From: Haloarcula hispanica ATCC 33960
GTDB lineage: Archaea; Halobacteriota; Halobacteria; Halobacteriales; Haloarculaceae
Assembly (NCBI RefSeq): GCF_000223905.1
Contig: NC_015948.1
Location: 1,240,001 to 1,304,000 of the forward strand
Length of the DNA: 64,000 bases
Direction of reading: 5' to 3'
Shown here: positions 1 through 64,000 of the stretch, piece after piece
Position numbering within the stretch: position 1 is the first letter of the stretch
Layout of the letters: each line of letters starts with the position of its first letter
The notes under the pieces: generated by a model
The model's input: only the letters and a program-made list of their open reading frames with translations
Told to the model about the DNA's origin: nothing
Databases searched by the model: none
Made by a program: the position numbers and the translations under genes

Positions 1-500
1 GCGAGGGCTCTATCGTCGGCTCGATCGGCGTCGTCGGCTCGCGGGTCAACGCCAAGGAACTGGCAGACCGCCTGGGCCTCTCCTACGAGCAGTTCACCGC
101 CGGCGAGTACAAGGACGCCGGCGTGCCGTTGAAGGAGATGACCGAGGACGAGCGCGAGTACCTCCAGGGTATCGTCGACGACTACTACGATCAGTTCATC
201 GACACCGTTGCCGAGGGCCGCGAGATGGACGCTGAGACGCTCAAAGATACCGAAGCGCGCATCTTCCTCGGCGACGAGGCGGAAGAACGTGGGCTCGTCG
301 ACCGGCTCGGCACGCGTGATGACGTCGAGGCGAGCCTGGAGCAACGGCTGGGCGAGGCTGTGACAATCAAGGAGTACGAACCCGAGCGCGGCCTGACCGG
401 CAAACTCCGCGGAGGCGCACAGCAGGTCGCCTTCGCCCTCGGCGCGGGTATCGCCGGCGTCGCCGACGGCGATATCGAGGGCCTCTCCTTCCGGCGATAG
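1..500 (+). CDS. sppA: Signal peptide peptidase SppA, C-terminal part
   Basis: This is a partial gene; its start lies before the window, and the readable frame begins at base 3 (165 residues to the stop). SppA is a membrane-bound serine/lysine protease that degrades left-over signal peptides and membrane fragments. The visible part opens with the family segment GSIGVVGSR, which follows the catalytic serine (outside the window). It then contains EYKDAG, whose lysine (codon 111-113) matches the catalytic lysine of the family, and the conserved MTEDERE stretch. The C-terminal region IFLGDEAEERGLVDRLG is typical. A T-rich run just after the stop may help end transcription. Confidence 0.88.
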   Translation, partial: EGSIVGSIGVVGSRVNAKELADRLGLSYEQFTAGEYKDAGVPLKEMTEDEREYLQGIVDDYYDQFIDTVAEGREMDAETLKDTEARIFLGDEAEERGLVDRLGTRDDVEASLEQRLGEAVTIKEYEPERGLTGKLRGGAQQVAFALGAGIAGVADGDIEGLSFRR

Positions 501-510
501 CTCGGGAGGT

Positions 511-517
511 TTTTTAT
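511..517 (+). promoter_or_regulatory. TATA element of the DUF373 gene
   Basis: A T/A-rich TTTTTAT element lies about 27 bases before the GTG at 541. That is the spacing expected for a leaderless haloarchaeal transcript, so it supports the GTG start. Confidence 0.45.
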
Positions 518-540
518 TCGGGGACCGCCTTCGCCGTAGT

Positions 541-1662
541 GTGACTACGCTGGTGGTGTGTATCGACAGGGACAGTCCGGCCGCAGCGGCGTGTCCCGTC
601 GTCGGCCGCGACGCCGTCGAGTCACTCATCACGCAGACGGGCGTCGTAGACCCGGAAGACAGCCGGGTCAACTGTTTGCTGGAAGGGCTCGCGGTCGCGG
701 ACGAACTCGAAGCCGAGGGGTCCTCGCCGGTGCTTGCCGTCGTCGGCGGCGGGAGCGACAGTGTCGGCTCGGACCGGGAGATCGCCAGCCAGATCGACGA
801 CCTGGTCGCCAAGCACGACCCGGACTCCGCGGTCGTCGTCGTCGACAGTGCCGACGACGAGCGGCTGGTTCCCATCATCGAGAGTCGCGTCCAGGTCGAC
901 GCCGTCGACCGGGTCGTCGTTCGTCAGGCCCGCGACATCGAATCCACGTACTACCTGCTCAAGCAGTTCCTGGCCGACGAGGAACTGCGCAAGACGGTGC
1001 TGGTCCCCGTCGGGATCATCATGCTCGCGTTCCCGCTGTTGCTCGTCGTCACCAGCCCGACCATCGCCGTCGGCGCTATCGCGGCCGCCATCGGCGTGTT
1101 CCTCATCTACAAGGGACTGGGTATCGACGCATACCTCTCCCGACTTCCCAGCCAGACCCGGGAAGCCCTGTACTCGGGACAGGTGTCGCTCGTGACCTAC
1201 GTCGTCGCCGCCGGCCTCTCGCTCGTCGGCATCTTCGCCGGCGTGCTGGGCGTCTCGGCGGTCGGCGATATCAGCCCCTTCCTGCTTGCGAACCGCTTTG
1301 CCTTCGCGTCCGTGCCGTGGCTGACCGGCGCGGCGCTGGCCGCTTCGCTCGGTCGCCTGCTGGACGAACTCATCCAGCAGGAAGGGGTCCGGAGCGCGTA
1401 CGTGAACCTCCCCTTCGGTGCGGTCGCGGTCGGGCTGGTCGTTCGCGGCTTTTCTGCGTACTTCCTCGAACGCGGTGGCGTGTTCGAGCCGTTTCAGGTG
1501 CCGGAGACGAACCTCGGCATCGTTCAGGTCCAGGGGTTCATACTGGAGGCGGGGACCCGCCTCGGGCTGTTCATCCTCGCAGGTATCCTCATCAGCATCG
1601 TCGGCGTCCGGGTGGCGACCTACGTCAGCCACACCGATATCGAGGACGAACTGGTGGAATAG
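541..1662 (+). CDS. DUF373 family membrane protein
   Basis: A conserved archaeal protein of unknown function (373 residues, GTG start). The N-terminal 145 residues are soluble and look like an alpha/beta domain (TTLVVCIDRD, then AVVVVDSADDE). The rest carries about six hydrophobic segments, beginning with LVPVGIIMLAFPLLLVV near residue 157 and ending with FILAGILISIVGVRV near residue 345. I recognise the pattern of a cytoplasmic DUF373 domain followed by a membrane bundle. The GTG start fits the TATA element upstream, giving a leaderless message. The gene lies between sppA and dph6 on the same strand, but nothing here shows a shared job. Confidence 0.85.
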   Translation: MTTLVVCIDRDSPAAAACPVVGRDAVESLITQTGVVDPEDSRVNCLLEGLAVADELEAEGSSPVLAVVGGGSDSVGSDREIASQIDDLVAKHDPDSAVVVVDSADDERLVPIIESRVQVDAVDRVVVRQARDIESTYYLLKQFLADEELRKTVLVPVGIIMLAFPLLLVVTSPTIAVGAIAAAIGVFLIYKGLGIDAYLSRLPSQTREALYSGQVSLVTYVVAAGLSLVGIFAGVLGVSAVGDISPFLLANRFAFASVPWLTGAALAASLGRLLDELIQQEGVRSAYVNLPFGAVAVGLVVRGFSAYFLERGGVFEPFQVPETNLGIVQVQGFILEAGTRLGLFILAGILISIVGVRVATYVSHTDIEDELVE

Positions 1663-1697
1663 ACAGCGATTTACGCCGCCGCCGGCTACCGGCGGCT

Positions 1698-2417
1698 ATG
1701 ACAGACGGCGCGTGGGTTTCGCTGTTCTCCGGCGGCAAAGACTCCTCGTGGGCGTTGTACCGGGCACTGGAACGGGGCCACCCTGTCGAACATCTGGTGA
1801 CGGTCCACCCGGAGGGCGACTCCTACATGTACCACGTTCCGGCGACTCGACTGGCCCGCCTGGCCGCCGAGAGCATCGGTATCCCACTGGTGGAAATCGA
1901 GCCCGATGACTTCGAGGCCGACGACGTGCTCGACTCCGGCGACCAGGGCGACGCCGAACTCGAACCGCTGGAGGCCGCGCTACGCGAACTCGACGCCGAA
2001 CTGGACGGCGGCATCACCGGCGTCACCGCTGGCGCAGTCGAGAGCGAGTACCAGACGACCCGCATCGAATCGATGGCCGACCGCCTCGAAGCCAACGTGT
2101 TCGCGCCGCTGTGGCAAGAGAACCCACGCGACCTCGCCGACGCGATGCTCGACGCCGGCTTCGAGATACGGATCATCCGCGTGGCCGCCTACGGGCTCGA
2201 TGAGTCCTGGCTGGGTCGCACGCTCGATGCCGACGCGCTCGACGAACTGGAGGCGCTCAACGACGAGTACGGCGTCCATATTCTCGGCGAAGGCGGCGAG
2301 TTCGAGACGCTCGTCACCGACGGGCCACACATGGACCGCCGGATCGAACTGGAGTACGAGACGGAGTGGGACGGCAGTCGCGGGACGCTACAGATCGAAG
2401 ACGCGTGGCTGGCGTAA
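1698..2417 (+). CDS. dph6: Diphthine--ammonia ligase (Dph6-like ATP pyrophosphatase)
   Basis: Probably catalyses the last step of diphthamide synthesis on translation elongation factor aEF2, amidating diphthine with ammonia and ATP in the cytoplasm. The 239-residue protein begins with the PP-loop SGGKDSSWALYRA (residues 10-22). It also has EYQTTRIESMADRL and GEGGEFETLVTDGP, both characteristic of the ATP_bind_4/Dph6 family. The ATG at 1698 was chosen because the PP-loop follows at once. A much longer open frame runs upstream of it, but that part is out of phase inside the DUF373 gene. The annotation as Dph6 is by family; the amidation itself is not tested. Confidence 0.85.
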   Translation: MTDGAWVSLFSGGKDSSWALYRALERGHPVEHLVTVHPEGDSYMYHVPATRLARLAAESIGIPLVEIEPDDFEADDVLDSGDQGDAELEPLEAALRELDAELDGGITGVTAGAVESEYQTTRIESMADRLEANVFAPLWQENPRDLADAMLDAGFEIRIIRVAAYGLDESWLGRTLDADALDELEALNDEYGVHILGEGGEFETLVTDGPHMDRRIELEYETEWDGSRGTLQIEDAWLA

Positions 2418-2445
2418 TCGGGAGAATCAAGACGGCTAGGCGGAG

Positions 2446-3414
2446 TCAGTCGCCGTTCGTCAACTGTGTGTGTGCGCCGATGAGCGCTCCGGCGAGGTCC
2501 AGACTCTCGACCTGCGTATCCCGGTCGATAATCGACTCGCGGATGTCCGAATCGAGGATGGTCGTGTCCGGGAACACGATGGTGCCGTCGAGGCTGGAGT
2601 TGACGATTTCTGCCCCCGAGAGGACGTGGACGTTCTCGCCGAGCGTGGTGTTCTCGATGGTGGCGTCCTCTGCGACGACGTTGTCGCCGTCGAGTTCCCA
2701 CGCGACGGCCTCCAGATAGCTTTCGGGCGTCCCGATGTCGTACCAGGCGTCGTCGAAGGTGAACGCCCGGACCGGACCGTCGTCGACGAGCCACTGGATG
2801 AACCAGCCGGGTTCGTCGGGGTTGTTTCCATCTTCGAGATACTCGTTGAAGCGAATCGCATCGGCCGGGAACGCGTAGCAGGCAATCGAGACGAGCGTGC
2901 TGTTGGGGTCGTCGGGCTTCTCTTGAAAGTCCGTGACTTCCTCGCCGTCCAGTTCGATGAGGCCGTAGGAACTCGCCTTCTCCCGCGAGCCGACATCGTA
3001 GGCGGCGAGCGTGGGGTCGCCGTACTGCTCGAAGTAATCGACGAAATCGGCGATGTCGAAGCTGATGAGGTTGTCGCCGGCGATGACCAGCAGGTCCTCG
3101 TCGCCGAGCCCCTCCCGGTCGACCAGTTGGGCGAGCGCGCCGACGACGCCGAACTTCTCGTCCTCTTCGGCGGTTTCCTCGACGGTCAGGGACGGCTTCT
3201 CGAAACTACTCGCGGCGATGTGGTCCCGGAAGTCGTCGGCAAAGCGCTGATTCGTACTGACGAACACGTCCGAGATGCGATCGTCCTTCTCCAGTTCGCC
3301 CAGAATCCGGTCGATGACAGTCGTCTCACCGACTGGAAGCAGCATTTTGGGCCGGTTCTTGGTGACAGGCCAGAGCCGGGTGGCGTACCCGCCTGCGAGG
3401 ACAATCGCTTTCAT
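2446..3414 (-). CDS. NDP-sugar pyrophosphorylase (nucleotidyltransferase)
   Basis: Transfers a nucleotide to a sugar-1-phosphate, supplying an activated sugar for glycoprotein or glycolipid synthesis. The 322-residue protein opens with MKAIVLAGG and the signature YATRLWPVTKNRPKMLLPV. It has a family-typical AGDNL metal-binding segment and DAWYDIGTPESYLEA near residue 230. After about residue 240 comes a left-handed beta-helix tail with hexapeptide-like repeats (ATIENTTLGENVHVLSGAEI). The ATG at 3414 was chosen over an in-frame start 39 bases upstream because the fold begins right there. Glucose-1-phosphate and dTTP or UTP are likely substrates, but the sugar cannot be read from sequence. Confidence 0.88.
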   Translation of the reverse strand: MKAIVLAGGYATRLWPVTKNRPKMLLPVGETTVIDRILGELEKDDRISDVFVSTNQRFADDFRDHIAASSFEKPSLTVEETAEEDEKFGVVGALAQLVDREGLGDEDLLVIAGDNLISFDIADFVDYFEQYGDPTLAAYDVGSREKASSYGLIELDGEEVTDFQEKPDDPNSTLVSIACYAFPADAIRFNEYLEDGNNPDEPGWFIQWLVDDGPVRAFTFDDAWYDIGTPESYLEAVAWELDGDNVVAEDATIENTTLGENVHVLSGAEIVNSSLDGTIVFPDTTILDSDIRESIIDRDTQVESLDLAGALIGAHTQLTNGD

Positions 3415-3498
3415 GTCCGGAAGCAGACAACCAGAATACAAGTTCTTTTTCATCGGCTGGACCGCGGCACTTATCGGTGGCCCGCAGTATCACCTCGT

Positions 3499-4146
3499 AT
3501 GACTGGCGACGACACCCCGGCCGACGCGGAGGCCGGCGACGCGAACCTCACAGAGAAAATCAACCAGACGAACGTCGACAAGCGCATTGCGAGCCTGGAA
3601 GCGGCCTACGACGAGGTTCCGGTCACCGAGGAGGCCTTCGAGCTGTCGCCCGACGAATACGCTGACGTGTTCGCTGCGACACGCGGGACCGGCTACTCCG
3701 GAAACAGCGTCGTGTTCGTCACTCGGGACGGCTCCGAGTTCCCGGAGCTAAGCGACCAGATACCCGATCAGGCGGCCGGCGACACCCGCAACCGCGTTCT
3801 GCTGGTGCTGGGCCGCGGCGCTGATATGTGGGCGCTGCCGGGCGGCGGCAAAGGCGACGAATACGAATCGGTACAGGGGACCGCCGTCCGCCGCGTCAAC
3901 GAACAGACCGGCATCCGCTGTACGGTCTCCGGCGTCGCAGAGGTCGTTCACTCGAAGTACTATCCGGATACCGACGCACAGGGGTCGGTACACACGCTAG
4001 ACATCTACCTCGAAGCGGAGTACAAGAAGGGAAGCCTCGATGTGGACGAGTCGGAACTCGTTGGAGCGGCGTGGTTCGCGGAGCCGCCCGAGCGGCTCAC
4101 GCCCGGTGCCGAAGAACGGTTTGCAGCGTTGCTCGACGACGAGTGA
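3499..4146 (+). CDS. Nudix-fold protein with a degenerate Nudix box
   Basis: A 215-residue protein related to Nudix hydrolases, which cleave nucleoside diphosphates linked to another group. The first 100 residues are charged and not recognised. The Nudix region runs from RNRVLLVLGRG to about residue 190, with the box near residues 115-137 (GKGDEYESVQGTAVRR followed by VNEQTGI). In the canonical REUXEE core, the second residue here is R instead of E, and the second E of the EE pair is Q. Two of the usual metal ligands are therefore missing. It may have altered chemistry or serve as a binding protein. It is divergent from the sugar nucleotidyltransferase. Confidence 0.75.
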   Translation: MTGDDTPADAEAGDANLTEKINQTNVDKRIASLEAAYDEVPVTEEAFELSPDEYADVFAATRGTGYSGNSVVFVTRDGSEFPELSDQIPDQAAGDTRNRVLLVLGRGADMWALPGGGKGDEYESVQGTAVRRVNEQTGIRCTVSGVAEVVHSKYYPDTDAQGSVHTLDIYLEAEYKKGSLDVDESELVGAAWFAEPPERLTPGAEERFAALLDDE

Positions 4147-4171
4147 ATCCGGGCCCGGGACGAGAAGCCGA

Positions 4172-4561
4172 TTAGTGTTCGACTAACTCCACGAGCACCC
4201 CGCCGGTCGTCTTCGGATGGAGAAAGGCCACGTCGTGTCCCCACGCGCCGGGCCGCGGCTTCTCGTCTATGAGGTCGATGCCGCAGTCACTGACTGTCTC
4301 TAGCGCGGCAGCGATGTCGTCTGTCTCCAGGGCGACGTGATGGATACCCGGGCCGTTGCTGTCGAGATATCTGGGAATCGCGCCGTCGGCGTCCGGCAGC
4401 GGTTCCAACAGTTCGAAGTACCCGTTGCCCATCTCTAGAAACGTCACCTGCAGGCCGTCGAACGTCTCCTCGTGGACGACCGGTGTTTCGAAAGCCTCGG
4501 CGAACAGTTCCACGAGCGGAGCGGCGTCGTCAGTTGCGATACCGGCGTGGTCGAATCGCAT
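4172..4561 (-). CDS. mce: Methylmalonyl-CoA epimerase
   Basis: Interconverts (S)- and (R)-methylmalonyl-CoA, feeding the mutase. The protein is 129 residues, the usual size, and is a VOC (glyoxalase-fold) protein with two beta-alpha-beta-beta-beta halves. Metal-ligand regions are visible: FDHAGIAT at the start (His), HHVALETDD in the middle (His) and GGVLVELVEH at the end (Glu). It is followed downstream by nothing on its strand and preceded by the mutase large subunit 81 bases upstream on the same strand, so the two are likely co-expressed. In the methylaspartate cycle and in propionate use, it turns carboxylated propionyl-CoA into the mutase substrate. Confidence 0.9.
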   Translation of the reverse strand: MRFDHAGIATDDAAPLVELFAEAFETPVVHEETFDGLQVTFLEMGNGYFELLEPLPDADGAIPRYLDSNGPGIHHVALETDDIAAALETVSDCGIDLIDEKPRPGAWGHDVAFLHPKTTGGVLVELVEH

Positions 4562-4642
4562 GGACGGCCGTACACCGGGGTAGCTTATAATTCTGGAGCA
4601 CAGATGGCTCGAAAACAGGACGGTCCCGCGTTTCGACCGACC

Positions 4643-6325
4643 TTACATCGACGAACCGGGCTGGTACTCGCCGAACACGTCCCGGAGCACGTCACACACC
4701 TCGCCGGTCGTGGCGTACACCTTCACGGCGTCGATGATGTAGGGCATGACGTTCTCGTCGCCCTCGGCGGCCCCCCGGAGCGCGTCGAGTTTCGCCTCGA
4801 CGGCCTCCTCGTCGCGCTCCTCCCGGACGGTAGCCACGTTGTCTTGCTGGGCCTGTTCGACGGCCTCGTCGACCTCTTCGATGTCCTGTTCTCCTTCTTC
4901 TTCGACCTGATACTCGTTGACGCCGACGATGATGCGCTCGCCGGCCTCCTGTTCGCGCTGGCGCTCGAAGGCCACGTCCTGGATCTGGCGCTGGACCCAC
5001 TGCTCCTCGATGGAGCGGCGCATCCCGCCGCGGTCGTCGACCTCCTCGATGAGGTCGCGGGCCTCGGCTTCGAGTTCGTCGGTCAGCGACTCGACGTAGT
5101 AGCTGCCGGCTAACGGGTCGATTGTGTCGGCCGCGCCGGATTCGTGGGCGAGTATTTGCTGGGTCCGCAGCGCAGTCCTGACAGACTGCTCGGTCGGCAG
5201 GCCGATGGCCTCGTCCTTGCCGTTGGTGTGGAGGCTCTGGGTCCCGCCGAGGACCGCCGCGAGTGCCTGGTAGGACACGCGGACGACGTTGTTCTCGATC
5301 TGCTGGGCGGTCAGCGTCGAGCCGGCGGTCTGAGTGTGGAACTTCAGTTGCTTGGACTTGGGGTTCTGGGCGTCGAAGCGCTCGTCCATGATTTTCGCCC
5401 AGAGGCGACGCGCGGCCCGGAACTTCGCCACCTCCTCGAAGATGTTGTTGTAGGAGGCAAAAAAGAACGACAGTTGCGGGGCGAACTCGTCGACATCGAG
5501 GCCGGCCTCGATGGCTGCCTCGACGTACTCGATGCCGTCCCCCAGCGTGAACGCGATTTCCTGAGCAGCCGTCGAGCCGGCCTCGCGGATGTGATACCCC
5601 GAGATGGAGATGGTGTTGAAATTCGGCGTCTCGGCGGCGCAGAACTCGAAGATGTCGGTGATGAGCCGCATCGACGGCTCCGGCGGGTAGATGAACGTGT
5701 TCCGGGCGATGTACTCCTTGAGAACGTCGTTCTGGATGGTCCCGCGGAGTTCCTCGCGGTCGACGCCCTGCTTGTCGCCGACGGCGATGTACATCGCCAG
5801 CAGCACCGACGCGGGGGCGTTGATGGTCATGCTGGTCGACACCTCGTCCAACGGGATGCCGTCGAACACGGTCTCCATGTCGTCCAGCGAGTCGATGGCG
5901 ACGCCGGTTTTGCCGACTTCGCCGGCAGCCATCGCGTGGTCGGAGTCGTAACCCATCTGGGTGGGCAGGTCAAAGGCCATCGAGAGCCCAGTCTGGCCCT
6001 GGTCGAGTAGGTAGTTGAACCGCTCGTTGGTCTCCGTCGCAGTTCCCATCCCGGCGTACTGGCGCATCGTCCAGAGTCGGCCTCGATAGCCGGTCGGATA
6101 CACGCCGCGGGTGTACGGTTCCTGGCCGGGGAAGCCCAGATCCTCTTCGTAGTCGAGATCGGAGATGTCTTCAGGGGTGTACAGACGGTCTACTTCGTGT
6201 CCCTCGGTGTCCGTGGTGAACGTCTCCTTGCGTTCGCCAAAGCGGTCGACGGTGGGCTGGACGTCGTCTTCCTCCCACTGAGCCTTCGACTCCCGTATCT
6301 CTTCCAGCTCGTCGGGGTCAAACAT
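4643..6325 (-). CDS. mcmA1: Methylmalonyl-CoA mutase, large (catalytic) subunit
   Basis: Adenosylcobalamin-dependent isomerase turning (R)-methylmalonyl-CoA into succinyl-CoA. The 560 residues contain only the TIM-barrel catalytic part: [15 protein letters not shown] (CoA and substrate tyrosine region), [26 protein letters not shown] (active-site His), and [15 protein letters not shown]. The cobalamin-binding domain is absent. As in other archaea, it must come from a separate small subunit, which is not in this window. The ATG at 6325 was chosen over one 48 bases upstream because [12 protein letters not shown] is the usual haloarchaeal beginning. It lies just upstream of mce on the same strand. 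It links this part of the window to the methylaspartate operon 41 kb away. Confidence 0.92.
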
Positions 6326-6424
6326 GGACGGATTGTCGGACGGCGGAGGCTTAAGGGTTCTTAAATCCTTCACGGTTTGTAATGCATCCCGTCACGATAC
6401 GGCAGCGCGCTGTTCCGAGGTGGG

Positions 6425-6432
6425 TTTATATC
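6425..6432 (+). promoter_or_regulatory. TATA element of the FKBP isomerase gene
   Basis: TTTATATC lies 26 bases (centre to A of ATG) before the ATG at 6454. This decides the start in favour of MPIEPGDG and a leaderless message, rather than the longer frame that begins at 6382 upstream of the element. Confidence 0.55.
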
Positions 6433-6453
6433 GTCGGTATCTATCGAGGACGT

Positions 6454-6927
6454 ATGCCAATCGAACCGGGAGACGGCGTCACCATCGAGTACGTCGGCCG
6501 CTTCGAGGACGGGAGCGTCTTCGATACGTCACGTCCCGAAGTCGCCAGAGAGCACGGACTCATCGAGGCACAGGGCGTCGAGGCGAGCGAGTACGCACCG
6601 CTTTCCTTCACCGTCGGTGCAGGGGATATCATCGAAGGGATCGACGAGGCCATCGTCGGAATGACTGCGGGTGAGGAGGCCACTGTCACGGTGCCTCCGG
6701 CGAAAGCCTACGGGGAGTTCCAGGCCGACCGCGTCCGCGAGTACGACCCCGAGACGTTCGAGGGTATGGTCGGAAAAGAGCCGGAGGTCGGGCTCCACGT
6801 CGAGGCCGAGAACGGCCTGCACGGGGACGTGACTGCGGTCCGTGACGACGCTGTCGAGGTGGATTTCAACCACGAACTGTCCGGCAAGACGCTCGTGTTC
6901 GATATCGAAGTCGTCGACGTCAGATAA
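6454..6927 (+). CDS. FKBP-type peptidyl-prolyl isomerase (SlyD-like)
   Basis: A cytoplasmic proline isomerase and folding chaperone. The 157 residues show the FKBP start GDGVTIEYVGRFEDGSVFDT, then FTVGAGDIIEGIDEAIVGM. The flap-like insert (residues 82-135, with AKAYGEFQADRVREY) places it with archaeal and SlyD-type FKBPs. The end is ELSGKTLVFDIEVVDVR, the typical closing strand. The start is set by the TATA element just upstream. Neighbours are convergent or divergent single genes, so it probably forms its own unit. Confidence 0.9.
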   Translation: MPIEPGDGVTIEYVGRFEDGSVFDTSRPEVAREHGLIEAQGVEASEYAPLSFTVGAGDIIEGIDEAIVGMTAGEEATVTVPPAKAYGEFQADRVREYDPETFEGMVGKEPEVGLHVEAENGLHGDVTAVRDDAVEVDFNHELSGKTLVFDIEVVDVR

Positions 6928-6946
6928 TCCGTCCGTCGTCGGATAA

Positions 6947-7531
6947 TCAGTCGCCCGTGTCGTACTTGTAGGTCGCTTCGTCGGGATCGATGCCGAAGTC
7001 CTCGGGTCCCTCCTCCGGCTCGGGTTCCTCGGACTCGCCGGCACTGGCCTGCTTGAACCGTTTGCGGAGGTGCCCCGGTACTTCGAAGCGGTCGATGGCC
7101 ACCCGGAGCGGCACCGCGTCGGGCTGGATGTTCTCCTGTTTGGTCGCGAGCCGGTCCCGGAGCCGGTCGGGGAGTTGCGCCGGTTCGATGCGCTCGAAGC
7201 CGAACTGCGAGAGATACTCCGAGGCGTTCGTCAGCGAGTAGACTGTGTCGAACCCCTCGTCGCCCGCGTACTCGACCAGGCGCTCGATGACGTGTGCGCC
7301 GACCCCCTGGTTGCGCCACTCCGGCAGCACGCCGATACTGGTCAGTTCACAGACGGACTCCTCGTCGCCCTTGTGGATACGGATACGGCCGAAGCCCGCC
7401 TTTTCGTGGCTCTCCTCGTCGATAGCGACGACGTAGTCCCGGGATCTGAAAGCCGTCTCGTCCAGCCCCATCTCCTCGATACGGTCGAGCAACCAGACTT
7501 CCTCTCGGTTTTTCGCATCCCGGACGTACAT
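6947..7531 (-). CDS. GNAT family N-acetyltransferase
   Basis: A 194-residue acetyl-CoA-dependent transferase. The core GNAT fold covers residues 1-130: the beta-4 strand CELTSIGVLPEWRNQGVGAH carries the acetyl-CoA pyrophosphate loop (R-N-Q-G-V-G-A). LTNASEYLSQFGFERIE is the late beta-bulge region typical of ArgA-like and YdaF-like enzymes. The last 60 residues form a charged tail rich in Glu and Pro, seen in haloarchaeal members. The substrate is unknown. It stands alone, convergent with the FKBP gene and divergent from the HTH-10 regulator. Confidence 0.85.
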   Translation of the reverse strand: MYVRDAKNREEVWLLDRIEEMGLDETAFRSRDYVVAIDEESHEKAGFGRIRIHKGDEESVCELTSIGVLPEWRNQGVGAHVIERLVEYAGDEGFDTVYSLTNASEYLSQFGFERIEPAQLPDRLRDRLATKQENIQPDAVPLRVAIDRFEVPGHLRKRFKQASAGESEEPEPEEGPEDFGIDPDEATYKYDTGD

Positions 7532-7639
7532 ACTCGAAAGTTAACTGCCGCAGTCAAAAGGGTTTGCGGCGTAACTGGCACGGTCGAGTTACGTAGCGGA
7601 TAGGCAATCACTAAGAGAGTTCAACATGATTGATTACCC

Positions 7640-8344
7640 ATGATCTCGCTCGAGATGGACATGGTCCAGTACGACTGTCCGTATATCGACACAACACGGG
7701 ACTACGAAGTGTCGTTTCTGGCCAAGCAGTGGGATTTCCACCCTGTCGAGCGGGAGTTGGAGACGCGGATCATGGTCAACGGCGCAGACCGGGAGGAACT
7801 GGATCGCGGGCTGAACGCGCTCGAAGCACACGACCACATGGAGTCCTATCAGCTCCTCCGCCGGAAAGGCGACCTGGCGCTCATCCGCTCACGAATCGAC
7901 GAGACGAACGCGATGAGCGTCATCCGCGACCACAGCGGCTACATTACCGGGCCGTTCCGCATCCGGAACGGGTCGGAAATCTGGCACGTCGGCTTCGATA
8001 CCGAACGCGTCGCGGAGGGCACCCTGTCTGAACTGGAGCGGGACAACGACTACACCATCCGGTCCCGCGAATCGGTCGACCTCGAAGACTACTACGACCT
8101 GCTGCAGAACATCGACTCGGCAAAGCGGCTGGTCGATGGCTGCCGGGAGCTGTCGGATGTGGAGCGGGACACGCTGGAGAAAGCCGTCGAGGGCGGCTAC
8201 TTCGACACGCCGCGGGACGCCACCCTGTCGTCGCTCGCCGAGGAGTTCGATGTCTCTAAGATGGCTATCTCGAAGAACCTCCGGCGCAGTCAGCGGAAAA
8301 TCCTCGACCGCGTCACGACGGCGATGAACGACGTGACCGAGTAG
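7640..8344 (+). CDS. HTH-10 (Bat-type) transcriptional regulator
   Basis: A haloarchaeal DNA-binding regulator of 234 residues. The C-terminal HTH_10 domain is clear: LSDVERDTLEKAVEGGYFDTPRD then LAEEFDVSKMAISKNLRRSQRKIL, about residues 165-225. The N-terminal half is the partly conserved sensor-like region found in Bat relatives (residues 1-150). No GAF, PAS or receiver domain is present, so this is the short form. What it senses and controls cannot be read. It lies beside the Liv operon (convergent end to end), but regulators of this class often act on distant genes. Confidence 0.85.
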   Translation: MISLEMDMVQYDCPYIDTTRDYEVSFLAKQWDFHPVERELETRIMVNGADREELDRGLNALEAHDHMESYQLLRRKGDLALIRSRIDETNAMSVIRDHSGYITGPFRIRNGSEIWHVGFDTERVAEGTLSELERDNDYTIRSRESVDLEDYYDLLQNIDSAKRLVDGCRELSDVERDTLEKAVEGGYFDTPRDATLSSLAEEFDVSKMAISKNLRRSQRKILDRVTTAMNDVTE

Positions 8345-8372
8345 GCCACCGATCCGGCGCTCCGGTTTTCTG

Positions 8373-9110
8373 CTACTCCGTACCGCTCCCCTGCATCAAT
8401 TTCTGGATGTCTTCGTCGGCCGCCAACTCCTCCGGGTCGCCGCTGGCGACGATGTCGCCCCGTTCGATGACGTACAGGCGGTCGACGACATCGGGGACGT
8501 GCGTGACGTTGGACTCCGCGATGAGCACCGCGATGTCGCGGTCGTTAATCTCCCGGATGTAGCGTTTGAGGCTCTCGACGACGACCGGGGCTAGCCCCTC
8601 CAGCGGTTCGTCGAGGATGAGCAGGTCGGGCTGAAGCGCTAGCGCCCGGCCAATAGCGACCATCTTTGCCTGGCCGCCACTGAGGTTCTGGACCTTCGCG
8701 TCCCGGCGGTCGTCGAGTTCGGTCAGCACGTCGTAGACGCTCTCGATGACCGCGTCCTCGTCGTCGATACCGCGGGCCTTCCCACTGGTCCAGATGGGGA
8801 GCCGGAAGTTTTCGTCGACAGTCATCCCGGTGAACAGCTTCCGGTCCTCGGGCTGGTAGCCGATGCCCCGCTTGGGAATCAGCTCCGATCGGATGTCGGT
8901 CAGCTCCTCGCCGCGGAACCGGACCGAGCCGCTCCAGACTGGCGTCAGGCCCATGATGCCCCGGAAGGTACTCGTCTTGCCGGCCCCGTTCCGGCCGACG
9001 AGGCCGACCGCCTCGCCGGCGTTTACGTCGAGGTCGACGTCCTCGGTCACCTGAAACCCCTCGACGGCGGCGTTGAGACCGCGGACGGACAGCAGGGCGT
9101 CGCTACTCAT
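8373..9110 (-). CDS. livF: Branched-chain-type ABC transporter ATPase LivF
   Basis: Second ATP-hydrolysing subunit of a Liv-family (HAAT) importer, 245 residues. Walker A is GLVGRNGAGKTST (near residue 37). The signature is NLSGGQAKMVAIGRAL, and Walker B is PDLLILDEPLEGLAP. The EGLAP continuation is typical of LivF. The ATG at 9110 overlaps the end of livG by 8 bases, so the two are translationally linked; a GTG six bases upstream is a weaker option. It is the last gene of the operon. The substrate is probably an amino acid or small carboxylate, judged only from neighbours. Confidence 0.92.
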   Translation of the reverse strand: MSSDALLSVRGLNAAVEGFQVTEDVDLDVNAGEAVGLVGRNGAGKTSTFRGIMGLTPVWSGSVRFRGEELTDIRSELIPKRGIGYQPEDRKLFTGMTVDENFRLPIWTSGKARGIDDEDAVIESVYDVLTELDDRRDAKVQNLSGGQAKMVAIGRALALQPDLLILDEPLEGLAPVVVESLKRYIREINDRDIAVLIAESNVTHVPDVVDRLYVIERGDIVASGDPEELAADEDIQKLMQGSGTE

Positions 9111-9858
9111 CGTCACCCACCCCCAGGAGGAGCCGTCGGAGTTCGTCGTCCGTTTCGAGCATCGTCGGCGGACCGACCCCGTGGACGGTCCCCTGATGGA
9201 GGGCGACGACGCGGTCGGCGTACTCGGTGACGATGTCCATGTCGTGCTCGATGGTGACCGTCGTGACGCCCTCGGCTCGGCCGACCTCGACGATGGTCTC
9301 GATGACGTACTCCTTCTCGCGGGTCGACACCCCGGAGGTCGGCTCGTCGAGCAGGAGGTAGTCCGGGTCGAGACCGAACGACATCGCTACGTCCAGTAGC
9401 TTCCGGTCGCCGTGGGGCAGTTCCTCGGCAATGGTATCGGCCGCGTCTTCGAGCCGGAACTTCGCAAGCAGTTCATCGACCTGTTTTTCGACCTCCTCGT
9501 GACCGTCGGCCATCGAGAAAAGGCTCCAGGTCTTGCCCTGTTCGGTCAGCACCACCGTCCGGAGGTTCTCCCGGACCGTCATCTCCTCGAACACCTTGAC
9601 GACCTGGAAGCTCCGGGCGATGCCGGCGTCGACGCGCCCGTTTGCCGACATGCCGGTGATGTCGTCGCCGTCGAGGACGATGGAGCCCTCGTCCGGCGAG
9701 AGAAAGCCGGTCAGCAGGTTGATGAACGTCGTCTTCCCGGCCCCGTTCGGGCCGACGATGAAGACGAGTTCGCCGTCCTCTTTCCCGAACTCAAGCGTGA
9801 TGTCGTCAGTCGCGACCAGTTCACCGAATGACTTCCGCAGATTGCGTGCTTCGAGCAT
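9103..9858 (-). CDS. livG: Branched-chain-type ABC transporter ATPase LivG
   Basis: First ATPase subunit of the Liv-type importer, 251 residues. It has Walker A IVGPNGAGKTTFINLLTGFL and the LivG-type loop GIARSFQVVKVFEEMTVREN. The signature region is modified: ELPHGDRKLLDVAMSFGLDP rather than LSGG, a common variation in the LivG group (LPYG/LPHG). Walker B is DYLLLDEPTSGVS, and the switch His is in TIEHDMDIV. It lies directly downstream of livM with a one-base gap. Confidence 0.92.
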   Translation of the reverse strand: MLEARNLRKSFGELVATDDITLEFGKEDGELVFIVGPNGAGKTTFINLLTGFLSPDEGSIVLDGDDITGMSANGRVDAGIARSFQVVKVFEEMTVRENLRTVVLTEQGKTWSLFSMADGHEEVEKQVDELLAKFRLEDAADTIAEELPHGDRKLLDVAMSFGLDPDYLLLDEPTSGVSTREKEYVIETIVEVGRAEGVTTVTIEHDMDIVTEYADRVVALHQGTVHGVGPPTMLETDDELRRLLLGVGDDE

Positions 9859-9859
9859 A

Positions 9860-11008
9860 TCAGTCGACTCCGAAGAGGATTATCCGCAGGCTGGTCAGCG
9901 ACTCGGCCACCTTCTGCTCTATCGATTGCACGGCGGTCCGGCCCCACGATGACAGGACGGAGGGTTCTCGACGCAGTTCATTGAGCCGCGTGTTGACGAT
10001 GCCGCCGGACCGGAGCGAGCCGACGATTCCCCGCGGGAAGCCGTACACCAGGATCAGGAGCACTACGCCCGTCAGGAAATCGTAGTACTGGGTCACGTCC
10101 TGCCCAACGTCCTGCAGGAAGACGAGGACGACACCGCCGATGAGCGGGCCGGCAAGCGTCCGGAACCCACCCAGAATCGCCATGAACAGGATGTCACCGG
10201 ACCGGAGGAAAAACAGCGTCCCCTCCGGACGGACGTACTGGCGGACGACGGCGTACAGCCCGCCCGCGACGCCGCCGTAGATGCCCGAGATGACGAACGC
10301 GGCCCAGACGTAGCGGCGGACCGGCAGGCCGATGAACCGCGCCCGGGTCCGTTCCTGCCCGATGGCGTCGAGGGCGTTTCGGAACGGCGACTGCGTGATG
10401 CGGTACATCACGAACAGGCCGATGAGGATGACGACCACTGTCAGGTAATACGTCAAGATCTGGTACACGTCGGGGCTAAACGCGGTCCCGAACAGGAGCG
10501 GCTGGTTCGCCGGCCCCGGCCGGATCGGGAGCCCGTCGCTCCCGCCGAGCGCGCTCTGGCCGAGCGCGATGGCGTACAGGAGCTGGCCGAAGGCCAGCGT
10601 CAGGAGGGCGAAGTACAGCCCGGTGTGTCGCAGGGATAGCACTCCGATGATGGCCGCCATCACCGTCGCGGCGGCGATGGCCCCGAGCAACAGCAGGCCG
10701 ACGCTCTGGACGCCGGCGTAGCGGGCCAGCACTGCGGTCGCGTACGCGCCGGTGCCGAAGAAGGCCGCGTGGCCGAACGACGTGAGCTTCGTGTGCCGAA
10801 GCAGGAGGTTCAGCCCGACCGCCGCGAAGCCGAACAGCAGGCCCTGATGGATGACGCTGAGCTGGAGGCTGTCGGAGAGGCCCGCGATGTCCGGGATGAC
10901 GAACAGGAACACGACCCCGATGACGAGGAAGGCCGCCTCCCGGCGGGTCACCTCGACCCCGAGGAAGCGATACGCTGGCGTCCCGTCACGGTCGACGCGC
11001 TCCGGCAT
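9860..11008 (-). CDS. livM: Branched-chain-type ABC transporter permease LivM
   Basis: Membrane channel subunit of the importer, 382 residues with about ten hydrophobic segments (for example AAFLVIGVVFLFVIPDIAGL near residue 25). It contains the family segment LTSFGHAAFFGTGAYATAVL, and GLYFALLTLAFGQLLYAIAL in the middle. GGFRTLAGPLIGGVVLVFLQD near residue 295 is the coupling region that contacts the ATPases. The ATG at 11008 overlaps the stop of livH by one base (TGATG). A C-terminal tail of about 60 residues follows the last membrane segment. Confidence 0.92.
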   Translation of the reverse strand: MPERVDRDGTPAYRFLGVEVTRREAAFLVIGVVFLFVIPDIAGLSDSLQLSVIHQGLLFGFAAVGLNLLLRHTKLTSFGHAAFFGTGAYATAVLARYAGVQSVGLLLLGAIAAATVMAAIIGVLSLRHTGLYFALLTLAFGQLLYAIALGQSALGGSDGLPIRPGPANQPLLFGTAFSPDVYQILTYYLTVVVILIGLFVMYRITQSPFRNALDAIGQERTRARFIGLPVRRYVWAAFVISGIYGGVAGGLYAVVRQYVRPEGTLFFLRSGDILFMAILGGFRTLAGPLIGGVVLVFLQDVGQDVTQYYDFLTGVVLLILVYGFPRGIVGSLRSGGIVNTRLNELRREPSVLSSWGRTAVQSIEQKVAESLTSLRIILFGVD

Positions 11009-11952
11009 CACGCTGTCTCACCCCACGTCCCGAACAGGCCCTCGGGCTTGACCAGCAGGATGAGCGCCATAATGGCGAACGGGGCGGCGATTTCGCCCGG
11101 CGGGTACAGCGTGATCATCCAGCTCCGGATGACACCGACCAGAAGCGCCCCGACGAACGCGCCACGGAGGCTGCCGAGGCCGCCGATGACGATGACGACG
11201 AAGGACAGTACCAGCGGATTGGTGCCCATTTCGAGCGTTGCCGACGTCGGCGGGACTGCCATCGCACCGGCGAAACCGGCGAGGAACGCACCGAGCGCGA
11301 ACACGAGCGTGAACACGCGGTCGGTGCTGACGCCGATGGCGGTCGCCATCTCGCGGTCGATGGCGGTCGCGCGGATGATACGGCCGGTTTTCGTGCGCTC
11401 GAAGAACCAGAACAGGCCGACGACGACGACCGACCCGACGAGGATGACGAACACGTTGTAAGTCGGGTAGTTCAGCCCGACGAGTTCGCTCGTCGGAATC
11501 GTGTTGATGGCGCTGTAGACGGCGTCGGTCCGTATCGAGCTGTCCCCCCAGATGACCTTCTTCACGTCGAGGAGTATGAGCAGGAGGGCGAAGGTCAGCA
11601 CCAGCTGGTACACCTGGTCGCGGTCGTAAATCTGGCGCAGGAACACTGCTTCGAAGAGGGTCCCGACGGGGAGGAGGATGGCTGCCGTCACCAGAACGGC
11701 TGCGAGGACCGCGAGAACGAACACGGCGGTACCGACGACGCCGCCACCCGGTGGGCCGACGATGCCGATGATAAACCCGAACACGCCGATGGCGGTGTAC
11801 GCGCCGATGGAGAACAACTCTCCGTGGGCCAGGTTCAGGACGTCCAGGATGCCCAGGATGACGGTCAGTCCTGAGGCGATCATGAACAGGATGAACCCGA
11901 ACTGGATGCCGTTGAGCGTCTGGACGAGCGCGGCTGTGGGTGTTACGGCCAT
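11008..11952 (-). CDS. livH: Branched-chain-type ABC transporter permease LivH
   Basis: Second membrane channel subunit, 314 residues. The start LVQTLNGIQFGFILFMIASGL and LNLAHGELFSIGAYTAIGV are hallmarks of LivH. IGGLGSLRGAFVGALLVGVI near residue 255 is the conserved coupling loop. An internal TGRIIRATAIDREMATAIGV matches the family segment between the membrane helices. It begins 9 bases after the end of the binding-protein gene, so the whole set from 13311 down to 8373 reads as one operon. Confidence 0.92.
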   Translation of the reverse strand: MAVTPTAALVQTLNGIQFGFILFMIASGLTVILGILDVLNLAHGELFSIGAYTAIGVFGFIIGIVGPPGGGVVGTAVFVLAVLAAVLVTAAILLPVGTLFEAVFLRQIYDRDQVYQLVLTFALLLILLDVKKVIWGDSSIRTDAVYSAINTIPTSELVGLNYPTYNVFVILVGSVVVVGLFWFFERTKTGRIIRATAIDREMATAIGVSTDRVFTLVFALGAFLAGFAGAMAVPPTSATLEMGTNPLVLSFVVIVIGGLGSLRGAFVGALLVGVIRSWMITLYPPGEIAAPFAIMALILLVKPEGLFGTWGETA

Positions 11953-11961
11953 GGCTCGGTA

Positions 11962-13311
11962 TCAGGCGCTCCAGCTATCCAGCCAGTCGCTGCCGGTGAC
12001 GCCCGGCGGCGGCGCGGTCTCGGTCGCCGCGTAGGTGTTCACGTCGTCGAGCCTGGCCGCGCCGAGGTCGTCGTCGTACACCATCTGCCCGGCGAAGGAG
12101 TTCGACGCTCCCTGGTGGTCCTCGGCGATGTTGTGGTAGCCGGCCGGCGTGAAGAAGCCGTGGCCCTCCAGGACCTGCGCGATCTGCTCCTGGCTGGGGT
12201 AGGTCCCCAGCAGGTCGATGGCCTTCTCGGTGGCCGTCGCCCAAGCGGTGACCGCGCCGTAGCCGCTCATGTAGTGTGCGGTCGGGACGGTCACGCCCTC
12301 CTGCTGTGTCGCGGCGTCGAACAACTCGCGGCCGGGCTGCCAGTTACCGAGCGCCGGCAGGCCCCAGTAGTAGTTGCGCGACCCGGAGTAGATGTCCGTC
12401 CCGGCCAGTGCATCGCCCGGCACGTCGCCGGCCGCGCTGTACAGCGTCGTGCCGAACACCGTCGTGTTCTCGAACATGTCGTTGGCGTTCGCTTGTCGCA
12501 CGAATGTCGTCACGTCGCCGCCCCACAGGCTGGAGAAGGTCACGTCCGGCTCCTCGTTGTTGATCGAGGTGATGTGGTTCGACATGTCGCTGGCTCCGAG
12601 TTCCGGGAACCCCTCGTAGACGATTTCGGCGTCCGTGAGTTTCTGGATTGCCTGCGTGAACACCCGCATCTCGTCCTCGCCGAAGGAGTAGCTGGGGTTG
12701 ACCCCGGCGACGGTCGAGATGTTGTCCGCACCGATGCGCTCGACGGCCTCGCGGGCCATCGTCACCACCTCCATGATGTCGTAGTTCTGGAAACGGAAGG
12801 AGTAGGTCGGGTCAGGGACGGTCTCCTCGTAGAGCGTCGTCACCGTCCCGTCGGTGCTGACGTTGATGATCTCGTTTTTCTCGACTTCGGGGGCGATCTG
12901 GCTGTGCGTGCCGCTGGAAATCGGGCCGAACGTGACCTCTTTTCCCTCCTCGATGAACTGGTTGTAGCTGTCGAGCGGGTTCGACCCCTCGTTGACGACG
13001 TCCAGTTCGATTTCGCGTTGTCCACCGACACCGCCCGCTTCGTTGATGCGCTGGACGGCGAGTTCGGCCCCGCGCTGGGCCTGAATCCCGAGTACGCCCG
13101 GTGCGCCACGCGTGAACGTCAACAACCCGGCCTGTATCGGTTCGTCGGAAATCTCACCGCCGGACTGCCCGCCCTGGTCCGCTGTTTCACCGTCGCTCAG
13201 CAGCGTCGAGCAGCCAGCGAGTGCTGCGGCGACGGCCGAGCCGCCGACGGCGGAGAGCAGTTGTCGCCTGCCGATGCCACCAGTGTCATGGTCCGTTGTC
13301 GTTTGTTCCAT
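11962..13311 (-). CDS. Substrate-binding lipoprotein of the Liv-type ABC importer
   Basis: Extracellular ligand-binding subunit (type 1 periplasmic-binding fold, Peripla_BP_6), 449 residues. The N-terminus has a twin-arginine motif GRRQLLS and a lipobox LAGC with Cys34, so it is exported folded by Tat and lipid-anchored, as is usual in haloarchaea. The fold starts with IQAGLLTFTRGAPGVLGIQA and includes EKNEIINVSTDGTVTTLY. First gene of the importer operon. The operon faces an SDR dehydrogenase and an acyl-CoA synthetase, suggesting that the ligand may be a carboxylic acid rather than an amino acid. That is inference. Confidence 0.9.
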   Translation of the reverse strand: MEQTTTDHDTGGIGRRQLLSAVGGSAVAAALAGCSTLLSDGETADQGGQSGGEISDEPIQAGLLTFTRGAPGVLGIQAQRGAELAVQRINEAGGVGGQREIELDVVNEGSNPLDSYNQFIEEGKEVTFGPISSGTHSQIAPEVEKNEIINVSTDGTVTTLYEETVPDPTYSFRFQNYDIMEVVTMAREAVERIGADNISTVAGVNPSYSFGEDEMRVFTQAIQKLTDAEIVYEGFPELGASDMSNHITSINNEEPDVTFSSLWGGDVTTFVRQANANDMFENTTVFGTTLYSAAGDVPGDALAGTDIYSGSRNYYWGLPALGNWQPGRELFDAATQQEGVTVPTAHYMSGYGAVTAWATATEKAIDLLGTYPSQEQIAQVLEGHGFFTPAGYHNIAEDHQGASNSFAGQMVYDDDLGAARLDDVNTYAATETAPPPGVTGSDWLDSWSA

Positions 13312-13420
13312 AGGTGTGTCCCAATACGCCCCGGATGAGTCCGGGATGTCTGGTCACGCGGTGTGTGCCACGCTCACAGGGATGACTGATTCTTCCGACG
13401 TAACCCCCGAATAACGGGAG

Positions 13421-13434
13421 GTTTACACGTAAAC
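13421..13434. promoter_or_regulatory. Inverted repeat between Liv operon and SDR gene
   Basis: GTTTAC-AC-GTAAAC, a 14-base inverted repeat with 6-base arms and a 2-base centre. It lies in the 245-base divergent gap, about 110 bases before each start. The symmetry suits a dimeric regulator acting on both units. No regulator gene is adjacent. Confidence 0.4.
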
Positions 13435-13556
13435 CACGTCGTCGGTGAGACAGCGGAGCAGCGTTCTCGCGCCGGGCTGTGACAGCACCACACGGTCAGT
13501 CGGGTATACATGTCAACCCGCCCCTATTCGGACATGTCTAGAGAACGTGTGACTGA

Positions 13557-14426
13557 ATGGCATCCAGCACCTCTCACGAACGGCTCGAAGTCGAGCCCAT
13601 CGACGAGTCCTCGATACTGTTCGTCGACGACGACCACTACACGAGCGACACTGTCTGTCTGGTGACCGGCGGCGGATCGGGCATCGGCCGGGCGACAGCG
13701 CTGGCGATGGCCGCCAACGGGGTGACTGCCGTCGCCACGGATATCGACGAAGACGGTCTCGCTGAGGTCGCGGACACGGCGGCGGACCTCGACCTTGATG
13801 GGGCCGTCGAGACCGTGGCCGGCGACCTCGCGAACGACGCGGATATCGAGTCCATCGTCGAGACCGCGGCCTCCCACGGCACCGTACGGTATCTCGCGAA
13901 CATCGCCGGCCTCCAGCACATCGACGCCATCGAGGACTTCCCGATGGAGACGTACGACCAGATGCACGACGTAATGCTTCGCGCGCCGCTCGCGCTGTCG
14001 AAGCGCGTCATCCCTCACATCCGCGGGACTGACGACGGCGTAGGTGCCATCGGGAACATGGCATCGGTCCACGGCCATTACGTTACCTCGGATAAGGTGG
14101 CCTACAACGTCTCGAAGTTCGGCCTGCGGGGACTGACACAGTCTATCGCCGCGGAAGGCGGTGACGGGCTCCGTGGGTTCTCTATCAGTACCGGCTACGT
14201 CAAGACGCCGCTGGTGGTCGACCAGATTCCCGACACCGCCGAGCAACGTGGCATCAGCGTCGACGAGGTCATCGACGACGTGATGCTGGGCCAGGCGCGG
14301 GTCAAAGAGATGATGGACCCCATTGACGTGGCGAACCTCTTCGTGTTCGGGCTCTCGACACACGCCGACCATCTCAACGGCGGGGACCTGCTGTTCGACG
14401 GCGGCATGACAACGACCTACGAGTGA
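13557..14426 (+). CDS. SDR dehydrogenase, 3-hydroxybutyrate-dehydrogenase-like
   Basis: An NAD(P)-dependent short-chain dehydrogenase of 289 residues. The cofactor loop is VTGGGSGIGRATALAMA (residue 38 on), and Asp in VATDIDEDG suggests NAD preference. The segment NIAGLQHIDAIEDFP, the SVHGHYVTSDKVAYNVSKFG catalytic stretch (Ser, Tyr, Lys) and the end LNGGDLLFDGG resemble D-3-hydroxybutyrate dehydrogenases. The first 30 residues are an extension not needed for the fold. It is followed 143 bases later by an acyl-CoA synthetase on the same strand and is divergent from the Liv importer. Hydroxy-acid oxidation is likely; the exact substrate is open. Confidence 0.82.
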   Translation: MASSTSHERLEVEPIDESSILFVDDDHYTSDTVCLVTGGGSGIGRATALAMAANGVTAVATDIDEDGLAEVADTAADLDLDGAVETVAGDLANDADIESIVETAASHGTVRYLANIAGLQHIDAIEDFPMETYDQMHDVMLRAPLALSKRVIPHIRGTDDGVGAIGNMASVHGHYVTSDKVAYNVSKFGLRGLTQSIAAEGGDGLRGFSISTGYVKTPLVVDQIPDTAEQRGISVDEVIDDVMLGQARVKEMMDPIDVANLFVFGLSTHADHLNGGDLLFDGGMTTTYE

Positions 14427-14569
14427 GACAGTGGTGTGTGGACATGCACTGTCCCTGCGCCACACACAAGCGACGCGGAGTCGGGCTACCCCGACCGACC
14501 AACGGACGCACGGGGCAGCGGCGGTACGAGTTTATACCAGACGGCCAAACACTACGGAATACTGACGCT

Positions 14570-16591
14570 ATGAGCGAACAAGACCACGTAGACTCCATCG
14601 TCCACGAACCGAGCCACGCGTTCGTCGAGTCGACGAACGTCTGGGAGTTCATGCAGGAATACGACATCGACAACTACGACGAACTCATCGAGCGAACGAC
14701 CACGGACCTGCCAGAGGAACCAGAATCCGGCGTCGAGTGGTTCTGGGACCTGCTCCCGGAGTACCTCGACATCGAGTTCTTCGACGCGTACGACGAAGTC
14801 CGAGACGATAGTGAGGGACCACAGTTCACCGACTGGTACCCCGGCGGGACCATCAACGCCGCCCACAACGTTCTAGACCGCCACGCTGCGCGGGACAGCC
14901 CGACTCGAAACACAGTCGCGCTCATCTGGGAGGGTGAACCCGGCGACGTTCGGGAGGTCACGTACCACGAACTGAACCGGCAGGCCAGCAAGGTGGCGAA
15001 CTACCTGGAATCCGTCGGCGTCGGCACCGGCGACACTGTCGGCCTGTACATGCCGATGGTCCCCGAGGTGGCGTCGATACTGTACGGCTGTCTCAAGGTC
15101 GGCGCGATCGCCGTGCCGATCTTCTCCGGGTTCGGCGTTGACGCGACGGCGACCCGCATCGCCGATGCCGAGTGCTCCGTCCTGTTCACTGGTGACGGCT
15201 TCTATCGCCGGGGCTCCGGTGTCCACCTCAAGGAAAGCGCCGACGAGGCCATCAAGCAGGCCGGCGAGGAACTCGGGACGACACCGGTCGAACACACTGT
15301 CGTCTATGACCGCCTCGGTATCGCGGACGACCCCGACGAGACGATTCGCTGGACCCGCCGCGACGAGTGGTGGGACGAAGCGATAGAGACCGCCAACGAC
15401 GAGTACGCGGCGAAGGAACTCCCGAGCAACCAGGAGTCGATGCTGCTGTACTCCTCCGGGACGACCGGGAAACCGAAGGGCATCGTCCACACGCACGCCG
15501 GCGCACTCATGCAGGCGGCCAAGGAGATCTACTTCGGGTTCGACCACAAGCCGAGCGACCGCTTCTTCTGGGTGAGCGACATCGGCTGGATGATGGGTCC
15601 GTGGACGCTGCTGGGGAACCACGCCTTCGGCGGCACCGTCTTCATGTACGAGGGCGCGCCGGACCACCCCGAACCAGACCGTTTCTGGGAGATGATCGAC
15701 CGCCACGACCTCACCACGTTCGGCGTCTCGCCGACCGCAATACGGGCACTCCGAAAGAAAGGGGACGAGTGGCTGGAGGGCCACGACCTCTCCAGCCTCC
15801 GGTTGCTGGGCTCGACCGGCGAACCCTGGGACCCCGAGAGCTGGCAGTGGTTCCACGAGCACGTCGGCAACGAGGACTGCCCAATCATCAATATCTCCGG
15901 CGGAACCGAGATCATGGGCTGTTTCCTCATGCCGATGCCGATTCAATCGCTCAAACCCTGCACACTCGGCGGTCCGGGACTGGGGATGGACATCGACATC
16001 GTTGATTCCGATGGCGAATCGATAGCCGACACCCACGAGCGCGGCTATCTGGTCGCCAGGGACTCTTGCCCGTCGATGACCCGGTCGCTCTGGTCGGGCG
16101 ACGACCGCTACCTGCATGAGTACTGGTCGACCTGGGACGACGTCTGGGACCACGGCGACTGGGCGCAGAAAGACGAGGACGGCCTCTGGTTCCTCCACGG
16201 CCGATCGGACGACGTGCTCAACGTCGCCGGGCGGAAGGTCGGGCCGGCGGAGGTCGAGGGTGCGGCTATGGAACACGACGCCGTCAATCAGGCCGCCGCC
16301 GTCGGTGCGCCGGACGACACCACCGGCACTGCCGTCGTCCTCTACGCCGTGCTGGAACCCGGCTACGAACCCGACGACGACCTCCGGGACGACATCCGCG
16401 CCGCCGTCGGCGAGGAACTCGGCAAGCCGTTCCGGCCCCGAGAAGTACTGTTCGTCGATGAGTTCCCCAAGACCCAGAGCGGGAAAATAATCCGCCGGGC
16501 AATCGCCGGCGTCTACCGCGGCGAGGACCTGGGCGACATGTCCAGCATCGAGAACCCGGACGCACTGGACGAGGTCCGCGAGGCGTCGTAG
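14570..16591 (+). CDS. Acyl-CoA synthetase (acetyl-CoA synthetase-like, AMP-forming)
   Basis: Activates a carboxylic acid to its CoA thioester with ATP through an acyl-AMP, 673 residues. It has the phosphate loop LLYSSGTTGKPKGIVHTH and the motif NISGGTEIMGCF. The hinge region is LHGRSDDVLNVAGRKVGPAE, and the C-terminal catalytic lysine lies in FPKTQSGKIIRRAI. An acetyl-CoA-synthetase-type N-terminal region is present (WFWDLLPEY onward). A TATA-like TTTATA at 14531-14536 fits the ATG at 14570. It ends directly against the MFS gene with no spacer. Together with the SDR and importer, it suggests catabolism of an imported acid; the acyl chain is not known. Confidence 0.87.
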   Translation: MSEQDHVDSIVHEPSHAFVESTNVWEFMQEYDIDNYDELIERTTTDLPEEPESGVEWFWDLLPEYLDIEFFDAYDEVRDDSEGPQFTDWYPGGTINAAHNVLDRHAARDSPTRNTVALIWEGEPGDVREVTYHELNRQASKVANYLESVGVGTGDTVGLYMPMVPEVASILYGCLKVGAIAVPIFSGFGVDATATRIADAECSVLFTGDGFYRRGSGVHLKESADEAIKQAGEELGTTPVEHTVVYDRLGIADDPDETIRWTRRDEWWDEAIETANDEYAAKELPSNQESMLLYSSGTTGKPKGIVHTHAGALMQAAKEIYFGFDHKPSDRFFWVSDIGWMMGPWTLLGNHAFGGTVFMYEGAPDHPEPDRFWEMIDRHDLTTFGVSPTAIRALRKKGDEWLEGHDLSSLRLLGSTGEPWDPESWQWFHEHVGNEDCPIINISGGTEIMGCFLMPMPIQSLKPCTLGGPGLGMDIDIVDSDGESIADTHERGYLVARDSCPSMTRSLWSGDDRYLHEYWSTWDDVWDHGDWAQKDEDGLWFLHGRSDDVLNVAGRKVGPAEVEGAAMEHDAVNQAAAVGAPDDTTGTAVVLYAVLEPGYEPDDDLRDDIRAAVGEELGKPFRPREVLFVDEFPKTQSGKIIRRAIAGVYRGEDLGDMSSIENPDALDEVREAS

Positions 16592-17782
16592 TCAGCCCCC
16601 GACGGCGTCCTCGGCCGGCTTCTCCAGCCGGAGTAATCCAGGGAGCGCGAGCACCGCGAGGACGACTTCTGTCCCGCCGGCGACAAAGAACGCGACTGCG
16701 TAGCCGAAGGCTCCCGCGACGGTACCGCCGATGAGGATGCCGGCGAGGAAGCCGACGCTACCGAAGATGTTGAACCCGGCCATAGCGGTCCCGCGCTCCG
16801 TCTCGCCGGCGAGGTCCGAAACGAGCGCCATTGTCGCCGGAGCCATCAGTGCGCCGATGACACCGGTCAGTACCATCCCCGCACCGGCGATGGTCACCGT
16901 CGGCGCTTGCCCGACGCCGATAACGGTGAGCCCGTACAGTACCGATCCGGCGACGATGGGTGCGGTTCGACCGATGCGGTCCGAGAGCACGCCGAAGGGG
17001 TACTGCAGGAGGGCGAACGGCGCGAAAAACAGCGCCAGCATGACGCCGGTTTCGCCGGGTCCCAGTTGGAACGTCTCCCTGAAGTACAGGGTTCCGACAA
17101 GCGCGAAAAACCCCGCGGTGAGCCGGTCGATGAACCCGAAGGCGTACGGCACGCCGAGGGTCGGTCGCTGTTTGAGCCCGGACACGGTCGCAGCCAGGCC
17201 CGACCGCCCGTCCGACGGTGCGCGGTCGGTCACGAGCAGGGCGGCCACTGCGACGACGAGCGACAGCACGCTCGCCACGTACAGCGGGAGCGTGGTCTGG
17301 ATTTCGTACAGTTGGCCGCCCAGTGGCGCACCGAGCGCCGTTCCACTGCCGATAGCGATGCCTGCCGCCCCCATGTTCTTGCCGTGGCCGCCGCCGAGAT
17401 CCATCAGCATCGTCATCGCCAGCGAGAACGCCGCGATGGTGGCTCCGCCCTGAAGCGCTCGCAGGACCAGTACGCCGGCAAACGGGAGCGAGACAGCGCC
17501 GGGGAGCCACGCGATGAGGGCGTACAGCACTGCGCTGGCGCCCGCCCCGCCGATGATGAACGGCGTGCGCCGTCCGGTGGCGTCGCTGAGCACGCCCCAT
17601 ACGCCAGCGAAGACGACGAAAGACCCGAACTCAGCGGCCAGGAACCACATGCTGGCGTTCAGGTCCGTCGTCGCACCCAGCGACCGGACGAGCCTGTCGA
17701 CACCCGGATACAGCAAGACCTGCGCCAGTAAAACGGCGAAGATAACGCCCGCGAGAACGCCCCGGTCTGTGCGGTCCGTCAC
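16592..17782 (-). CDS. MFS transporter
   Basis: A 12-helix major facilitator carrier, 396 residues. The A-motif region appears as GVLSDATGRRTPFIIGGAGA (residue 63 on) and again in the second half as GVLSDRIGRTAPIVAGSVLY, showing the two-fold repeat. Drug or metabolite export are both possible, and the substrate cannot be told. The GTG at 17782 (MTDRTDRG) was chosen because a TATA-like element at 17806-17813 lies 27 bases upstream; a TTG two codons earlier is the alternative. It is convergent with the acyl-CoA synthetase, and the two stop codons touch. Confidence 0.85.
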   Translation of the reverse strand: MTDRTDRGVLAGVIFAVLLAQVLLYPGVDRLVRSLGATTDLNASMWFLAAEFGSFVVFAGVWGVLSDATGRRTPFIIGGAGASAVLYALIAWLPGAVSLPFAGVLVLRALQGGATIAAFSLAMTMLMDLGGGHGKNMGAAGIAIGSGTALGAPLGGQLYEIQTTLPLYVASVLSLVVAVAALLVTDRAPSDGRSGLAATVSGLKQRPTLGVPYAFGFIDRLTAGFFALVGTLYFRETFQLGPGETGVMLALFFAPFALLQYPFGVLSDRIGRTAPIVAGSVLYGLTVIGVGQAPTVTIAGAGMVLTGVIGALMAPATMALVSDLAGETERGTAMAGFNIFGSVGFLAGILIGGTVAGAFGYAVAFFVAGGTEVVLAVLALPGLLRLEKPAEDAVGG

Positions 17783-17902
17783 AGACAACGGATACAGCGA
17801 GCCGAGAAAAATAGATGTCGACCCGAATACGTGACGCTAATCGTAGGATTCCACAACTATCTACCACAGAACGTCGCAGCCGCTAACTCGGGCCAAACCG
17901 CC

Positions 17903-18016
17903 TTACTCAGCGCTATGCGGCGGAACGAACCCGCAGTTCGAACAGCCGTTGTGCTTCGTCGTCTGGTAGCTCAATTCCGCCCCGCAGTTCGGACAGTTGT
18001 ACTGGTCTGAACTCAT
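17903..18016 (-). CDS. Small zinc-ribbon protein (37 residues)
   Basis: A very short gene read from an ATG at 18016. The product has two CPxCG-type knuckles, CPNCGAEL and CSNCGFV, 16 residues apart, the spacing of a zinc ribbon. Such tiny two-knuckle proteins are common in haloarchaea and mostly uncharacterised. Good haloarchaeal codon use and the paired cysteines support a real gene despite its length. It may bind nucleic acid or a partner protein; nothing nearby decides this. Confidence 0.7.
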   Translation of the reverse strand: MSSDQYNCPNCGAELSYQTTKHNGCSNCGFVPPHSAE

Positions 18017-18484
18017 TCACCTACTCGTATTGTTCGACAGTACCTAAACCTTTTCTCGACAATCGTCTATAACGTTTTTTCGGCCGCGTTACGGGACGTA
18101 GCGAGGCTTAGACTGCAATCAACCGGCTTGTGGGACGGATAATTGCATCGTTCAGAAAGGATGAACAAGGGTCTAAAACGGGTATTGGTCGCCGCCTGTA
18201 GCCGTTGCCGCGCACATAACGGCAGCCGTGTCCACTCTGTGCGTTCGACCACACCGGGTTCGGGATTGCTGCCGGCGCGGAATACATCGACTCCTGTCGA
18301 AGTGTTAGAGTGACAATATTCAGTGCTGATAGGGGCTTCTGTGCTCCGGGGGTCAGCTACCGGCGACCACTCGTCTCGGTCGACAGGCGGATTCGGCCGT
18401 GTATTTACTGTTTGTCGTGGCGAACGTCGCTACTGAGACAGCAAGAGAAACAGCGATACGGAACCGGCGTCGTTCCGTGGCCGT
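18017..18484. other. Gene-free stretch of 468 bases
   Basis: Lies between the starts of the zinc-ribbon gene (reading left) and the end of the PAPS-reductase-like gene. Short open frames exist on both strands, but none has a recognisable product or convincing codon use. I see no tRNA fold, no clear repeat and no long palindrome. A TTTTTT run near 18074 could be part of the promoter of the small zinc-ribbon gene region. Confidence 0.5.
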
Positions 18485-19462
18485 TTACATGTAGCCGAGG
18501 TCGCGCAGGCGCTCCATCAGGTCTTCCTTGTCCTGGGCGCGGCCGGCGCGCTCGGTCGTGTTCGCCATGTCCTGCAGCCAAGCGGGCTCTTCGGCGGACT
18601 TGTCGGTGCTGACCTCGCTCCCGAGCGAACGGAATCCGGCGAAGTACTTCGGCGAGACCGGCACGTCTTCCTTCTCGATGCCCTCAGGCAGGTCGTCCTG
18701 TCCCTGCGGGACGTAGCCGTCGTCCGGGTAGCCCTCGACGGTGTCCGGGACGACGAAGTTCCAGAAGGCCTCCCACACGTCGGCTTCCGCGAACTGGAGA
18801 ATCGACTGGATGCGGTCGTGCGGCGGGTAGATGTCCGGGTCGTGACGCGGCGAGAAGAACGTCTCGTCGGCGCGGGACTCCTGCTCGTCCCAGCGGATGC
18901 CCGACAGGATGCCGTCGACGTCGTGCTCCTCGATAGTGTCGTTGAGCGCCACCGTCTTCAGGAGGTGGTTGCCGACGTAGGTGTCGAGCAGGAACGGGAA
19001 CGTGTCCTCCTCGTATTCGAGGATGTTCCGAATGTGGTGCTGGTTGTGCTCAGAGAGTTCGTCGACGGGGATGTCGTCACCCGGTTCGAGGCCGTTTTCG
19101 TCGACGTAGTTGCCCACGTCCTCGTTGCGCGCCCAGATGACGTCGAGGTCCCACTCGTCGGCCCAGTGTTCGACGAAGTCGATGAGTTCGTCGAAGTGCT
19201 GATAGTGGTCGATGAAGACGACCGGGGGTACTTCGAGGTCGAAGCGCTCGGCGACTTCCTTGACGAAGTACAGCGTCAGCGTCGAGTCCTTGCCGCCGGT
19301 CCACATCACGACAGGGTTCTCGTACTCTTCGAGGCCGGTCTTCGTGACCTCGATTGCCTTCTCGATCTTGTGGTTGACAGTCGGGTACTCTTCGGGGTCT
19401 TCGCCTTCCCCGTCAGTGTAATCAACGTCCAGATAGTCCGGGAACTCTGCTGATTCGGACAT
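18485..19462 (-). CDS. PAPS reductase-like / PP-loop ATP pyrophosphatase domain protein
   Basis: A 325-residue protein of the phosphoadenosine phosphosulfate reductase family. The PP-loop reads VVMWTGGKDSTLTLYFVKEV near residue 63. SGIRWDEQESRADETFFSPR and the later VWEAFWNFVVPDTVEGY are also family segments. Haloarchaeal members are annotated as PAPS reductase. However, the C-terminal redox cysteine motif (ECGLH) of true assimilatory enzymes is not visible, so sulfate reduction should not be assumed. A sulfotransfer or adenylation role is equally possible. The ATG at 19462 was chosen over an upstream in-frame start because MSESAEFPDYLDVDY begins the conserved part. Confidence 0.8.
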   Translation of the reverse strand: MSESAEFPDYLDVDYTDGEGEDPEEYPTVNHKIEKAIEVTKTGLEEYENPVVMWTGGKDSTLTLYFVKEVAERFDLEVPPVVFIDHYQHFDELIDFVEHWADEWDLDVIWARNEDVGNYVDENGLEPGDDIPVDELSEHNQHHIRNILEYEEDTFPFLLDTYVGNHLLKTVALNDTIEEHDVDGILSGIRWDEQESRADETFFSPRHDPDIYPPHDRIQSILQFAEADVWEAFWNFVVPDTVEGYPDDGYVPQGQDDLPEGIEKEDVPVSPKYFAGFRSLGSEVSTDKSAEEPAWLQDMANTTERAGRAQDKEDLMERLRDLGYM

Positions 19463-19598
19463 AGTGTAATGAGATATAATTACGAGTGCCAAGTACTTTT
19501 TGGATGGCCGACAGGTGTGTGAGGCGGTGGCAAATAAAACGGCGGCCGCGCCCGTTCAGGTCACTCGGGTTTTTTGCTGCCGGCGCGAAAGGCGTGGT

Positions 19599-20216
19599 AT
19601 GGACGACCGCCCAACCCTCCCGGCTCGCCTCTTTCACCGCTGGCTGTTGCGCTATGTCCCTGTAGCCGCGCTGATCCTGATAGTCAGTGGACTCCTCGGG
19701 TACGGACTCGGCAGTCAGGTACCCGCCGAGTGGCTTCAGAACCCCGGAACGACCGGCGAGAATCCCTTCATGCCGGCTGAGCTCACGACAGTCTCTCTGA
19801 CCGTTAACAACCTCGGGGCGTTGCTCGTGATGGCACTCGGCGCTATCTCGCTCGGTTCGATGACGGTCCTGTCGCTCGTCTTGAACGGCCTGCTCATCGG
19901 GGTCGTCGTCGGTATCGCACTCAAGCAGGTCTCGCCCGTCGTCGTCGCCGCACTCATCGTCCCACATGGCCTCATCGAGATCCCCGCACTGCTCATCGTC
20001 GCCGCCGTCGGGCTCCGGTTCGGGTGGCGCACGATACAGTACATCCGCGGCCGCACGGACGAACTGGTCACCGGACAGGATCTCCGGGAAGCCGGCTGGC
20101 TGCTTGCGACGGCCGCCGTACTAATCGTGATTGCGGCCTACATCGAAGCGAACCTCACAATCGAAATCGCGTCACGGTTCACGGACGCCGATCTCTCGGG
20201 CATCACGCCAGCGTAG
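19599..20216 (+). CDS. SpoIIM-family (DUF95) membrane protein
   Basis: A 205-residue integral membrane protein with about five hydrophobic segments. These include VPVAALILIVSGLLGYGLG near residue 20 and NNLGALLVMALGAISLGSMT near residue 69. The motif LIVPHGLIEIPALLIVAAVGLR (shown in part) with P-H-G-x-x-E is the diagnostic SpoIIM/DUF95 segment. The family is named for a Bacillus sporulation protein, but archaea do not sporulate, so the role here is unknown, perhaps membrane remodelling. The ATG at 19599 is 35 bases after a T-rich stretch. It is divergent from the PAPS-reductase-like gene. Confidence 0.85.
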   Translation: MDDRPTLPARLFHRWLLRYVPVAALILIVSGLLGYGLGSQVPAEWLQNPGTTGENPFMPAELTTVSLTVNNLGALLVMALGAISLGSMTVLSLVLNGLLIGVVVGIALKQVSPVVVAALIVPHGLIEIPALLIVAAVGLRFGWRTIQYIRGRTDELVTGQDLREAGWLLATAAVLIVIAAYIEANLTIEIASRFTDADLSGITPA

Positions 20217-20289
20217 CGGTTCGGACCGTCCGCTATTCTGTGTTGAGCTACGGCTCAGCAAAATTGAATCCGTGACCGGACTACGCGCG

Positions 20290-20892
20290 TTACGAGATGA
20301 ACTCGTTGTCGCGCCAGTTGACGCCCTCTTCTTCCTCGCCGTCGCGGGGTTCCTCTGCAACGTTGATCGCGGCGGGTCGCTCTTCCCCATCGACGATGCG
20401 GACAGCTTCGAGTTCCTCGTCGACCGCCGCAATTGCCGTCAGCGTGCCCTTTTCCGCGACTTTCGCGACCTCACACAGGACCTCGAACATCGCGTACTGG
20501 AGCGCTGTGTTCTGGAGCACGGTCTCGCGGTCGCCCTTGAAGCAGGCGTACTCAACGAGTTCGGACTCGATTTCTTCCTCTTCCTCTTCGAGTGCGCCCC
20601 ACTGGGGGCCACCGCCGGAACTCCCGGTACTCGCGGCCCCGGGCGGTCCCATCTCGTCGGGGTCTTCCTCGTACACCCGATTCTCCGTGACGCTGGCCTT
20701 GAGCTGGGCCGTCGGGGTGTACTTACTCATGGAGTCGTCTTTGGCGACAGCGCTGACGATTAGCGTATTGTTTCGACGGGTGATGTCGATGTCAGCGATT
20801 TCGGGGGGAAGGTCCGGATCCTCGAAGAAATCGTAGGCGTCTTCCAGTGGCAGTTCAAGTGTCGAGTGAAGTCTGTATACGCGGCTGGTCAT
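20290..20892 (-). CDS. Conserved haloarchaeal protein of unknown function
   Basis: A 200-residue acidic soluble protein. It opens with MTSRVYRLHSTLELPLEDA and has DITRRNNTLIVSAVAKDDS and KYTPTAQLKASVTENRVYEE in its first half. A Gly/Ser-rich hinge and a run of glutamates divide it from a mixed alpha/beta second half (VLQNTALQYAMFEVLCEVAK). I recognise it as a haloarchaea-restricted family but know no function. A start 54 bases upstream at 20946 is possible: a TATA-like element near 20971 would suit a leaderless start there. I prefer 20892 because the conserved part begins with it. Confidence 0.7.
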   Translation of the reverse strand: MTSRVYRLHSTLELPLEDAYDFFEDPDLPPEIADIDITRRNNTLIVSAVAKDDSMSKYTPTAQLKASVTENRVYEEDPDEMGPPGAASTGSSGGGPQWGALEEEEEEIESELVEYACFKGDRETVLQNTALQYAMFEVLCEVAKVAEKGTLTAIAAVDEELEAVRIVDGEERPAAINVAEEPRDGEEEEGVNWRDNEFIS

Positions 20893-21087
20893 GGTTGGGG
20901 AAGCGTGTATCAGTCGTCGAAGGCCGTCCGCTGACGCTGTAGTCATTACTCTATAGGGGCCACTTGCTTATATGACCTGTCCTTCATTCGCGGTTTCACC
21001 GCTCTATATCAGGCAATATATCAGGCGTATGTTAAAGGTATTTACAGACCTTCTAGCAGGCTATATGGTAGTGGTATTCAGTGCCTA

Positions 21088-21420
21088 CTAGTCGTCCGCA
21101 GGCGTGGGATCGCCGTCCTCCAGGTCGACATCCGCTTCAATACTGGGCGGGTACTTCCCGCGGTCGAGTTTCAGGTCCGACTGCGGCCGCGCCATGCAAG
21201 TCAGTGCGTAGTCCTCCCGTTCCCGGTCGGTCAGTCCGCGGGCGGCAGGCTGGGTAACCGACCCCTCGACAATCTTCGCCGAGCAGGCCAGGCACATCCC
21301 CACGCGGCAGGAGTACTCCTGGGCGATACCCTCCTCGATACACCGCGAGAGAATCGTCTCCTTCTCGGAGACGGTGATTTCCTCGCCCGTCCCCACGAAC
21401 GTCACCGTGTACTCGGTCAT
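21088..21420 (-). CDS. [2Fe-2S] ferredoxin, plant type
   Basis: A small electron carrier, 110 residues. The cluster ligands are in CRVGMCLAC (C-x4-C-x2-C), with the fourth cysteine in ALTCMARP. The start TEYTVTFVGTGEEITVSEKE is the usual beta-grasp. The C-terminal tail is acidic. Candidate partners in haloarchaea are 2-oxoacid oxidoreductases and reductases of many kinds. Here it is divergent from the geranylgeranyl reductase homolog, which needs an electron donor, so that pairing is possible but not shown. The ATG at 21420 was chosen as the start of the fold. Confidence 0.9.
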   Translation of the reverse strand: MTEYTVTFVGTGEEITVSEKETILSRCIEEGIAQEYSCRVGMCLACSAKIVEGSVTQPAARGLTDREREDYALTCMARPQSDLKLDRGKYPPSIEADVDLEDGDPTPADD

Positions 21421-21603
21421 GCTCGGCCCTTTGACACCCCCCAGCAAAACTCTTTATCACCGCTGTCCCGGAGTGAAACGGACCGCTGTCCGTCAATGCC
21501 GCATGACGCACCCGTAGTCGGCTGTGCATCGCAGAAACAGTTATAGCAGTGCGTAAAACCGATAGTCGGAATAATTTTCTCTCTCCGGGCAGGACGGGAG
21601 TGC

Positions 21604-23022
21604 ATGACCACACACCAGGACGGCAACGCCGGCGGAGCGTCGGCGACTGCACGGACCGTTTCCGTGGACGTTGTCGTCGTCGGGGCCGGGACATCCGGCT
21701 GTTACGCCGCAGCGACCGTTGCGGACGCGGGCTACGACGTCGTCGTCGTAGAGCGAAAGGACGAGACCGAGGCCGGCCACATCGCCTGCGGGGACGCGCT
21801 CAAGGGAGCCAGCGACTTCCCTGAAGCGATTCCGAAGTCACAGCTCGAACCGGCGTTTACCAACACCGATGTCGACCACGGCCGGTTCGAGATTCCACAG
21901 GAGGACACCGTTCTCGAAATTCCCGTGCCGGGCGAACTCGCCGTCATCGACCGCTGGGAGTACGGTCGCTGTCTCATCGAGGGTGCAAACGACAGCGGTG
22001 TGGAGTTCCACTACGACACGGTCGTTCAGGACGTGTTGCAGGACGACAGCGGCCGCGTGACAGGCGTGAAAGCCATGCGGAAAGGCGACCCCGTCACATA
22101 CGAGGGTGACATGGTCATCGACGGGGCCGGCGCGCTCTCGATTCTGCAGGACAAGACCGACCTCGAAGACGCGACCTTCGACACGAACGTCCAGTACTCG
22201 CAGTTCTGTTCGGCCTACCGGGAGATTATCGAGGTTGACGAGCCGGTCGAGTGGGACGACGCGCTCGTGTTCAAGCCGACCGAGCGCTCCGCCGGCTACC
22301 TCTGGTACTTCCCGCGTACGGACACGGAGATCAACGCCGGCCTCGGTTTCCAGATGAACGAGGAGCCGATGGAACTGGTCGACGACCTCAAGCGCGACCT
22401 GCAGGGCCGAAGCGAGTTCGAGGGTGCGGAGGTACAGGATAAACTCGGCGCTGCGCTGCCGACGCGCCGGCCATACGACTCCGCCGTCGCGCCCGGATTC
22501 ATGGCCGTCGGGGATGCCGCTGGACACGTCAATCCAACCACCGGCGGCGGTATCGCCGGTGCGGCCTACGCCGGGACCTACGCCGCCGAACAGGCAATCG
22601 AGGCTATCGAATCCGGCCGGACGGACGACGAAGCCGCGCTCTGGGAGTACAACGAGCGCGTGATGGAGCACTTCGGCGCCCGGTACGCGGCGCTTGACGT
22701 GTACAACATCTTCACCACCGCCTACGACGTCGACGACCTGATGGCGCTGCTGGCCGCGTTACCCGGCGAGAAGCTCGCCGAGGCGCTGTACGGCGGCTCG
22801 ACCAGTATCGGGCTCGGACTCAAAATCAAGATGGCAGTCAAGAGCATCGGCCACTTGGGGACCATCCGGGACCTCTACCAGACGAAAAAGGCTGCCGACC
22901 GGCTGCTGGACCATTACCAATCCTACCCCAGCGACCGCAGCGGCTTCGAGGCCTGGCAGCGCGAGCGTGATTCGATTATGGACGATATCTACGAAGTCAC
23001 TGGCGCAGAGCCCAAGTACTGA
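21604..23022 (+). CDS. Geranylgeranyl reductase family flavoprotein
   Basis: A FAD-dependent reductase of 472 residues that probably saturates the isoprenoid chains of archaeal lipids or related prenyl groups. The dinucleotide fold opens at residue 22 with VDVVVVGAGTSGCYAAATVA. GDALKGA fits the family active-site region (G-D-A/g). FMAVGDAAGHVNPTTGGGI is the second FAD-binding motif, near residue 300. GYLWYFPRTDTEINAGLGF is the family substrate-chamber segment. The first 20 residues are a Ser/Thr/Ala extension. Its length is somewhat above the roughly 400 residues of digeranylgeranylglycerophospholipid reductases, owing to a C-terminal helical tail. Whether the substrate is the core lipid or a quinone/prenyl side chain is open. 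Confidence 0.85.
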   Translation: MTTHQDGNAGGASATARTVSVDVVVVGAGTSGCYAAATVADAGYDVVVVERKDETEAGHIACGDALKGASDFPEAIPKSQLEPAFTNTDVDHGRFEIPQEDTVLEIPVPGELAVIDRWEYGRCLIEGANDSGVEFHYDTVVQDVLQDDSGRVTGVKAMRKGDPVTYEGDMVIDGAGALSILQDKTDLEDATFDTNVQYSQFCSAYREIIEVDEPVEWDDALVFKPTERSAGYLWYFPRTDTEINAGLGFQMNEEPMELVDDLKRDLQGRSEFEGAEVQDKLGAALPTRRPYDSAVAPGFMAVGDAAGHVNPTTGGGIAGAAYAGTYAAEQAIEAIESGRTDDEAALWEYNERVMEHFGARYAALDVYNIFTTAYDVDDLMALLAALPGEKLAEALYGGSTSIGLGLKIKMAVKSIGHLGTIRDLYQTKKAADRLLDHYQSYPSDRSGFEAWQRERDSIMDDIYEVTGAEPKY

Positions 23023-23131
23023 TTCCGCGGCTCGTTGCGTTTTCCGTTTGATTCTGATATTCTGGCGCGGGGTTGCCAGCAGCAGCGACGGCGTTTCGAA
23101 CAGCTATTCGGATAGTAGTTGCTGAAATCAT

Positions 23132-23143
23132 GAACTATAGTTC
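23132..23143. promoter_or_regulatory. Perfect 12-base palindrome upstream of the pilin gene
   Basis: GAACTATAGTTC reads the same on both strands. It lies 10 bases before an AT-rich TTTTATTATTTA element (23155-23166) that is likely the pilin promoter. It could be an operator. The leader that follows is long (roughly 80 bases), unusual among the mostly leaderless genes here. Confidence 0.4.
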
Positions 23144-23265
23144 TGAACAACAAGTTTTATTATTTAACAACATGATATCAAAACGAAGTCGCACTGGGGT
23201 CGGTCGACCGGGGGGTCACCGAGACGGAGACAGCGTGTCGACCGTCGCCCGAGTGGGGGTCAATC

Positions 23266-23721
23266 ATGCTAGCACGCAGATTCCAACCCGACGATAGTGC
23301 AGTCTCGCCAGTTGTTGGTGTCATTCTAATGGTTGCAATAACGGTGCTGTTGGCGGCGACAGCAGCGACGTTCTTCCTCGATTTCGGTTCTGGAAGTCTC
23401 GGCCAAAGCGCGCCACAGGCGGCGTTTACGTTCGATTACGACGCGGGTAGTCCCGACAGCCTGACAATCGAGCACCGGAGCGGCGACTCTATTCAGGCCG
23501 GGAATCTGTATATCACCGTTAGCGGGGCTTCAACCGCCAACGGGCAGCACGATTTCCCGAGTCTCGGCGGCGCACCGGCGGCCGGTTCGGAAATCACAGC
23601 CGGGTCGAAGGTGATGTTTTCGAGGAGCCCGCTCGATCTCTCGGATGCGACGGTCACGCTGAACTGGAAGTCGCCGGATAGCGGCAAATCGATCCAACTC
23701 GCCAGCTGGGAAGCGCCGTAG
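23266..23721 (+). CDS. Archaeal type IV pilin-like protein
   Basis: A surface adhesion or filament subunit, 151 residues. After a short positively charged leader (MLARRFQPDD) it has the archaeal pilin N-terminus SAVSPVVGVILMVAITVLL (residues 11-29). This hydrophobic stretch is cleaved by prepilin peptidase (PibD) and packs in the filament core. The rest is a small beta-rich head. The head has no cysteines and no recognised binding domain. It stands alone with its own regulatory region and no assembly ATPase nearby, as is common for haloarchaeal pilins. Confidence 0.87.
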   Translation: MLARRFQPDDSAVSPVVGVILMVAITVLLAATAATFFLDFGSGSLGQSAPQAAFTFDYDAGSPDSLTIEHRSGDSIQAGNLYITVSGASTANGQHDFPSLGGAPAAGSEITAGSKVMFSRSPLDLSDATVTLNWKSPDSGKSIQLASWEAP

Positions 23722-23726
23722 CGTAT

Positions 23727-24998
23727 TCACTCACTCAGTTGGCTAATCGCTTTACTGACGACATCGATACCGATTGCCAGTGAATTCTCGTCGACGTCGA
23801 ACGTGGGCGTGTGGTGGCCGCCGGGGTGGTCGGTCCCGATACCGACGAACGTCGCCGTCCCGCTGCGGCCCTGGACGCGGTCCATCAGATAGGTCGCGTC
23901 CTCGCTCCCACCGAGGTCGTCGGTCCGAAGGCGGCTTGTGACGCCGGGAACTGATTCTGCTGCGTCGTACACTACACCCGCAAGCGCGTCGTCGCTCACC
24001 GCACTCGGCGCTTCTGCGGTCGTCTCGACAGCGACTTCGCAGTCGTGCATCTCGGCCGCGGACGACATGACGGTGTCCGCCCGTTCGCTCATGTATTCTT
24101 TGAGCGAGGTCATCTCACCCCGGACTTCCCCTTCCAGCGTCGCTTCCTCGGGGACGATGTTCGTGGCTGTGCCACCCTCGACGACCCCGGCGTTGACCCG
24201 GGTCGCGCCGTCGCCGTGCCGTCGAATCGCGTGAAGGTTCTGGACGGCAGTCGCCAACGCTTGTACGGCGTCCCGTCCCTGTGCGGGATGCCCTCCAGCG
24301 TGCGCCGTCTCGCCGGTGAACGTCGCCTCGAACTGCCGAACCGCGAGGAAGCCGCCGACGCCGGCGACGATCTCACCGGTCGGATGATCGAGACCGATAT
24401 GTATCGCCAGCAAGTGGTCCACGTCGTCGAGATGACCGCTTTCGGCGACGGCCTTCCCGCCGCCGATAACCTCTTCGGCCGGCTGGAAGACGACTTTGAA
24501 CGTCCCCTTGAAATCACTCTCTTTCACTGCCTCCAGCACGCCAAGGCCAATCGTCGCGTGGGCGTCGTGCCCGCAGGCGTGCATGTACCCCTCGTTGGCT
24601 GAGCGGAACTCCTCCGTCACCGGGGCATGTGCCACGCTGTCTGACTCCGTTATCGGAAGCGCGTCGATGTCGACCCGGAGCGCGACGGTCGGCCCATCGC
24701 CCTGTTCGAGCACAGCGAGGGCACCGGTGAATCCCCCAGTGGCGGCCTCCAGCACGTCCTCACGAGCCCCGGCCTCTCGGGCCTTCGCCTGCCAGTCTTC
24801 GAGTTCATCAGCGTCCGGGACTGCCATCCGCGCGTCGCCGTCCACGACATCCTGACCGAGATGCAACTGGTCGACGCCGATCCGTTCGAGTTCGTCGACG
24901 ATGCGACTGGTGGTGTAGAACTCCCGCCACGCGGGTTCGGGATAGCTGTGTAAGTCGCGCCGAACGGACCTGAGCCGTTCCTGTTGAGACTCGTTCAT
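23727..24998 (-). CDS. M20 family amidohydrolase (N-acyl-amino acid hydrolase type)
   Basis: A zinc-dependent amidohydrolase of 423 residues that removes an acyl or peptide group from amino acids. It has RRDLHSYPEPAWREF at the start and MHACGHDAHATIGLGVL as the metal-binding core. PAEEVIGGGKAVAESG carries the catalytic Glu, and EVRGEMTSLKEYM is in the dimerisation domain. The last metal site is in GTDHPGGHHTPTFDVDE. The ATG at 24998 is 26 bases from a TATA element, supporting a leaderless message. Candidates are N-acetyl amino acids or hippurate-like compounds. Confidence 0.88.
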   Translation of the reverse strand: MNESQQERLRSVRRDLHSYPEPAWREFYTTSRIVDELERIGVDQLHLGQDVVDGDARMAVPDADELEDWQAKAREAGAREDVLEAATGGFTGALAVLEQGDGPTVALRVDIDALPITESDSVAHAPVTEEFRSANEGYMHACGHDAHATIGLGVLEAVKESDFKGTFKVVFQPAEEVIGGGKAVAESGHLDDVDHLLAIHIGLDHPTGEIVAGVGGFLAVRQFEATFTGETAHAGGHPAQGRDAVQALATAVQNLHAIRRHGDGATRVNAGVVEGGTATNIVPEEATLEGEVRGEMTSLKEYMSERADTVMSSAAEMHDCEVAVETTAEAPSAVSDDALAGVVYDAAESVPGVTSRLRTDDLGGSEDATYLMDRVQGRSGTATFVGIGTDHPGGHHTPTFDVDENSLAIGIDVVSKAISQLSE

Positions 24999-25020
24999 GC
25001 CGGCGAAACGGGGCACAGCT

Positions 25021-25028
25021 ACTTATAC
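25021..25028 (-). promoter_or_regulatory. TATA element of the M20 amidohydrolase gene
   Basis: Read on the minus strand it is TATAAGT, centred about 26 bases from the ATG at 24998. This favours that start over one six codons upstream. Confidence 0.5.
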
Positions 25029-25062
25029 GAATCCACAGGAGCGGACGACAGTCACTCCGGGG

Positions 25063-25395
25063 CTACGACCCGCTGCCGACCTGCGTCCGCTGTTCGACGC
25101 CGGCCTCAACGTGGATGGCGTTCGGGAAGGTTCGCTGAGTAACGTTCCGAGCGAACTCCTCGTACCCGACGATCTCTATCGTTCGGGTGTAGACGGTGTG
25201 AGTCCAGGACTCGAAGCGGCCGCCGCTTGGCCCCAGTGACTTCGACTGAGGAACCCGCAGCTCCTGTGGCTGCTTCGGATGCGGGCCTTTCAGTTCGACC
25301 CCCTTCTGTTCGGCGCTCTCTTTGATCTCTGTGACAATGTCCTCGAGGCGGTGTCGGTCCCCACTGCTGAAAGTCAGCGTCGTGACGAAGGGCAT
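25063..25395 (-). CDS. uS10-family ribosomal protein paralog
   Basis: A 110-residue protein with the ribosomal S10 fold: MPFVTTLTFSSGDRHRLEDI, then KGPHPKQPQELRVPQSK, then WTHTVYTRTIEIVGYEEFA. It matches the uS10/mL48 family but does not look like canonical haloarchaeal S10, which normally is encoded beside EF1-alpha. Here the neighbours are an amidohydrolase and an Ap4A-type Nudix hydrolase. It is therefore a paralog, perhaps a ribosome-associated or regulatory factor. The start at 25395 gives the S10 fold directly; longer in-frame starts at 25434 and 25479 are possible. Confidence 0.75.
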   Translation of the reverse strand: MPFVTTLTFSSGDRHRLEDIVTEIKESAEQKGVELKGPHPKQPQELRVPQSKSLGPSGGRFESWTHTVYTRTIEIVGYEEFARNVTQRTFPNAIHVEAGVEQRTQVGSGS

Positions 25396-25490
25396 CTGTA
25401 GACGAACACTCAGCCGCGAGTGACAAAAGGCCATCTGTTTCCGTTGTGTCTCCGATATTCTCTTAAGTAGCGGTGTCATAAAATCCGATA

Positions 25491-25922
25491 ATGATAGAGG
25501 CCACGAGCGCGGGAGCCATCCTCTTTCGCGATACGCGTGGCCGGCGGGAGTACCTCCTGCTCAAGAGCCGACCCGGCGATTGGGAGTTCCCCAAGGGCGG
25601 CGTCGAGGGCGAGGAAGAGCTCCAGCAGACCGCCATACGCGAAGTGAAAGAGGAGGCCGGCATCGGTGATTTCCGGCTTTTAGACGGGTTCCGCGAAGAC
25701 TACGACTACGTGTTCGAGGCGAACGGCAACACCATCCACAAGACGGTCCACCTGTTCGTCGCGAAATCGTTCGAAGCGTCAGCCGAACTGTCCACAGAAC
25801 ACCGCGACCTGCAGTGGCGCGACTACGAGCAGGCCATCAACACAGTCACGCAGGACGGCCCCCGCGAGATACTCGAACAGGCAGACGAGTTCCTCGACGA
25901 ACGAGCGGACGACGAGGAGTAG
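25491..25922 (+). CDS. Nudix hydrolase, bis(5'-nucleosyl)-tetraphosphatase type
   Basis: Cleaves dinucleoside polyphosphates such as Ap4A, keeping these alarmone-like molecules low. The 143-residue protein has a complete Nudix box, GGVEGEEELQQTAIREVKEE followed by AGI, with the REUXEE core intact. WEFPKGGVE and the tyrosine-rich DYDYVFEANGNTIHKTVHLF match the Ap4A hydrolase subgroup. It begins just before the uS10 paralog on the opposite strand, so the two share a divergent promoter region. It contrasts with the degenerate Nudix protein at 3.5-4.1 kb. Confidence 0.87.
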   Translation: MIEATSAGAILFRDTRGRREYLLLKSRPGDWEFPKGGVEGEEELQQTAIREVKEEAGIGDFRLLDGFREDYDYVFEANGNTIHKTVHLFVAKSFEASAELSTEHRDLQWRDYEQAINTVTQDGPREILEQADEFLDERADDEE

Positions 25923-26262
25923 AGAGAGCGGCGACACTCGGCCGGATTCATCCAGCACCGACGCGGCGCTCTGGATAGCTACCGCTCCGTCGTCGCTTGC
26001 TGACCGGCTCAAGTGACCTCACCGGATAACCAGCCCATGAACACAGATCCCCTAAACTAACATATAAATTAAAATACAGAATTACATTCGATAGTAAAAT
26101 GCACGACTGCCCACCCCATATGTAGCCTAACCTTTATTTCCGCGATATCATCTGCCGTTGAGATAATTACGAATGGGGATTTATTTTATAAACAGTATTT
26201 CCCCCAATACTAACAGTATTTTTAAATAGGATAAGATTACAGTTTTCAAAGAGGCGTCTAAA
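25923..26262. other. AT-rich gene-free stretch of 340 bases
   Basis: From about 26030 onward this gap is far richer in A and T than the surrounding genes. No coding frame is credible. It holds the promoter and operator-like half-sites of the DUF4013 gene near its right end. The sharp composition change may mark an old insertion boundary, but no terminal repeats are seen. Confidence 0.5.
26191..26228 (+). promoter_or_regulatory. Half-site cluster and TATA element before the DUF4013 gene
   Basis: AACAGTATTT occurs at 26191-26200 and again at 26212-26221, exactly 21 bases apart (two helical turns). Between them is the inverse half-site AATACT (26206-26211), so AGTATT and AATACT alternate three times. 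The second direct copy runs into TTTAAATA, a likely TATA box, about 38 bases before the ATG at 26263. This looks like a repressor-binding array over the promoter. Confidence 0.45.
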
Positions 26263-26955
26263 ATGTTAGAAGACGGACTATCGTACCCAATGCAAGGCGA
26301 CAGTTGGATAGCACAGATGTTGATCGGCGGCGTACTGCTGGTGTTCTTTTTCCTCCTGATCCCAGTGTTCGCGTTCAACGGCTACTTGCTTCGTGTGATC
26401 GGAACGACCGTCGAGGGCGAATCCGAACCACCTGCCTGGGACGACTGGGGTGAACTCATCATCGACGGAGTCAAGTTCAGTATCGTCGGTCTCGTGTACT
26501 CTATCGTTCCCATAGCTGTCATCTTCGGTATCGGGAGCGTCCTCCTCGGATTGGGTGGTGCTGCTGGGAACTCTGGCGGCGGAATCATCGCCGGCTTCGG
26601 GCTCATGACACTGCTCCTTCTGATTCCGGTAATGTTTCTCATTTACTATATTGTCCCGGCAGCACTCGCCAATATGGCGGTCGAAGGCAGCCTTGGAGCA
26701 GCGTTCGACTTCTCGCTGCTGAAAAATGTCGTCCTTACGAGTGACTACTTCATCGCAGTCCTGATGCCGATTGTCGTTGGCATTATTACGAACCTCATCA
26801 GCAATATTCTGGCGTTTACTGTCATCGGACTCGTTCTCGTTCCGTTCGTCACCTACTACGGGCAGGTCGCCGTCTTCCGTATGTTCGGAACGGCATTCGC
26901 AAGCCAGACGAACAAGAGCGCACAGCAGGTAACAGGTCCGACCACGTCAGCCTAA
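26263..26955 (+). CDS. DUF4013 family membrane protein
   Basis: A 230-residue integral membrane protein of unknown function. The first 20 residues carry GLSYPMQGDSW, typical of the family, followed by hydrophobic segments near residues 20-42, 65-95, 105-135 and 160-200. PAWDDWGELIIDGVKF is the conserved loop between the first two. ANMAVEGSLGAAFDF is a second family segment. The DUF4013 label is by pattern recognition. Its upstream region is AT-rich with operator-like repeats, suggesting tight control. No operon partner. Confidence 0.83.
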   Translation: MLEDGLSYPMQGDSWIAQMLIGGVLLVFFFLLIPVFAFNGYLLRVIGTTVEGESEPPAWDDWGELIIDGVKFSIVGLVYSIVPIAVIFGIGSVLLGLGGAAGNSGGGIIAGFGLMTLLLLIPVMFLIYYIVPAALANMAVEGSLGAAFDFSLLKNVVLTSDYFIAVLMPIVVGIITNLISNILAFTVIGLVLVPFVTYYGQVAVFRMFGTAFASQTNKSAQQVTGPTTSA

Positions 26956-26995
26956 CCCAGCAGTTCTTACGCGGCCGGCTATTTTTTCGAGATAC

Positions 26996-28042
26996 GTGAC
27001 ATCGAGTGGTGGAGCCGATTCAGACTCCGAGTTCGCCTTCGAACTGGCCGTCTGTCAATGGGCCGAGCGAGCGTGGTCGCCGTCCGACGATGCGGCGGTG
27101 CTGATCGCCAGACAGTTCGGGACGAAACACCGACGCTGGGACACGATTGTACTGGAGTGTGACCCCGACGGATTCCGCGAGCGAGCGACGTTCGGCGGAG
27201 ACGCGTTCGACTCGGACCTCCTGCACGTCCTGCAGAACGCGCCGGCCGACTGGACGTACTACCGCGACGCGCTGCCTGACCCGGGCTATCCGTGGCGGTA
27301 CGTCCGGGAGTCGATTCACGAGGCGGCCGACCGGGACGCCATCGAGACCCGAAAGCGGGGCAACCGCATCGAAATCCGTCGGGTGCGACCCTATCCCGAC
27401 TGGCTCCGTCGGGTCGTCGCCATCGAGAACAAGCCCGACCTGACGGCCAGCGCCGCCAGGAATCTCGTCCCACAACTGGAGCGGGACATCGCGCTGTCGC
27501 TGGCCGACGAGGTGTGGGTCGCGACGGCGACGACCGACGAGCGCGTGGAACCGGTCCTGCTGGCGGACCTGCCCGCGGCCGCCGGCGTGCTGACTGTCGA
27601 TCCCGAATCCGGCACAGCCGAGGCGGTCTGGCAACCGCGGTCGCTGTCAGTGACCGACCCCGGAACGCGCATTCTGGACCGACCGGACGACGACACCAGC
27701 GCGGCGCGGTTCGAGTACGCGAGTCCTGATTGGAAGCAAGAGCGGCGGCTCGCCATCGCCGAACGGGCATACGATCGCGGCTGGCGCGCGTACGCGGACA
27801 CGATGCGCCCCGACTGCAGGCACTTCCAACTCAGCGCCGACGAAACTGGCGTCTATCCACACTGCGCCGCGAAAGGGTGTCTCCCGACGGCGGCGGAGTG
27901 TCGGGGGCAGTGTCCGTCTTACGAGCCGGAACCGCCGGCGTGGCGGTCGAAGGACTGGCCGCTCGACGGCGGGCCGGGCAAAGCAATAAAACGGGTGTTA
28001 GCGCGGCGACGCCGCCGCCAGCGGCCGGGGCTGTCGGAGTAG
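26996..28042 (+). CDS. DUF5787 protein, possible PD-(D/E)XK nuclease with Cys cluster
   Basis: A haloarchaea-restricted family, 348 residues, GTG start. It reads like a restriction-endonuclease fold: an N-terminal helix with Glu (FAFELAVCQWAER, residues 13-25), a strand with Asp (RRWDTIVLECD, Asp49) and a strand with E-x-K (VVAIENKPDLT, Glu144 and Lys146). The C-terminal third has five close cysteines (274, 290, 295, 302, 306) in DCRHF, PHCAAKGC and ECRGQC, fitting a zinc or Fe-S site as in Cas4/AddB-type nucleases. The basic tail RRRRRQRPG could touch DNA. The nuclease idea is inference from motifs. Confidence 0.75.
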   Translation: MTSSGGADSDSEFAFELAVCQWAERAWSPSDDAAVLIARQFGTKHRRWDTIVLECDPDGFRERATFGGDAFDSDLLHVLQNAPADWTYYRDALPDPGYPWRYVRESIHEAADRDAIETRKRGNRIEIRRVRPYPDWLRRVVAIENKPDLTASAARNLVPQLERDIALSLADEVWVATATTDERVEPVLLADLPAAAGVLTVDPESGTAEAVWQPRSLSVTDPGTRILDRPDDDTSAARFEYASPDWKQERRLAIAERAYDRGWRAYADTMRPDCRHFQLSADETGVYPHCAAKGCLPTAAECRGQCPSYEPEPPAWRSKDWPLDGGPGKAIKRVLARRRRRQRPGLSE

Positions 28043-28098
28043 CGGACCGACACCGCGGCCGGGCTGTCAGAGTAACCGACCGGTACTGCGGGACGCAC

Positions 28099-28578
28099 TC
28101 ACTCCTCGGATAGCTCGATGTCCAGTTCGTCCCGGGGAACGGCGAGCCTGAACGTCGGCACCGTCTTCTCGACCGTCTCCACGATACCTTTGTCTGCGAG
28201 GCTGCGGAGCGCGGAGCGAACATCGTCAGTGTCGCGGTCCTCACCGACCTCACGGAGGGCGTGTAACACGGCGACGACGCTCTGGCTCTCCTCGTCCGGC
28301 CCGGCGATCACGTCGACGATAGCCTGCTGGAGCGGGGTGACTGTCACCGTCTGTATCCGTTCGGAGTCCTCCCCGTCGATGAGCGTCGTCGCCTCCGGCG
28401 TCGCACAGATGAGGCTGTTGTCGTTGCGGTAGTAGTACTCCTTGAGTTCGGATTCGAGGTACTGGTGTACCTCGCTCCCGCTGTCCATGTCCCAGCGCTC
28501 CTGTAGCTCGCCGTTTTTCGTCGGCTGGAGTTCGACGATGTCGGCGAGTCGCTCGCGGGCCTCCTCCGAGAGGGTCAT
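28099..28578 (-). CDS. DUF5797 family protein, winged-helix-like
   Basis: A 159-residue acidic haloarchaeal protein. The N-terminal part (SEEARERLADIVELQPTKNG) and ELKEYYYRNDNSLICATPEA look like a small helix-turn-helix. The second half, TPLQQAIVDVIAGPDEESQS then VRSALRSLADKGIVE, is a second winged-helix-like repeat. It may be a DNA-binding regulator, perhaps of the neighbouring ABC genes that lie just upstream on the same strand, but this is not proven. The ATG at 28578 was chosen because the preceding in-frame part overlaps the permease gene. Confidence 0.72.
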   Translation of the reverse strand: MTLSEEARERLADIVELQPTKNGELQERWDMDSGSEVHQYLESELKEYYYRNDNSLICATPEATTLIDGEDSERIQTVTVTPLQQAIVDVIAGPDEESQSVVAVLHALREVGEDRDTDDVRSALRSLADKGIVETVEKTVPTFRLAVPRDELDIELSEE

Positions 28579-28624
28579 GGCCCGTCGGTACGACGACCAC
28601 GTATTTCGGTGTTCTGAATCCCGA

Positions 28625-29860
28625 TCACTCGTGCCTGAGTGCGTCGATGGGGTCGACCCGCGCCGCTCGCCACGCCGGATAGAGACCGGCCACGACGCCG
28701 ACAAGGACGCCCACGCCGACCGCGAGCGCCATCCACAGCGGTGCAAGCGAGAACGTGACCTCGGCGTACTGGGTCGCGCCGTAGCCGACGAGCAGTCCGA
28801 GCGGGACGCCGAGCAGCGAGCCGATAGTTCCGAGCAGTGCGGCCTCGACGAGGAACACCTGCATCACGTCGCGGTTGCGCGCGCCGACGGCTTTCATGAT
28901 GCCGATTTCGCGGGTCCGTTCGGTCACGCTGACGAGCATCACGTTGGCGATACCGATAGCGCCGACGACCAGCGCGATGACGGCGATGCCGGTGACGAAG
29001 CGCGTGATGCGCTCGATGACGTCACTGATCTCCTCGACGAAGTCGTTGCCCGAGCGAGCGACCAGTTCCGTGTCGTCGGCCGACAGCGACCGCGCGTCAG
29101 AATTACCGGAGAGGTACGTCTGAATCGCCGACTGCGTTTCCGGGATCGCCCGAGGATCGACGACGAGGGTCACCTGCGGATACGCACGCTGTCGCACGCC
29201 CGCCGAAGGACTCTCGACGACGGAGTCGTAGAACGGGTCGATGGGGACGTACACCCGTGGCTGACGAGCGAACTCGCTGACCGGGACCTCGCCGCGGGTC
29301 CCGTTGACGACGCCGACGACGGTGACGTTCCGTTCGCTGCCGTCGGGCATCGTCATCGTGAGCCGCTCGCCGGTCGTGAGGTTCTCGGAGAACGATCCGG
29401 CCATGCGCTCGTTGACGACGACGGCTTCCTCGTCGGCCTCGAAGGAACGCCCCTCGACGAGGACGCCGTCGGTGATGCTGGCCGGCCGTGTCGCCGTGAC
29501 CTGCTGTCTGGCGAGCGTCCGATTCCCGTGCTGTATCGATTGTGTCTGGACGATCCCGCGCGGGAGCACCGCCTGTACGCCCTGGATTCCTTCTAACTGC
29601 TGAATGTCGTACTCCGTGAACACCGGCTGGAGCGTCCGGTCGAAGTCGTCGTCGCCCGACGGCGTCCCGAACACGTAGATGTTGCCCGCGTTTGACGTCT
29701 CGATGTCACCGACGATCTCGGCCTCGACGCTGGCCCCGAACGTGGCGAACGTGATGACCGACGCGATGCCGATGACGACGCCGACGACCGTCAGCGCCGA
29801 CCGGAGCTTGTGCGCCCTGATAGATCGGAGCGTGATGCGGACACTCTCGCCGGTGTCCAT
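28625..29860 (-). CDS. ABC transporter permease, MacB/LolCDE (FtsX) family
   Basis: A 411-residue membrane subunit with four transmembrane segments: one after LRSIRAHKLRSALTVVG near residue 15, then a large extracellular MacB_PCD domain (about residues 45-265), then three helices in the FtsX domain. ERTREIGIMKAVGARNRDVM is the family coupling loop. Such transporters use ATP to drive conformational work outside the membrane, for example lipoprotein or peptide release. Its stop-side neighbour is DUF5797, and its ATPase overlaps its start by one base. Confidence 0.88.
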   Translation of the reverse strand: MDTGESVRITLRSIRAHKLRSALTVVGVVIGIASVITFATFGASVEAEIVGDIETSNAGNIYVFGTPSGDDDFDRTLQPVFTEYDIQQLEGIQGVQAVLPRGIVQTQSIQHGNRTLARQQVTATRPASITDGVLVEGRSFEADEEAVVVNERMAGSFSENLTTGERLTMTMPDGSERNVTVVGVVNGTRGEVPVSEFARQPRVYVPIDPFYDSVVESPSAGVRQRAYPQVTLVVDPRAIPETQSAIQTYLSGNSDARSLSADDTELVARSGNDFVEEISDVIERITRFVTGIAVIALVVGAIGIANVMLVSVTERTREIGIMKAVGARNRDVMQVFLVEAALLGTIGSLLGVPLGLLVGYGATQYAEVTFSLAPLWMALAVGVGVLVGVVAGLYPAWRAARVDPIDALRHE

Positions 29861-30567
29861 CAGTGCCGCCCCCCGGAGACGTTCTCGACGGACTGGATGT
29901 GACCGTCCTCGACGTGGACGATGCGCTCGGCCCGCTCGGCGACGTGGCGCTCGTGGGTCACCAGCAGGAACGTGTTGCCCGCCGCGTGGAGGTCGTCGAA
30001 CAGGTCGAGTATCTGCGCGCCGGTGTCCGTGTCGACGTTACCGGTGGGCTCGTCGGCGAGTATCAGCGCCGGGTCGGTCGATAGTGCGCGGGCGATGGCG
30101 ACCCGCTGGCGCTGGCCGCCGCTGAGTTCCGAGGGGACGTGGTCGGTACGGTCGGCGAGCCCCACCTCCGAGAGGAGCGACACTGCCCGTTCGCGGCGAC
30201 GGTCGCGGTCCCAGCCGTCGAAGACGAGCGGCAAGGCGACGTTCTCCACCGCGGACAGGCGCGGCATGAGGTTGAACGTCTGGAAGACAAAGCCCACCTC
30301 GGTGCCGCGGATGTCAGCCCGTTCGGCCTCGCTAGCCGACGAAACGTCCTGTCCGTTGACCACGACCTGCCCCGACGACGGCGTGTCCAGCCCGCCGATG
30401 AGGTTCAGGAGCGTGCTCTTGCCGGAACCGCTTGGACCCATCACCGCCGTGTACGACCCCGCCGACAGGTCCAGGCTCACGTCGTCCAGCGCCGTCACCG
30501 TCCCGCCGAGGTCGTACTGCTTGCTGACGCCGTCGACGCGGACAGTCGTGTTCGCTGACTCGCTCAC
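29860..30567 (-). CDS. ABC transporter ATP-binding protein, MacB/LolD family
   Basis: Energy subunit for the adjacent permease, 235 residues. Walker A is VMGPSGSGKSTLLNLIGGLD. The Q-loop region is GFVFQTFNLMPRLSAVENV, the signature LSGGQRQRVAIARALSTDP, and Walker B ALILADEPTGNVD. The switch His is in LVTHERHVAERAERIVHVED. The GTG at 30567 (SESANTTVRVDGVSKQY) was chosen. The longer frame to 30684 would need a TTG start abutting the divergent gene. Stop and start overlap by one base with the permease gene. Confidence 0.88.
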   Translation of the reverse strand: MSESANTTVRVDGVSKQYDLGGTVTALDDVSLDLSAGSYTAVMGPSGSGKSTLLNLIGGLDTPSSGQVVVNGQDVSSASEAERADIRGTEVGFVFQTFNLMPRLSAVENVALPLVFDGWDRDRRRERAVSLLSEVGLADRTDHVPSELSGGQRQRVAIARALSTDPALILADEPTGNVDTDTGAQILDLFDDLHAAGNTFLLVTHERHVAERAERIVHVEDGHIQSVENVSGGRH

Positions 30568-30683
30568 AGCCCGGCGTACGGACTGGACAGCAATGAGGGG
30601 TTCGCCGGGTGCAGATTCCGCCGGATACAGTCCGTTTTCTGACAAGAGGAACCCACTTACCACTCCAGTCCTAAGCCCGGACA

Positions 30684-31703
30684 ATGACAGCCGATACCGG
30701 ACGGAGACTAGCTATCGTCGCGGTGTTCGTCACCATTGGACTACTGGCTGCTGGGGCGGTCGCCGGCGTGTCCGGCCTCAGCGAAATGGGGCAGCCGTCC
30801 GGCGACGACGTGCTCGACCGAACCGAGCAGCGCTACGATGCGGCCGAGACAATTACCGGGACCGCGACAGTGACCGTCACGAACGACTCGGAATCGAAGA
30901 CTGCGACGGTGGAGTACGCTGCCGCTGAGCCGAACAAGACGTGGGCCGCCGTCACGAGTGAGAACCGGTCCTACGAGATGGGGACGAACGGAACCGTCGT
31001 CTGGGCGGTCGGCGAGAACCAGTCCTACGGCCGCGAACTGCCCGAGGAAGCCGCGGCGATGAACGACACTACGGACCCGGTTCCCGAGGAGAACGTCACT
31101 GCGACGCTCCGCGGGACCGCCGAAGTCGACGGCGAGTCGACGTACGTCCTGGACCTCGAACCGACGAACGAGAGCATCGACGCGCCGAACACGACGCTAT
31201 GGGTCGATACCGAGGACTACCGGGTCCACAAGCTGACCACCGACGACGGGACGAACCGGACGGAACTCACCGTTGAGGAGACGAACTTCAACGTCAGCAT
31301 CGACGACAGCCAGTTCGCTCCACCGGCTGACCGGGTCGCCGTCACGACCGTCGAGAGGTACGACTCCTACGACGCGGCCCAGTCCGCGACGGACCTGGAC
31401 CTGCCGAAGTACGAGAACGGGACGTTCGAAGAGGCACGGTACATCAGCCGGCCCGAGAGTACGGCTGTGGCCCAGCAGTACGACGCTGACGGGGAGAACG
31501 TGACAGTTCTGACCGCTACCGGCGCGTCGAGCTATCTTGACGACGTGGAGAACGGGACGGCAGTGCAGGTGAACGGGCAGAACGCGACCGCAATCGAGCG
31601 CGACGACAGTGCTGTCGTCTACTGGACCGAGGACGATGTCACGACCGGCGTGGTCGTCGAGGGGACGACCGAGGAGGCCGTCGCCGCGGCTGAAGAACTG
31701 TAG
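30684..31703 (+). CDS. Membrane-anchored LolA-like protein with DUF4367-like end
   Basis: A 339-residue exported protein. A single hydrophobic N-terminal segment (LAIVAVFVTIGLLAAGAVAG, residues 9-28) serves as signal or anchor. Residues 40-225 read like the LolA-type curved sheet (DRTEQRYDAAETITGTATVT, then TTLWVDTEDYRVHKLTT). The last 110 residues resemble DUF4367. It has many N-x-S/T sites, fitting a glycosylated cell-surface protein. It is divergent from the MacB/LolCDE-type ABC genes, a suggestive pairing. Archaea lack an outer membrane, so the classical LolA job does not apply. Confidence 0.75.
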   Translation: MTADTGRRLAIVAVFVTIGLLAAGAVAGVSGLSEMGQPSGDDVLDRTEQRYDAAETITGTATVTVTNDSESKTATVEYAAAEPNKTWAAVTSENRSYEMGTNGTVVWAVGENQSYGRELPEEAAAMNDTTDPVPEENVTATLRGTAEVDGESTYVLDLEPTNESIDAPNTTLWVDTEDYRVHKLTTDDGTNRTELTVEETNFNVSIDDSQFAPPADRVAVTTVERYDSYDAAQSATDLDLPKYENGTFEEARYISRPESTAVAQQYDADGENVTVLTATGASSYLDDVENGTAVQVNGQNATAIERDDSAVVYWTEDDVTTGVVVEGTTEEAVAAAEEL

Positions 31704-31727
31704 CGACGCCCGCTGACTTTCTACGTT

Positions 31728-32192
31728 CTACAGGCCGTCCAGCGTCGCCTGAACTGACGCCCAGTGGCTCCCTTTCCAGAAGTGCTGTCCACAGTCGGTA
31801 CAGCGCCAGACCGTCTCGTCGTCCGCGTTCGGTGCGTACTCCGGCGTCGGTGCCACCGGATCGACCTGTTCGACCGGCCCGTTGCAGACGCCACAGTGGG
31901 CCGGCTCCGGAGCGAGTGAAAGATGAAAGCCGGCATCGGCGAGTTCCCGCAACTGGTCCTCGACTGCCCGCTCGGTGAGGAGCACGCTCTCGGGTGCGCG
32001 GGCGGCGAGGTCGCTGTCCCGAGTAATCACCAGCCGGTCCTCACGTTCCGCTATAGCGAGGAGGTCGTCATCAGCCTCGGCGTCCCGGTCCAGCGCGTAC
32101 GCCGTGTCGTAGCCACACATCCGCAGATAGGTGGCGAGCTTGCCGAGCATCGCATCGAGCACGAGCCGGTCGCTTGGGGAATTCTCAGGCAT
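31728..32192 (-). CDS. Mut7-C (DUF82) RNase-like protein with zinc ribbon
   Basis: A 154-residue protein of the Mut7-C family, a PIN-fold domain thought to be an RNase. It opens with RLVLDAMLGKLATYLRMCGY and has AIAEREDRLVITRDSDLAAR, where the aspartates form the metal site. The C-terminal part is a zinc ribbon, with cysteines in HCGVC and RCTDCGQHFWKGSHW. Its start overlaps the end of polX by 8 bases, so the two share a transcript. A link with DNA repair is possible from that context only. Confidence 0.88.
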   Translation of the reverse strand: MPENSPSDRLVLDAMLGKLATYLRMCGYDTAYALDRDAEADDDLLAIAEREDRLVITRDSDLAARAPESVLLTERAVEDQLRELADAGFHLSLAPEPAHCGVCNGPVEQVDPVAPTPEYAPNADDETVWRCTDCGQHFWKGSHWASVQATLDGL

Positions 32193-33921
32193 CGAGGAAC
32201 TCGCGGAGGTCCTCGGCGTCGCGGGTGTTCAGCACGTCGTCCGTCTCGACCCAGCCCCGCCGCGCCGTGTGGACGCCGTAGCGCAGGAGTTCGAGATCGC
32301 GTGGGCTGTGTGCGTCCGTGTTGATGGCGATTGTCGCCCCGGCTTCGAGGGCCTGCTTGACCGCGCCGCCGCCGAGGTCCAACCGGGCGGGGTTGGCGTT
32401 TATCTCCAGCGCTGTGTCGCTGGCAGCGGCGACTTCCGCGAGGCGCTTGATGTCGACGTCCAGCCCCTCACGACGGTTGAGATACCGGCCTGTCGGATGG
32501 CCAATGACGTTCACGTCGGGGTGTTCCGCTGCGGCGACGAGGCGGTCCGTGCCGTCCCCGTCCAGCGCGGCGTGTGGCGAGGCGACGACCACGTCCAGGT
32601 CCGCCAGCAAGTCGTCGGCGACCGAGACGCTGCCGTCCGCGGCGATGTTGGCCTCGACGCCGGTGAACACGTCGATGTCGGCGTCCGCCGCGACCGACTC
32701 GACCTCTACTATCTGCTCGCGGAGTTTCTCGTCCGGGACGCCGACGCCGCCGACCATCCCCGGCCCCGTCGCGTGGTCCGTGACCGCGAGGTAGTCGTGA
32801 CCGAACGCGGCGGCCCCTTCGACCATCTCCGCAATCGTGTTACGGCCGTCCGACCAGTTCGTGTGGGTGTGGATATCGCCGCGGACCTCGCCCTCGGCGA
32901 GGAGGTCCGGGAGCGACCCGTTGGCGGCGGCTTCGACCTCGCCGCGGTTCTCGCGGAGTTCCGGCGGCACCCACTCCATGCCCAGCGCGTCGTACACTGC
33001 GTCCTCGGTTTCGCTGGCCACTAGTTCACCGGCCCGCTGGTCGTCATCCTCAACGCCCTCGACATCGAAGACCCCGTACTCGTTGACCTTCAGATCCCGC
33101 TCGATAGCGCGGTTGCGGACCGCCACGTTGTGGTCCTTGCTGCCGGTGAAATACTGCAGCGCCGCGCCGAACTCCGATGGGTCGACGATCCGCAGGTCGA
33201 CCCGAACGTCGTCCGCGTAGGCGCTCGCTTTCGTCTCGCCGGACTCGATGACCCGGTCGAGTCCCTCCCAGTCGGCGAACCGCTCGACGACGGCCTCGGG
33301 ATCGGTGCTCCCGACGAGCACGTCCACGTCGCCGATGGTCGGTCGCCAGCGACGAATCGATCCACCGAGCGCGCACTCCTCGACGGCGTCGCCGCCGGTC
33401 ATGTACTCTCGAATCCGGTCGCCGTACGGCCGCGCCTCGCCGAGCAGCGACCGCTCGTGGGCCTCGCGGGCGAAGTCGATGTTGTCGAGGATGTTCTGCT
33501 CCGTTTTCGCCCCGAAGCCCGAGACTTCCTGTATCCTGCCGGCTTCGGCAGCCGACTCCAGTTCGTCGAGGGTGGTGATGCCAAGCGCCTCGTACAGCGA
33601 GCCGACGGATTTCGGTCCCACGCCCTCGACCGCCGTGAGAGCATCCATCTCGACTGGGAGTTCCTCGCGGAGTTCGGTTAGCTCCTCGATTTCGCCAGTG
33701 TTGACGTATTCAACGACCTTCGAGGAGATTGCATCGCCGACGGCGTCGATTTCGCCGACGCTGTCTTCCCCCTCCGCGGCGAGGCCCTCAATAGCCCCGG
33801 GGAAGTCCCTGATGTTCTCGGCCGCCCGGCGGTAGGCTCGGGGCTTGTACTCCACCCCTTTCGCGTCCAGCAGGTCGGCAAACTCTTCGAGCAGTGTCGC
33901 GATTTCGTCGTTCCGGCTCAT
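32185..33921 (-). CDS. polX: DNA polymerase X family with C-terminal PHP domain
   Basis: A repair polymerase of 578 residues. Domains in order: N-terminal HhH region (ATLLEEFADLLDAKGVEYK, VEGVGPKSVGSLYEALGI); the nucleotidyltransferase palm with RRWRPTIGDVDVLVGS (two catalytic Asp) and VRVDLRIVD (third Asp); and a PHP phosphoesterase with HTHTNWSDGRN, TDHATGPG and INTDAHSP. The PHP part often gives 3'-5' exonuclease or AP-site processing in this family, so gap filling in base excision repair is likely. The ATG at 33921 was chosen over one 21 bases upstream. Confidence 0.92.
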   Translation of the reverse strand: MSRNDEIATLLEEFADLLDAKGVEYKPRAYRRAAENIRDFPGAIEGLAAEGEDSVGEIDAVGDAISSKVVEYVNTGEIEELTELREELPVEMDALTAVEGVGPKSVGSLYEALGITTLDELESAAEAGRIQEVSGFGAKTEQNILDNIDFAREAHERSLLGEARPYGDRIREYMTGGDAVEECALGGSIRRWRPTIGDVDVLVGSTDPEAVVERFADWEGLDRVIESGETKASAYADDVRVDLRIVDPSEFGAALQYFTGSKDHNVAVRNRAIERDLKVNEYGVFDVEGVEDDDQRAGELVASETEDAVYDALGMEWVPPELRENRGEVEAAANGSLPDLLAEGEVRGDIHTHTNWSDGRNTIAEMVEGAAAFGHDYLAVTDHATGPGMVGGVGVPDEKLREQIVEVESVAADADIDVFTGVEANIAADGSVSVADDLLADLDVVVASPHAALDGDGTDRLVAAAEHPDVNVIGHPTGRYLNRREGLDVDIKRLAEVAAASDTALEINANPARLDLGGGAVKQALEAGATIAINTDAHSPRDLELLRYGVHTARRGWVETDDVLNTRDAEDLREFLDA

Positions 33922-33922
33922 G

Positions 33923-34375
33923 TTAGTAGCTCCGCCCGGCACGACCCGTGCCGGAGTCCGCGTCCTCGTGACCCAGTGCTTTCTGGAGGAACTTCATCCA
34001 GCGCTTCCTGTCGGCCGTCTCCTGGGTCTGCGCTTCCTGTTCGATGTTGGCCGCACCGAGCTGTTCGAGCGCGTTGAGCGCCCGGTCGATACCGATGATG
34101 GCCGTGGCAAGCTCTTCGCCGCGCTCGTAGCTCACTTCGTTGTCCTCGATCCGCTGCTTGCGCTGGAGGCGCTCGCGCCGCAGGTTCTTTTTCGCCTGCT
34201 CGACGCGTTCGCGCTCGCCCCGCGGAATCGTCTCCCGACGCTTGATTTCGAAGACGAACGACTGGAGTTCGATCTCCTCGCCCTGCACGGTGATCTCATC
34301 GGGGATATCCGCACCGACGGTCGCGCTGTCGCGTTCGATGCGCTCCAGCAACTGTTTGCGCTCGAACTCTTTCAC
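33923..34375 (-). CDS. DUF5788 family protein, coiled-coil
   Basis: A 150-residue charged protein made largely of helix, GTG start at 34375. The middle (EIKRRETIPRGERERVEQAK, then LRRERLQRKQRIEDNEVSY) predicts a long coiled coil. The closing part has KRWMKFLQKALGHEDADSG. The family is restricted to haloarchaea and has no known function. It is immediately upstream of polX and may be in the same transcript. The GTG was selected because the upstream extension has basic, proline-rich residues unlike this acidic proteome. Confidence 0.75.
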   Translation of the reverse strand: MKEFERKQLLERIERDSATVGADIPDEITVQGEEIELQSFVFEIKRRETIPRGERERVEQAKKNLRRERLQRKQRIEDNEVSYERGEELATAIIGIDRALNALEQLGAANIEQEAQTQETADRKRWMKFLQKALGHEDADSGTGRAGRSY

Positions 34376-34600
34376 TACCTGAGTGTTAGACCGGGGTGCC
34401 CTTACCCGCTTCGCCCATCGGCTACCAGGGTTTCCACAGCGGTGCCTGCTTCGCACCACCGACTGAGTCCGGTCAGCGCCCTGTTTCAGGCGACTCTCGT
34501 GGGCGGCCCCGACCGATAGAAAACGAAGTCGGCGATATCTTTTTCATGGTTTCTGTCGTTCTCATTGTACGAGAGTAATACCGTCCCCCTCGCTTATTAC

Positions 34601-36685
34601 ATGACTCTAACGTTCGAACCGCTTGACGACCGCCCTGGACTTGCGGTTATTGATCAGATCGAGCGCCAGCGCTACCGGATACACACGCCGACCCCCGTCG
34701 CGCTCCGGGAGGCAGCGACCGACGTGTTTCAGTACCCGGTCGGGGACGCTGTCCGGATCCGAACGCGCGCTATCGAACTGCCGACAGTGGTCATGGTGTA
34801 CGTCCGTGACGATGCCGGCGCGATAGCCGCTGAGGTTGCCCAGTTCGAGTCTGAGACGCTGCCGGCGGATGACTACGTGCTGGACCCGCTGACCCAGATC
34901 AAGACGTATATGCGGGTCGAGGACACCGCGGTAGAGGTCACCGTCGACTCGGACCGGACCCGTATCGAGTTCGACGCTCCGACAGACCTGCTCATCGGCG
35001 CTCGCTCCCAGCACGACCGGCCGGCGGCCACGGTCACGACGACCGAGCAACCGACCGACGTGATGGCCGCGGTCGAGACCTTCGGGTCGGCGCTCAAGGC
35101 CTACGACCCCGAGCGCTCCTACCCGACGCTTCGCGGCCATCCACCGGCGCTTGAGGTCGGAGACAGTCTGGACATCCCGACGGATATCGACAGGCCGGAC
35201 ACTGGTGTCACGCTCGAACTGCCGCCTGACCTCGCTTCGATCTTCGTCGCCGCACCGCTGTCGTACTACCTCGGGGCTTCGCTCGTTCCCGCGTCCGAGC
35301 CGCGGCTCACAACCGACACAGGATTCACGTACTCGCTCGATACCGCACGGGGTTTCGAATCCGAGGTCGGACGCACGCTCAAACGCCTCTTCTTCCTCGA
35401 TTGTGTCACGCGCACCGAGGGATTCCACCAGATCGACTTACACGAGCGAGCGGCCATCGAACCGTACGTCGACCTCAACTTCCAGTCGCTGTATCAGCAG
35501 CCGCTGGCGGAGCAGGTCGCTACCTATCTGCAGGTCCCGTACGACGTCATCGAGGACCACATCCCGAAGTGGCGGTTGACGACGCACATCGACCCGGTGC
35601 CGGCGAACGCGGAACAGCTCCCGTACGTCGTCGACGACCTGGCTATCGTCCGAACGCATCAGCAACAGCGGCTGAATCAGGCGAGCGTTCCGGCGGAGGT
35701 CGAGGCCGAATTCACCCGGGACGACGTCATCACCCGCGCCGCGAGTTCCGACGCTGCGACCGCTCCATCTGAGGCGGACTACGTCGAACCGCAGGCCGAG
35801 GACTCATTGGAACAGGCCTGGATCGGGGACAGTATCCCGATCGGTGCGAGCAAGCTGACCAAAGCGGCGTTCGAACACCGACTCGACCGCGACACGAACG
35901 CCGAGGACATCACGATTCGCGTCGTCCAGAACGACGCCCGCATGGACGAGGAACGGCAGGTCGTCGACGACGTGTACGGCACCCGCGACGACTTGCCGTT
36001 CGATGTCACAGTCCACGACGACCTGACGACGGCGGAGCTCAGGACCGTTCTCACGACCGACGCGGAGTTCTTCCACTACATCGGCCACACCGAACACGAC
36101 GGCTTCGTCTGCCGCGATGGCAAGCTCGACGTGACGACAGTCGACTCTGTAGGGGTCGATACGTTCCTGCTGAACGCCTGCAACTCCTACAACCAGGGGT
36201 TAGCGCTCGTCGAAAAGGGTGCAATCGCTGGCATCGTCACGCTTAACGAAGTGCTGAACGACGGCGCGGTTCGCATCGGTGAAACGGTCGCTAGGCTGTT
36301 GAACTGCGGCTTCCCTCTTCGAGCCGCGCTTACTATCGCACGCGGTGAGAGTATTCTCGGTGGGCAGTATATCGTGGTTGGTGATGGTGGTGTTACTGTC
36401 ACGCAGTCAGAAGGAGGAACGCCAAATATGCTTGAAATAGCACCTAATGAGACAGGATTCAAATTATTCATGAATATGTATCCGACAGACATCGACGGGT
36501 TGGGAAGTATTACTATGCCTTTAGTAGAAGATTATTCATATCACCACCTGTCATCTGGCGAGATTGGTCCACTGTTGCTTGAGAGACCAGAACTGGAAGA
36601 TTTCCTTCTAGCGCAAGAAGTTCCAGTGCAGTTCGGAGAGGAACTGTATTGGAGTACGTCTCTTGATTTAAGCGAAGCTACCTAA
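34601..36685 (+). CDS. CHAT-domain (caspase-like) protein
   Basis: A 694-residue protein with a C-terminal caspase-family CHAT domain. The catalytic pair is visible: His496 in FFHYIGHTEHDG and Cys527 in FLLNACNSYNQG. These are followed by the CHAT-typical ALVEKGAIAGIVTLNEV and ARLLNCGFPLRAALTIARGE. The first 450 or so residues are acidic with no recognised domain (DLASIFVAAPLSYYLGAS in the middle); they may sense or bind the target. The final 108 residues, after about residue 586, are encoded by much more AT-rich DNA than the rest. CHAT peptidases elsewhere act with partner proteins in defence or regulated death; that role here is inference. The ATG at 34601 lies about 26 bases after an AT-rich element. 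Confidence 0.8.
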   Translation: MTLTFEPLDDRPGLAVIDQIERQRYRIHTPTPVALREAATDVFQYPVGDAVRIRTRAIELPTVVMVYVRDDAGAIAAEVAQFESETLPADDYVLDPLTQIKTYMRVEDTAVEVTVDSDRTRIEFDAPTDLLIGARSQHDRPAATVTTTEQPTDVMAAVETFGSALKAYDPERSYPTLRGHPPALEVGDSLDIPTDIDRPDTGVTLELPPDLASIFVAAPLSYYLGASLVPASEPRLTTDTGFTYSLDTARGFESEVGRTLKRLFFLDCVTRTEGFHQIDLHERAAIEPYVDLNFQSLYQQPLAEQVATYLQVPYDVIEDHIPKWRLTTHIDPVPANAEQLPYVVDDLAIVRTHQQQRLNQASVPAEVEAEFTRDDVITRAASSDAATAPSEADYVEPQAEDSLEQAWIGDSIPIGASKLTKAAFEHRLDRDTNAEDITIRVVQNDARMDEERQVVDDVYGTRDDLPFDVTVHDDLTTAELRTVLTTDAEFFHYIGHTEHDGFVCRDGKLDVTTVDSVGVDTFLLNACNSYNQGLALVEKGAIAGIVTLNEVLNDGAVRIGETVARLLNCGFPLRAALTIARGESILGGQYIVVGDGGVTVTQSEGGTPNMLEIAPNETGFKLFMNMYPTDIDGLGSITMPLVEDYSYHHLSSGEIGPLLLERPELEDFLLAQEVPVQFGEELYWSTSLDLSEAT

Positions 36686-36750
36686 AGAAGTATCACATTC
36701 CAGTATTGAATCTGGCGTAATAAGCTGATAAGCGCCTGTAATCTCCGGAA

Positions 36751-36885
36751 TCAGGGACCGATATATGAACTATTGTTTGCAGCTGCTGCAGTCCCTGCCT
36801 GTGACAGTAGCATCAGGAGGGTGAACAGTGCGCCGGCCATTTTCGGGTGCTCTGCGAGGTATTCGCGCATGGTAGTATCGGACAT
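36751..36885 (-). CDS. Small membrane-type protein (44 residues), DUF7503-like
   Basis: A short gene facing the CHAT gene end to end, 65 bases away. The product starts MSDTTMREYLAEHPKMAGAL, goes into a hydrophobic run (LFTLLMLLSQAGTAAAA) and ends in NNSSYIGP. I recognise the pattern REYLAEHP...LFTLLLLL.QAG...GP from small haloarchaeal proteins often called DUF7503. It resembles a signal peptide or single membrane anchor with almost nothing after it. The AT-rich region upstream has a TATA-like element within an inverted repeat. Function unknown. Confidence 0.65.
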   Translation of the reverse strand: MSDTTMREYLAEHPKMAGALFTLLMLLSQAGTAAAANNSSYIGP

Positions 36886-37297
36886 GATACGATTTTGATG
36901 TAGGTCGGGAAATAATTAAATTTATCTGAAGTGTACCTACATATTATATATTGTATTAAGTATAGAATTAAAAGATAAATCCACAAATCAACACAGACAG
37001 CACTTATATCTCCCGTCTAGCGATCAAATAACACGAACGGGTCGAACGTTCTCAAGAAGGCCCACAGCGATACACCCCATCAGTAGCGTTTAGTAGACTG
37101 GTATGTAACTACGGCCAGGATTAGGTATTGATGCCTAGATGGAACTCGCCTGACTATTATTTGAAATATATACGTCCTGCTGGCTCGCTTCGGGGACCAG
37201 ACGTGGTGGGATCGGGGTCTAGAACAATCACTACCAGCCTGACTGGATGGCTGATTGCGTTCGTCTTCTGTAGTATCGACAGCACCGGGGAAAAAAG
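36886..37297. other. AT-rich gene-free stretch of 412 bases
   Basis: Lies between the divergent starts of the 44-residue protein and the receiver-PAS gene. The left 130 bases are very AT-rich and contain the inverted repeat described separately. The right part is ordinary in composition. No coding frame, tRNA or direct repeat stands out. Confidence 0.5.
36898..36942. promoter_or_regulatory. Inverted repeat flanking the promoter of the 44-residue gene
   Basis: ATGTAGGT at 36898-36905 and its exact complement ACCTACAT at 36935-36942 enclose 29 AT-rich bases (AATAATTAAATTTAT inside) that probably hold the TATA box. The start codon at 36885 is 13 bases from the nearer arm. A regulator bound to both arms would cover the promoter. 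Confidence 0.5.
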
Positions 37298-38242
37298 ATG
37301 ACCTCTGAGGAGGAGTGGCGGCTCGGAGACAAGATAGTGGAACTCTCCAGCGAGGCCATCAGCGGAAGTCGCCGCGCGACGACGCGTCACACACCGCTTC
37401 TCCGGACCGAATCAGCGGATCAACACGACGAAATGCAGACAGAGGTACCGATTCCGCTGGCGAAAGTCGAGCAGTCCCAGCAGTGTACCGTGTTGCACGT
37501 CGACGACGATCCACAGGTGGGTGAACTGGTCGAGATGTATCTCGAACGCATCAACGACGACTTCGACGTCGTGACGAAGACGAGCGCCGTCGCCGCGCTC
37601 GATTTCCTCCGGACCAAGCAGGTCGACTGTATCGTCAGCGACTACGACATGCCAAACACCGACGGGCTGGAGTTTCTGGAACTCATCCGCGAGCAGTACC
37701 CGGACATCCCGTTCATTCTGTTCACCGGCAAAGGGAGCGAGGAGATCGCGAGCGAGGCCATCGCGTCGGGCGTGACGGACTACATGCAGAAGGGAGGCCG
37801 GTCAGATACGTACGACGTCCTCGCCAACCGAATCGAAAATGCTGTCGAGCAACACCGCACCGAACAGCGGTTCTGGAACGCCCTCTCGTGGTATCAACGG
37901 CTCGTCGAACAGGAGCTCGCGGGCGTCTGTATCATTCAGGACGGGACGTTCGTCTACGTGAACCAGAAGCTGGCCGACATTTTCGGCTACGACCAGAGTG
38001 AACTCATCGACGAATCACCGACTATACTCACTCCAGAGGGCGACGAAAGCCGATTCCCCGGCGCACTCCGAACGGCAGAGTCAGACGAGCGTGACACGTT
38101 CCATTCGGAATTTGCGGGGCAACAGGCCGACGGCGAAACGCGCACCATTGAGGTGTCCGGCGGGTCAATCGAGTACGACGGCGAACCGGCGTGGATCGGC
38201 GTGCTCCGGGACGCTGAAAGCAACCCTGACATCGGCGAATAA
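37298..38242 (+). CDS. Response regulator receiver with PAS domain
   Basis: A 314-residue signalling protein without kinase or DNA-binding domain. The receiver domain (residues 63-185) has acidic pocket VLHVDDDPQ, phospho-acceptor Asp115 in VDCIVSDYDMPNTDG, and the lysine in FILFTGKG. A PAS domain follows (GVCIIQDGTFVYVNQKLADI, then GYDQSELIDE, to about 305). Such receiver-PAS proteins are typical of haloarchaeal sensory networks and usually receive phosphate from a separate histidine kinase, none of which is nearby. The first 45 residues are not conserved; a later ATG at 37433 is a plausible alternative start. Confidence 0.82.
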   Translation: MTSEEEWRLGDKIVELSSEAISGSRRATTRHTPLLRTESADQHDEMQTEVPIPLAKVEQSQQCTVLHVDDDPQVGELVEMYLERINDDFDVVTKTSAVAALDFLRTKQVDCIVSDYDMPNTDGLEFLELIREQYPDIPFILFTGKGSEEIASEAIASGVTDYMQKGGRSDTYDVLANRIENAVEQHRTEQRFWNALSWYQRLVEQELAGVCIIQDGTFVYVNQKLADIFGYDQSELIDESPTILTPEGDESRFPGALRTAESDERDTFHSEFAGQQADGETRTIEVSGGSIEYDGEPAWIGVLRDAESNPDIGE

Positions 38243-38328
38243 GCCGCTGCGTCGCGAAACCCGTCACAGACTGACAGCCGACAGTATAAGCACAATCCCT
38301 TTCCACCGCCCACTCCTACCGTAGGACA

Positions 38329-39267
38329 ATGTCGGAGTGCGATGCCTGTGGAAAGCAGGAGAACATGCCGTACCAGTGTGGGCACTGTGGCGGGACCTAC
38401 TGTGCGGAACACAGACTGCCCGAGGCCCACGATTGCCCCGGACTGGATAACTGGAGCGATCCGGGCGGCGTGTTCGACAGCGGGTTCGACGAGAGTGTAA
38501 ACACTGGCCAGACCTCCGGGGGCGGCGGCGTCGCCGACCGGCTCGGTATCGACACCGGACCCGGCGGGCCGCTGGCGTACTTCCGGGGGAACGTCACGTA
38601 CCTGTTCCTGGCGATCATGGGGATCGTCTTTGTTTTACAACACGTCGTAACGCTCGCGCTTGGCGAGCAGGTCCACCAGGCGTTGTTCGTCCTCCACCCG
38701 AACAACCCTGAGTACGTCTGGACCTGGTTTACATCAATATTCTCTCATGCACGATGGGGCCTGTTCCATATCTTCGGAAACGGGATTATCATCTACTTCT
38801 TCGGCCGACTCGTCGAACAGCAGATCGGATCGAAGAAGTTTGCGATCTTCTTCCTCGTATCCGGCGCGCTGGCGGGCCTCGGTCAGGTCGGCCTCCAGAT
38901 GTTCCTGAGCGGCCCCGCTTACGGCGTCCTCGGGGCCAGCGGCGCTGCACTGGCTATCATGGCATTCCTGACTGTCTTGAAACCGGACCTACGCGTCTAC
39001 CTGTACTTCCTGATCCCGGTTCCAATCTGGGCCATCACCGCCTTCTACTTCCTGTTGAGCATCGCCGGGACGTTCAGCATGCAGGGGGCCGGGCTGCTCG
39101 GCGGCAACATCGCCCACCTCGCCCACCTCATCGGCCTCGTCATCGGCCTCTGGTACGGCCAGAAAATCAAGGGGCAGACCCGGATGCCCGGCCAGATACA
39201 GTTCGGCGGTGGCGGCGGCCCCGGTGGACCGGGCGGTCCCGGTGGTCCGGGCCGGCGTCGTCCGTGA
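38329..39267 (+). CDS. Rhomboid intramembrane serine protease with AN1 zinc finger
   Basis: Cleaves membrane proteins within or next to the bilayer, 312 residues. The N-terminus is an AN1-type zinc finger (CDACGKQENMPYQCGHCGGT, then YCAEHRLPEAHDCPG), residues 4-40. Six membrane helices start near residue 90. The catalytic Ser204 is in GVLGASGAALA and the His266 in AHLIGLVIG. The tail is Gly/Pro-rich with basic end. AN1-rhomboid fusions are known in haloarchaea. Endonuclease V starts two bases after the stop, so they share a transcript. Confidence 0.9.
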   Translation: MSECDACGKQENMPYQCGHCGGTYCAEHRLPEAHDCPGLDNWSDPGGVFDSGFDESVNTGQTSGGGGVADRLGIDTGPGGPLAYFRGNVTYLFLAIMGIVFVLQHVVTLALGEQVHQALFVLHPNNPEYVWTWFTSIFSHARWGLFHIFGNGIIIYFFGRLVEQQIGSKKFAIFFLVSGALAGLGQVGLQMFLSGPAYGVLGASGAALAIMAFLTVLKPDLRVYLYFLIPVPIWAITAFYFLLSIAGTFSMQGAGLLGGNIAHLAHLIGLVIGLWYGQKIKGQTRMPGQIQFGGGGGPGGPGGPGGPGRRRP

Positions 39268-39269
39268 CG

Positions 39270-40091
39270 ATGGACCCAGTTCGCCCCGATTTCATCCCCG
39301 ACCCGTCGCTATCTCAGGCGGAGATGGAGGCGCTGCAACGCGACATTGCCGAGGTCGCGCGGTTCGAGGACGACCTGGATGTCTCGCCAGCGGCCATCGC
39401 GTCCGCTGGGGATGCACCGGACGACGACCAGACGACGCTGAGCGCCAGCACCGACGACACAACGAACCCGCCGCTCGTCGCCGGCGTCGACCAGGCGTTC
39501 GTCGACGACAGAGCCGTCTCGGCTATCGTCGTACTACGGAACGGCGAGGTCATCGAGCGGGTCAGCGCCGTCGAGCGAACCGAGATTCCATACATTCCCG
39601 GCCTGCTGTCGTTCCGCGAAGGCGGCGCAATCCTGGCCGCGTTCGCGGAGTTGGAGGCCGACCCGGACGTGGTACTCGTCGACGGCAGCGGTCGAATCCA
39701 CTTTCGGGAGGCCGGCCTGGCGACACACATCGGCATCACACTGGACGTACCGACCGTCGGTGTCGCCAAGAGCCTCCTCTGTGGCGCGCCGGAGCAGTCC
39801 CTCGACGAGACGTACCCGGAAGGGACGCGGATTCCGATTGCAGCCGACGACAGCGTCGAGACCTGTCCCGACGGGACGGTCATCGGCCACGCACTCCAGA
39901 CGCGGCAGTACGACTCGCCGAACCGGTATATCAATCCACTTATCGTCAGCCCCGGCCATCGCGTCAGCGCAAGTACGGCGGCGGACATCGTCGAAGCCAC
40001 CGCCGACGGCTACAAGCTCCCCGAGCCGACCCGGGTGGCCGACAGCTACGCCGACGAGGCAAAGGCAGCCGTGAATAATCCGTCCGAATAA
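39270..40091 (+). CDS. nfi: Endonuclease V
   Basis: A DNA repair endonuclease that nicks next to deaminated adenine (inosine), 273 residues. Conserved blocks: LVAGVDQAFVDDR (metal Asp), ERTEIPYIPGLLSFREGGAI (Glu in FRE), VVLVDGSGRIHFREAGLATH (metal Asp) and VGVAKSLLCG. The YIPG motif inserts into the minor groove beside the lesion. It starts two bases after the rhomboid gene. The N-terminal 65 residues are a Ser/Asp-rich extension longer than in bacterial enzymes. The ATG at 39270 fits this junction. Confidence 0.9.
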   Translation: MDPVRPDFIPDPSLSQAEMEALQRDIAEVARFEDDLDVSPAAIASAGDAPDDDQTTLSASTDDTTNPPLVAGVDQAFVDDRAVSAIVVLRNGEVIERVSAVERTEIPYIPGLLSFREGGAILAAFAELEADPDVVLVDGSGRIHFREAGLATHIGITLDVPTVGVAKSLLCGAPEQSLDETYPEGTRIPIAADDSVETCPDGTVIGHALQTRQYDSPNRYINPLIVSPGHRVSASTAADIVEATADGYKLPEPTRVADSYADEAKAAVNNPSE

Positions 40092-40133
40092 CCGACAGTA
40101 TAACTTCCCGGGGTGTGTTCTCCCGGCCAACAC

Positions 40134-40958
40134 ATGGCGAAGACGGTGCTGATTACGGGGGCGTCCTCGGGTATCGGGCGGGCGAGTGCCGAGGCGTTCC
40201 TGGCCGACGACTGGACAGTCTGGGCGACCGCCCGCGAGGAATCGGACATCGAAGACCTCGGCGAAGACGGCTGTGAGACTGCCGAACTCGACGTGACGAA
40301 CCCGCGCGAATGCGAGCGGGTCGTTGAGTCGCTCATCGAGGCCGAGGGACGGCTCGACTGCCTGGTGAACAACGCCGGCTACCCGCAGTTCGGCGCGGTC
40401 GAGGACGTGTCGACGGCGGCGCTCCACGAACAGTTCGACGTGAACCTCTACGGCCCGCACCGACTCATCCGCGAAGCGCTCCCACACATGCGTGCCCGGG
40501 AGAACGGGACCATCGTCAACGTCTCCAGCGTCGCAGGCCGTATCGCGTTCCCGAATCAGGGTGGCTACGCCGCTTCGAAGTTCGCCCTGGAGGGGCTCAG
40601 CGACGCGCTCCGGATGGAGGTCGAGGAGTTCGGCATCGACGTGGTGCTCGTCGAACCCGGACCGGTGGAGACCAACTTCGACGACCGCGCCGAGGAAGAA
40701 CTCGACGAGCTCGACAAGTCCGGCGCGTACGACTGGCTGTACCAGGCCCACGAGGATTCGAACCTCGTCGGCATCCAGGACGCGCTGTCGGTCACGCCCG
40801 GCACGGTCGCGCTGACTATCCGTGACGCCGCCAGCGCCAGCGACCCCGAGCCGCGGTATCCCGTCGGTCAGGGCGCACAACTGCTTCTCATGCTCGATTA
40901 CCTGCCGGCGCGGTGGCGCGACGCGGCCTTTGGCGTCATCCGGAAACTGACGAGTTAA
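40134..40958 (+). CDS. Short-chain dehydrogenase/reductase
   Basis: An NAD(P)-dependent oxidoreductase, 274 residues, classical SDR. The cofactor loop is VLITGASSGIGRASAEAFL; NNAGYPQFG follows; the active site is VSSVAGRIAFPNQGGYAASK (Ser, Tyr, Lys); and the end matches the family (VEPGPVETNF). The presence of Arg in ATAREESD suggests NADP. Substrate unknown. The ATG at 40134 was chosen because the fold starts three residues later; an in-frame ATG 21 bases upstream is less likely. Confidence 0.87.
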   Translation: MAKTVLITGASSGIGRASAEAFLADDWTVWATAREESDIEDLGEDGCETAELDVTNPRECERVVESLIEAEGRLDCLVNNAGYPQFGAVEDVSTAALHEQFDVNLYGPHRLIREALPHMRARENGTIVNVSSVAGRIAFPNQGGYAASKFALEGLSDALRMEVEEFGIDVVLVEPGPVETNFDDRAEEELDELDKSGAYDWLYQAHEDSNLVGIQDALSVTPGTVALTIRDAASASDPEPRYPVGQGAQLLLMLDYLPARWRDAAFGVIRKLTS

Positions 40959-40990
40959 GCAACGACTGCCGCCCGCTACACCGATCCGTC

Positions 40991-42079
40991 TCAGTCCAGA
41001 CAGGCCGCAACGACCGACAGCAACCGCTCGCCGCGCACTTCCTCGGCGAACAGCGGGACGCGGCGCACATCGTGGCCGCGGAACATGTCCTGTGACCGGG
41101 CCAGCGCGTCCTGCTGGACCTGCCAGCGCCGGGCACAGAACTCGCAGTCGGCGTGGTTCGGGCCGGCGATGTCTACGTCCTCGCCGAGCACTTCGCTCGG
41201 GTCCTGCATCACCCGGTTGACGACGACGGTGCTGACGGGAATGTTGAACTCGCCGAGCTGGGCGAGCAGTCGCTCGGACTCGACGACTGAGAGTTCTTCG
41301 GGCACCATCACGATGCGGAAATCCGTCTTTTGCGGGTCCTGTAGAATCCCCCGGAGGTGCTCTATTCGGTCCGAAAGCTCCTGCAGGTCCTCGATGCCGG
41401 CCTCGGCGTCGACGTCCTGATCGTCGCCGAACATGCCGGTGAGGTTGTCCATCATCCCCGAAAATCGCTCGCGGAGCTGGAGGATCTTCCCAACCATCGA
41501 ATCCATCGTCTCGGGGAGTTCCAGCAGTCGGAGCGTGTGACCGGTCGGGGCGGTGTCGATGACGACGCGGTCGAAGCGGTCGTCGTCGACGTAATCCAGC
41601 AGGAGGCGAAGGGCCGCGGCTTCGTCGGCCCCGGGCATCGACCCGCCGAGGAGTCCCTCCTCGCCGCCGAGGGGGTCCTCGCCCTGGCCTGCGCCTGCTG
41701 CGCCGCCTGCGCCACCGCCGAACATGCCGTCGCCGCCGAGCAGTTCGCCCACGCCGCCGAGTGCGTCCTCTTCGACGCCGAGCGGCCCTTCACCGACGGC
41801 GGCCTCCGGATCGATTTCTGCGGCGTACAGCGGGATGTCCTCGCGGATGCGCGTCGGTGTTGCCGGGATATCTGCCTCCAGCGTGTCCGACAAGGAGTGG
41901 GCGGGGTCCGTAGAGACGACGAGCGTCGCCGTGTCGTCGCGCGCGGAGGCCAGCGCGGTGGCCGCGGCACACGTCGTCTTGCCGACCCCGCCTTTCCCGC
42001 CGTAGAGGACGTACTCCGCCGCGTCGATTCCCGCGGGTGCGTCGATGTCGTCGACCGCCTCGACGTCGAGTTCGCTCAT
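40991..42079 (-). CDS. ArsA/Get3-family ATPase
   Basis: A deviant Walker A ATPase of 362 residues that in this family moves tail-anchored membrane proteins (Get3) or drives arsenite export (ArsA). The P-loop is YGGKGGVGKTT (residues 26-36), followed by VVSTDPAHSLSDT. VVIDTAPTGHTLRLLELP is switch II. CEFCARRWQVQQ contains the CxxC seen in the Get3-like subgroup. A Gly/Asp-rich insert (residues 100-150) is haloarchaeal. No ars genes are nearby, so the Get3 role is the better guess. Confidence 0.85.
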   Translation of the reverse strand: MSELDVEAVDDIDAPAGIDAAEYVLYGGKGGVGKTTCAAATALASARDDTATLVVSTDPAHSLSDTLEADIPATPTRIREDIPLYAAEIDPEAAVGEGPLGVEEDALGGVGELLGGDGMFGGGAGGAAGAGQGEDPLGGEEGLLGGSMPGADEAAALRLLLDYVDDDRFDRVVIDTAPTGHTLRLLELPETMDSMVGKILQLRERFSGMMDNLTGMFGDDQDVDAEAGIEDLQELSDRIEHLRGILQDPQKTDFRIVMVPEELSVVESERLLAQLGEFNIPVSTVVVNRVMQDPSEVLGEDVDIAGPNHADCEFCARRWQVQQDALARSQDMFRGHDVRRVPLFAEEVRGERLLSVVAACLD

Positions 42080-42130
42080 GCCAGAAGCTACGCTCGTCCG
42101 GCCTTGAGTACTTCCCGAAAAGGAGTTGTC

Positions 42131-42292
42131 CTACTGCCTCGAGGAACGCGCTTCACGGACGTCCGCGCCGTCCCGGAGTTTGTCCTCGCAGTTCGGACAG
42201 ACCCGGGGGCCATGGCCTTCGACGGCTTCTGGTGTAAAAACCCGTACGTACTGCTCGGTTACGAACTCGCCGCAGTTCTGACACTCGGGCAT
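42131..42292 (-). CDS. Small zinc-finger protein (53 residues), DUF7563-like
   Basis: A short gene beginning at 42292. The product has MPECQNCGEFVTEQYVRVF, with CQNC, then VCPNCEDKLRDGADVREA, with CPNC. Two Cys pairs about 29 residues apart make one zinc site. I recognise the haloarchaea-wide family by the FVTEQYVRVF...REARSS pattern. It lies between the ArsA/Get3 gene and the helicase gene on the same strand. Role unknown, perhaps nucleic acid or protein binding. Confidence 0.75.
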   Translation of the reverse strand: MPECQNCGEFVTEQYVRVFTPEAVEGHGPRVCPNCEDKLRDGADVREARSSRQ

Positions 42293-42367
42293 CTATAGGT
42301 ACACTCGTTCCACGATGTAAATGCTTTCCGCTGACAACGAAATCTTCCGGTTAATCAACAGGCGGCA

Positions 42368-44815
42368 CTACTGGTGGTCGGCCCAGAACGAATCTAGTTG
42401 GCTCGCGAGGAAATCGGGTGTCATCCGGGTGAACTCCTCGCGCTCGCCAGCGGGCAGGTACTGATACACCGAATGGCGCGCGTCCGGCGTGTATCGGCGG
42501 CCGACTAGCGCCCGCACGCCGACCTCGTCGACACCGCGGATGACGCGACCGATGGCCTGGCGCGCGCGCCGCACGGCCGGCACTGTCAGGGCGTACTCGA
42601 AGGCGTTGTCCTCGCCGAAGGCGTCGCCGTATGCTCGCTGGACACCCCGGACGCGGGGCGACCCGATATTCACCAGCGGGATGCCCACGACGGCACAGGT
42701 CGATAGCTTCTCGCCGTCGTAGTCGACACCCTCCGTCAGCGTTCCGCGCGTCGACGTGACCATGACTTTCCCGTCGCCGCTGAAGAACTCGCGTTTCAGC
42801 CGTTCGGTCTCCTCGTTGCTCGATGACTCGTCCACGAGGACCGACTTCTCGACGGCCGCTTGCAGGTACGCGCCGGCCCATCGGGCCTCCCGGTAGTTCG
42901 GCATCGCTATCATCACATTTCCGGGTGAGCGACCCAGCGCGCGCAGCGCCTGGGCGTACTCATCACGCGTCGGGTTCCAGCTGTCACCGAGCGGCCGCAT
43001 CGTCTCGGGATCGCCGCGGTTGCGCGCGGTAAACGGCGTCGCATCGACGAGATACGACGCCCGGTTCTCGGACGGGAACGGCAGATCGTACGTGGTCGTG
43101 CGGACCGGTCGTCCGTCGCCGGAATCCTCGTCGGGGGCCGTCGACCCCGTCTCGGCCATCGAGTCCAGCCCGGAAACGCGGGTGAACACGTCCAGCGGCT
43201 CCAGCGTCGCGCTCATCAGGATACCGCCCCCGAGGTCGTCGAAGACGTTCCGCAGGGCCGTCGCGGGCATGCAGTTGTAACACAGCAGGCCCGGCGTGTA
43301 CACGGCCTGGTAGTCGGCGTCGAGGCTCTGCCCGTGATTGGGCGAGTGCTCCAGTTCGATCTCCCGGAGGAACGTCGCGTGGTCGCGCTCCCACCACTGC
43401 CCGGCCAGCACGCCGACGGCGGCACAGACCGGCTGGCGGGTCAGCCCGAGCTGGTCGATCGCGTCCTCGACGGCGGCCCCGACCTGGGACAGCGAGCGCC
43501 AGAGCGACCCGTCGTAGCCCTTGCGCTCGGCCCACTCGGTCAGTTCGTCCTGCTCGACCGTGTCGGGGTCCCGCAGCGGGATTTCGCGGTCGTGCTCCGG
43601 CAGGGTCGACGGGTCCGCACGCCACCCCTCGTGTTCGGCGTCGAGAAACGCCTCGACGCGGTCGTCGAGCCACCGCACGAGGTCATCGTAGAACTTCCGG
43701 GCCTGGTCGACTGCGTCCAGCGGGACCTCGCGGGCCGACAGTACCTCGCGGACCTGCGCCTTGTGGTCGGCGCTCTGCTGGGCGCGCTGGATGAGCGTCG
43801 TGCAGTCGTTGCGCGCCTGGACGATGGTCTGGCGACCCAGGCGGTCCGACAGGAGGTCCCGCACGCGCTCTTCGAGTCGGTGGGCCTCGTCGACGATGAC
43901 GAGCGTCTGGTCGTCGAGCACGTCCGACAGCAGGGGTCGAGAGCCCGGGTCGAACAGGTGGTTGTAGTTCCCGACGATCACGTCGGCCTCAGAAAGCATG
44001 ACGCTCATGACCCGGTGCGGGCAGGTCCCGCGCTCCGTCGCCGCCGGGAGGTAGTCGTCCATCGTTACGACGTGTTCCTCGCCGGCCGAGAAATCGACAG
44101 GCGACCCCTTGTTGCGGGCGTACCAATCGGCTTCGAACGGACAGTACAGCGGCGGGTCCGACCCGTCGGCCATCGACTCCGGGGCGGTCGGCTGGGCCTG
44201 TCGGTACGGCGAGTTCGCACCCGCTGTCGAGAGCGTGTTGTCGCCCAGCGTCGCCTGGTCGGCGGCGTCGGGACGCGCGGCCGCGGCGAGGTCCTGGCCC
44301 TTCCGCGGGTCCCACCACTGGTCGTCGTCAGTCTCACCGGCGATTGCGGCGTCCGCGACGGCTGCGCCGTCCGAGCGCCCGCCGTCCTCGACCAGCCGCG
44401 CCGTCGCCTCCCTGAGGTCCTCACAGCGGTCGTGCGTGCTCACGTCGTCGGGGAACTGCCCTTCACGACCGTACGGGCAGAGGTCGCGCTTGCCGACCAG
44501 CGAGATACCGTCGAAGGGCTCCTCTATTCCAGCGTTGAGCGTCCGAAGGTCGTCGACGAACTGCTGGAGCTGCTGTTTGACCGGGGTGACGACGACCATC
44601 CGTTCGTACAAATCCGTATCGCGGACCAGCGTCGCGCCGGCGGTGAGCGCGGCCATCGTCTTGCCGGTCCCGCAGGGCCCCTCCATCGCGAGAAAGCCGC
44701 GCGCCTTGCCCGCCTCGATGGCTCGTTCGACGGCGTCAGCCTGGTTCTCGTATGGCTCGTCGAAGCCGAAGTACGTGCGCCAGGACTCCGTACCCGTCGA
44801 GGCGGGGTCTGCCAT
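42368..44815 (-). CDS. XPD/Rad3-like ATP-dependent DNA helicase with Fe-S cysteines
   Basis: A superfamily 2 helicase of 815 residues moving 5' to 3' on DNA. Walker A is MEGPCGTGKT (residues 44-53), and the DEAH box is VIVDEAHRLEERV (309-312). The final motif QAIGRVIRGVDEVG contains the arginine finger. Four cysteines (113, 131, 225, 265) sit between the Walker A and DEAH boxes, fitting the XPD 4Fe-4S site, but a 90-residue acidic insert separates the second and third. Roles could be repair or replication-fork processing. It is alone on its strand with a small zinc-finger gene downstream. Confidence 0.88.
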   Translation of the reverse strand: MADPASTGTESWRTYFGFDEPYENQADAVERAIEAGKARGFLAMEGPCGTGKTMAALTAGATLVRDTDLYERMVVVTPVKQQLQQFVDDLRTLNAGIEEPFDGISLVGKRDLCPYGREGQFPDDVSTHDRCEDLREATARLVEDGGRSDGAAVADAAIAGETDDDQWWDPRKGQDLAAAARPDAADQATLGDNTLSTAGANSPYRQAQPTAPESMADGSDPPLYCPFEADWYARNKGSPVDFSAGEEHVVTMDDYLPAATERGTCPHRVMSVMLSEADVIVGNYNHLFDPGSRPLLSDVLDDQTLVIVDEAHRLEERVRDLLSDRLGRQTIVQARNDCTTLIQRAQQSADHKAQVREVLSAREVPLDAVDQARKFYDDLVRWLDDRVEAFLDAEHEGWRADPSTLPEHDREIPLRDPDTVEQDELTEWAERKGYDGSLWRSLSQVGAAVEDAIDQLGLTRQPVCAAVGVLAGQWWERDHATFLREIELEHSPNHGQSLDADYQAVYTPGLLCYNCMPATALRNVFDDLGGGILMSATLEPLDVFTRVSGLDSMAETGSTAPDEDSGDGRPVRTTTYDLPFPSENRASYLVDATPFTARNRGDPETMRPLGDSWNPTRDEYAQALRALGRSPGNVMIAMPNYREARWAGAYLQAAVEKSVLVDESSSNEETERLKREFFSGDGKVMVTSTRGTLTEGVDYDGEKLSTCAVVGIPLVNIGSPRVRGVQRAYGDAFGEDNAFEYALTVPAVRRARQAIGRVIRGVDEVGVRALVGRRYTPDARHSVYQYLPAGEREEFTRMTPDFLASQLDSFWADHQ

Positions 44816-44961
44816 TGGGCCGGGATTAGTCGTCCCGGTATTTGAACCGCGGGGTTCGAGTCCATCGCCGTCGCTCCCGCTCTGTGTGAACAGTGTCGAG
44901 ACCGCAATGAACGGAAAAACGGGCAGTGACTGACCGCCGCCCAGTCACTAGCACCGAGCCG

Positions 44962-45522
44962 TTAGTCCAGCAGGCCGAGATCGCTGAGTCGCTCGACGAT
45001 AGTGTCGACGGCTTCCTCCGCGTCCTCCTTTCGCTTCCCGCCGGTGACGACGAGCTTCCCCGAACCGAACAGCAGCGCGACCACGTCGGGCTCGTCCAGT
45101 CGGTAGACGAGGCCCGGGAACTGCTCCGGCTCGTACTCGATGTTCTCGAGGCCGAGGCCGATTGCGATGGCGTTGAGGTTGAGCGAACTCCCGAGGTCCG
45201 CGGAACTGACGATGTTCTGGACGACGATTTCGGGGTCGTCGTCGACCTGGATGTTCAGGTCGCGGAGTTTGTCGAAGACGATACGCAGGCTCTGGTGGAC
45301 GTCGTCCGTGGATTTCGCACCCGTGCAGACGATCTTGCCCGACCGGAAGATGAGCGCGGCGGATTTGGGGTCCTGTGTCCGATAGACGAGGCCCGGGAAC
45401 TGCTCGGGGTCGTAGTCGGCCCCCTCCAGGTCCATCGCGACGCTCTCAAGGTCGAGTTCTTGTCCGATACCGGTCGAAGCAACGACATTTTCGATGTCAA
45501 TGCTCTCTTTTGGGTCGACCAT
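44962..45522 (-). CDS. tbp: TATA-box binding protein
   Basis: General transcription factor that bends promoter DNA and recruits TFB, 186 residues. The two-fold repeat is clear: IENVVASTGIGQELDLESVA with FPGLVYRTQDPKSAALIF, and VQNIVSSADLGSSLNLNAIA with FPGLVYRLDEPDVVALLF. Two K-x-V-x-T-G stretches occur (KIVCTGAKS and KLVVTGGKR). Haloarchaea often have several TBPs; this one has no tail and average acidity, so it may be the main one. It is preceded by a strong AT-rich promoter of its own. Confidence 0.95.
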   Translation of the reverse strand: MVDPKESIDIENVVASTGIGQELDLESVAMDLEGADYDPEQFPGLVYRTQDPKSAALIFRSGKIVCTGAKSTDDVHQSLRIVFDKLRDLNIQVDDDPEIVVQNIVSSADLGSSLNLNAIAIGLGLENIEYEPEQFPGLVYRLDEPDVVALLFGSGKLVVTGGKRKEDAEEAVDTIVERLSDLGLLD

Positions 45523-45540
45523 ATAGTGTTTTAAATACCG

Positions 45541-45559
45541 GATTTAAATCATATAAACG
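45541..45559 (-). promoter_or_regulatory. TATA element of the tbp gene
   Basis: The palindrome GATTTAAATC at 45541-45550 sits about 24 bases before the ATG at 45522, followed by ATATAAA further upstream. TBP may bind its own promoter here, suggesting self-control, though that is inference. Confidence 0.45.
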
Positions 45560-45725
45560 TTTGTGATGCTGTGATTACTAGTCGTTCTTCGACCTCTACC
45601 GCGTCCGACAGATTCCATTCAAGTAGGGGCACGTCGGCCGAGCGACCCGCTGTGACTGTTTGTTCCGGCCCTGTAAGGACTGCCAGCCCGGCGGTCACTG
45701 GGCCGCTGAAAACGGAACTGTTCCG

Positions 45726-46166
45726 CTATACGGTCCGTCCGTCGTTGTCGACGACGCTCGCAAACGCCACGTTCTCCTGTACGGTCTCGATCTCGACGGT
45801 CGGCGAGTCGCCCGGTTCGCCGTCGGGGACGATGACGACGTAGCCCCGCTCGACCTTGGCGATGCCGTCGCCCTGGTCGCCCAGCGATTCGATGGTGACG
45901 TTTCGGATCTCGCCCTCGTCGACCGGTGGTTGCGGGACGCCGGTGTCGGCTCGCTCCGGGTCGGTATCCTGTGTGGGCGTCTGTGGCTGGGCTGGCGCCG
46001 ACGAACCGGCATCGACCTGTGATAGCAGACCGACGCGGTAAGTCTCGCCCGGCGAAATCGCGCCGTGGGACACTTCGCTTTTCGGAATCTCGACAATATA
46101 TCGGTCCCCGTCAGTCTCTACTCGCGCACTGAACAATGTACTGAGTGCATCTGGAACTTCGACCAT
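45726..46166 (-). CDS. TRAM-domain RNA-binding protein
   Basis: A 146-residue protein whose last 65 residues are a TRAM beta-barrel (IRNVTIESLGDQGDGIAKVE, then GYVVIVPDGEPGDSPTVEIE). TRAM domains bind RNA and in archaea include small cold-shock-like chaperones and domains of tRNA modification enzymes. The N-terminal 50 residues form another small beta domain (ALSTLFSARVETDGDRYIVE), linked by a Pro/Asp-rich stretch. The role could be RNA chaperoning. It stands alone downstream of the mct gene on the same strand. Confidence 0.85.
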   Translation of the reverse strand: MVEVPDALSTLFSARVETDGDRYIVEIPKSEVSHGAISPGETYRVGLLSQVDAGSSAPAQPQTPTQDTDPERADTGVPQPPVDEGEIRNVTIESLGDQGDGIAKVERGYVVIVPDGEPGDSPTVEIETVQENVAFASVVDNDGRTV

Positions 46167-46236
46167 AGCCTATTCTACGGCTCATGATAGATAATGGTCC
46201 TGCCCTGATGTGGTGAAAATTGCCGGCAGTTGGCGA

Positions 46237-47427
46237 TCAGTCGTCGCTTTCGACGCGATTGGTGCCCGTACCGACCCCGGCCTCGTCAAGCAGTTCCGCC
46301 CTGTGCTCGTCTAGCAGCGGCGCGCGACCACCGGGCGAGGGCATGGTTTCGGTCATCTTTATCGGACTGCCGGCGATGGTTATCTGTTCGTCGGCGCCGG
46401 GCTGGTCGACATCGGTGAGCATCTCCCGGTCGTGGATGTGGGGGTCGTCGAAGATGTCGGCGGTGTTCTGGACCGGCGCGGCCGGCACGCGCCCTTCGAG
46501 CAGGTCGAGGAGCGTCTCCGAGTCGATGGTAGCCGTCCAGTCGGCGATTTCGCGGCGCAGGGACTCGCGGTTCGCGATCCGACTGCCGGCGTCGGGGTAG
46601 TCCGCGGCGAGGTCCGGACGCTCCATCGCCTCGCACAGCGTCTCCCAGTGGCCGTCGGCAAACGCCGCGATGACGACGTGGCCGTCGGCGGCCTCGAAGG
46701 AGTCGTACGGGAACAGCGTCGGGTGAGAGTTCCCCTGCCGGGTCGGCGACTCGCCGTCACAGGAGTACTGGTACACCGTTCGCTCACACAGCGACACCAT
46801 CGAGTCGTACATCGCCGTATCGACGTACTGCCCCTCGCCAGTGCGTTCGCGGTGATGCACGGCCGCGAGGATACCGACGGCGTTCAGCACGGCAGTGAAG
46901 AGGTCGCCGACGCCGGGGCCGACCTTCGTCGGCGGGCCGTCCGACTGCCCCGTGATTTCCATGACCCCGCCCAGCGCCTGCGCGATGAGGTCGAACGAGG
47001 GCTGGCCCTGCCGGTGGGTTTCGCCCGTCCGCGGGTCGCCAAAGCCCCGGATGGAGGAGTAGATGAGGTCCGGGTTGTGTTCCCGCAGCGTCTCGTAGCC
47101 GCAGTCGAACTTCTCCATCGTGCCAGCCTTGAAGTTCTCGACCACCACGTCTGCGCGCTCAACGAGCGAAAGGAACGCCTCGCGATCTTCATCGGTCCCC
47201 AGATCGAGTTCGAGCGAGCGTTTCCCGCGGTTGACGCTCTGGAAGTAGCCGCCGTAGGCTTCTTCGTCACCGTCGCTCACGAACGGCGGGTTCGACCTGA
47301 TGAGGTCGCCGCCGGGGCGTTCGACCTTTACCACGTCCGCGCCCATGTCTGCGAGCAACATCGTACAGTACGGTCCGGCGAGGACCTGTGTCAGGTCGAG
47401 CACACGCAAGTCGTCAAGCGCACCCAT
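46237..47427 (-). CDS. mct: Succinyl-CoA:mesaconate CoA-transferase (CaiB/BaiF family)
   Basis: Class III CoA-transferase, 396 residues. In the methylaspartate cycle it moves CoA from succinyl-CoA to mesaconate, giving mesaconyl-CoA. Family marks: RVLDLTQVLAGPYCTMLLAD at the start, SVNRGKRSLELDLG, and QSDGPPTKVGPGVGDLFTAV; the catalytic Asp lies in VDTAMYDSMVSLCERT. It is divergent from mamA, sharing a short promoter region. A TATA-like GGTTTATG centred near 47455 lies about 27 bases before the ATG at 47427, supporting leaderless start. The specific substrate assignment rests on the neighbouring genes. Confidence 0.88.
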   Translation of the reverse strand: MGALDDLRVLDLTQVLAGPYCTMLLADMGADVVKVERPGGDLIRSNPPFVSDGDEEAYGGYFQSVNRGKRSLELDLGTDEDREAFLSLVERADVVVENFKAGTMEKFDCGYETLREHNPDLIYSSIRGFGDPRTGETHRQGQPSFDLIAQALGGVMEITGQSDGPPTKVGPGVGDLFTAVLNAVGILAAVHHRERTGEGQYVDTAMYDSMVSLCERTVYQYSCDGESPTRQGNSHPTLFPYDSFEAADGHVVIAAFADGHWETLCEAMERPDLAADYPDAGSRIANRESLRREIADWTATIDSETLLDLLEGRVPAAPVQNTADIFDDPHIHDREMLTDVDQPGADEQITIAGSPIKMTETMPSPGGRAPLLDEHRAELLDEAGVGTGTNRVESDD

Positions 47428-47451
47428 GGGAAAACCACGACGGGGCGGCCG

Positions 47452-47520
47452 CATAAACCTTCTTGAATGTCCGTTATAAATTCCTTAAGGCCATATTATC
47501 ATGAAAGACCATTAGGTTTA
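47452..47520. promoter_or_regulatory. Divergent promoter region of mct and the mam operon
   Basis: The 106-base gap holds GGTTTAT elements pointing away from each other: one on the minus strand at 47452-47459 for mct, one on the plus strand at 47514-47520 for mamA. A perfect palindrome CCTTAAGG lies between them at 47483-47490. The symmetric layout suggests joint control of both units, as expected for genes used together when acetyl-CoA is the carbon source. Confidence 0.45.
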
Positions 47521-47533
47521 TCACTACCCGCCG

Positions 47534-47989
47534 ATGACGGGGAAGTACATGCCCCGGACCGTTATCCTCGGCGTGATTGGCTCCGACGCGCACGTCGTCG
47601 GCATCACGATTCTAGAGCAGGCGCTCTCGGCCGCAGGCTTCGAGGTCATTAACCTCGGTGTCCAGACCGCACAGGACGAGTTCGTCTCCGCCGCGAAATC
47701 TCATGACGCCGAGGCAGTACTGGTATCCTCGCTGTACGGGCACGCCCGCCAGGACTGCGAGGGGCTGCACGACGAGCTCGACGACGCTGGGCTCGACGTG
47801 CTCACGTACGTCGGTGGGAACCTCGCCGTCGGACAGTCCGACTTCGAGGAGACGCAGGCGACCTTCCGACAGATGGGTTTCGACCGCGTCTTCGACGCGG
47901 AGACGGACCCGGAGGAGGCAATCGAGATGCTCCGCGAAGACCTGCAACTGACGACAACAGAGGCGGAGCAGATCAGGGTTGACGGGTGA
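47534..47989 (+). CDS. mamA: Methylaspartate (glutamate) mutase, cobalamin-binding subunit S
   Basis: The B12-carrying subunit of glutamate mutase, 151 residues, which with MamB isomerises L-glutamate to (2S,3S)-3-methylaspartate. The cobalamin motif D-x-H-x-x-G is GSDAHVVGITIL (Asp18, His20, Gly23). The rest is a typical Rossmann-like B12 domain (AEAVLVSSLYGHARQDCEGL, LTYVGGNLAVGQ). The ATG at 47534 gives an extra five residues. A TATA box at 47514-47520 would put the message start near 47545, so the ATG at 47549 (MPRTVILG) may be the real one. It overlaps or abuts mamB by 4 bases. Confidence 0.92.
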   Translation: MTGKYMPRTVILGVIGSDAHVVGITILEQALSAAGFEVINLGVQTAQDEFVSAAKSHDAEAVLVSSLYGHARQDCEGLHDELDDAGLDVLTYVGGNLAVGQSDFEETQATFRQMGFDRVFDAETDPEEAIEMLREDLQLTTTEAEQIRVDG

Positions 47990-49455
47990 CTATGCCAACT
48001 GACGAGCGACTCAGCGACGACCAGCTACAGCGCATCGCAAACGACCTCAGAGACAACTGGCACACGGGCCGGGAAGTCGACTTCGAGGAGGCCATTGCCT
48101 TCCACGAGTCGCTGCCGGCCTCGAAGCAGTTCGCCACGGTGCTGGAGTCGGCTGACCAGCCGCTCCTCCAGCCGCGAGCGGGCGTCCCTTGCCTCGAAGA
48201 ACAGATCGACCTGCTGCGGTATCTACAGGACGAGGGCGGTGCGGACCTCCTGCCGACGACCATCGACTCGTACACGCGTGACAACGAGTACGAGAAGGCC
48301 GAGGAGGGACTGGCCGCCTCCCGCGGCAGCGACGAGAACGAACTGAACGGCTTCCCCGCGGTGAACCACGGCGTCGAAGACTGCCGGCGGCTCATCCGGG
48401 CGCTCGACGCACCGGTCGAGGTCCGGCACGGCACGCCTGACGCCCGGCTACTGGCGATGGTCACGCTTGCCGGCGGCTTCCAGAGCTTCGAGGGCGGGCC
48501 GATTTCATACAACATTCCGTACACGAAGCGGCACGACCTCGCGACGACTATCGAGCACTGGCAGTTCGTCGACCGGCTCTGTGGGGCCTACACCGAGCGT
48601 GGCGTGACAATCAACCGCGAACCGTTCGGCCCGCTGACGGGCACGCTCGTCCCACCGAGCATCGCCATCGCGGTGATGCTCGTCGAAGGCGAGCTTGCTG
48701 CGACACAGGGCGTCCGGTCGCTCACGCTGGGCTACGGGCAGGTCGGAAACCTCGTGCAGGACGTGGCGGCGCTGCGCGCCCTGCGGAAGCTCGGTAACGA
48801 GTACCTCCGCGACGAGGTGACCGTCACGACCGTCTTCCACGAGTGGATGGGCGGCTTCCCGCCGGACGAGGCCCGCGCTAACGGCGTCATCAGTCTCGGC
48901 GGCGCGACGGCAGCCGTCGCCCAGCCGGACAAAGTCATCACGAAGTCCGCCCAGGAGTTCCAGGGCGTGCCGACGAAGGAGGCCAACGCGGCCGGGTTGC
49001 GGACGACGAGACAGCTTATCGATATGATGATCGAACAGGACATCGACCTCGGGGGTATCGACGAGGAACAGGCGCTCATCGAGCGGGAGACACGGGCGCT
49101 GATGGACGCGATCTACGACGCCGGCGACGGCGACGTGGCACGGGGGGTCATCAACGCCTTCGACAGCGGCGCGCTGGATGTTCCCTTTGCGCCCAGCGAC
49201 GCCGCCAAGGGCGCGGTGCTGCCGGCCAGAGACGACGACGGCCGGGTCCGCATCTTCGAGTTCGCGGACCTCGCGCTCCCGGACGACATCAAGGAGATCC
49301 ACGCCGCGCGGCTCGGCGAGCGGGCCGAGACCGAAGGCCGCGACCAGTCGTTCCGGATGGTCGCCGACGACGTGGACGCTATCAGCGACGGGAAGCTCAT
49401 CGGGCGTCCAACCGGCGACAACAGCCCCGCGGGAGGTGCCAGCGATGCGGATTGA
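47986..49455 (+). CDS. mamB: Methylaspartate (glutamate) mutase, catalytic subunit E
   Basis: Catalytic TIM-barrel subunit of glutamate mutase, 489 residues from a GTG at 47986 whose first bases overlap the mamA stop; an ATG two codons later is the other choice. Conserved stretches include RAGVPCLEEQIDLLRYLQDE, LPTTIDSYTRDNEYEKAEEG and QTLTLGYGQ-like SLTLGYGQVGNLVQDVAALR. These bind adenosylcobalamin and glutamate. It works with MamA in the first committed step of the methylaspartate cycle. It overlaps the mal start by 11 bases. Confidence 0.93.
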   Translation: MTMPTDERLSDDQLQRIANDLRDNWHTGREVDFEEAIAFHESLPASKQFATVLESADQPLLQPRAGVPCLEEQIDLLRYLQDEGGADLLPTTIDSYTRDNEYEKAEEGLAASRGSDENELNGFPAVNHGVEDCRRLIRALDAPVEVRHGTPDARLLAMVTLAGGFQSFEGGPISYNIPYTKRHDLATTIEHWQFVDRLCGAYTERGVTINREPFGPLTGTLVPPSIAIAVMLVEGELAATQGVRSLTLGYGQVGNLVQDVAALRALRKLGNEYLRDEVTVTTVFHEWMGGFPPDEARANGVISLGGATAAVAQPDKVITKSAQEFQGVPTKEANAAGLRTTRQLIDMMIEQDIDLGGIDEEQALIERETRALMDAIYDAGDGDVARGVINAFDSGALDVPFAPSDAAKGAVLPARDDDGRVRIFEFADLALPDDIKEIHAARLGERAETEGRDQSFRMVADDVDAISDGKLIGRPTGDNSPAGGASDAD

Positions 49456-50713
49456 AGACGTTCGAACGGTTCCGGGCCTCTCGGGGTTCTTCTTCGACGA
49501 CCAGCAGGCCATCAAGGACGGGGCGACCCAGAGCGGGTTCGCCTACGACGGCCAGCCGGTCACGGAGGGGTTCGACCGCATCCGCGAGGCAGGCGAGGCG
49601 CTCATCGTGGAAATCGAACTCGCTGACGGCTCAATCGCGACCGGTGACTGCGCCGCGGTCCAGTACTCCGGGGCCGGCGGCCGCGACCCGCTGTTCCGGG
49701 CTGAGAAGTACCGCCCAGTCGTCGAGGGCCCCGTCGCCGACGCGCTCCGTGGACAGGACGCGACGCAGTTCGGGGCCAACGCGACGATGCTTGAGGAGAT
49801 GGACGCACAGCGGTCGGGCGGCGACCAGCTCCACACCGCGGTCCGCTACGGCGTTTCGCAGGCGCTGTTGAACGCCGCCGCGCAAGCGCGGGGAGTGACG
49901 CCGACGGACGTGCTCGCAGACACCTACGACACCGAGCCGGCGACCTCGCCGGTCCCGGTGTTCGGGCAATCGGGCGACGAGCGCCGTATCAACGCCGAGA
50001 AGATGCTCATCAAGGGCGTTCCGGTCCTGCCCCACGGCCTGTTCAACAGCGTCGAGAAGGTCGGCGAGAACGGCGAGGGGCTGCGCGACTACCTCGCCTG
50101 GCTCTCGGACCGGGCCACAGCGCTCGGGCCGGAGCCGTACTCGCCGCGCTTCCACGTCGACGTGTACGGCATCCTCGGGAAGGTGTTCGGGCCGCCGTAC
50201 GACCGGACCGAAGTTACCGACTACTTCGAAACGCTGCGGGAGGCTGCCGCGCCGTACCCCCTCCAGGTCGAGGGGCCAATGGACGCTGGCGGCCGGCAGG
50301 CACAGATAACCGCGATGGCCGAACTCCGCGAGGGACTGGCCGACGCCGGCGTCGACGTGGATATCGTCGCCGACGAGTGGTGCAACACCTTCGAGGACGT
50401 GCAGGCGTTCGTCGACGCGGAAGCGGCCGACTTGGTCCAGATTAAGACGCCGGACCTCGGCGGTATCCAGCGCTCGGCCGAAGCGGTGCTGTACTGCGAG
50501 GGCACGGACACCCGCGCCTACGTCGGCGGGACCTGTAACGAGACAGTGACCTCCGCGCGGGCCTGTGCCCACGTCGCGCTGGCGACCGACGCCGCGCAGG
50601 TGCTGGCGAAACCGGGCATGGGCTTCGACGAAGGGTTCATGGTCGTCACGAACGAGATGCGGCGGGCGCTTGCCAGACGAGACGCCGCCCGGGAGGTGCC
50701 GGCCGATGACTGA
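49445..50713 (+). CDS. mal: Methylaspartate ammonia-lyase
   Basis: An enolase-superfamily enzyme of 422 residues that removes ammonia from 3-methylaspartate to give mesaconate. Lys334 in LVQIKTPDLGG and His197 in VLPHGLFNSVE correspond to the catalytic Lys331 and His194 of the Clostridium enzyme. Metal-binding acidic residues are in FHVDVYGILG, VEGPMDAGGR and DIVADEWCNT. The ATG at 49445 overlaps the mamB end. The ammonia released here must be re-fixed, for example by glutamate dehydrogenase elsewhere. The gene overlaps mch by 8 bases. Confidence 0.95.
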   Translation: MRIEDVRTVPGLSGFFFDDQQAIKDGATQSGFAYDGQPVTEGFDRIREAGEALIVEIELADGSIATGDCAAVQYSGAGGRDPLFRAEKYRPVVEGPVADALRGQDATQFGANATMLEEMDAQRSGGDQLHTAVRYGVSQALLNAAAQARGVTPTDVLADTYDTEPATSPVPVFGQSGDERRINAEKMLIKGVPVLPHGLFNSVEKVGENGEGLRDYLAWLSDRATALGPEPYSPRFHVDVYGILGKVFGPPYDRTEVTDYFETLREAAAPYPLQVEGPMDAGGRQAQITAMAELREGLADAGVDVDIVADEWCNTFEDVQAFVDAEAADLVQIKTPDLGGIQRSAEAVLYCEGTDTRAYVGGTCNETVTSARACAHVALATDAAQVLAKPGMGFDEGFMVVTNEMRRALARRDAAREVPADD

Positions 50714-51782
50714 CTGGACCGATCCCGACGCGCTGGACCTCTCGGACGGCGAGACGTTCGACTCGCTGCTTGACCGGGCCGATACCAGGGAGAAGGGCCA
50801 CTTCTTCGAGTTCTTCGCGGAGGGCGACGAACTCGCTCACGACCCCGGCCTCCGACTCTCCCATCACGGCAGCGAGCAGTGGATGGGCCAGACGCTCAAC
50901 CACGACCCGGCGTACTGGCGGGCCGACACCGCACAAGAGCGTGGCTTCGAGGAGCGCCCGGTTCACCCGGACTACCTGCTGGCGTGCGTGATGGGCATCA
51001 CCGTCGAGGACCTCTCGGAGAAGGGCGGCTACTTCCTCGGCCGAGACGACGTGGAGTTCCACCAGCCCGCGACGGCCGGGACGCCGCTGTCGGTCACCTC
51101 GACCGTCGTCGACACCCGAACGTCCTCCTCCCGGCCGAAGTACGGCATCGTCACCTGGGAGACGGAGGGTCGGGACCGCGAGACTGGCGAGACGCTGGTC
51201 TCCTACCGGCGAACGAATATGATTCCGCGCCGCGAGCCTGCGGCGACCGACGGCGGCGCTGTCGGCGAACAGGACGAGGGCGGACCGGCAATGCCTGACA
51301 CTCTCCTCTCGCCCGACGGCGAACGTTTCGGGGATTTCCAAGCGGCACTCGACACCGCCCGCGAGGAGAACGCCGCCGTCGCCTACCGCCACGAACGCGG
51401 GCGGACGATGGACGACCAGCTGGTCGCCGGCCTGCCGCTTTCGACGCTCAACACCGCTCGCCAGCACCACAACCGCGACGAGATGGCCGACTCGCCGTCG
51501 GGCGACATCGTCGCCTACGGCGACGTGACCCGCTCGATTGCGCTGGCCCACGCCCGCTCGGACGAGGCGACTTACCGCGAACAGCGGTTTGCTGACGAGC
51601 GGTTCCACGATTTCGTCACGCTGGGCGACACCGTCTACGGCTTCACCCGCGTCCTCGACTGCGACCCAGACGCCGGGCCGGAACGAGCCGGCGCGGTCAC
51701 GTTCGAACACGTCGCGTTCAATCAGGAGCAGACCCCGGTCTACTCGGGCCGGCGAACCGCACACATTCAGCGACACCAATGA
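50706..51782 (+). CDS. mch: Mesaconyl-CoA hydratase (MaoC-like)
   Basis: Adds water to mesaconyl-CoA to give beta-methylmalyl-CoA. The 358-residue protein has two hot-dog halves. The first has GLRLSHHGSEQWMGQTLNHD, RPVHPDYLLACVMGITVEDL and VEFHQPATAGTPLSVTSTVV; the second ends with VTFEHVAFNQEQTPVYSGRR. The start is an ATG overlapping the end of mal. Its neighbours before and after in the pathway are adjacent, which makes the substrate call firm. It also overlaps mcl by four bases (ATGA). Confidence 0.92.
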   Translation: MTDWTDPDALDLSDGETFDSLLDRADTREKGHFFEFFAEGDELAHDPGLRLSHHGSEQWMGQTLNHDPAYWRADTAQERGFEERPVHPDYLLACVMGITVEDLSEKGGYFLGRDDVEFHQPATAGTPLSVTSTVVDTRTSSSRPKYGIVTWETEGRDRETGETLVSYRRTNMIPRREPAATDGGAVGEQDEGGPAMPDTLLSPDGERFGDFQAALDTAREENAAVAYRHERGRTMDDQLVAGLPLSTLNTARQHHNRDEMADSPSGDIVAYGDVTRSIALAHARSDEATYREQRFADERFHDFVTLGDTVYGFTRVLDCDPDAGPERAGAVTFEHVAFNQEQTPVYSGRRTAHIQRHQ

Positions 51783-52819
51783 CACGACTCTGCCGAACCT
51801 TCCAGACCGCACCGGCCGCGATACCGAACGACAACAGCGCGAAGTTCCTCGTCTCGGGACTCACCAGCGAGGGATTTCAGGCCCCCGACTGGCTCGTTCC
51901 CGACATTGAGGACGGCACCGCCCCGTCGATGAAAGACGAGGCCGTCGACAACATCGTCGAGCACGTCCCGGACCACGCCGACGACTTCGCCGGGGACATT
52001 CTCCCGCGGGTCGAATGGGCTTACGACGACGCCGACGCCCGCGAGCGCGGCATCGAGCAGGTGACCCGCCTCGCGGCCGAGGTCGGCGAGGAACTGGACG
52101 GCTTCGTCTTCCCGAAGGTCGGCCGCCTCGACGACGTGCGCGACGCCGCGGGCGTCGTCGCCGACGCGGAGCGCGATGCCGGGCTTCCCGAGGGGACGCT
52201 GGAGATGGCGATCATTCTGGAGACCGCTCCCGGTCGCTCGGACCTTCGCGAGATCTGCCAGTACGCCACAGACTCCCGGCTCTCCGGGCTCGTGTTCGGG
52301 CCGGTGGACTACACAGCGGAACTCGGCGGCCGCGCGCTCAACGGCGAACGGCCCCGCTGGGACGGCCTGCTCGAAGCTCTCTCGAACGAGACGAGCGCCG
52401 CTGACATCGTCGCCATCGGCGGCCCCTTCGACCAGTTGTTCCACGAGCGCGCCGGCGTTACCTACTACAACGCCGAGGGGTACGCCGACCAGGTGGAACA
52501 CGAGGCGACCATCGGCATCGACGGCTCGTGGTCGCTGCACCCCAAGCAGACCGAGCAGGCGAATCGCATCCACATGCCGACGGTGGAGGAACTGGAGCGA
52601 GACCTCCACAAGATCGAGTCGTTCAACGAGGCCAAGCGCGAGGGGACCGGCGCAGTCGTCGTCGACGGCCAGATGGTCGACGAAGCGACCTACAAGAACT
52701 TCGCCAACACCGTCAAAACCGTCCGGGCTATCGACGAAACCCATCCCGCCCAGACCGAGGAGTACTACGACGACGACCTGCTGGCGCGGGCGAAAGACGT
52801 CGAACTGATCTTCGGCTAA
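51779..52819 (+). CDS. mcl: Beta-methylmalyl-CoA lyase (CitE-like)
   Basis: Splits beta-methylmalyl-CoA into glyoxylate and propionyl-CoA, 346 residues of the HpcH/HpaI-CitE aldolase family. The opening TRLCRTFQTAPAAIPNDNSA is typical of haloarchaeal members. Mg-binding acidic residues lie in VPDIEDGTAPSMKDEA and LEMAIILETAPG, and FVFPKVGRLDDVRD is a barrel strand. The last gene of the operon, with its ATG overlapping the mch stop. Glyoxylate is then joined with acetyl-CoA to malate by malate synthase, which is not in this window; propionyl-CoA goes on via carboxylation to Mce and Mcm. Confidence 0.92.
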   Translation: MTRLCRTFQTAPAAIPNDNSAKFLVSGLTSEGFQAPDWLVPDIEDGTAPSMKDEAVDNIVEHVPDHADDFAGDILPRVEWAYDDADARERGIEQVTRLAAEVGEELDGFVFPKVGRLDDVRDAAGVVADAERDAGLPEGTLEMAIILETAPGRSDLREICQYATDSRLSGLVFGPVDYTAELGGRALNGERPRWDGLLEALSNETSAADIVAIGGPFDQLFHERAGVTYYNAEGYADQVEHEATIGIDGSWSLHPKQTEQANRIHMPTVEELERDLHKIESFNEAKREGTGAVVVDGQMVDEATYKNFANTVKTVRAIDETHPAQTEEYYDDDLLARAKDVELIFG

Positions 52820-52834
52820 GCCGGCAGTCGCTTT

Positions 52835-53953
52835 TTACTCGAAATAGTTCGCCAGCCGTTGGGCTGCCTCGTCCACCCGAGGCGTCACGAGTGCGAATCG
52901 TATCCAGTCACGCCGAGACTCGCCGAAGGCCTCGCCGGGCATCCCGGCGACGCCGGCCTCGTCGATGAGTTCGTACACGTTCTCGAACGACCCGGGGAAG
53001 CCGGGGAACCGCGCCATCACGTAGAAGCCGCCATCGGGGCGGTTGTACTCGGCCCCGACTTCCGCCAGCGCAGCGCAAAAATCGTCGACGCGGTCTTCGA
53101 GTCGCCGTCGGCACGCGGCGTAGTAGTCGGGACTCGTGGTCTTCAGCGCCCGCAGGACGGCGTACTGCGCCGGCCGGCTCCCGGTGACGTTCGTGAGCAT
53201 ATGCTGGGTGCGAGCGCGTTCCAGAAGTGCGCCGGTCGGGCCGTCCTCCGGCGGGAAGATTGCATAGCCGACCCGGAAGCCGGTGATCGCCATCGTTTTC
53301 GAGAGGGAGTTGGTGGCGACGACGTGGTCGGAGTCGGCGTGCAGCGCCGAACTGAACCGACCCGCGTAGTCGAAGTGGTCGTACACCTCGTCGCTGAGCA
53401 GCAGCGCGTCGTACTCCTCGGCGATGGCTGCGAACTCGGCCATCGCGTCGGCGTCGTACACCGCGCCGGTGGGGTTGTTCGGCGAATTGACGACGATGAC
53501 GGCCGTCTCGTCGCTCGCGGCTGCCCGAACGTCCGCGGGGTCCAGTCGGTTGCGCTCGTCGACTGGGACGAAGGAGATGTCCGCGCCGACGAAGTTTGCC
53601 CGGCCGGCGTAGTAGGGGTAGACCGGGTCCGTCAGGAGAATCTCGTTTCCGTCGAAGTGGTGGAGTCCGCCGGTCATCGCGAGGTGGTTTGCCTCACCCG
53701 CGCCGTTCGTGATGAGGACTCGGTTCCGGTCCACCCCACGCCGAGCGGCGATTTCATCGCGGAGGGGCGTCAGCCCGACGCTGGGCGGATACTGGTAGTC
53801 GTCGGCCGGAGCCTCGGCGTAGTCTCTGAGCCCGTCCCGAAGCCCCTCGGGCGGGTCCCAGTCGGGGTTGCCCGACACCATGTCCACCACGTCCCGGTCG
53901 GCCCGGGCCGCATACTGCATGACCCGGAAGAACTGGGGTTCCGTGTAGTCCAT
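52835..53953 (-). CDS. Class I/II aminotransferase (PLP-dependent)
   Basis: Transfers amino groups between amino and 2-oxo acids, 372 residues. The PLP lysine is in ATNSLSKTMAITGFRVGYA. NSPNNPTGAVYDADAM and LLSDEVYDHFDYAGR bind the cofactor pyridine, and the substrate arginine is in RFALVTPRVD. The order and lengths fit fold-type I, AspAT-like. It is convergent with the methylaspartate operon (15-base gap), which consumes glutamate and frees ammonia, so a role in re-balancing amino groups is reasonable but unproved. The ATG at 53953 was chosen as start of the fold. Confidence 0.87.
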   Translation of the reverse strand: MDYTEPQFFRVMQYAARADRDVVDMVSGNPDWDPPEGLRDGLRDYAEAPADDYQYPPSVGLTPLRDEIAARRGVDRNRVLITNGAGEANHLAMTGGLHHFDGNEILLTDPVYPYYAGRANFVGADISFVPVDERNRLDPADVRAAASDETAVIVVNSPNNPTGAVYDADAMAEFAAIAEEYDALLLSDEVYDHFDYAGRFSSALHADSDHVVATNSLSKTMAITGFRVGYAIFPPEDGPTGALLERARTQHMLTNVTGSRPAQYAVLRALKTTSPDYYAACRRRLEDRVDDFCAALAEVGAEYNRPDGGFYVMARFPGFPGSFENVYELIDEAGVAGMPGEAFGESRRDWIRFALVTPRVDEAAQRLANYFE

Positions 53954-53991
53954 ACCCGGTCTCGGGCTGCCGGCCCCGTTTGCTTTTCTGT

Positions 53992-54135
53992 CTACTGGCG
54001 GATGTACAGCGTCAGTCCGCCGAGGACCAGCAACAGCATCCCCCACAGGAGGTCCGACCCCGGCAGGACCCAGAGGAATAGCGTCACGAGACCCGAGGTA
54101 ACAAGTGACCAGCCAAGCGTCGTCTGATAGCTCAT
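53992..54135 (-). CDS. Small two-helix membrane protein (47 residues)
   Basis: A short gene starting at 54135. The product MSYQTTLGWSLVTSGLVTLF continues with LWVLPGSDLLWGMLLLVLGG and ends LTLYIRQ. Two hydrophobic helices are joined by a short PGSD turn, so it is a hairpin in the membrane. The codon use is haloarchaeal. No homolog family comes to mind. It lies between the aminotransferase and cinA, divergent from the latter. Confidence 0.6.
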   Translation of the reverse strand: MSYQTTLGWSLVTSGLVTLFLWVLPGSDLLWGMLLLVLGGLTLYIRQ

Positions 54136-54214
54136 ACACGCAGTTGTGTCTCCGAACTGAAAGTATTCCGGCCCGCCCTGAACGCTTATTCGCCCATCGC
54201 GACAACTACCGCTA

Positions 54215-54724
54215 ATGACAGACGATACAGCGGACCCAGTCGAGAAGCGCGTCGGCAAGCGTCTCCGAGAAGCTGATGCCACAGTCGCTACCGCGGAGTC
54301 CTGTACCGGCGGCCTTGTCGGGTCGAAAATAACGGACATACCCGGTTCGAGCGACTACTTCGACCGCTCGCTGGTTACCTACTCCTACGAGGCCAAGCGA
54401 GAGCTGCTCGCCGTCTCGCGGGAATCGCTGGACGCCCACGGCGCAGTCTCAGAACCGGTCGCTGTCGAAATGGCTCAGGGCGCTCGTGATACCGCCAGGA
54501 CAGACTGGGGCGTCGCCACGACTGGCGTGGCCGGGCCGAGCGGCGGCTCGTCGGAAACGCCCGTCGGGACGGTGTACATCGCCGTCGCCGAGGCCGCCCC
54601 GTGGGGGACCAACGAGTCCGGCGTGACAGTGTCCCGCTACGAGTTCGATGGCACCCGTCGCGAGGTCAAAGCGGCCATCGCGACACAGGCGCTCCGGGAC
54701 CTGGAAACCGCCCTACAGGAGTAG
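54215..54724 (+). CDS. cinA: CinA family protein (nicotinamide-nucleotide amidase)
   Basis: The 169-residue stand-alone C-terminal CinA domain. In bacteria this domain deamidates NMN to nicotinate mononucleotide in NAD recycling. The start VATAESCTGGLVGSKITDIP holds the active-site Ser/Lys-type region. YFDRSLVTYSYEAKRELLAV and TGVAGPSGGSSETPVGTVYI follow as usual. The N-terminal COG1058 domain of full CinA is absent, as in many archaea. It sits 36 bases before a DUF457 gene on the same strand. Confidence 0.9.
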   Translation: MTDDTADPVEKRVGKRLREADATVATAESCTGGLVGSKITDIPGSSDYFDRSLVTYSYEAKRELLAVSRESLDAHGAVSEPVAVEMAQGARDTARTDWGVATTGVAGPSGGSSETPVGTVYIAVAEAAPWGTNESGVTVSRYEFDGTRREVKAAIATQALRDLETALQE

Positions 54725-54760
54725 TAAGCTCTTTCAGTTGGGACACAGACGGTCCGGTAG

Positions 54761-55267
54761 ATGAACAAACGTGGGCACGTCCTGAACGCCGTCCTCCTGA
54801 GCATCGGACTGGGATACGTCCTTGACCCCTCGGGCGACGTGACGACATTCGCGACAATCACGGAAGTGTTCCTTCCCGTCGTTCTGGGCGCACTGTTCCC
54901 CGATGTCGACACCGCCTTCGGCAAGCACCGCAAGACGCTGCACAACATCCCTGTCCTCGTGATCTTCCTGGCCCATCCGCTGTATCACGGCGGCAATCTC
55001 CAGTGGGTGTGGCTCGGCGTCCTCACCCACTACGTGCTGGACTACTTCGGTTCCCGCCGAGGCATCGCACTGTTTTACCCCATCTCGGACAAAGAGTACG
55101 GGTCACCGACGGGTGTGACGACTTCCAGTGAGTATGCGGAGGTTGTCACCGTCGCGATTACCATCTTCGAACTGGCCGCGGTCGGGCTGTTGATACATGT
55201 GCTCCCACAGTACCTGCCGCCGTCGGTCCGTACCTTCGTCGTCGAGAACAGCGCGTTTCTGGTTTAG
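54761..55267 (+). CDS. DUF457 (YdjM-like) membrane metal-dependent hydrolase
   Basis: A 168-residue inner-membrane protein with four hydrophobic segments. LFPDVDTAFGKHRKTLHNIP (metal-binding Asp/His and H-R-x-x-x-H), HPLYHGG and LTHYVLDYFGSRRGIALFYP are the conserved DUF457 elements. Enzymatic activity is assumed only from the family name. Its stop codon overlaps that of the convergent PHP gene by four bases. Confidence 0.85.
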   Translation: MNKRGHVLNAVLLSIGLGYVLDPSGDVTTFATITEVFLPVVLGALFPDVDTAFGKHRKTLHNIPVLVIFLAHPLYHGGNLQWVWLGVLTHYVLDYFGSRRGIALFYPISDKEYGSPTGVTTSSEYAEVVTVAITIFELAAVGLLIHVLPQYLPPSVRTFVVENSAFLV

Positions 55268-56025
55268 TACACTTTCACGTCGTCGAACCGACCGCTGTAC
55301 GCGACGTGGTCCGGATGAGTCGGCTCGGTCCCCTGCAGCATCAGCCGGTCGAACTTTCCCCAGGTGTTTTCCAGCCCCAGATGCGCCCACTCGACTGCCC
55401 GGCGGATGTCGTGTGAGATGCCGTCGCGATGGAACAGCGACCGCTCCACGTCGTCTTTCAGCGCCGCACTGAGCGCCGCCACGTCCTCGAACGCCTCGGT
55501 AAAGGTCACGTACGCCTCGCCGACGGTACCACGGACGTGGGCATACGACGAGACGAACGGCTCGTGGCCGGTCTCCGACGTGAACGACTGCGCGCGGTCT
55601 CGGTGGTGGGACAACTGCTTGGGGTTGTACACTTCCAGCGCGTCGATGCTGTCGTCGTACGCTTCGATGTCGTCGAGTCCGAGGCTCACATTGAGAAATC
55701 CGGGATGGGGGACGAGCACGGCTGCGTCCTGACGGTCCAGCTCTCGCATCGCGCCGTCGAAGGTAATGAAATCCGGGATCGGCTCTTCGAGTCCAATACC
55801 CAGTACGTGCCGGCGCTGTTGCCAGGTGCCAGTAAATATCTCTCTGGCTGGAAACACAGTCAGCTCTTCGTCGGAAAACGCCTCTGCTTGCCGCCGTATC
55901 TCCGGCAGCCGCGTGAAATGCGGTGCGTACACCAGCGCGTCGAGACCACGTGCCTTCGCACGCTCGACGACCCCGTCGTCGAGCACTTTCACGTGGAGAT
56001 CAACGGCGTACCCCTCGGGTTGCAC
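55264..56025 (-). CDS. PHP-domain phosphoesterase-like protein
   Basis: A 253-residue protein of the PHP superfamily, read from a GTG at 56025. It begins VQPEGYAVDLHVKVLDDGVV, where the usual first D-x-H-x-H motif is reduced to DLHVK. Later come APHFTRLPEIRRQAEAF, VFPAREIFTG, VLVPHPGFLNVS and VSSYAHVRGTVGEAYVTF, which is the family layout with some metal ligands kept. The longer upstream frame overlaps the zinc-finger gene on the other strand and is rejected. Substrate unknown. Stop codon overlaps the DUF457 stop. Confidence 0.75.
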   Translation of the reverse strand: MQPEGYAVDLHVKVLDDGVVERAKARGLDALVYAPHFTRLPEIRRQAEAFSDEELTVFPAREIFTGTWQQRRHVLGIGLEEPIPDFITFDGAMRELDRQDAAVLVPHPGFLNVSLGLDDIEAYDDSIDALEVYNPKQLSHHRDRAQSFTSETGHEPFVSSYAHVRGTVGEAYVTFTEAFEDVAALSAALKDDVERSLFHRDGISHDIRRAVEWAHLGLENTWGKFDRLMLQGTEPTHPDHVAYSGRFDDVKVY

Positions 56026-56140
56026 GGTGAACGCTAACTCCGTACTGCCATTAGGGGTTTCCGTTTTGGCAGTCTGAGAGACAGACTTCTGACAGGTGGC
56101 AGCCAACGTTTTTAACCCCGGGTCGCCTGCCACTGAGCAA

Positions 56141-56440
56141 ATGCCACGCTGGGAGTGCGACATCGAAGGGGACGACAGACAGTTCGACCGCGTCGAGGAG
56201 CTTATCATCCACCAGTCGGTTGAGCATGACCGCATCGAGTGCAAGGTCTGCGGTGCCGTCGTCCCCGACGGCTACTTCGCTATCAAGCACGCCTTCGACG
56301 AACACTCCCGCGCGGAGTACGTTCGCGCCTACGACGCCTCCGCCGCCGAGGTCCGTCGTCGTGAACAGATAAAAGAATCCGTTGAGGCCGCCGCCAACAT
56401 GAGCGAGGTCATCGACCGATTGGAAGGCGGCGAAGCGTAG
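56141..56440 (+). CDS. Small C2H2-type zinc-finger protein
   Basis: A 99-residue haloarchaeal protein with a compact finger, ECKVCGAVVPDGYFAIKHAF then DEHSRAEYV: C-x2-C, then two His four apart. The first 35 residues are acidic (PRWECDIEGDDRQFD), the last 40 are helical. A TATA-like GTTTTTAA at 56108-56115 lies about 29 bases before the ATG, giving a leaderless message. Could bind DNA or protein. It is divergent from the PHP gene. Confidence 0.75.
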   Translation: MPRWECDIEGDDRQFDRVEELIIHQSVEHDRIECKVCGAVVPDGYFAIKHAFDEHSRAEYVRAYDASAAEVRRREQIKESVEAAANMSEVIDRLEGGEA

Positions 56441-56567
56441 CAACTACCGCTGTTTTACGACGGTGCCTGACTTTGCTCGACAATGATTGCCAACTAGTCT
56501 GAAAACGCTTGATTGCTCCCTTGCGGGTCGCTACGCATCCGTTCGAATTGCACGAGACCCGTTCGCC

Positions 56568-56638
56568 TACCGCTCTTCGGAGTCGAGAACGCGAATCTGG
56601 TCGCCACGCACGGTGACCGGAATCGGGACCGTCGCCTC
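56568..56638 (-). repeat. Degenerate copy of the 3' end of spt5
   Basis: Matches 56772-56842 with only a few base changes, all silent in the spt5 frame. Read on the minus strand it still encodes EATVPIPVTVRGDQIRVLDS then EER and stop, the last 23 residues of Spt5. Beyond 56638 the likeness ends abruptly. Confidence 0.8.
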
Positions 56639-56665
56639 CTACTGTTCCACCTTTTTCTTCGTCGG

Positions 56666-56761
56666 GTGCGCTCACTGTGCTCGCGCACCACTCCTCGAAA
56701 AACGTGGGCGAAAACGCGGGCCCTCAGTCGTTCAGGCCCGTGAACTACCGGCTCCGCCGGT
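56666..56761 (-). terminator. Three hairpins downstream of spt5
   Basis: Inverted repeats with arms GTGCGC/GCGCAC (56666-56688), CGGGCC/GGCCCG (56717-56740) and ACCGGC/GCCGGT (56747-56761, 3-base loop). The last is 11 bases past the spt5 stop. No long T run follows, so a terminator role is tentative; recombination debris is the alternative. Confidence 0.35.
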
Positions 56762-56771
56762 GGATATGGGT

Positions 56772-57209
56772 CTACCGCTCTTCGGAGTCCAGCACTCGAA
56801 TCTGGTCACCACGCACGGTAACCGGAATCGGGACCGTCGCCTCGTACAGTTCGACGGTGACCTGGTCCTTGCCCTCGTCGATGCGCTGGACCTGCGCCTT
56901 CTCGCCCTTGAACGGGCCGGCGATGAGTTCGACGATGTCGCCCTCCGCGATGCCTTCCACGTCCGGTTTCGGCGAGAGGAAGTGCTCGACTTCCGCCATC
57001 GAGGACTCCCCCTGCACGACGCCGTTGGCGTGGGGGATCTCGTCGAGGATGCGGTCGAAGACGTTGTGATCGTCCGCTTCGACCATCACGTAGCTCGTGA
57101 GCGAGTCCGGCGCGAGCGCGGCGTGGATCTCGTCTTCCTCGCGGGAGATGATCATGTCTGCGACGGTGCGTTCCTGGCTGGCCGTGGTTTTGACTGCGTA
57201 GATTCCCAT
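56772..57209 (-). CDS. spt5: Transcription elongation factor Spt5 (NusG)
   Basis: Binds RNA polymerase clamp and keeps it processive, 145 residues. The NGN domain covers residues 1-85 (MGIYAVKTTASQERTVADMI, LTSYVMVEADDHNVFDRILD). The KOW domain follows (EGDIVELIAGPFKGEKAQVQ, then YEATVPIPVTVRGDQIRVLD). Its start is 4 bases after the secE stop, so both are one transcript. In other haloarchaea, ftsZ1, secE and spt5 are neighbours; here a receptor pair separates ftsZ from secE. Confidence 0.95.
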   Translation of the reverse strand: MGIYAVKTTASQERTVADMIISREEDEIHAALAPDSLTSYVMVEADDHNVFDRILDEIPHANGVVQGESSMAEVEHFLSPKPDVEGIAEGDIVELIAGPFKGEKAQVQRIDEGKDQVTVELYEATVPIPVTVRGDQIRVLDSEER

Positions 57210-57213
57210 CGGT

Positions 57214-57393
57214 TTACACCGGCTTGCTGCCAGGGATGAAGGTCATCACGGCGAAGATGATGAACCCGAGCAGTCCGACCAGCGCGATGCCCGCGCCGGC
57301 GATTTTCGCGATCTGGGAGAACTCCTCCCACGACGGCGTACTCGCCAGTTTGAGTACGCGGATGTAGGAGGTGAGATCGTATGGAACGTCCAT
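57214..57393 (-). CDS. secE: Protein translocase subunit SecE (Sec61 gamma)
   Basis: A 59-residue essential component of the SecYE channel, too short for most gene finders. It opens MDVPYDLTSYIRVLKLASTP, then SWEEFSQIAKIAG, which is the amphipathic surface helix, and a single transmembrane helix IALVGLLGFIIFAVMTFIP. This matches archaeal SecE exactly in length and layout. It precedes spt5 with a four-base gap, the order found across archaea. Confidence 0.93.
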   Translation of the reverse strand: MDVPYDLTSYIRVLKLASTPSWEEFSQIAKIAGAGIALVGLLGFIIFAVMTFIPGSKPV

Positions 57394-57541
57394 AGCGGGT
57401 CGTACCCACTGGTGGCTTTTCTATATTGTGGTGCGCGGCGACGAGTCCGAACCCGTCACAGAGCGAGCTGTACAGCGTCACAGAAAAAAAGTAGCCGACA
57501 GAACGGGGCGATAACCGGGACGAGCGTTCCCGAACGTTCGG

Positions 57542-59995
57542 TTAGTCGTCGGTCAACGCAGTCCCGTCCGATCCGTGTGTCCCAAGGTCGCTACCGTCAC
57601 CGGCATCGCCGGTTTCGAACTGGTCGATGAGGTCCTTGAGGTCGGTCGCCTGACTGGAGAGCGACTGTATCTTCTCGGTGACCTCCGTGATCGACGCCGT
57701 CTGTTCCTCGGCGGACGCGGCGACGTTCTCGGCCTCTGCGGATGTCTCCTCGCTGATCGAGCCGACTTCCTCGGCCATCGAGACGACCTCTTCCATCGAG
57801 GCCGCCTGCTCGTCGGTCGCGTCGCTGATAGCCTGCACGCCGTCGTTTGCCTCGTTGACCTGCTGGACGATACTGGTCAGCGAGTCGGTCGCGTTTTCGA
57901 CCGTTTTCTTCCCGGTGTCGACGCTCTCACCCATCTCCTGCATGTCCTCGACAGTGGTGTCGGTCCGGGACCGAATGTCGTCGATCATCGACTCGATATC
58001 GGTCGTCGCTTCCTGGGTTTCCTCGGCGAGCGTCTTGATCTCGCGGGCCACGACGGCGAACCCTTCGCCCGCCTCACCGGCCCGAGCGGCTTCGATGTTC
58101 GCGTTGAGCGCGAGCATGTTCGTCTGCTCCGCGATTTCGTCGATGAGCGTCGTGACTTCGCCAATGCGCTCCATCTCCTCTGCGAGGGACTCCACCTGTT
58201 CGATAGCTTCGGTGGACTTCCGTTCGAGCGCCTCGATTTCGGCGGCGGCCTGCTCGGCGTATTCGCGGCCGGACTCGCCGTCGTTGACGGCCTGCTGGGA
58301 CTTCGACGCGACTTCGTCGGTCGACGAGGTGATTTCCTCGACAGTCGCCGACAGGTCGGTCATCTCGTCGCTCACCTGCTGGATGTTCCGGTTTTGCTCG
58401 TCAGCGCCTTCGGCGATCTGTTGCACCGACTCGCTCACCGACTCGCTAGCCGACCGCACTTCCTGTGCGCTCGCGGAGATCGTTTCCGTCGAACTGTCGA
58501 CGGTTCCGGCGAACCCTTCGATGCGGTTGACCGTCCGTTCGAGCTCCGTGATCATCTCGTTGAAGCTCTCTGCGATGTCGACCATCGCGTCGTAGTCGCT
58601 GTCGGTGGCCATCCGCTGGGTGAGGTCCCCGGCCGCCGACTTGTCCATCACGTCGCTGAACTCGGCCGCCTTCGCTTCGAGGGCGGACGCCATCGCCTCG
58701 GCGTCTTCCTTCGCCGCCTCCGCCTCGTCTCTGGCGGCTTCGACGTCGGTAATCAACGTCTGGATGTCCTCGCCCATCTCCTCCAGCGCCGCGCCGAACT
58801 CACCGGGGATGCTCTCGTCGAGCGCCGGGTCGTCGAACCGCTTGTCAGCGAGCGCGTCGGCCTGATTCGCAGCGGTCGTCAGGTACGCCTGCATCGACGC
58901 GAATGAGTCGTACAGTTGCCCCATCTCGTCGACGCGCGTGGTCTCGGGGAGGGTGCTGTTGATCTCACCGGCGGCGATGTCCTCGGCGCTTTCGGCCACG
59001 CGGGAGAGCGCGTTCGCGGTTCCGCGCCCGATTGTCACGCCGACGACGAACAGTGCCCCCACGGCAAGCGCCAGGAGGAGCGCGATGTTCTCGGAGACAG
59101 CCGACTGCAGGGCGAACGCGCGGTCCTGCGGGACGTGATACAGCAACGCCCACTCAGTGCCGGTGACCGGCGTGTACGCCATCACGTACTGCCCGTCTTC
59201 CATGCCCGTTCTGGCGGAGACGGACTTGTAGCCGGTTTCGCCGTTCAGTGCCGCTTCGACGCTCGTGTCGGTCGCGTCCCCGGTCGCTGCGTACTCTTCG
59301 AGAATCGAACTCTTCCGGTTGTCGAGAATGATCTGTCCGTTCGACCCGACGACCTTCACGTCGCCGGTCGCAAACGGTGACGTGAACTCGTGGGAGCGCG
59401 CTTCGAGCGACGCCGTCAGCACGACGTATTCGTCGCTGCCGGAGACAGGCTGGACGAACGCAATAACCGATTCGTTACTGCTCTTGTACGCTTCGGACGT
59501 GCCCGTCGGACCCGACGAGACGACTGCACCACTCGCGTCGGTCCACGGATCGTCGACGTTGCTCAGTGCGACGCCGTTCAGTTCGTCGTCGGTGCTGGCG
59601 GTGACTGTACCGTCAGCGGCGTCGACGTAATGAAGCGCCCGGACGTCTCCCGGTAACCCAATGAGCTTCTGTTCGAGCCACCGCTGGTGTTCTCTGTCAG
59701 AGGTGGACTCGGACCGATCACCGATAGACGCCGCGAGAAACGACGCCGTCGACTGCTTGTTCGAGACCCAAGTTGAGACGGAACTCGATTGGGACTCCGC
59801 GACACCGCGGATTTGATCCTCTGTCTGTGACTCAACTAGCGCCCCCGTTTCGAGGTTGATGGCTGCCCCACCGAGTGCGAGCAAGACGACCACGCCGAGC
59901 AACAGGACGCCGAACTTCGCCGCGTACCGACGCCGAATGACGTCAGGGAGCGCACGCTCCGTTGCCTGAACCAGCCGGCTCGGGAGCGAACTCAT
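57542..59995 (-). CDS. Methyl-accepting chemotaxis transducer (Htr)
   Basis: A membrane chemoreceptor of 817 residues. The first transmembrane helix is near residues 28-47 ([20 protein letters not shown]), followed by an extracellular Cache-like sensor (about 50-290) and the second helix near 300-322 ([20 protein letters not shown]). HAMP segments ([20 protein letters not shown]) follow, then a long coiled coil. The CheA/CheW-binding tip is [20 protein letters not shown] near residue 620. Its start overlaps the binding-protein gene stop by four bases. Such pairs in Halobacterium (BasB-BasT, CosB-CosT) sense amino acids or compatible solutes through the binding protein. Confidence 0.9.
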
Positions 59996-61230
59996 CGGGA
60001 CCCTCCCGATTTGAAGAACTGTGGTTGCAATAGCTCCAGCGACTCGACTGACCCGTTAGTGACCCGCTCGATCAGGTACGAACTCAGCGGTTCGAGGTCA
60101 GCCGTCAGGTCGACGCTTCCGGACGCACCCTGGTAATTCACTGCCCGGCCTGCTTCAGTGAGTGACCGAACACGACCGAAGTCGCCGACAGAGACAGTGT
60201 GTCCAGACCCGCCGGAAACCGACTGAATGGTCTCGGCGATTGCCGGACCGCTGGCTTCACCGGCCTGTTCAGCGGCACACGCCATCAAAAACAGCGCGTC
60301 GTACGCATTGACCGAGTACGCTCTGGGCTGGTCGATATCCGAGAGCCGGCGGACGAGTTCGAAGTACGCTTGCGTCCGTGCAGAGGACAGCGACGCGCTG
60401 TAGAACCCGTCGTAGTACGACGGGAGGTCACCGCCGAACATCCCCGCAGACAGCACCCATGGAACGTCGTACTCCGACTGGTTGTACGCATCAAGGATAC
60501 CGCGCTCCTGGCCGGAGACGCTGGTGAAGCTGACGGCATCAGGGTCGTTCTGGAACACGTCTGCGAGCGTGTCGTCGAACGATCCCGACGACGGGTCATA
60601 TCGGATATCGGCGACGATATCGGCGTTCAGTGCCTCACGCTGTGCGTCCGCCAGTCCGGCACCGAAGGAGTTGTCGATGCTCAGTAACGCGACGGAGTCC
60701 GCATCGATGTACAGCGGGTCGTCGACGGCCTTCGCCATCACCACTGCCTGCGTCCCGTCGCTCGGCACTGTTCGGCCGAAGTATTTCCGGCCGTTGGCCC
60801 GGCCGGCAGTCGATAGCTGCGGGGCAGTACTGGCGGGGCTGACCTCCATAATTTCGTCGCTGGCTGCCTCCGGAGCGAGCGCGAGCGACGCGTCACTGAC
60901 GAGGCCGCCGACGAAGCCGATGACACCACGGTCGACGAGTGCTCCGTACTGCTCTACCGCGGTTTCGGCGTTCGCCTCGGTATCGAGAATGGTCACTTCG
61001 ACGTCGTTACCGCCGATACCACCGGCGGCGTTGACGTCGCTTGCCGCCTGCTCGACCATGCGCTTGCCGTGTTGTCCGAGTGGGGCGAGCGCACCACTGA
61101 GTGGAAGGAGTGCACCGAACTGAACAGTGTCACCGCCTCCGCTCAGAGAGCCGAGACAACCGGATGAGAGTCCCAAGCTCCCAACGGCCAGACACTTTTT
61201 GAGAACATTACGCCTCGAATCTGAGTACAT
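59992..61230 (-). CDS. Sensory substrate-binding lipoprotein (Peripla_BP_6)
   Basis: A lipid-anchored extracellular binding protein, 412 residues. The N-terminus has Tat-like RRNVLKK and a lipobox-like SSGC with Cys25. The fold is the Leu/Ile/Val-type ([20 protein letters not shown], then [20 protein letters not shown]). No permease or ATPase accompanies it; instead the next gene is a transducer overlapping by four bases. It therefore most likely presents a ligand to that receptor. Branched amino acids are a guess by fold alone. Related to, but not the same as, the importer protein at 12-13 kb. Confidence 0.87.
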
Positions 61231-61274
61231 GCGAAGAGAGTTAGAATTTCCGGATAAACGCTTTTCGGCGAGAG

Positions 61275-61288
61275 TATCATTTATGATA
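61275..61288. promoter_or_regulatory. Inverted repeat upstream of the sensory binding protein
   Basis: TATCAT-TT-ATGATA, 6-base arms with 2-base centre, 45 bases before the ATG at 61230. It resembles in layout (not sequence) the repeat before the Liv operon. It could be an operator for the receptor pair, with an AT-rich promoter next to it (GATATAAATT near 61300). Confidence 0.4.
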
Positions 61289-61358
61289 GCATACGTGTGG
61301 ATATAAATTCATTTACCGGCAGCTAGGGAGAGTCAGAAAACTGAGACGACGAGGCAGT

Positions 61359-62519
61359 TCAGTCGACGTAGTCGATGTCTTCACCGAGTTGCTGGGCGGC
61401 CTTCTCCTGTTCGGCCTCGCTCTGGCCGTAGATCTGTGGGCTCTCGACGCCGGTGACGACGATCATCGTCTCCATCTTGCCCTCGAACTCGTTGTTGACC
61501 GACGCGCCCCAGATGATGCGAGCGTCGGGATCGATGCGGTCGTAGATCTCCTCGACGACGCCCTCGGCTTCCTCGATGCTCATGTCGGGGCCGCCGACGA
61601 CGTTGACGAGCGCGGAGTTCGCACCGTCGAACTCCACGTCAAGTAGCGGCGAGCGGAGCGCCGAGCGGATGGAGTCTTGGGCCTTGTTCTCGGAGTCGGA
61701 CTCGCCGAGGCCGATCATCGCGACACCGCCGTTCTCCATGATGGTCCGAACGTCGGCGAAGTCCACGTTGACGAGGCCGGGCTTGGTGATCAGTTCGGTC
61801 ATGCCCTTGACCGAGCGCATCAGCACACGGTCGCAAATCTTGAACGCGTCCTGCAGCGGCATCGACGGCGCATAGTCCAGCAGGCGGTCGTTCGGCACGA
61901 CGATGACCGTATCGGAGACCGAACGGAGTCGTTCGAGGCCAGCGTCGGCGTTGGCACGGCGGCGTTCACCCTCCGCGGTAAACGGAATCGTGACGATAGA
62001 AATGGTGAGTGCGCCGGCTTCCTGCGCGGCCTGTGCGACGACCGGGGCCGCGCCGGTGCCGGTGCCGCCGCCGAGACCTGCGGTGACGAACACCATGTCT
62101 GAGCCGTCGATAGACTGCTGGATGTCCTCGATGTCCTCCTGGGCGGCCTCCTCGCCGATTTTCGGGACCGAACCCGCGCCGCGGCCGCCGGTGCGCTTGC
62201 GGCCGATGAGAATCTTGGTGTCGGCGGCCACCTCGTCGGCGAGGTGCTGTGCGTCGGTGTTTGCGGCGACGAGTTTGGCCCCGTGGATGCCCTCCTCCAT
62301 CATCCGGGTGACCGTGTTCCCGCCAGCACCGCCACAGCCGACGACCGTGATCTTCGTTTCCAGGTCCTTGACGACGCTTGCCAGTTCCTCGTCGGACATC
62401 GTCCCGGACGTGGACATGTCTTGAGACGGCGTCGATGTCGTTTCGTCGACAGTTCCGCCAGCCGCGTCCTCCCCGTCTTGTTCTGCCTCGTCGATAGCGT
62501 CGTCAATTATCGAATCCAT
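61359..62519 (-). CDS. ftsZ1: Cell division GTPase FtsZ
   Basis: Forms the division ring, 386 residues. The GTP-binding signature is [20 protein letters not shown]. The T7 loop has [20 protein letters not shown] with the catalytic Asp. An N-terminal acidic extension of about 50 residues ([17 protein letters not shown]) precedes the fold, which opens [20 protein letters not shown]-like near residue 53. Haloarchaea have FtsZ1 and FtsZ2; adjacency to secE-spt5 is the FtsZ1 pattern, so I assign FtsZ1 although the two are separated here. Confidence 0.93.
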
Positions 62520-62622
62520 AATTTAAAACCCCCTTGCAGACGAACAGTTATTAGTTTTCCCCCTACGTCTGACGCACGTCTGACGTGTTGAGTCATAGTT
62601 TTACCGGCTGACGCGCCAGTGT

Positions 62623-63978
62623 TCACAGCGTATATCGACGTATACGCTCGCGCTGGAACCGCTCCGGGTCAATCTCTTCGCCGTCGATTTCGACGGATTG
62701 GCCCGAGGCGAGTTTCCCGAACTTGGGCCCTTCGGGGATACCGGCCGTTCGTGCGAGGTCCGGGTCGAACGCCGTCTCCCGGGCGACCAGTTCGTCCGCG
62801 GTCCAGTCGACGCTGTCGAAGCGCCGTTCGAGGATTTCGACCAGCGGTTCGACGACCGCTTCTATTTCTGTCGCCGCCGGACAGACAATCGGTCCGGTGA
62901 GGACAGTCCCGTTTTGCTCGGTCGCGTACGCGATGGACTGGCGTTCGATAGTCTCACGCAGTGCCTCGCTATCGACGCCGCGCACGTCGGAAATAAGCTC
63001 GTTCGGGAGGTCGATTACGGTCCATTCCCCGTCGTACCCGGACGCAAGCTCTCCGAACCTGAGACCATCGTCGACCGGCCGGACAGCGTCTTCCAGCGTC
63101 TCGACGAGGCCCAGGTCGACACCGGTCGTCTCCCGAACGAACGTCTCACTGACGACGCGGTAGCCCAGCGACTCGATGGCGGCCGTGAGGTCCGGCCGGT
63201 CGCCCTCCATGAGAGCGTAGTCGGCCGCGCTGGCACGGAAGGCGCGGTCGAGCACTGTGTCGCGCTCCGCGTCGCTGACGGCCCACTCCGCCAGCGCGTC
63301 CAACGACCAGTTGGCGGCGATGTGGCCGACCGCCCAGTCCGTCTCACGAACAACTCGCTCGAACCGCGGGGCGTAGTGGCCGCCGCCGACCCCGAGGAGG
63401 TGGCGGCGCGTCCCGTTCTCACGCGGCCTGTCAGCCGGTTCGTCGGCGAGGTCCAGTATCGCTCTGGCAGCGGCCTCGGCGGCGTCGGGGTCCTCCCACT
63501 GTGGCTCCGCACTGCCGACCTCGACAAACATCGACGGGACACCGACTGCTGTCGGGCCGTGGTGCGTACACTCCATCCCGACTTCGTAGTCCGGCGGAGC
63601 GTGGCGCTGGAGTGCCGACACCACGGCCTTGTGAGCCCCGGGACAGGCGCGGGCGAACTGCCCGTCTTCGCCGCCGTACTCCGCGACACCGAAGTTTCCG
63701 GTGTGGTGGGCTGTCAGGAGCTCGTCCGTCTCGCCGGCGTGTTTTGAGGCGAACACCAGCAGGTCCGGGTCGTCGAACGCTGCCGCGACGTTTTCGATGT
63801 CCAGATGTAACGCCTCGAACTCGCGGAGTTCCACGCTGTCAATCTGGTACACCGTACCGCCGCCTTCGTCGTCGGGCCGCGTTTCGTCGATGCTCGTTTC
63901 CCAGTCCCGCAATGAGCGCAGGTGCTCTCCGATGTGCATCGATGCCGCGTCGGCGTGTGAGACAACGATTCCGAGCAT
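62623..63978 (-). CDS. dtdA: D-aminoacyl-tRNA deacylase (DtdA/GEK1 family)
   Basis: Hydrolyses wrongly D-charged tRNA, protecting translation. The start MLGIVVSHADAASMHIGEHL is typical; AEYGGEDGQFARACPGAHKA, GMECTHHGPTAVGVPSMFVE and LLGVGGGHYAPRFERVV are the conserved metal-binding blocks. The first 280 residues correspond to the whole of Pyrococcus-type DtdA. The remaining 170 form an extra domain known mainly from haloarchaea (RASAADYALMEGDRPDLTAA, PEGPKFGKLASGQSVEIDGE). The ATG at 63978 overlaps the stop of what seems to be an upstream gene. Confidence 0.9.
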   Translation of the reverse strand: MLGIVVSHADAASMHIGEHLRSLRDWETSIDETRPDDEGGGTVYQIDSVELREFEALHLDIENVAAAFDDPDLLVFASKHAGETDELLTAHHTGNFGVAEYGGEDGQFARACPGAHKAVVSALQRHAPPDYEVGMECTHHGPTAVGVPSMFVEVGSAEPQWEDPDAAEAAARAILDLADEPADRPRENGTRRHLLGVGGGHYAPRFERVVRETDWAVGHIAANWSLDALAEWAVSDAERDTVLDRAFRASAADYALMEGDRPDLTAAIESLGYRVVSETFVRETTGVDLGLVETLEDAVRPVDDGLRFGELASGYDGEWTVIDLPNELISDVRGVDSEALRETIERQSIAYATEQNGTVLTGPIVCPAATEIEAVVEPLVEILERRFDSVDWTADELVARETAFDPDLARTAGIPEGPKFGKLASGQSVEIDGEEIDPERFQRERIRRYTL

Positions 63979-64000
63979 CAATCGGCGTTCTCCAGATGGA
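63978..64000 (-). CDS. 3' end of an upstream gene (partial)
   Basis: The last bases on the minus strand can be read as ...HLENAD followed by TGA, overlapping the dtdA ATG in an ATGA junction, the style of linked genes seen elsewhere in the window. Only seven codons are visible, so identity is unknown and the call is weak. Confidence 0.25.

Follow-up and report, generated by a model that had tools for sequence, protein, structure and literature searches.

Separase and TPR-CHAT act on dedicated partner proteins, and proteases release pore-forming parts from gasdermins. PlcR-PapR, Rgg-SHP, and AimR-AimP are, besides Rap-Phr, members of the RRNPP class, and agr pherotype loci are likened to comQXP in their layout. 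In comQXP, the hypervariable stretch comprises the signal peptide and the recognizing part of the adjacent receptor gene, according to the relevant part of PMC6334282. RRNPP systems consist of two adjacent genes, one for a short propeptide with an export leader and a variable C-terminal peptide and one for an intracellular receptor (excerpts of PMC10075063; Rap-Phr is described likewise in part of PMC6334282). For Haloferax volcanii, passages of PMC3615174 describe strong caspase-like activity, though archaeal genomes are said there to be without clear homologues. Here, we report a convergent gene pair, encoding a CHAT-like protease (P0002) and a 44-amino-acid (aa) DUF7503 protein, in 64,000 nucleotides of Haloarcula hispanica ATCC 33960 (the window). 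Its features are given in Table 1.

Table 1. Features of the convergent gene pair, in positions of the window
Feature	Position(s)	Strand	Basis
CHAT (caspase-like, clan CD) protease P0002	34565..36685	+	Weak Pfam match, predicted model, fold matches
Alternative start of P0002, ATG	34601	+	
Conserved His, H508, presumed catalytic	36086..36088	+	106/106 paired rows
Conserved Cys, C539, presumed catalytic	36179..36181	+	106/106 paired rows
Hypervariable CHAT C-terminal domain, proposed tail-recognition domain	36390..36685	+	pN, covariation, identity, paralogue contrast
Hypervariable cassette, both converging 3' ends	36390..36785	.	Sliding identity; topology tests on CHAT part
Variable C-terminal tail, ANNSSYIGP	36754..36780	-	Alignment; pN/pS
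DUF7503 mini-gene, 44 aa	36751..36885	-	ATG start; Pfam match
Conserved leader, residues 1 to 35, signal-peptide-like, ends AxA	36781..36885	-	pN, 0.011 (13 close loci)
Conserved promoter block with TATA-like stretch	36911..36962	-	Upstream alignment of 14 loci

The DUF7503 mini-gene and the CHAT-like protease

A preliminary description of this DNA had proposed a 44-residue open reading frame (ORF) opposite the CHAT gene, convergent with it at a distance of 65 bases, and this was borne out. The predicted product, MSDTTMREYLAEHPKMAGALFTLLMLLSQAGTAAAANNSSYIGP, is a full-length member of DUF7503 (PF24335; 78.6 bits against a cut-off of 27; span, residues 1 to 42), and 65 bases separate its stop from that of P0002. 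By sequence measures, the ORF is a gene rather than a chance reading frame, because of the DUF7503 score, the mainly synonymous change in the leader codons (pS, 0.191; pN, 0.011; 13 loci chosen by CHAT core identity), and the conserved upstream block with its TATA-like stretch (identity, 0.866 versus 0.53 to 0.73 beyond position 36990; 14 close Haloarcula loci). DUF7503 is an already known Pfam family, listed as of unknown function; literature searches for the term DUF7503 and for the CHAT domain together with haloarchaea found no paper in the library used. The further claim that normal gene finding had missed the gene held at one locus (L200), where the gene is present and has no listing, an absence on which the incompleteness of the PLSDB gene table bears, but failed at another (L201), where a 49-aa hypothetical protein is annotated.

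Two side observations concern the same stretch. The highly conserved upstream block (∼50 bases; 14 loci) exceeds the needs of a TATA box and is a possible regulator site. Synonymous change in the leader was low (pS by step, 0.10 to 0.29 versus 0.28 to 0.48 in the CHAT core), which hints at an extra RNA or DNA constraint.

P0002 (706 residues) matched the Pfam CHAT profile (PF12770) at 14.5 bits, below the cut-off of 24; the label CHAT-like therefore refers to its fold and dyad rather than to this profile. At E values up to 1, the Pfam search returned CHAT alone, with no TPR, SAVED, or kinase domain. The AlphaFold model was confident (pLDDT, 90.7). Foldseek matched it to separase and SAVED-CHAT (E, ∼1e-7), the matched region covering only part of the model (TM by query, 0.20 to 0.28), and fold comparison gave Z scores of 20.9 for gingipain R, 18.7 for SAVED-CHAT, 18.5 for separase, and 11.6 to 14.2 for Craspase, with legumain also among the caspase-like matches. 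The predicted structure thus has a caspase-like clan CD fold. Searches of P0002 against the sequences of solved structures and against phage records gave no match, and the PADLOC defence models returned no family for P0001 or P0002 at E values up to 1. Folded alone, the CHAT C-terminal domain gave a weak model (pLDDT, 71.8). Among the matches listed for the named collection, the CHAT loci most similar to this one came from Haloarcula species.

Pairing and anatomy of the small protein

We retrieved 152 distinct DUF7503 sites (chosen as best, weakest, and multicopy sites, not at random), and 147 of them had a convergent CHAT match within 400 bases, with a median stop-to-stop distance of 3 bases; four of the 147 matches were short pieces, one of them near a contig end. 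This strongly supports the pairing with the CHAT gene, which had been inferred from the single locus, and the pattern named at that time as speaking against it, homologues occurring widely with no CHAT gene nearby, was looked for and not found at these sites. Of the five remaining sites, three are copies of a short repeat within a single genome and two belong to a second genome; a match below the DUF7503 cut-off (G157:C10) was unmatched by a purpose-built profile. Both genes, convergent and adjoining, occurred in 24 of 32 Haloarcula genomes (the CHAT gene as a close orthologue) and neither in 8, of which 3 are only 58 to 80% complete. Across the order, DUF7503 was present in 204 of 243 genomes and a P0002 relative (E, 1e-5) in 219 of 243.

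From the CHAT side, 80 named loci were kept out of 529 passing candidates, and 78 were testable, two being cut by a contig end. A partner or a tail-bearing substitute was present at 76 of the 78, and 69 of the 80 had a DUF7503 match. One partner was partly unreadable, with a fitting visible end (L222); two were diverged and ended in PGP or NGP (L272 and L280); and four were of another kind, still ending in SGP (L219, L238, L241, and L247). The exceptions were L208, with a small gene 1.4 kb away, and L271, with none seen. Pairing was kept across families and on plasmids, three annotated plasmid loci carrying the convergent pair.

Several loci departed from the single-pair layout. Two DUF7503 genes stand in a row at L150 (G142:C1:2090000-2101000; 5563 to 8871), the first facing a truncated CHAT (∼235 residues) and the second a full one, which could be a spare cassette, and a second DUF7503 lies beside a broken CHAT at the start of contig G013:C1. 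In L120 to L122 (G204; five similar sites listed), a DUF7503-like ORF lies inside a 171- to 196-bp repeat with unlike flanks and no CHAT, which looks like a small mobile repeat.

The anatomy of the small protein was taken from an alignment of 140 unique DUF7503 sequences. The leader follows the pattern [YF]LxxHP[RK]MxGxLFT..LLL[ST]QxG; it is followed by AxA and then, in 136 of 140, by 7 to 9 residues to the C terminus. The tail ends in Gly-Pro in 121 sequences and without it in 19. The REYLAEHP front of the preliminary description is thus conserved, but as the genus version of a general [YF]LxxHP[RK]MxGxLF, and the conserved end that it had noted is present as Gly-Pro, not as IGP. The signal peptidase (-3,-1) rule held in 137 of 140 (132 under a stricter form), and in 138 of the 140 the hydrophobic segment was directly preceded by Arg or Lys, so that the positive-inside rule predicts a tail outside the membrane. 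The leader suggests predicted secretion.

Some partners have another build. In Haloplanus ruber (L238:7070-7714, minus strand; same site as L141), the convergent CHAT partner is a run of 13 tandem tail units (TADGNSGGISGP[Y/F/S] type), the copies of which differ at many silent positions, and a Haloplanus metagenome-assembled genome (MAG) has a partner of two tandem tail units. Neither of these (L219 and L238) nor the partner at L157 has a hydrophobic segment, and the Halococcus partners (L241 and L247) end in ACTYSGP, with a moderate hydrophobic stretch and no DUF7503 match. Across these alignments, the constant companion of CHAT is the tail, more than the hydrophobic segment. We read the tail as the probable functional part because it covaries with the CHAT C terminus within genera (see below) and is kept in partners without the segment; the view of the protein as almost only a hydrophobic anchor therefore gives way to one centered on its variable end. 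Since leaderless partners exist, secretion would not be obligatory, if they work in the same way.

The leaderless, segmentless partners of Haloplanus and L157, and the resemblance of the CHAT fold to separase and TPR-CHAT, would suit an intracellular arrangement, in which the unsecreted small protein either anchors CHAT at the membrane or serves it as a dedicated inhibitor or substrate, and in which CHAT binds or cuts the tail. Substrate, sensor, and inhibitor of the peptidase, the roles that the preliminary description had suggested, are all putative. We consider this rather unlikely, as the basic residue before the hydrophobic segment predicts an outside tail, the AxA motif obeys the signal peptidase rule almost throughout, and a pseudosubstrate of a conserved active site would be expected to vary less. 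Very improbable is a gasdermin-like effector, whereby CHAT would cleave the small protein to free a pore-forming or depolarizing helix; the conserved hydrophobic segment and the caspase-like partner agree with it, but the variability sits in the tail, not in the helix, and some partners have no hydrophobic segment.

Other neighbors were considered. DUF7504, with or without HalOD1, occurred at 41 loci among the 106 sites clustered, none of them in Haloarcula, usually on the 5' side of CHAT and in the same orientation. It was left out of the core pair, being common elsewhere (3 to 11 copies per Haloarcula genome) and without a significant match in the window. DUF7504 is a possible further partner where it stands immediately 5' of CHAT, in some cases as a fusion with HalOD1 (L022, L057, L138, L190, and others). 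A 224-aa ORF (33845 to 34519) was dropped as a gene, having no Pfam match and partly overlapping PolX on the other strand. An AN1 zinc finger-rhomboid gene overlaps the ORF after it, which encodes an endonuclease V domain (38329 to 40091). The rhomboid (38329 to 39267) was considered as the processing protease and set aside; a matching cluster occurred in six loci, all from Haloarcula, and there was no evidence for such a role.

Hypervariable cassette in Haloarcula

Among 14 close Haloarcula loci, picked by the first 16 leader residues (a choice favoring a conserved leader), a cassette of ∼400 bp, which includes the C-terminal ∼95 residues of CHAT and the tail of the peptide, was hypervariable; the outcome was unchanged with 13 loci selected on CHAT core identity. 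In steps of 60 bases, DNA identity in the 14 loci was 0.82 to 0.92 in the CHAT core, 0.30 to 0.63 in 36390 to 36749, 0.77 in the step that combines the tail with some of the leader, and 0.96 in the leader itself, and was again low (0.53 to 0.73) in the outer intergenic DNA. Leader and tail differed in pN (0.014 versus 0.196 in 14 loci; 0.011 versus 0.197 in 13 loci), also across 23 Haloarcula loci (0.094 versus 0.322; L176 left out, its start being outside the search pattern), where the leader was less frozen. In the 14 loci, pN of the last ∼100 CHAT residues was 0.31 to 0.34, versus 0.02 to 0.09 in the rest, and synonymous change in the CHAT C terminus was also raised (0.72 to 0.78 versus 0.28 to 0.48), so that old or imported alleles, not faster amino acid change alone, would explain much of the divergence. 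The tail omega was ∼0.2, and diversifying selection is thus not indicated.

Trees of the CHAT core and of the CHAT part of the cassette rejected each other (AU, 1.8e-26 and 7e-124), and the leader and promoter followed the core tree, the inner nodes of which are weakly supported. On these topologies, the cassette has its own history, apart from that of the CHAT core. A distant CHAT paralogue (32 to 39% identity) is found elsewhere in 31 of 32 Haloarcula genomes, with no DUF7503 beside it at the six copies inspected. This unpaired paralogue ends in a homologous C-terminal domain that, in the genomes of the 14 close loci, was not hypervariable (pN, 0.051 versus 0.065 in its core); hypervariability thus goes with the partner, as judged from paired versus unpaired CHAT. 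A linked hypervariable cassette also fits a toxin-immunity pair, with a secreted peptide as the toxin and allele-specific immunity residing in the C-terminal domain of CHAT. We find this reading scarcely credible, since it would join immunity to a protease whose dyad is invariant and the peptide would have only 7 to 9 residues.

Tail similarity correlated with DNA similarity only in the cassette steps (0.46 to 0.64, partly circular in step 36750 to 36809, which includes the tail itself; elsewhere, -0.28 to 0.18). Loci with the same tail (6 pairs) had CHAT C termini 0.79 identical and cores 0.94 identical, versus 0.47 and 0.91 for those with different tails (84 pairs). The partial correlation of tail and C terminus, given the core, was 0.63 in the 14 loci (0 of 5,000 shuffles as high) and 0.66 in the 13 core-chosen loci (0 of 2,000), with shuffles that ignore relatedness. 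Four other clusters (Haloferax, two Halorussus-type groups, and Haladaptatus; 26 loci) gave 0.24 to 0.71 individually and 0.46 pooled (0 of 1,000 shuffles as high, relatedness ignored), versus 0.13 for two control regions. When all 23 Haloarcula loci were taken together, tail and C terminus correlated at 0.47 given the core, and tail and core at 0.54 given the C terminus. Across the order, co-specificity found no support: 160 pairs (CHAT copies below ∼600 codons or with internal stops or X dropped) had no excess correlation of tail and CHAT C terminus (partial r, -0.14), and the best window lay elsewhere (0.32; alignment columns 340 to 380).

Linkage alone could produce the within-genus covariation. 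With this, shuffles that ignore relatedness, and a tail omega of ∼0.2, recognition of the tail by CHAT is something that we infer. Possible linkage, the raised synonymous change in the cassette, and the lack of an order-level signal are what speak for the pair having no partner function, its converging 3' ends being a recombination hotspot or under relaxed constraint. This is improbable in view of the conserved C-terminal domain of the unpaired paralogue, the low tail omega, the kept Gly-Pro, and the persistence of pairing across families and plasmids.

Proposed mechanism and known systems

We propose, with a probability of roughly 0.55, that the two genes form a polymorphic ligand-receptor pair, in which the tail, as cognate ligand of the C-terminal domain of CHAT, would gate the protease. 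The proposal comes from the resemblance of the jointly hypervariable adjacent ends to the comQXP pherotype layout. DUF7503 would be a pre-peptide, its conserved leader carrying the peptide to or through the membrane, and its last 7 to 9 residues, mostly ending in Gly-Pro, would be the specific ligand. The CHAT C-terminal ∼95 residues would recognize the cognate tail and switch the protease on or off, and the matched cassette would be exchanged as one unit by recombination between conserved flanks. The convergent order would make sense because it brings the two specificity-determining 3' ends to adjoin. Pairing, the conserved dyad, a bounded cassette, its separate history, and within-genus covariation of tail and C terminus are what the alignments themselves contain; binding, gating, secretion, and the sign and targets of the response we infer. 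A more specific version is tentative, namely, an archaeal peptide pheromone with allelic pherotypes, an octa- or nonapeptide ending in Gly-Pro that cells would secrete and take up and that a caspase-like protease would read. If true, kin density or kin identity would control proteolysis and perhaps cell death or differentiation. If instead the small protein is an intracellular substrate, the pair would belong among the CHAT-with-partner systems.

A hypervariable block spans both gene ends here and would correspond to that of comQXP and agr if these ends are a signal and a sensor. The putative receptor differs in being a CHAT protease, with no kinase domain found by Pfam, and not a membrane histidine kinase; moreover, the Haloarcula cassette has no processing enzyme gene, the genes are convergent, and the host is archaeal. 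A putative propeptide gene adjoins CHAT, as presumptive receptor, at nearly all DUF7503 sites (147/152), which would match the RRNPP layout, and the leader obeys the (-3,-1) rule (137/140), yet some partners are leaderless. Unlike RRNPP, the partner is caspase-like, with no TPR domain found by Pfam (E up to 1), and the pair is convergent and archaeal. P0002 shares the clan CD peptidase fold of its predicted model and the conserved His and Cys with separase, TPR-CHAT (Craspase), and SAVED-CHAT, but has no TPR or SAVED part (Pfam), and its partner is a tiny variable pre-peptide. The P0002-type CHAT family is a candidate source of haloarchaeal caspase-like activity, and the locus, with alleles that can be swapped, offers a concrete system in which to study the control of such a protease in archaea. 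A caspase-like protease combined with a hypervariable pre-peptide was found in none of the known systems compared here, and the pair may be a peptide-controlled protease switch in archaea.

Follow-up and report, generated by a model that had tools for sequence, protein, structure and literature searches.

The 3' end of spt5 is present twice in the Haloarcula hispanica DNA analyzed here (a stretch of 64,000 nucleotides, hereafter the window), and the second copy is quite probably the product of a small non-coding mobile hairpin that inserted behind spt5 with a long target duplication of variable length. Dozens of core genes of Haloarcula and its relatives are followed by elements of the same family.

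The complete spt5 gene (145 aa, from the list of open reading frames, with Spt5-NGN and KOW domains) occupies positions 56772..57209 of the minus strand and ends ...GAGGCGACGGTCCCGATTCCGG...GAGCGGTAG. A repeat search paired 56567-56650 with 56772-56855 (90% over 84 nt), and the minus strand of 56567-56638 reads GAGGCGACGG...GAGCGGTAG, i.e., the final 23 codons and the stop codon of spt5. This downstream copy lies 133 nt from the end of the gene, and it differs from the last 72 nt of the gene itself (the copy in use; 56772..56843, minus strand) at five positions (GTT/GTC, GGT/GGC, CGA/CGC, GTG/GTT, and CTG/CTC), all of them third codon positions and silent. The 12 nt ahead of the copy (GTGGAACAGTAG) are part element and part ambiguous junction and contain two more differences; we take them to mark the junction because they align less well and because their TAC-to-TAG difference is common to genome G018 and Haloarcula amylolytica (G006). 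Beyond the stop codon of the copy, the likeness to the sequence after spt5 ends and the native intergenic flank begins (56441..56566, no strand assigned), which is homologous to the sequence right after spt5 in element-free genomes. Next comes a convergent zinc-finger-like gene (56141..56440, plus strand; ORF 56096-56440, with the start placed at ATG 56141) that is the same neighbor in relatives. The spt5 repeat arrangement was also seen in other species. A first-pass annotation of this DNA had reported a 71-bp copy at 56568-56638 that carries silent changes only and then stops resembling the surroundings of spt5. The copy is real, its position was right to a base or two (72 nt at 56567-56638), and both further observations held; the 133-bp element between the copies (56639-56771), however, had been missed.

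The inserted element (56639..56771, minus strand) comprises hairpin 1, hairpin 2, two T tracts, hairpin 3, and an end made of GGTGG plus ∼8 nt. Its predicted fold, with three hairpins and a minimum free energy of -55.2 kcal/mol, was better than those of 200 out of 200 shuffled sequences. When relatives were searched with the inter-copy region, many partial matches to that region alone were returned. The family has the layout CACGTTTTT-[variable stem]-AAAAAGGTGG, and the corresponding search pattern (CACGTTTTT, 26-56 nt, AAAAAGGTGG) matched the window once, at the conserved hairpin core (56647..56706, minus strand), with no match in 100 shuffles; there were 10 matches in this genome, and the reversed control gave none in 146 genomes. 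Element length is 133 bp at spt5 here and 85-130 bp elsewhere. Many copies occur in related Halobacteria, mainly Haloarculaceae: a stricter pattern was present in 29 of 76 genomes of that family and gave no match outside it in a class-level sample, and a relaxed pattern found scattered copies in other families too. Comparison of 42 distinct, equally long cores showed a practically invariant outer stem (CCAC-TTTTT/AAAAA-GTGG), including an unpaired G-G, and an inner stem in which GC, CG, and TA pairs were exchanged as compensatory changes. Three places in the core show tandem G-A/A-G oppositions, and the pair between two of them flips from G-C to C-G. These alignments show conservation of structure, as RNA or single-stranded DNA. 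An imperfect inverted repeat of CCACGTTTTTC and GAAAAAGGTGG surrounds hairpin 3. The insert varies at its left end, which, in contrast to ordinary transposons, lacks conserved sequence; the junction always falls at the right end, where there are 0-10 nt of filler. With its two T tracts and hairpins, the element is probably also a transcription terminator. Rfam 15 covariance models gave no match up to an E value of 0.5 across five loci, IMG/VR viral contigs held no exact match to the strict pattern, and no paper text naming the motif was found in the PMC literature. At L114 (the glutaredoxin-like site of G006) and at G000:C3:2825398, extra hairpins lie within the core or between TTTTTCGCC and CACGTTTTT; elements appear to grow through nested hairpins.

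Duplicated gene ends are tied to this element at many loci. In a first set, 62 of 120 distinct elements had a copy of the 3' end of the upstream gene within 0-10 nt, compared with 5 of 595 when flanks were swapped between sites. The enlarged set yielded 78 flush copies of the upstream gene's end among 160 distinct elements, many of whose sites are orthologous between species and so are not all independent. None of 55 other, element-free genes in the window had a downstream copy of its 3' end, which rules out chance similarity; 2 of 94 element-free genes at other loci had one, both being array members. An assembly artifact is unlikely, as many independent genomes and loci show the same arrangement. 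Targets recognized with Pfam include spt5 in several genera, malic enzyme/PTA, ornithine carbamoyltransferase (OTC), an ArgZ-like protein, PurM, citrate synthase, a Rad3-like helicase, and a glutaredoxin-like protein; IleRS was recognized by sequence. The duplicates range from 26 to 256 bp. Six of the 10 elements in this genome have duplicated gene ends, and the remaining four adjoin the stop codon of a convergent gene. Automatic gene calls were misled by GC-rich antisense frames, and only stop-codon distances were used further.

Several sites are compound. Arrays reach three elements and four gene ends, as at spt5 of G092 (L268, G092:C2:2825425-2825841), and two or three elements alternate with three or four gene ends at L144 (G000:C3:827682-827890), L056, and L059; the two elements of the L059 array differ in the inner stem, and the flanking gene ends are nearly identical. 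At citrate synthase (L215/L217, in G015 and G009), an element with its duplicated end is followed by a second element flush with a convergent stop codon.

The origin of the second copy was examined by comparing filled and empty sites. At G092:C2:1898206, an insert of ∼88 bp lies between perfect 48-bp direct repeats (39 nt of gene end, including TGA, and 9 nt of UTR), and G104, which is 98% identical to G092, has one copy and no element at the same site; two changes common to both G092 copies are absent from the empty G104 site. A duplication of ∼54 bp was found at G092:C2:2970908 relative to G079, again with shared changes. The third case is purM, where G104 is empty, its gene body is identical at 392 of 399 positions to that of filled G092, and the duplication amounts to ∼150 bp. 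The second purM copy in G092 has four differences, three of them amino-acid changing, and is a spare copy starting to decay. The element thus arrives, in these three comparisons, with a direct duplication across the stop codon (48, ∼54, and ∼150 bp), and dispersed copies have only the inserted stretch in common; such a pattern is what insertion with a long target duplication leaves. The changes shared by two copies could also stem from later gene conversion, a process documented as efficient in the polyploid haloarchaeon Haloferax volcanii (PMC11276520). Many Haloarcula spt5 loci have neither element nor second copy, and their downstream flank begins at the stop codon; the filled and empty genomes available for spt5 are less closely related than G092 and G104. 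Checks at three loci showed that the second copy does not in general equal the native tail.

We infer that the element moves by transposition and that insertion preceded exchange at this spt5. Insertion behind the gene would duplicate a stretch of the target (26-256 bp across the family) that spans the stop codon, the upstream copy restoring the gene and the downstream copy becoming a spare end; the gene would be unharmed because the duplication includes its stop codon. The flanking duplicates would then serve as homology arms between strains, permitting cassette exchange, the overwriting of either copy, and arrays of the form (gene end-element)n-gene end, and recombination between the copies could remove the element without a trace. 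More tentatively, and with rather less than even confidence, we propose a general picture in which a previously undescribed, transposase-free haloarchaeal hairpin settles precisely behind genes, makes long variable duplications that keep it from ever breaking the gene, can be removed tracelessly, spreads between species by means of its own gene-end copies, and seeds arrays behind essential genes.

Exchange between strains has left its mark at spt5. The first-pass annotation had claimed that a working, diverged spt5 was involved and had suggested comparing the copy with spt5 of other strains. A decaying copy should not change solely at silent sites, and the silent-only pattern bears out the involvement of such a gene. 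In the comparison, the resident gene was not the closest to the copy (six mismatches in 75, vs four each for the genes of H. amylolytica and G021). The body of the gene is closest to that of H. amylolytica (8 differences in 363, 98% identical), whereas the resident tail differs from it at 8 of 75 positions and from other lineages at 0-4 of 75, matching G018 in full and G009, G021, and G027 to within 3-4 of 75. Measured against H. amylolytica, identity is 93% for the element, 95% for the copy, 89% for the gene tail, and 63% for the flank. The element and downstream flank of G018 are 1-2 nt from those of this genome, and in G018 the copy and gene tail are identical save at the junction. On these short sequences, the end of the working gene looks imported, more so than the copy, a direction that we infer; recombination between strains did act here, as the annotation held, but the odd part is the resident tail and not the copy. 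Later recombination of this kind is the best explanation for the silent differences at spt5.

Other loci show similar exchange. In the pooled duplicates, differences between copies are biased to third codon positions (63/45/206 for first, second, and third), a bias that is underestimated owing to a few mis-assigned frames, and this dominance indicates that recombination with working alleles is frequent. At the glutaredoxin-like gene of the filled genome G019, the downstream flank and the last part of the second copy are of the empty G015 type and the gene tail and element of the G023 type, which places one breakpoint inside a 36-bp copy. At malic enzyme/PTA, a single element-copy junction stands on three downstream flank types, each of which is also found empty in other species. 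The IleRS gene-end duplicates at L201 (G003) and L070 (G060) are 225-234 bp long with mostly silent differences (33 silent and 14 replacement; 20 and 6), which suggests exchange across species.

Such exchange is what the first-pass annotation had in mind when it read the copy as a scar of recombination on the spt5-ftsZ side. If foreign spt5-side DNA had simply left a second, silently diverged gene end, with the element incidental, then the silent-only differences, the mosaic kinship of gene body, tail, element, and flank, and the clear cassette exchange at the glutaredoxin-like locus would all be accounted for. We nevertheless consider this origin unlikely, for many unrelated genes show the duplication together with a single element family and hardly any without the element, and in the three filled/empty comparisons the duplicate comes from the local gene. 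As the source of the copy, recombination between strains is largely refuted by the empty sites, the more probable source being the target duplication of an element that recurs at dozens of genes; it survives as a second step, visible in the mosaic of gene body and tail.

Comparably improbable is homology-facilitated illegitimate recombination. In this scheme, an incoming DNA whose end is the hairpin would pair on its left side with the gene, and joining of the hairpin end to some random site farther upstream in the gene would duplicate the tail. The constant junction at the element's right end and the frequency of silently diverged alleles among the copies agree with this idea, but both copies are the same local allele in recent cases, and the arrival of the element at a new gene is left unexplained. 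Replication slippage at a pre-existing hairpin, re-copying gene end and hairpin in tandem, is very unlikely. Hairpins promote slippage, and arrays with two or three elements and three or four gene ends may have arisen in this way; as a founding event, tandem duplication is refuted by empty sites devoid of any element. Slippage would also put an element after each copy, whereas the last gene end is usually followed by no element, its flank being the same as in element-free relatives. Site-specific integration classically leaves a duplicated gene 3' end with the complete gene on one side, as seen here, and integrative elements do use gene 3' ends (e.g., a tRNA in Haloquadratum); a remnant of such an element is still harder to credit, given the many unrelated targets, the variable length and start of the copy, the lack of an integrase or cargo, and junctions that have no common core sequence. 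The junctions would also suit reverse transcription primed at the duplicated site, but no finding is specifically in its favor.

Insertion with a target duplication, the reading that we prefer, does not account for every placement. In the enlarged set, 82 of 160 copies had no flanking duplication; for 44 of these 82, only 0-6 nt separate the element's end from a convergent gene's stop codon, eight sit where an antisense tRNA has its 3' end, and 23 lie no more than 90 nt from a same-strand gene's start. Among the 58 duplicate-less copies of the first set, 23 were at a convergent stop codon, vs 20 of 480 at shifted positions. Plain insertion with duplication does not predict placement at convergent stop codons or antisense tRNA ends, nor is the exact position of the right end beside functional boundaries predicted by random insertion. 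Loci with an element at a convergent stop codon or antisense tRNA end include L146, L148, L252, and L253.

On the preferred reading, one element family accounts for an entire class of haloarchaeal gene-end duplications that had been puzzling, and it is a case in nature of insertions by which essential genes are spared, the target duplication restoring them. The gene-end duplicates also mark breakpoints of interspecies gene exchange. Few insertion sequences are known to make long target duplications of variable length.

We place the element among the small non-autonomous mobile repeats, and for each group where this was tested a defining feature is missing. Like a canonical MITE it is short, non-coding, and multi-copy (85-133 bp, 10 copies, none in the reversed control), but its target duplication is neither short nor fixed (26-256 bp; 48, ∼54, and ∼150 bp in the filled/empty comparisons). 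REP-type bacterial palindromes are dispersed intergenic hairpins with conserved ends, as are these elements; the long target duplications differ, being a feature for which REPs are not known. Unlike a gene-end integrative element, the hairpin has no site-specific target with a fixed core. Short transposase-free palindromic repeats of haloarchaea comprise SMRs (80-110 bp in Haloquadratum walsbyi), PATEs, and MITEs; SMRs and PATEs make no target duplication, SMR-A elements target other mobile elements, and the MITE duplications of H. walsbyi follow a known transposase (PMC3119063). Our element resembles SMRs in size and palindromic nature and differs in that a flush duplication accompanies 78 of its 160 copies, and its targets are 3' ends of core genes where SMR-A hits mobile elements. 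IS1549 and IS1634 leave long variable direct repeats (8-514 bp) for which, according to a 2008 review, no mechanistic model had been put forward (PMC2266710), and a 90-bp element with long variable duplications offers a simple system for their study. The duplications of 26-256 bp are similar; the haloarchaeal element, however, has no transposase gene and a poorly conserved left end. Mobile ORF elements of fungal mitochondria carry a foreign gene 3' end (atp6 in Allomyces; atp6, atp9, cox2, and nad3 in Glomus) (PMC3630166). They encode a homing endonuclease, for which the non-coding haloarchaeal element of 85-133 bp is too short, and they import the gene end, whereas the haloarchaeal duplication can be local. 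The resulting arrangements are nonetheless alike, with a complete gene upstream, an insert, and the displaced native end downstream, and in both systems the differences between ends are largely synonymous and exchange takes place between species (PMC3630166).
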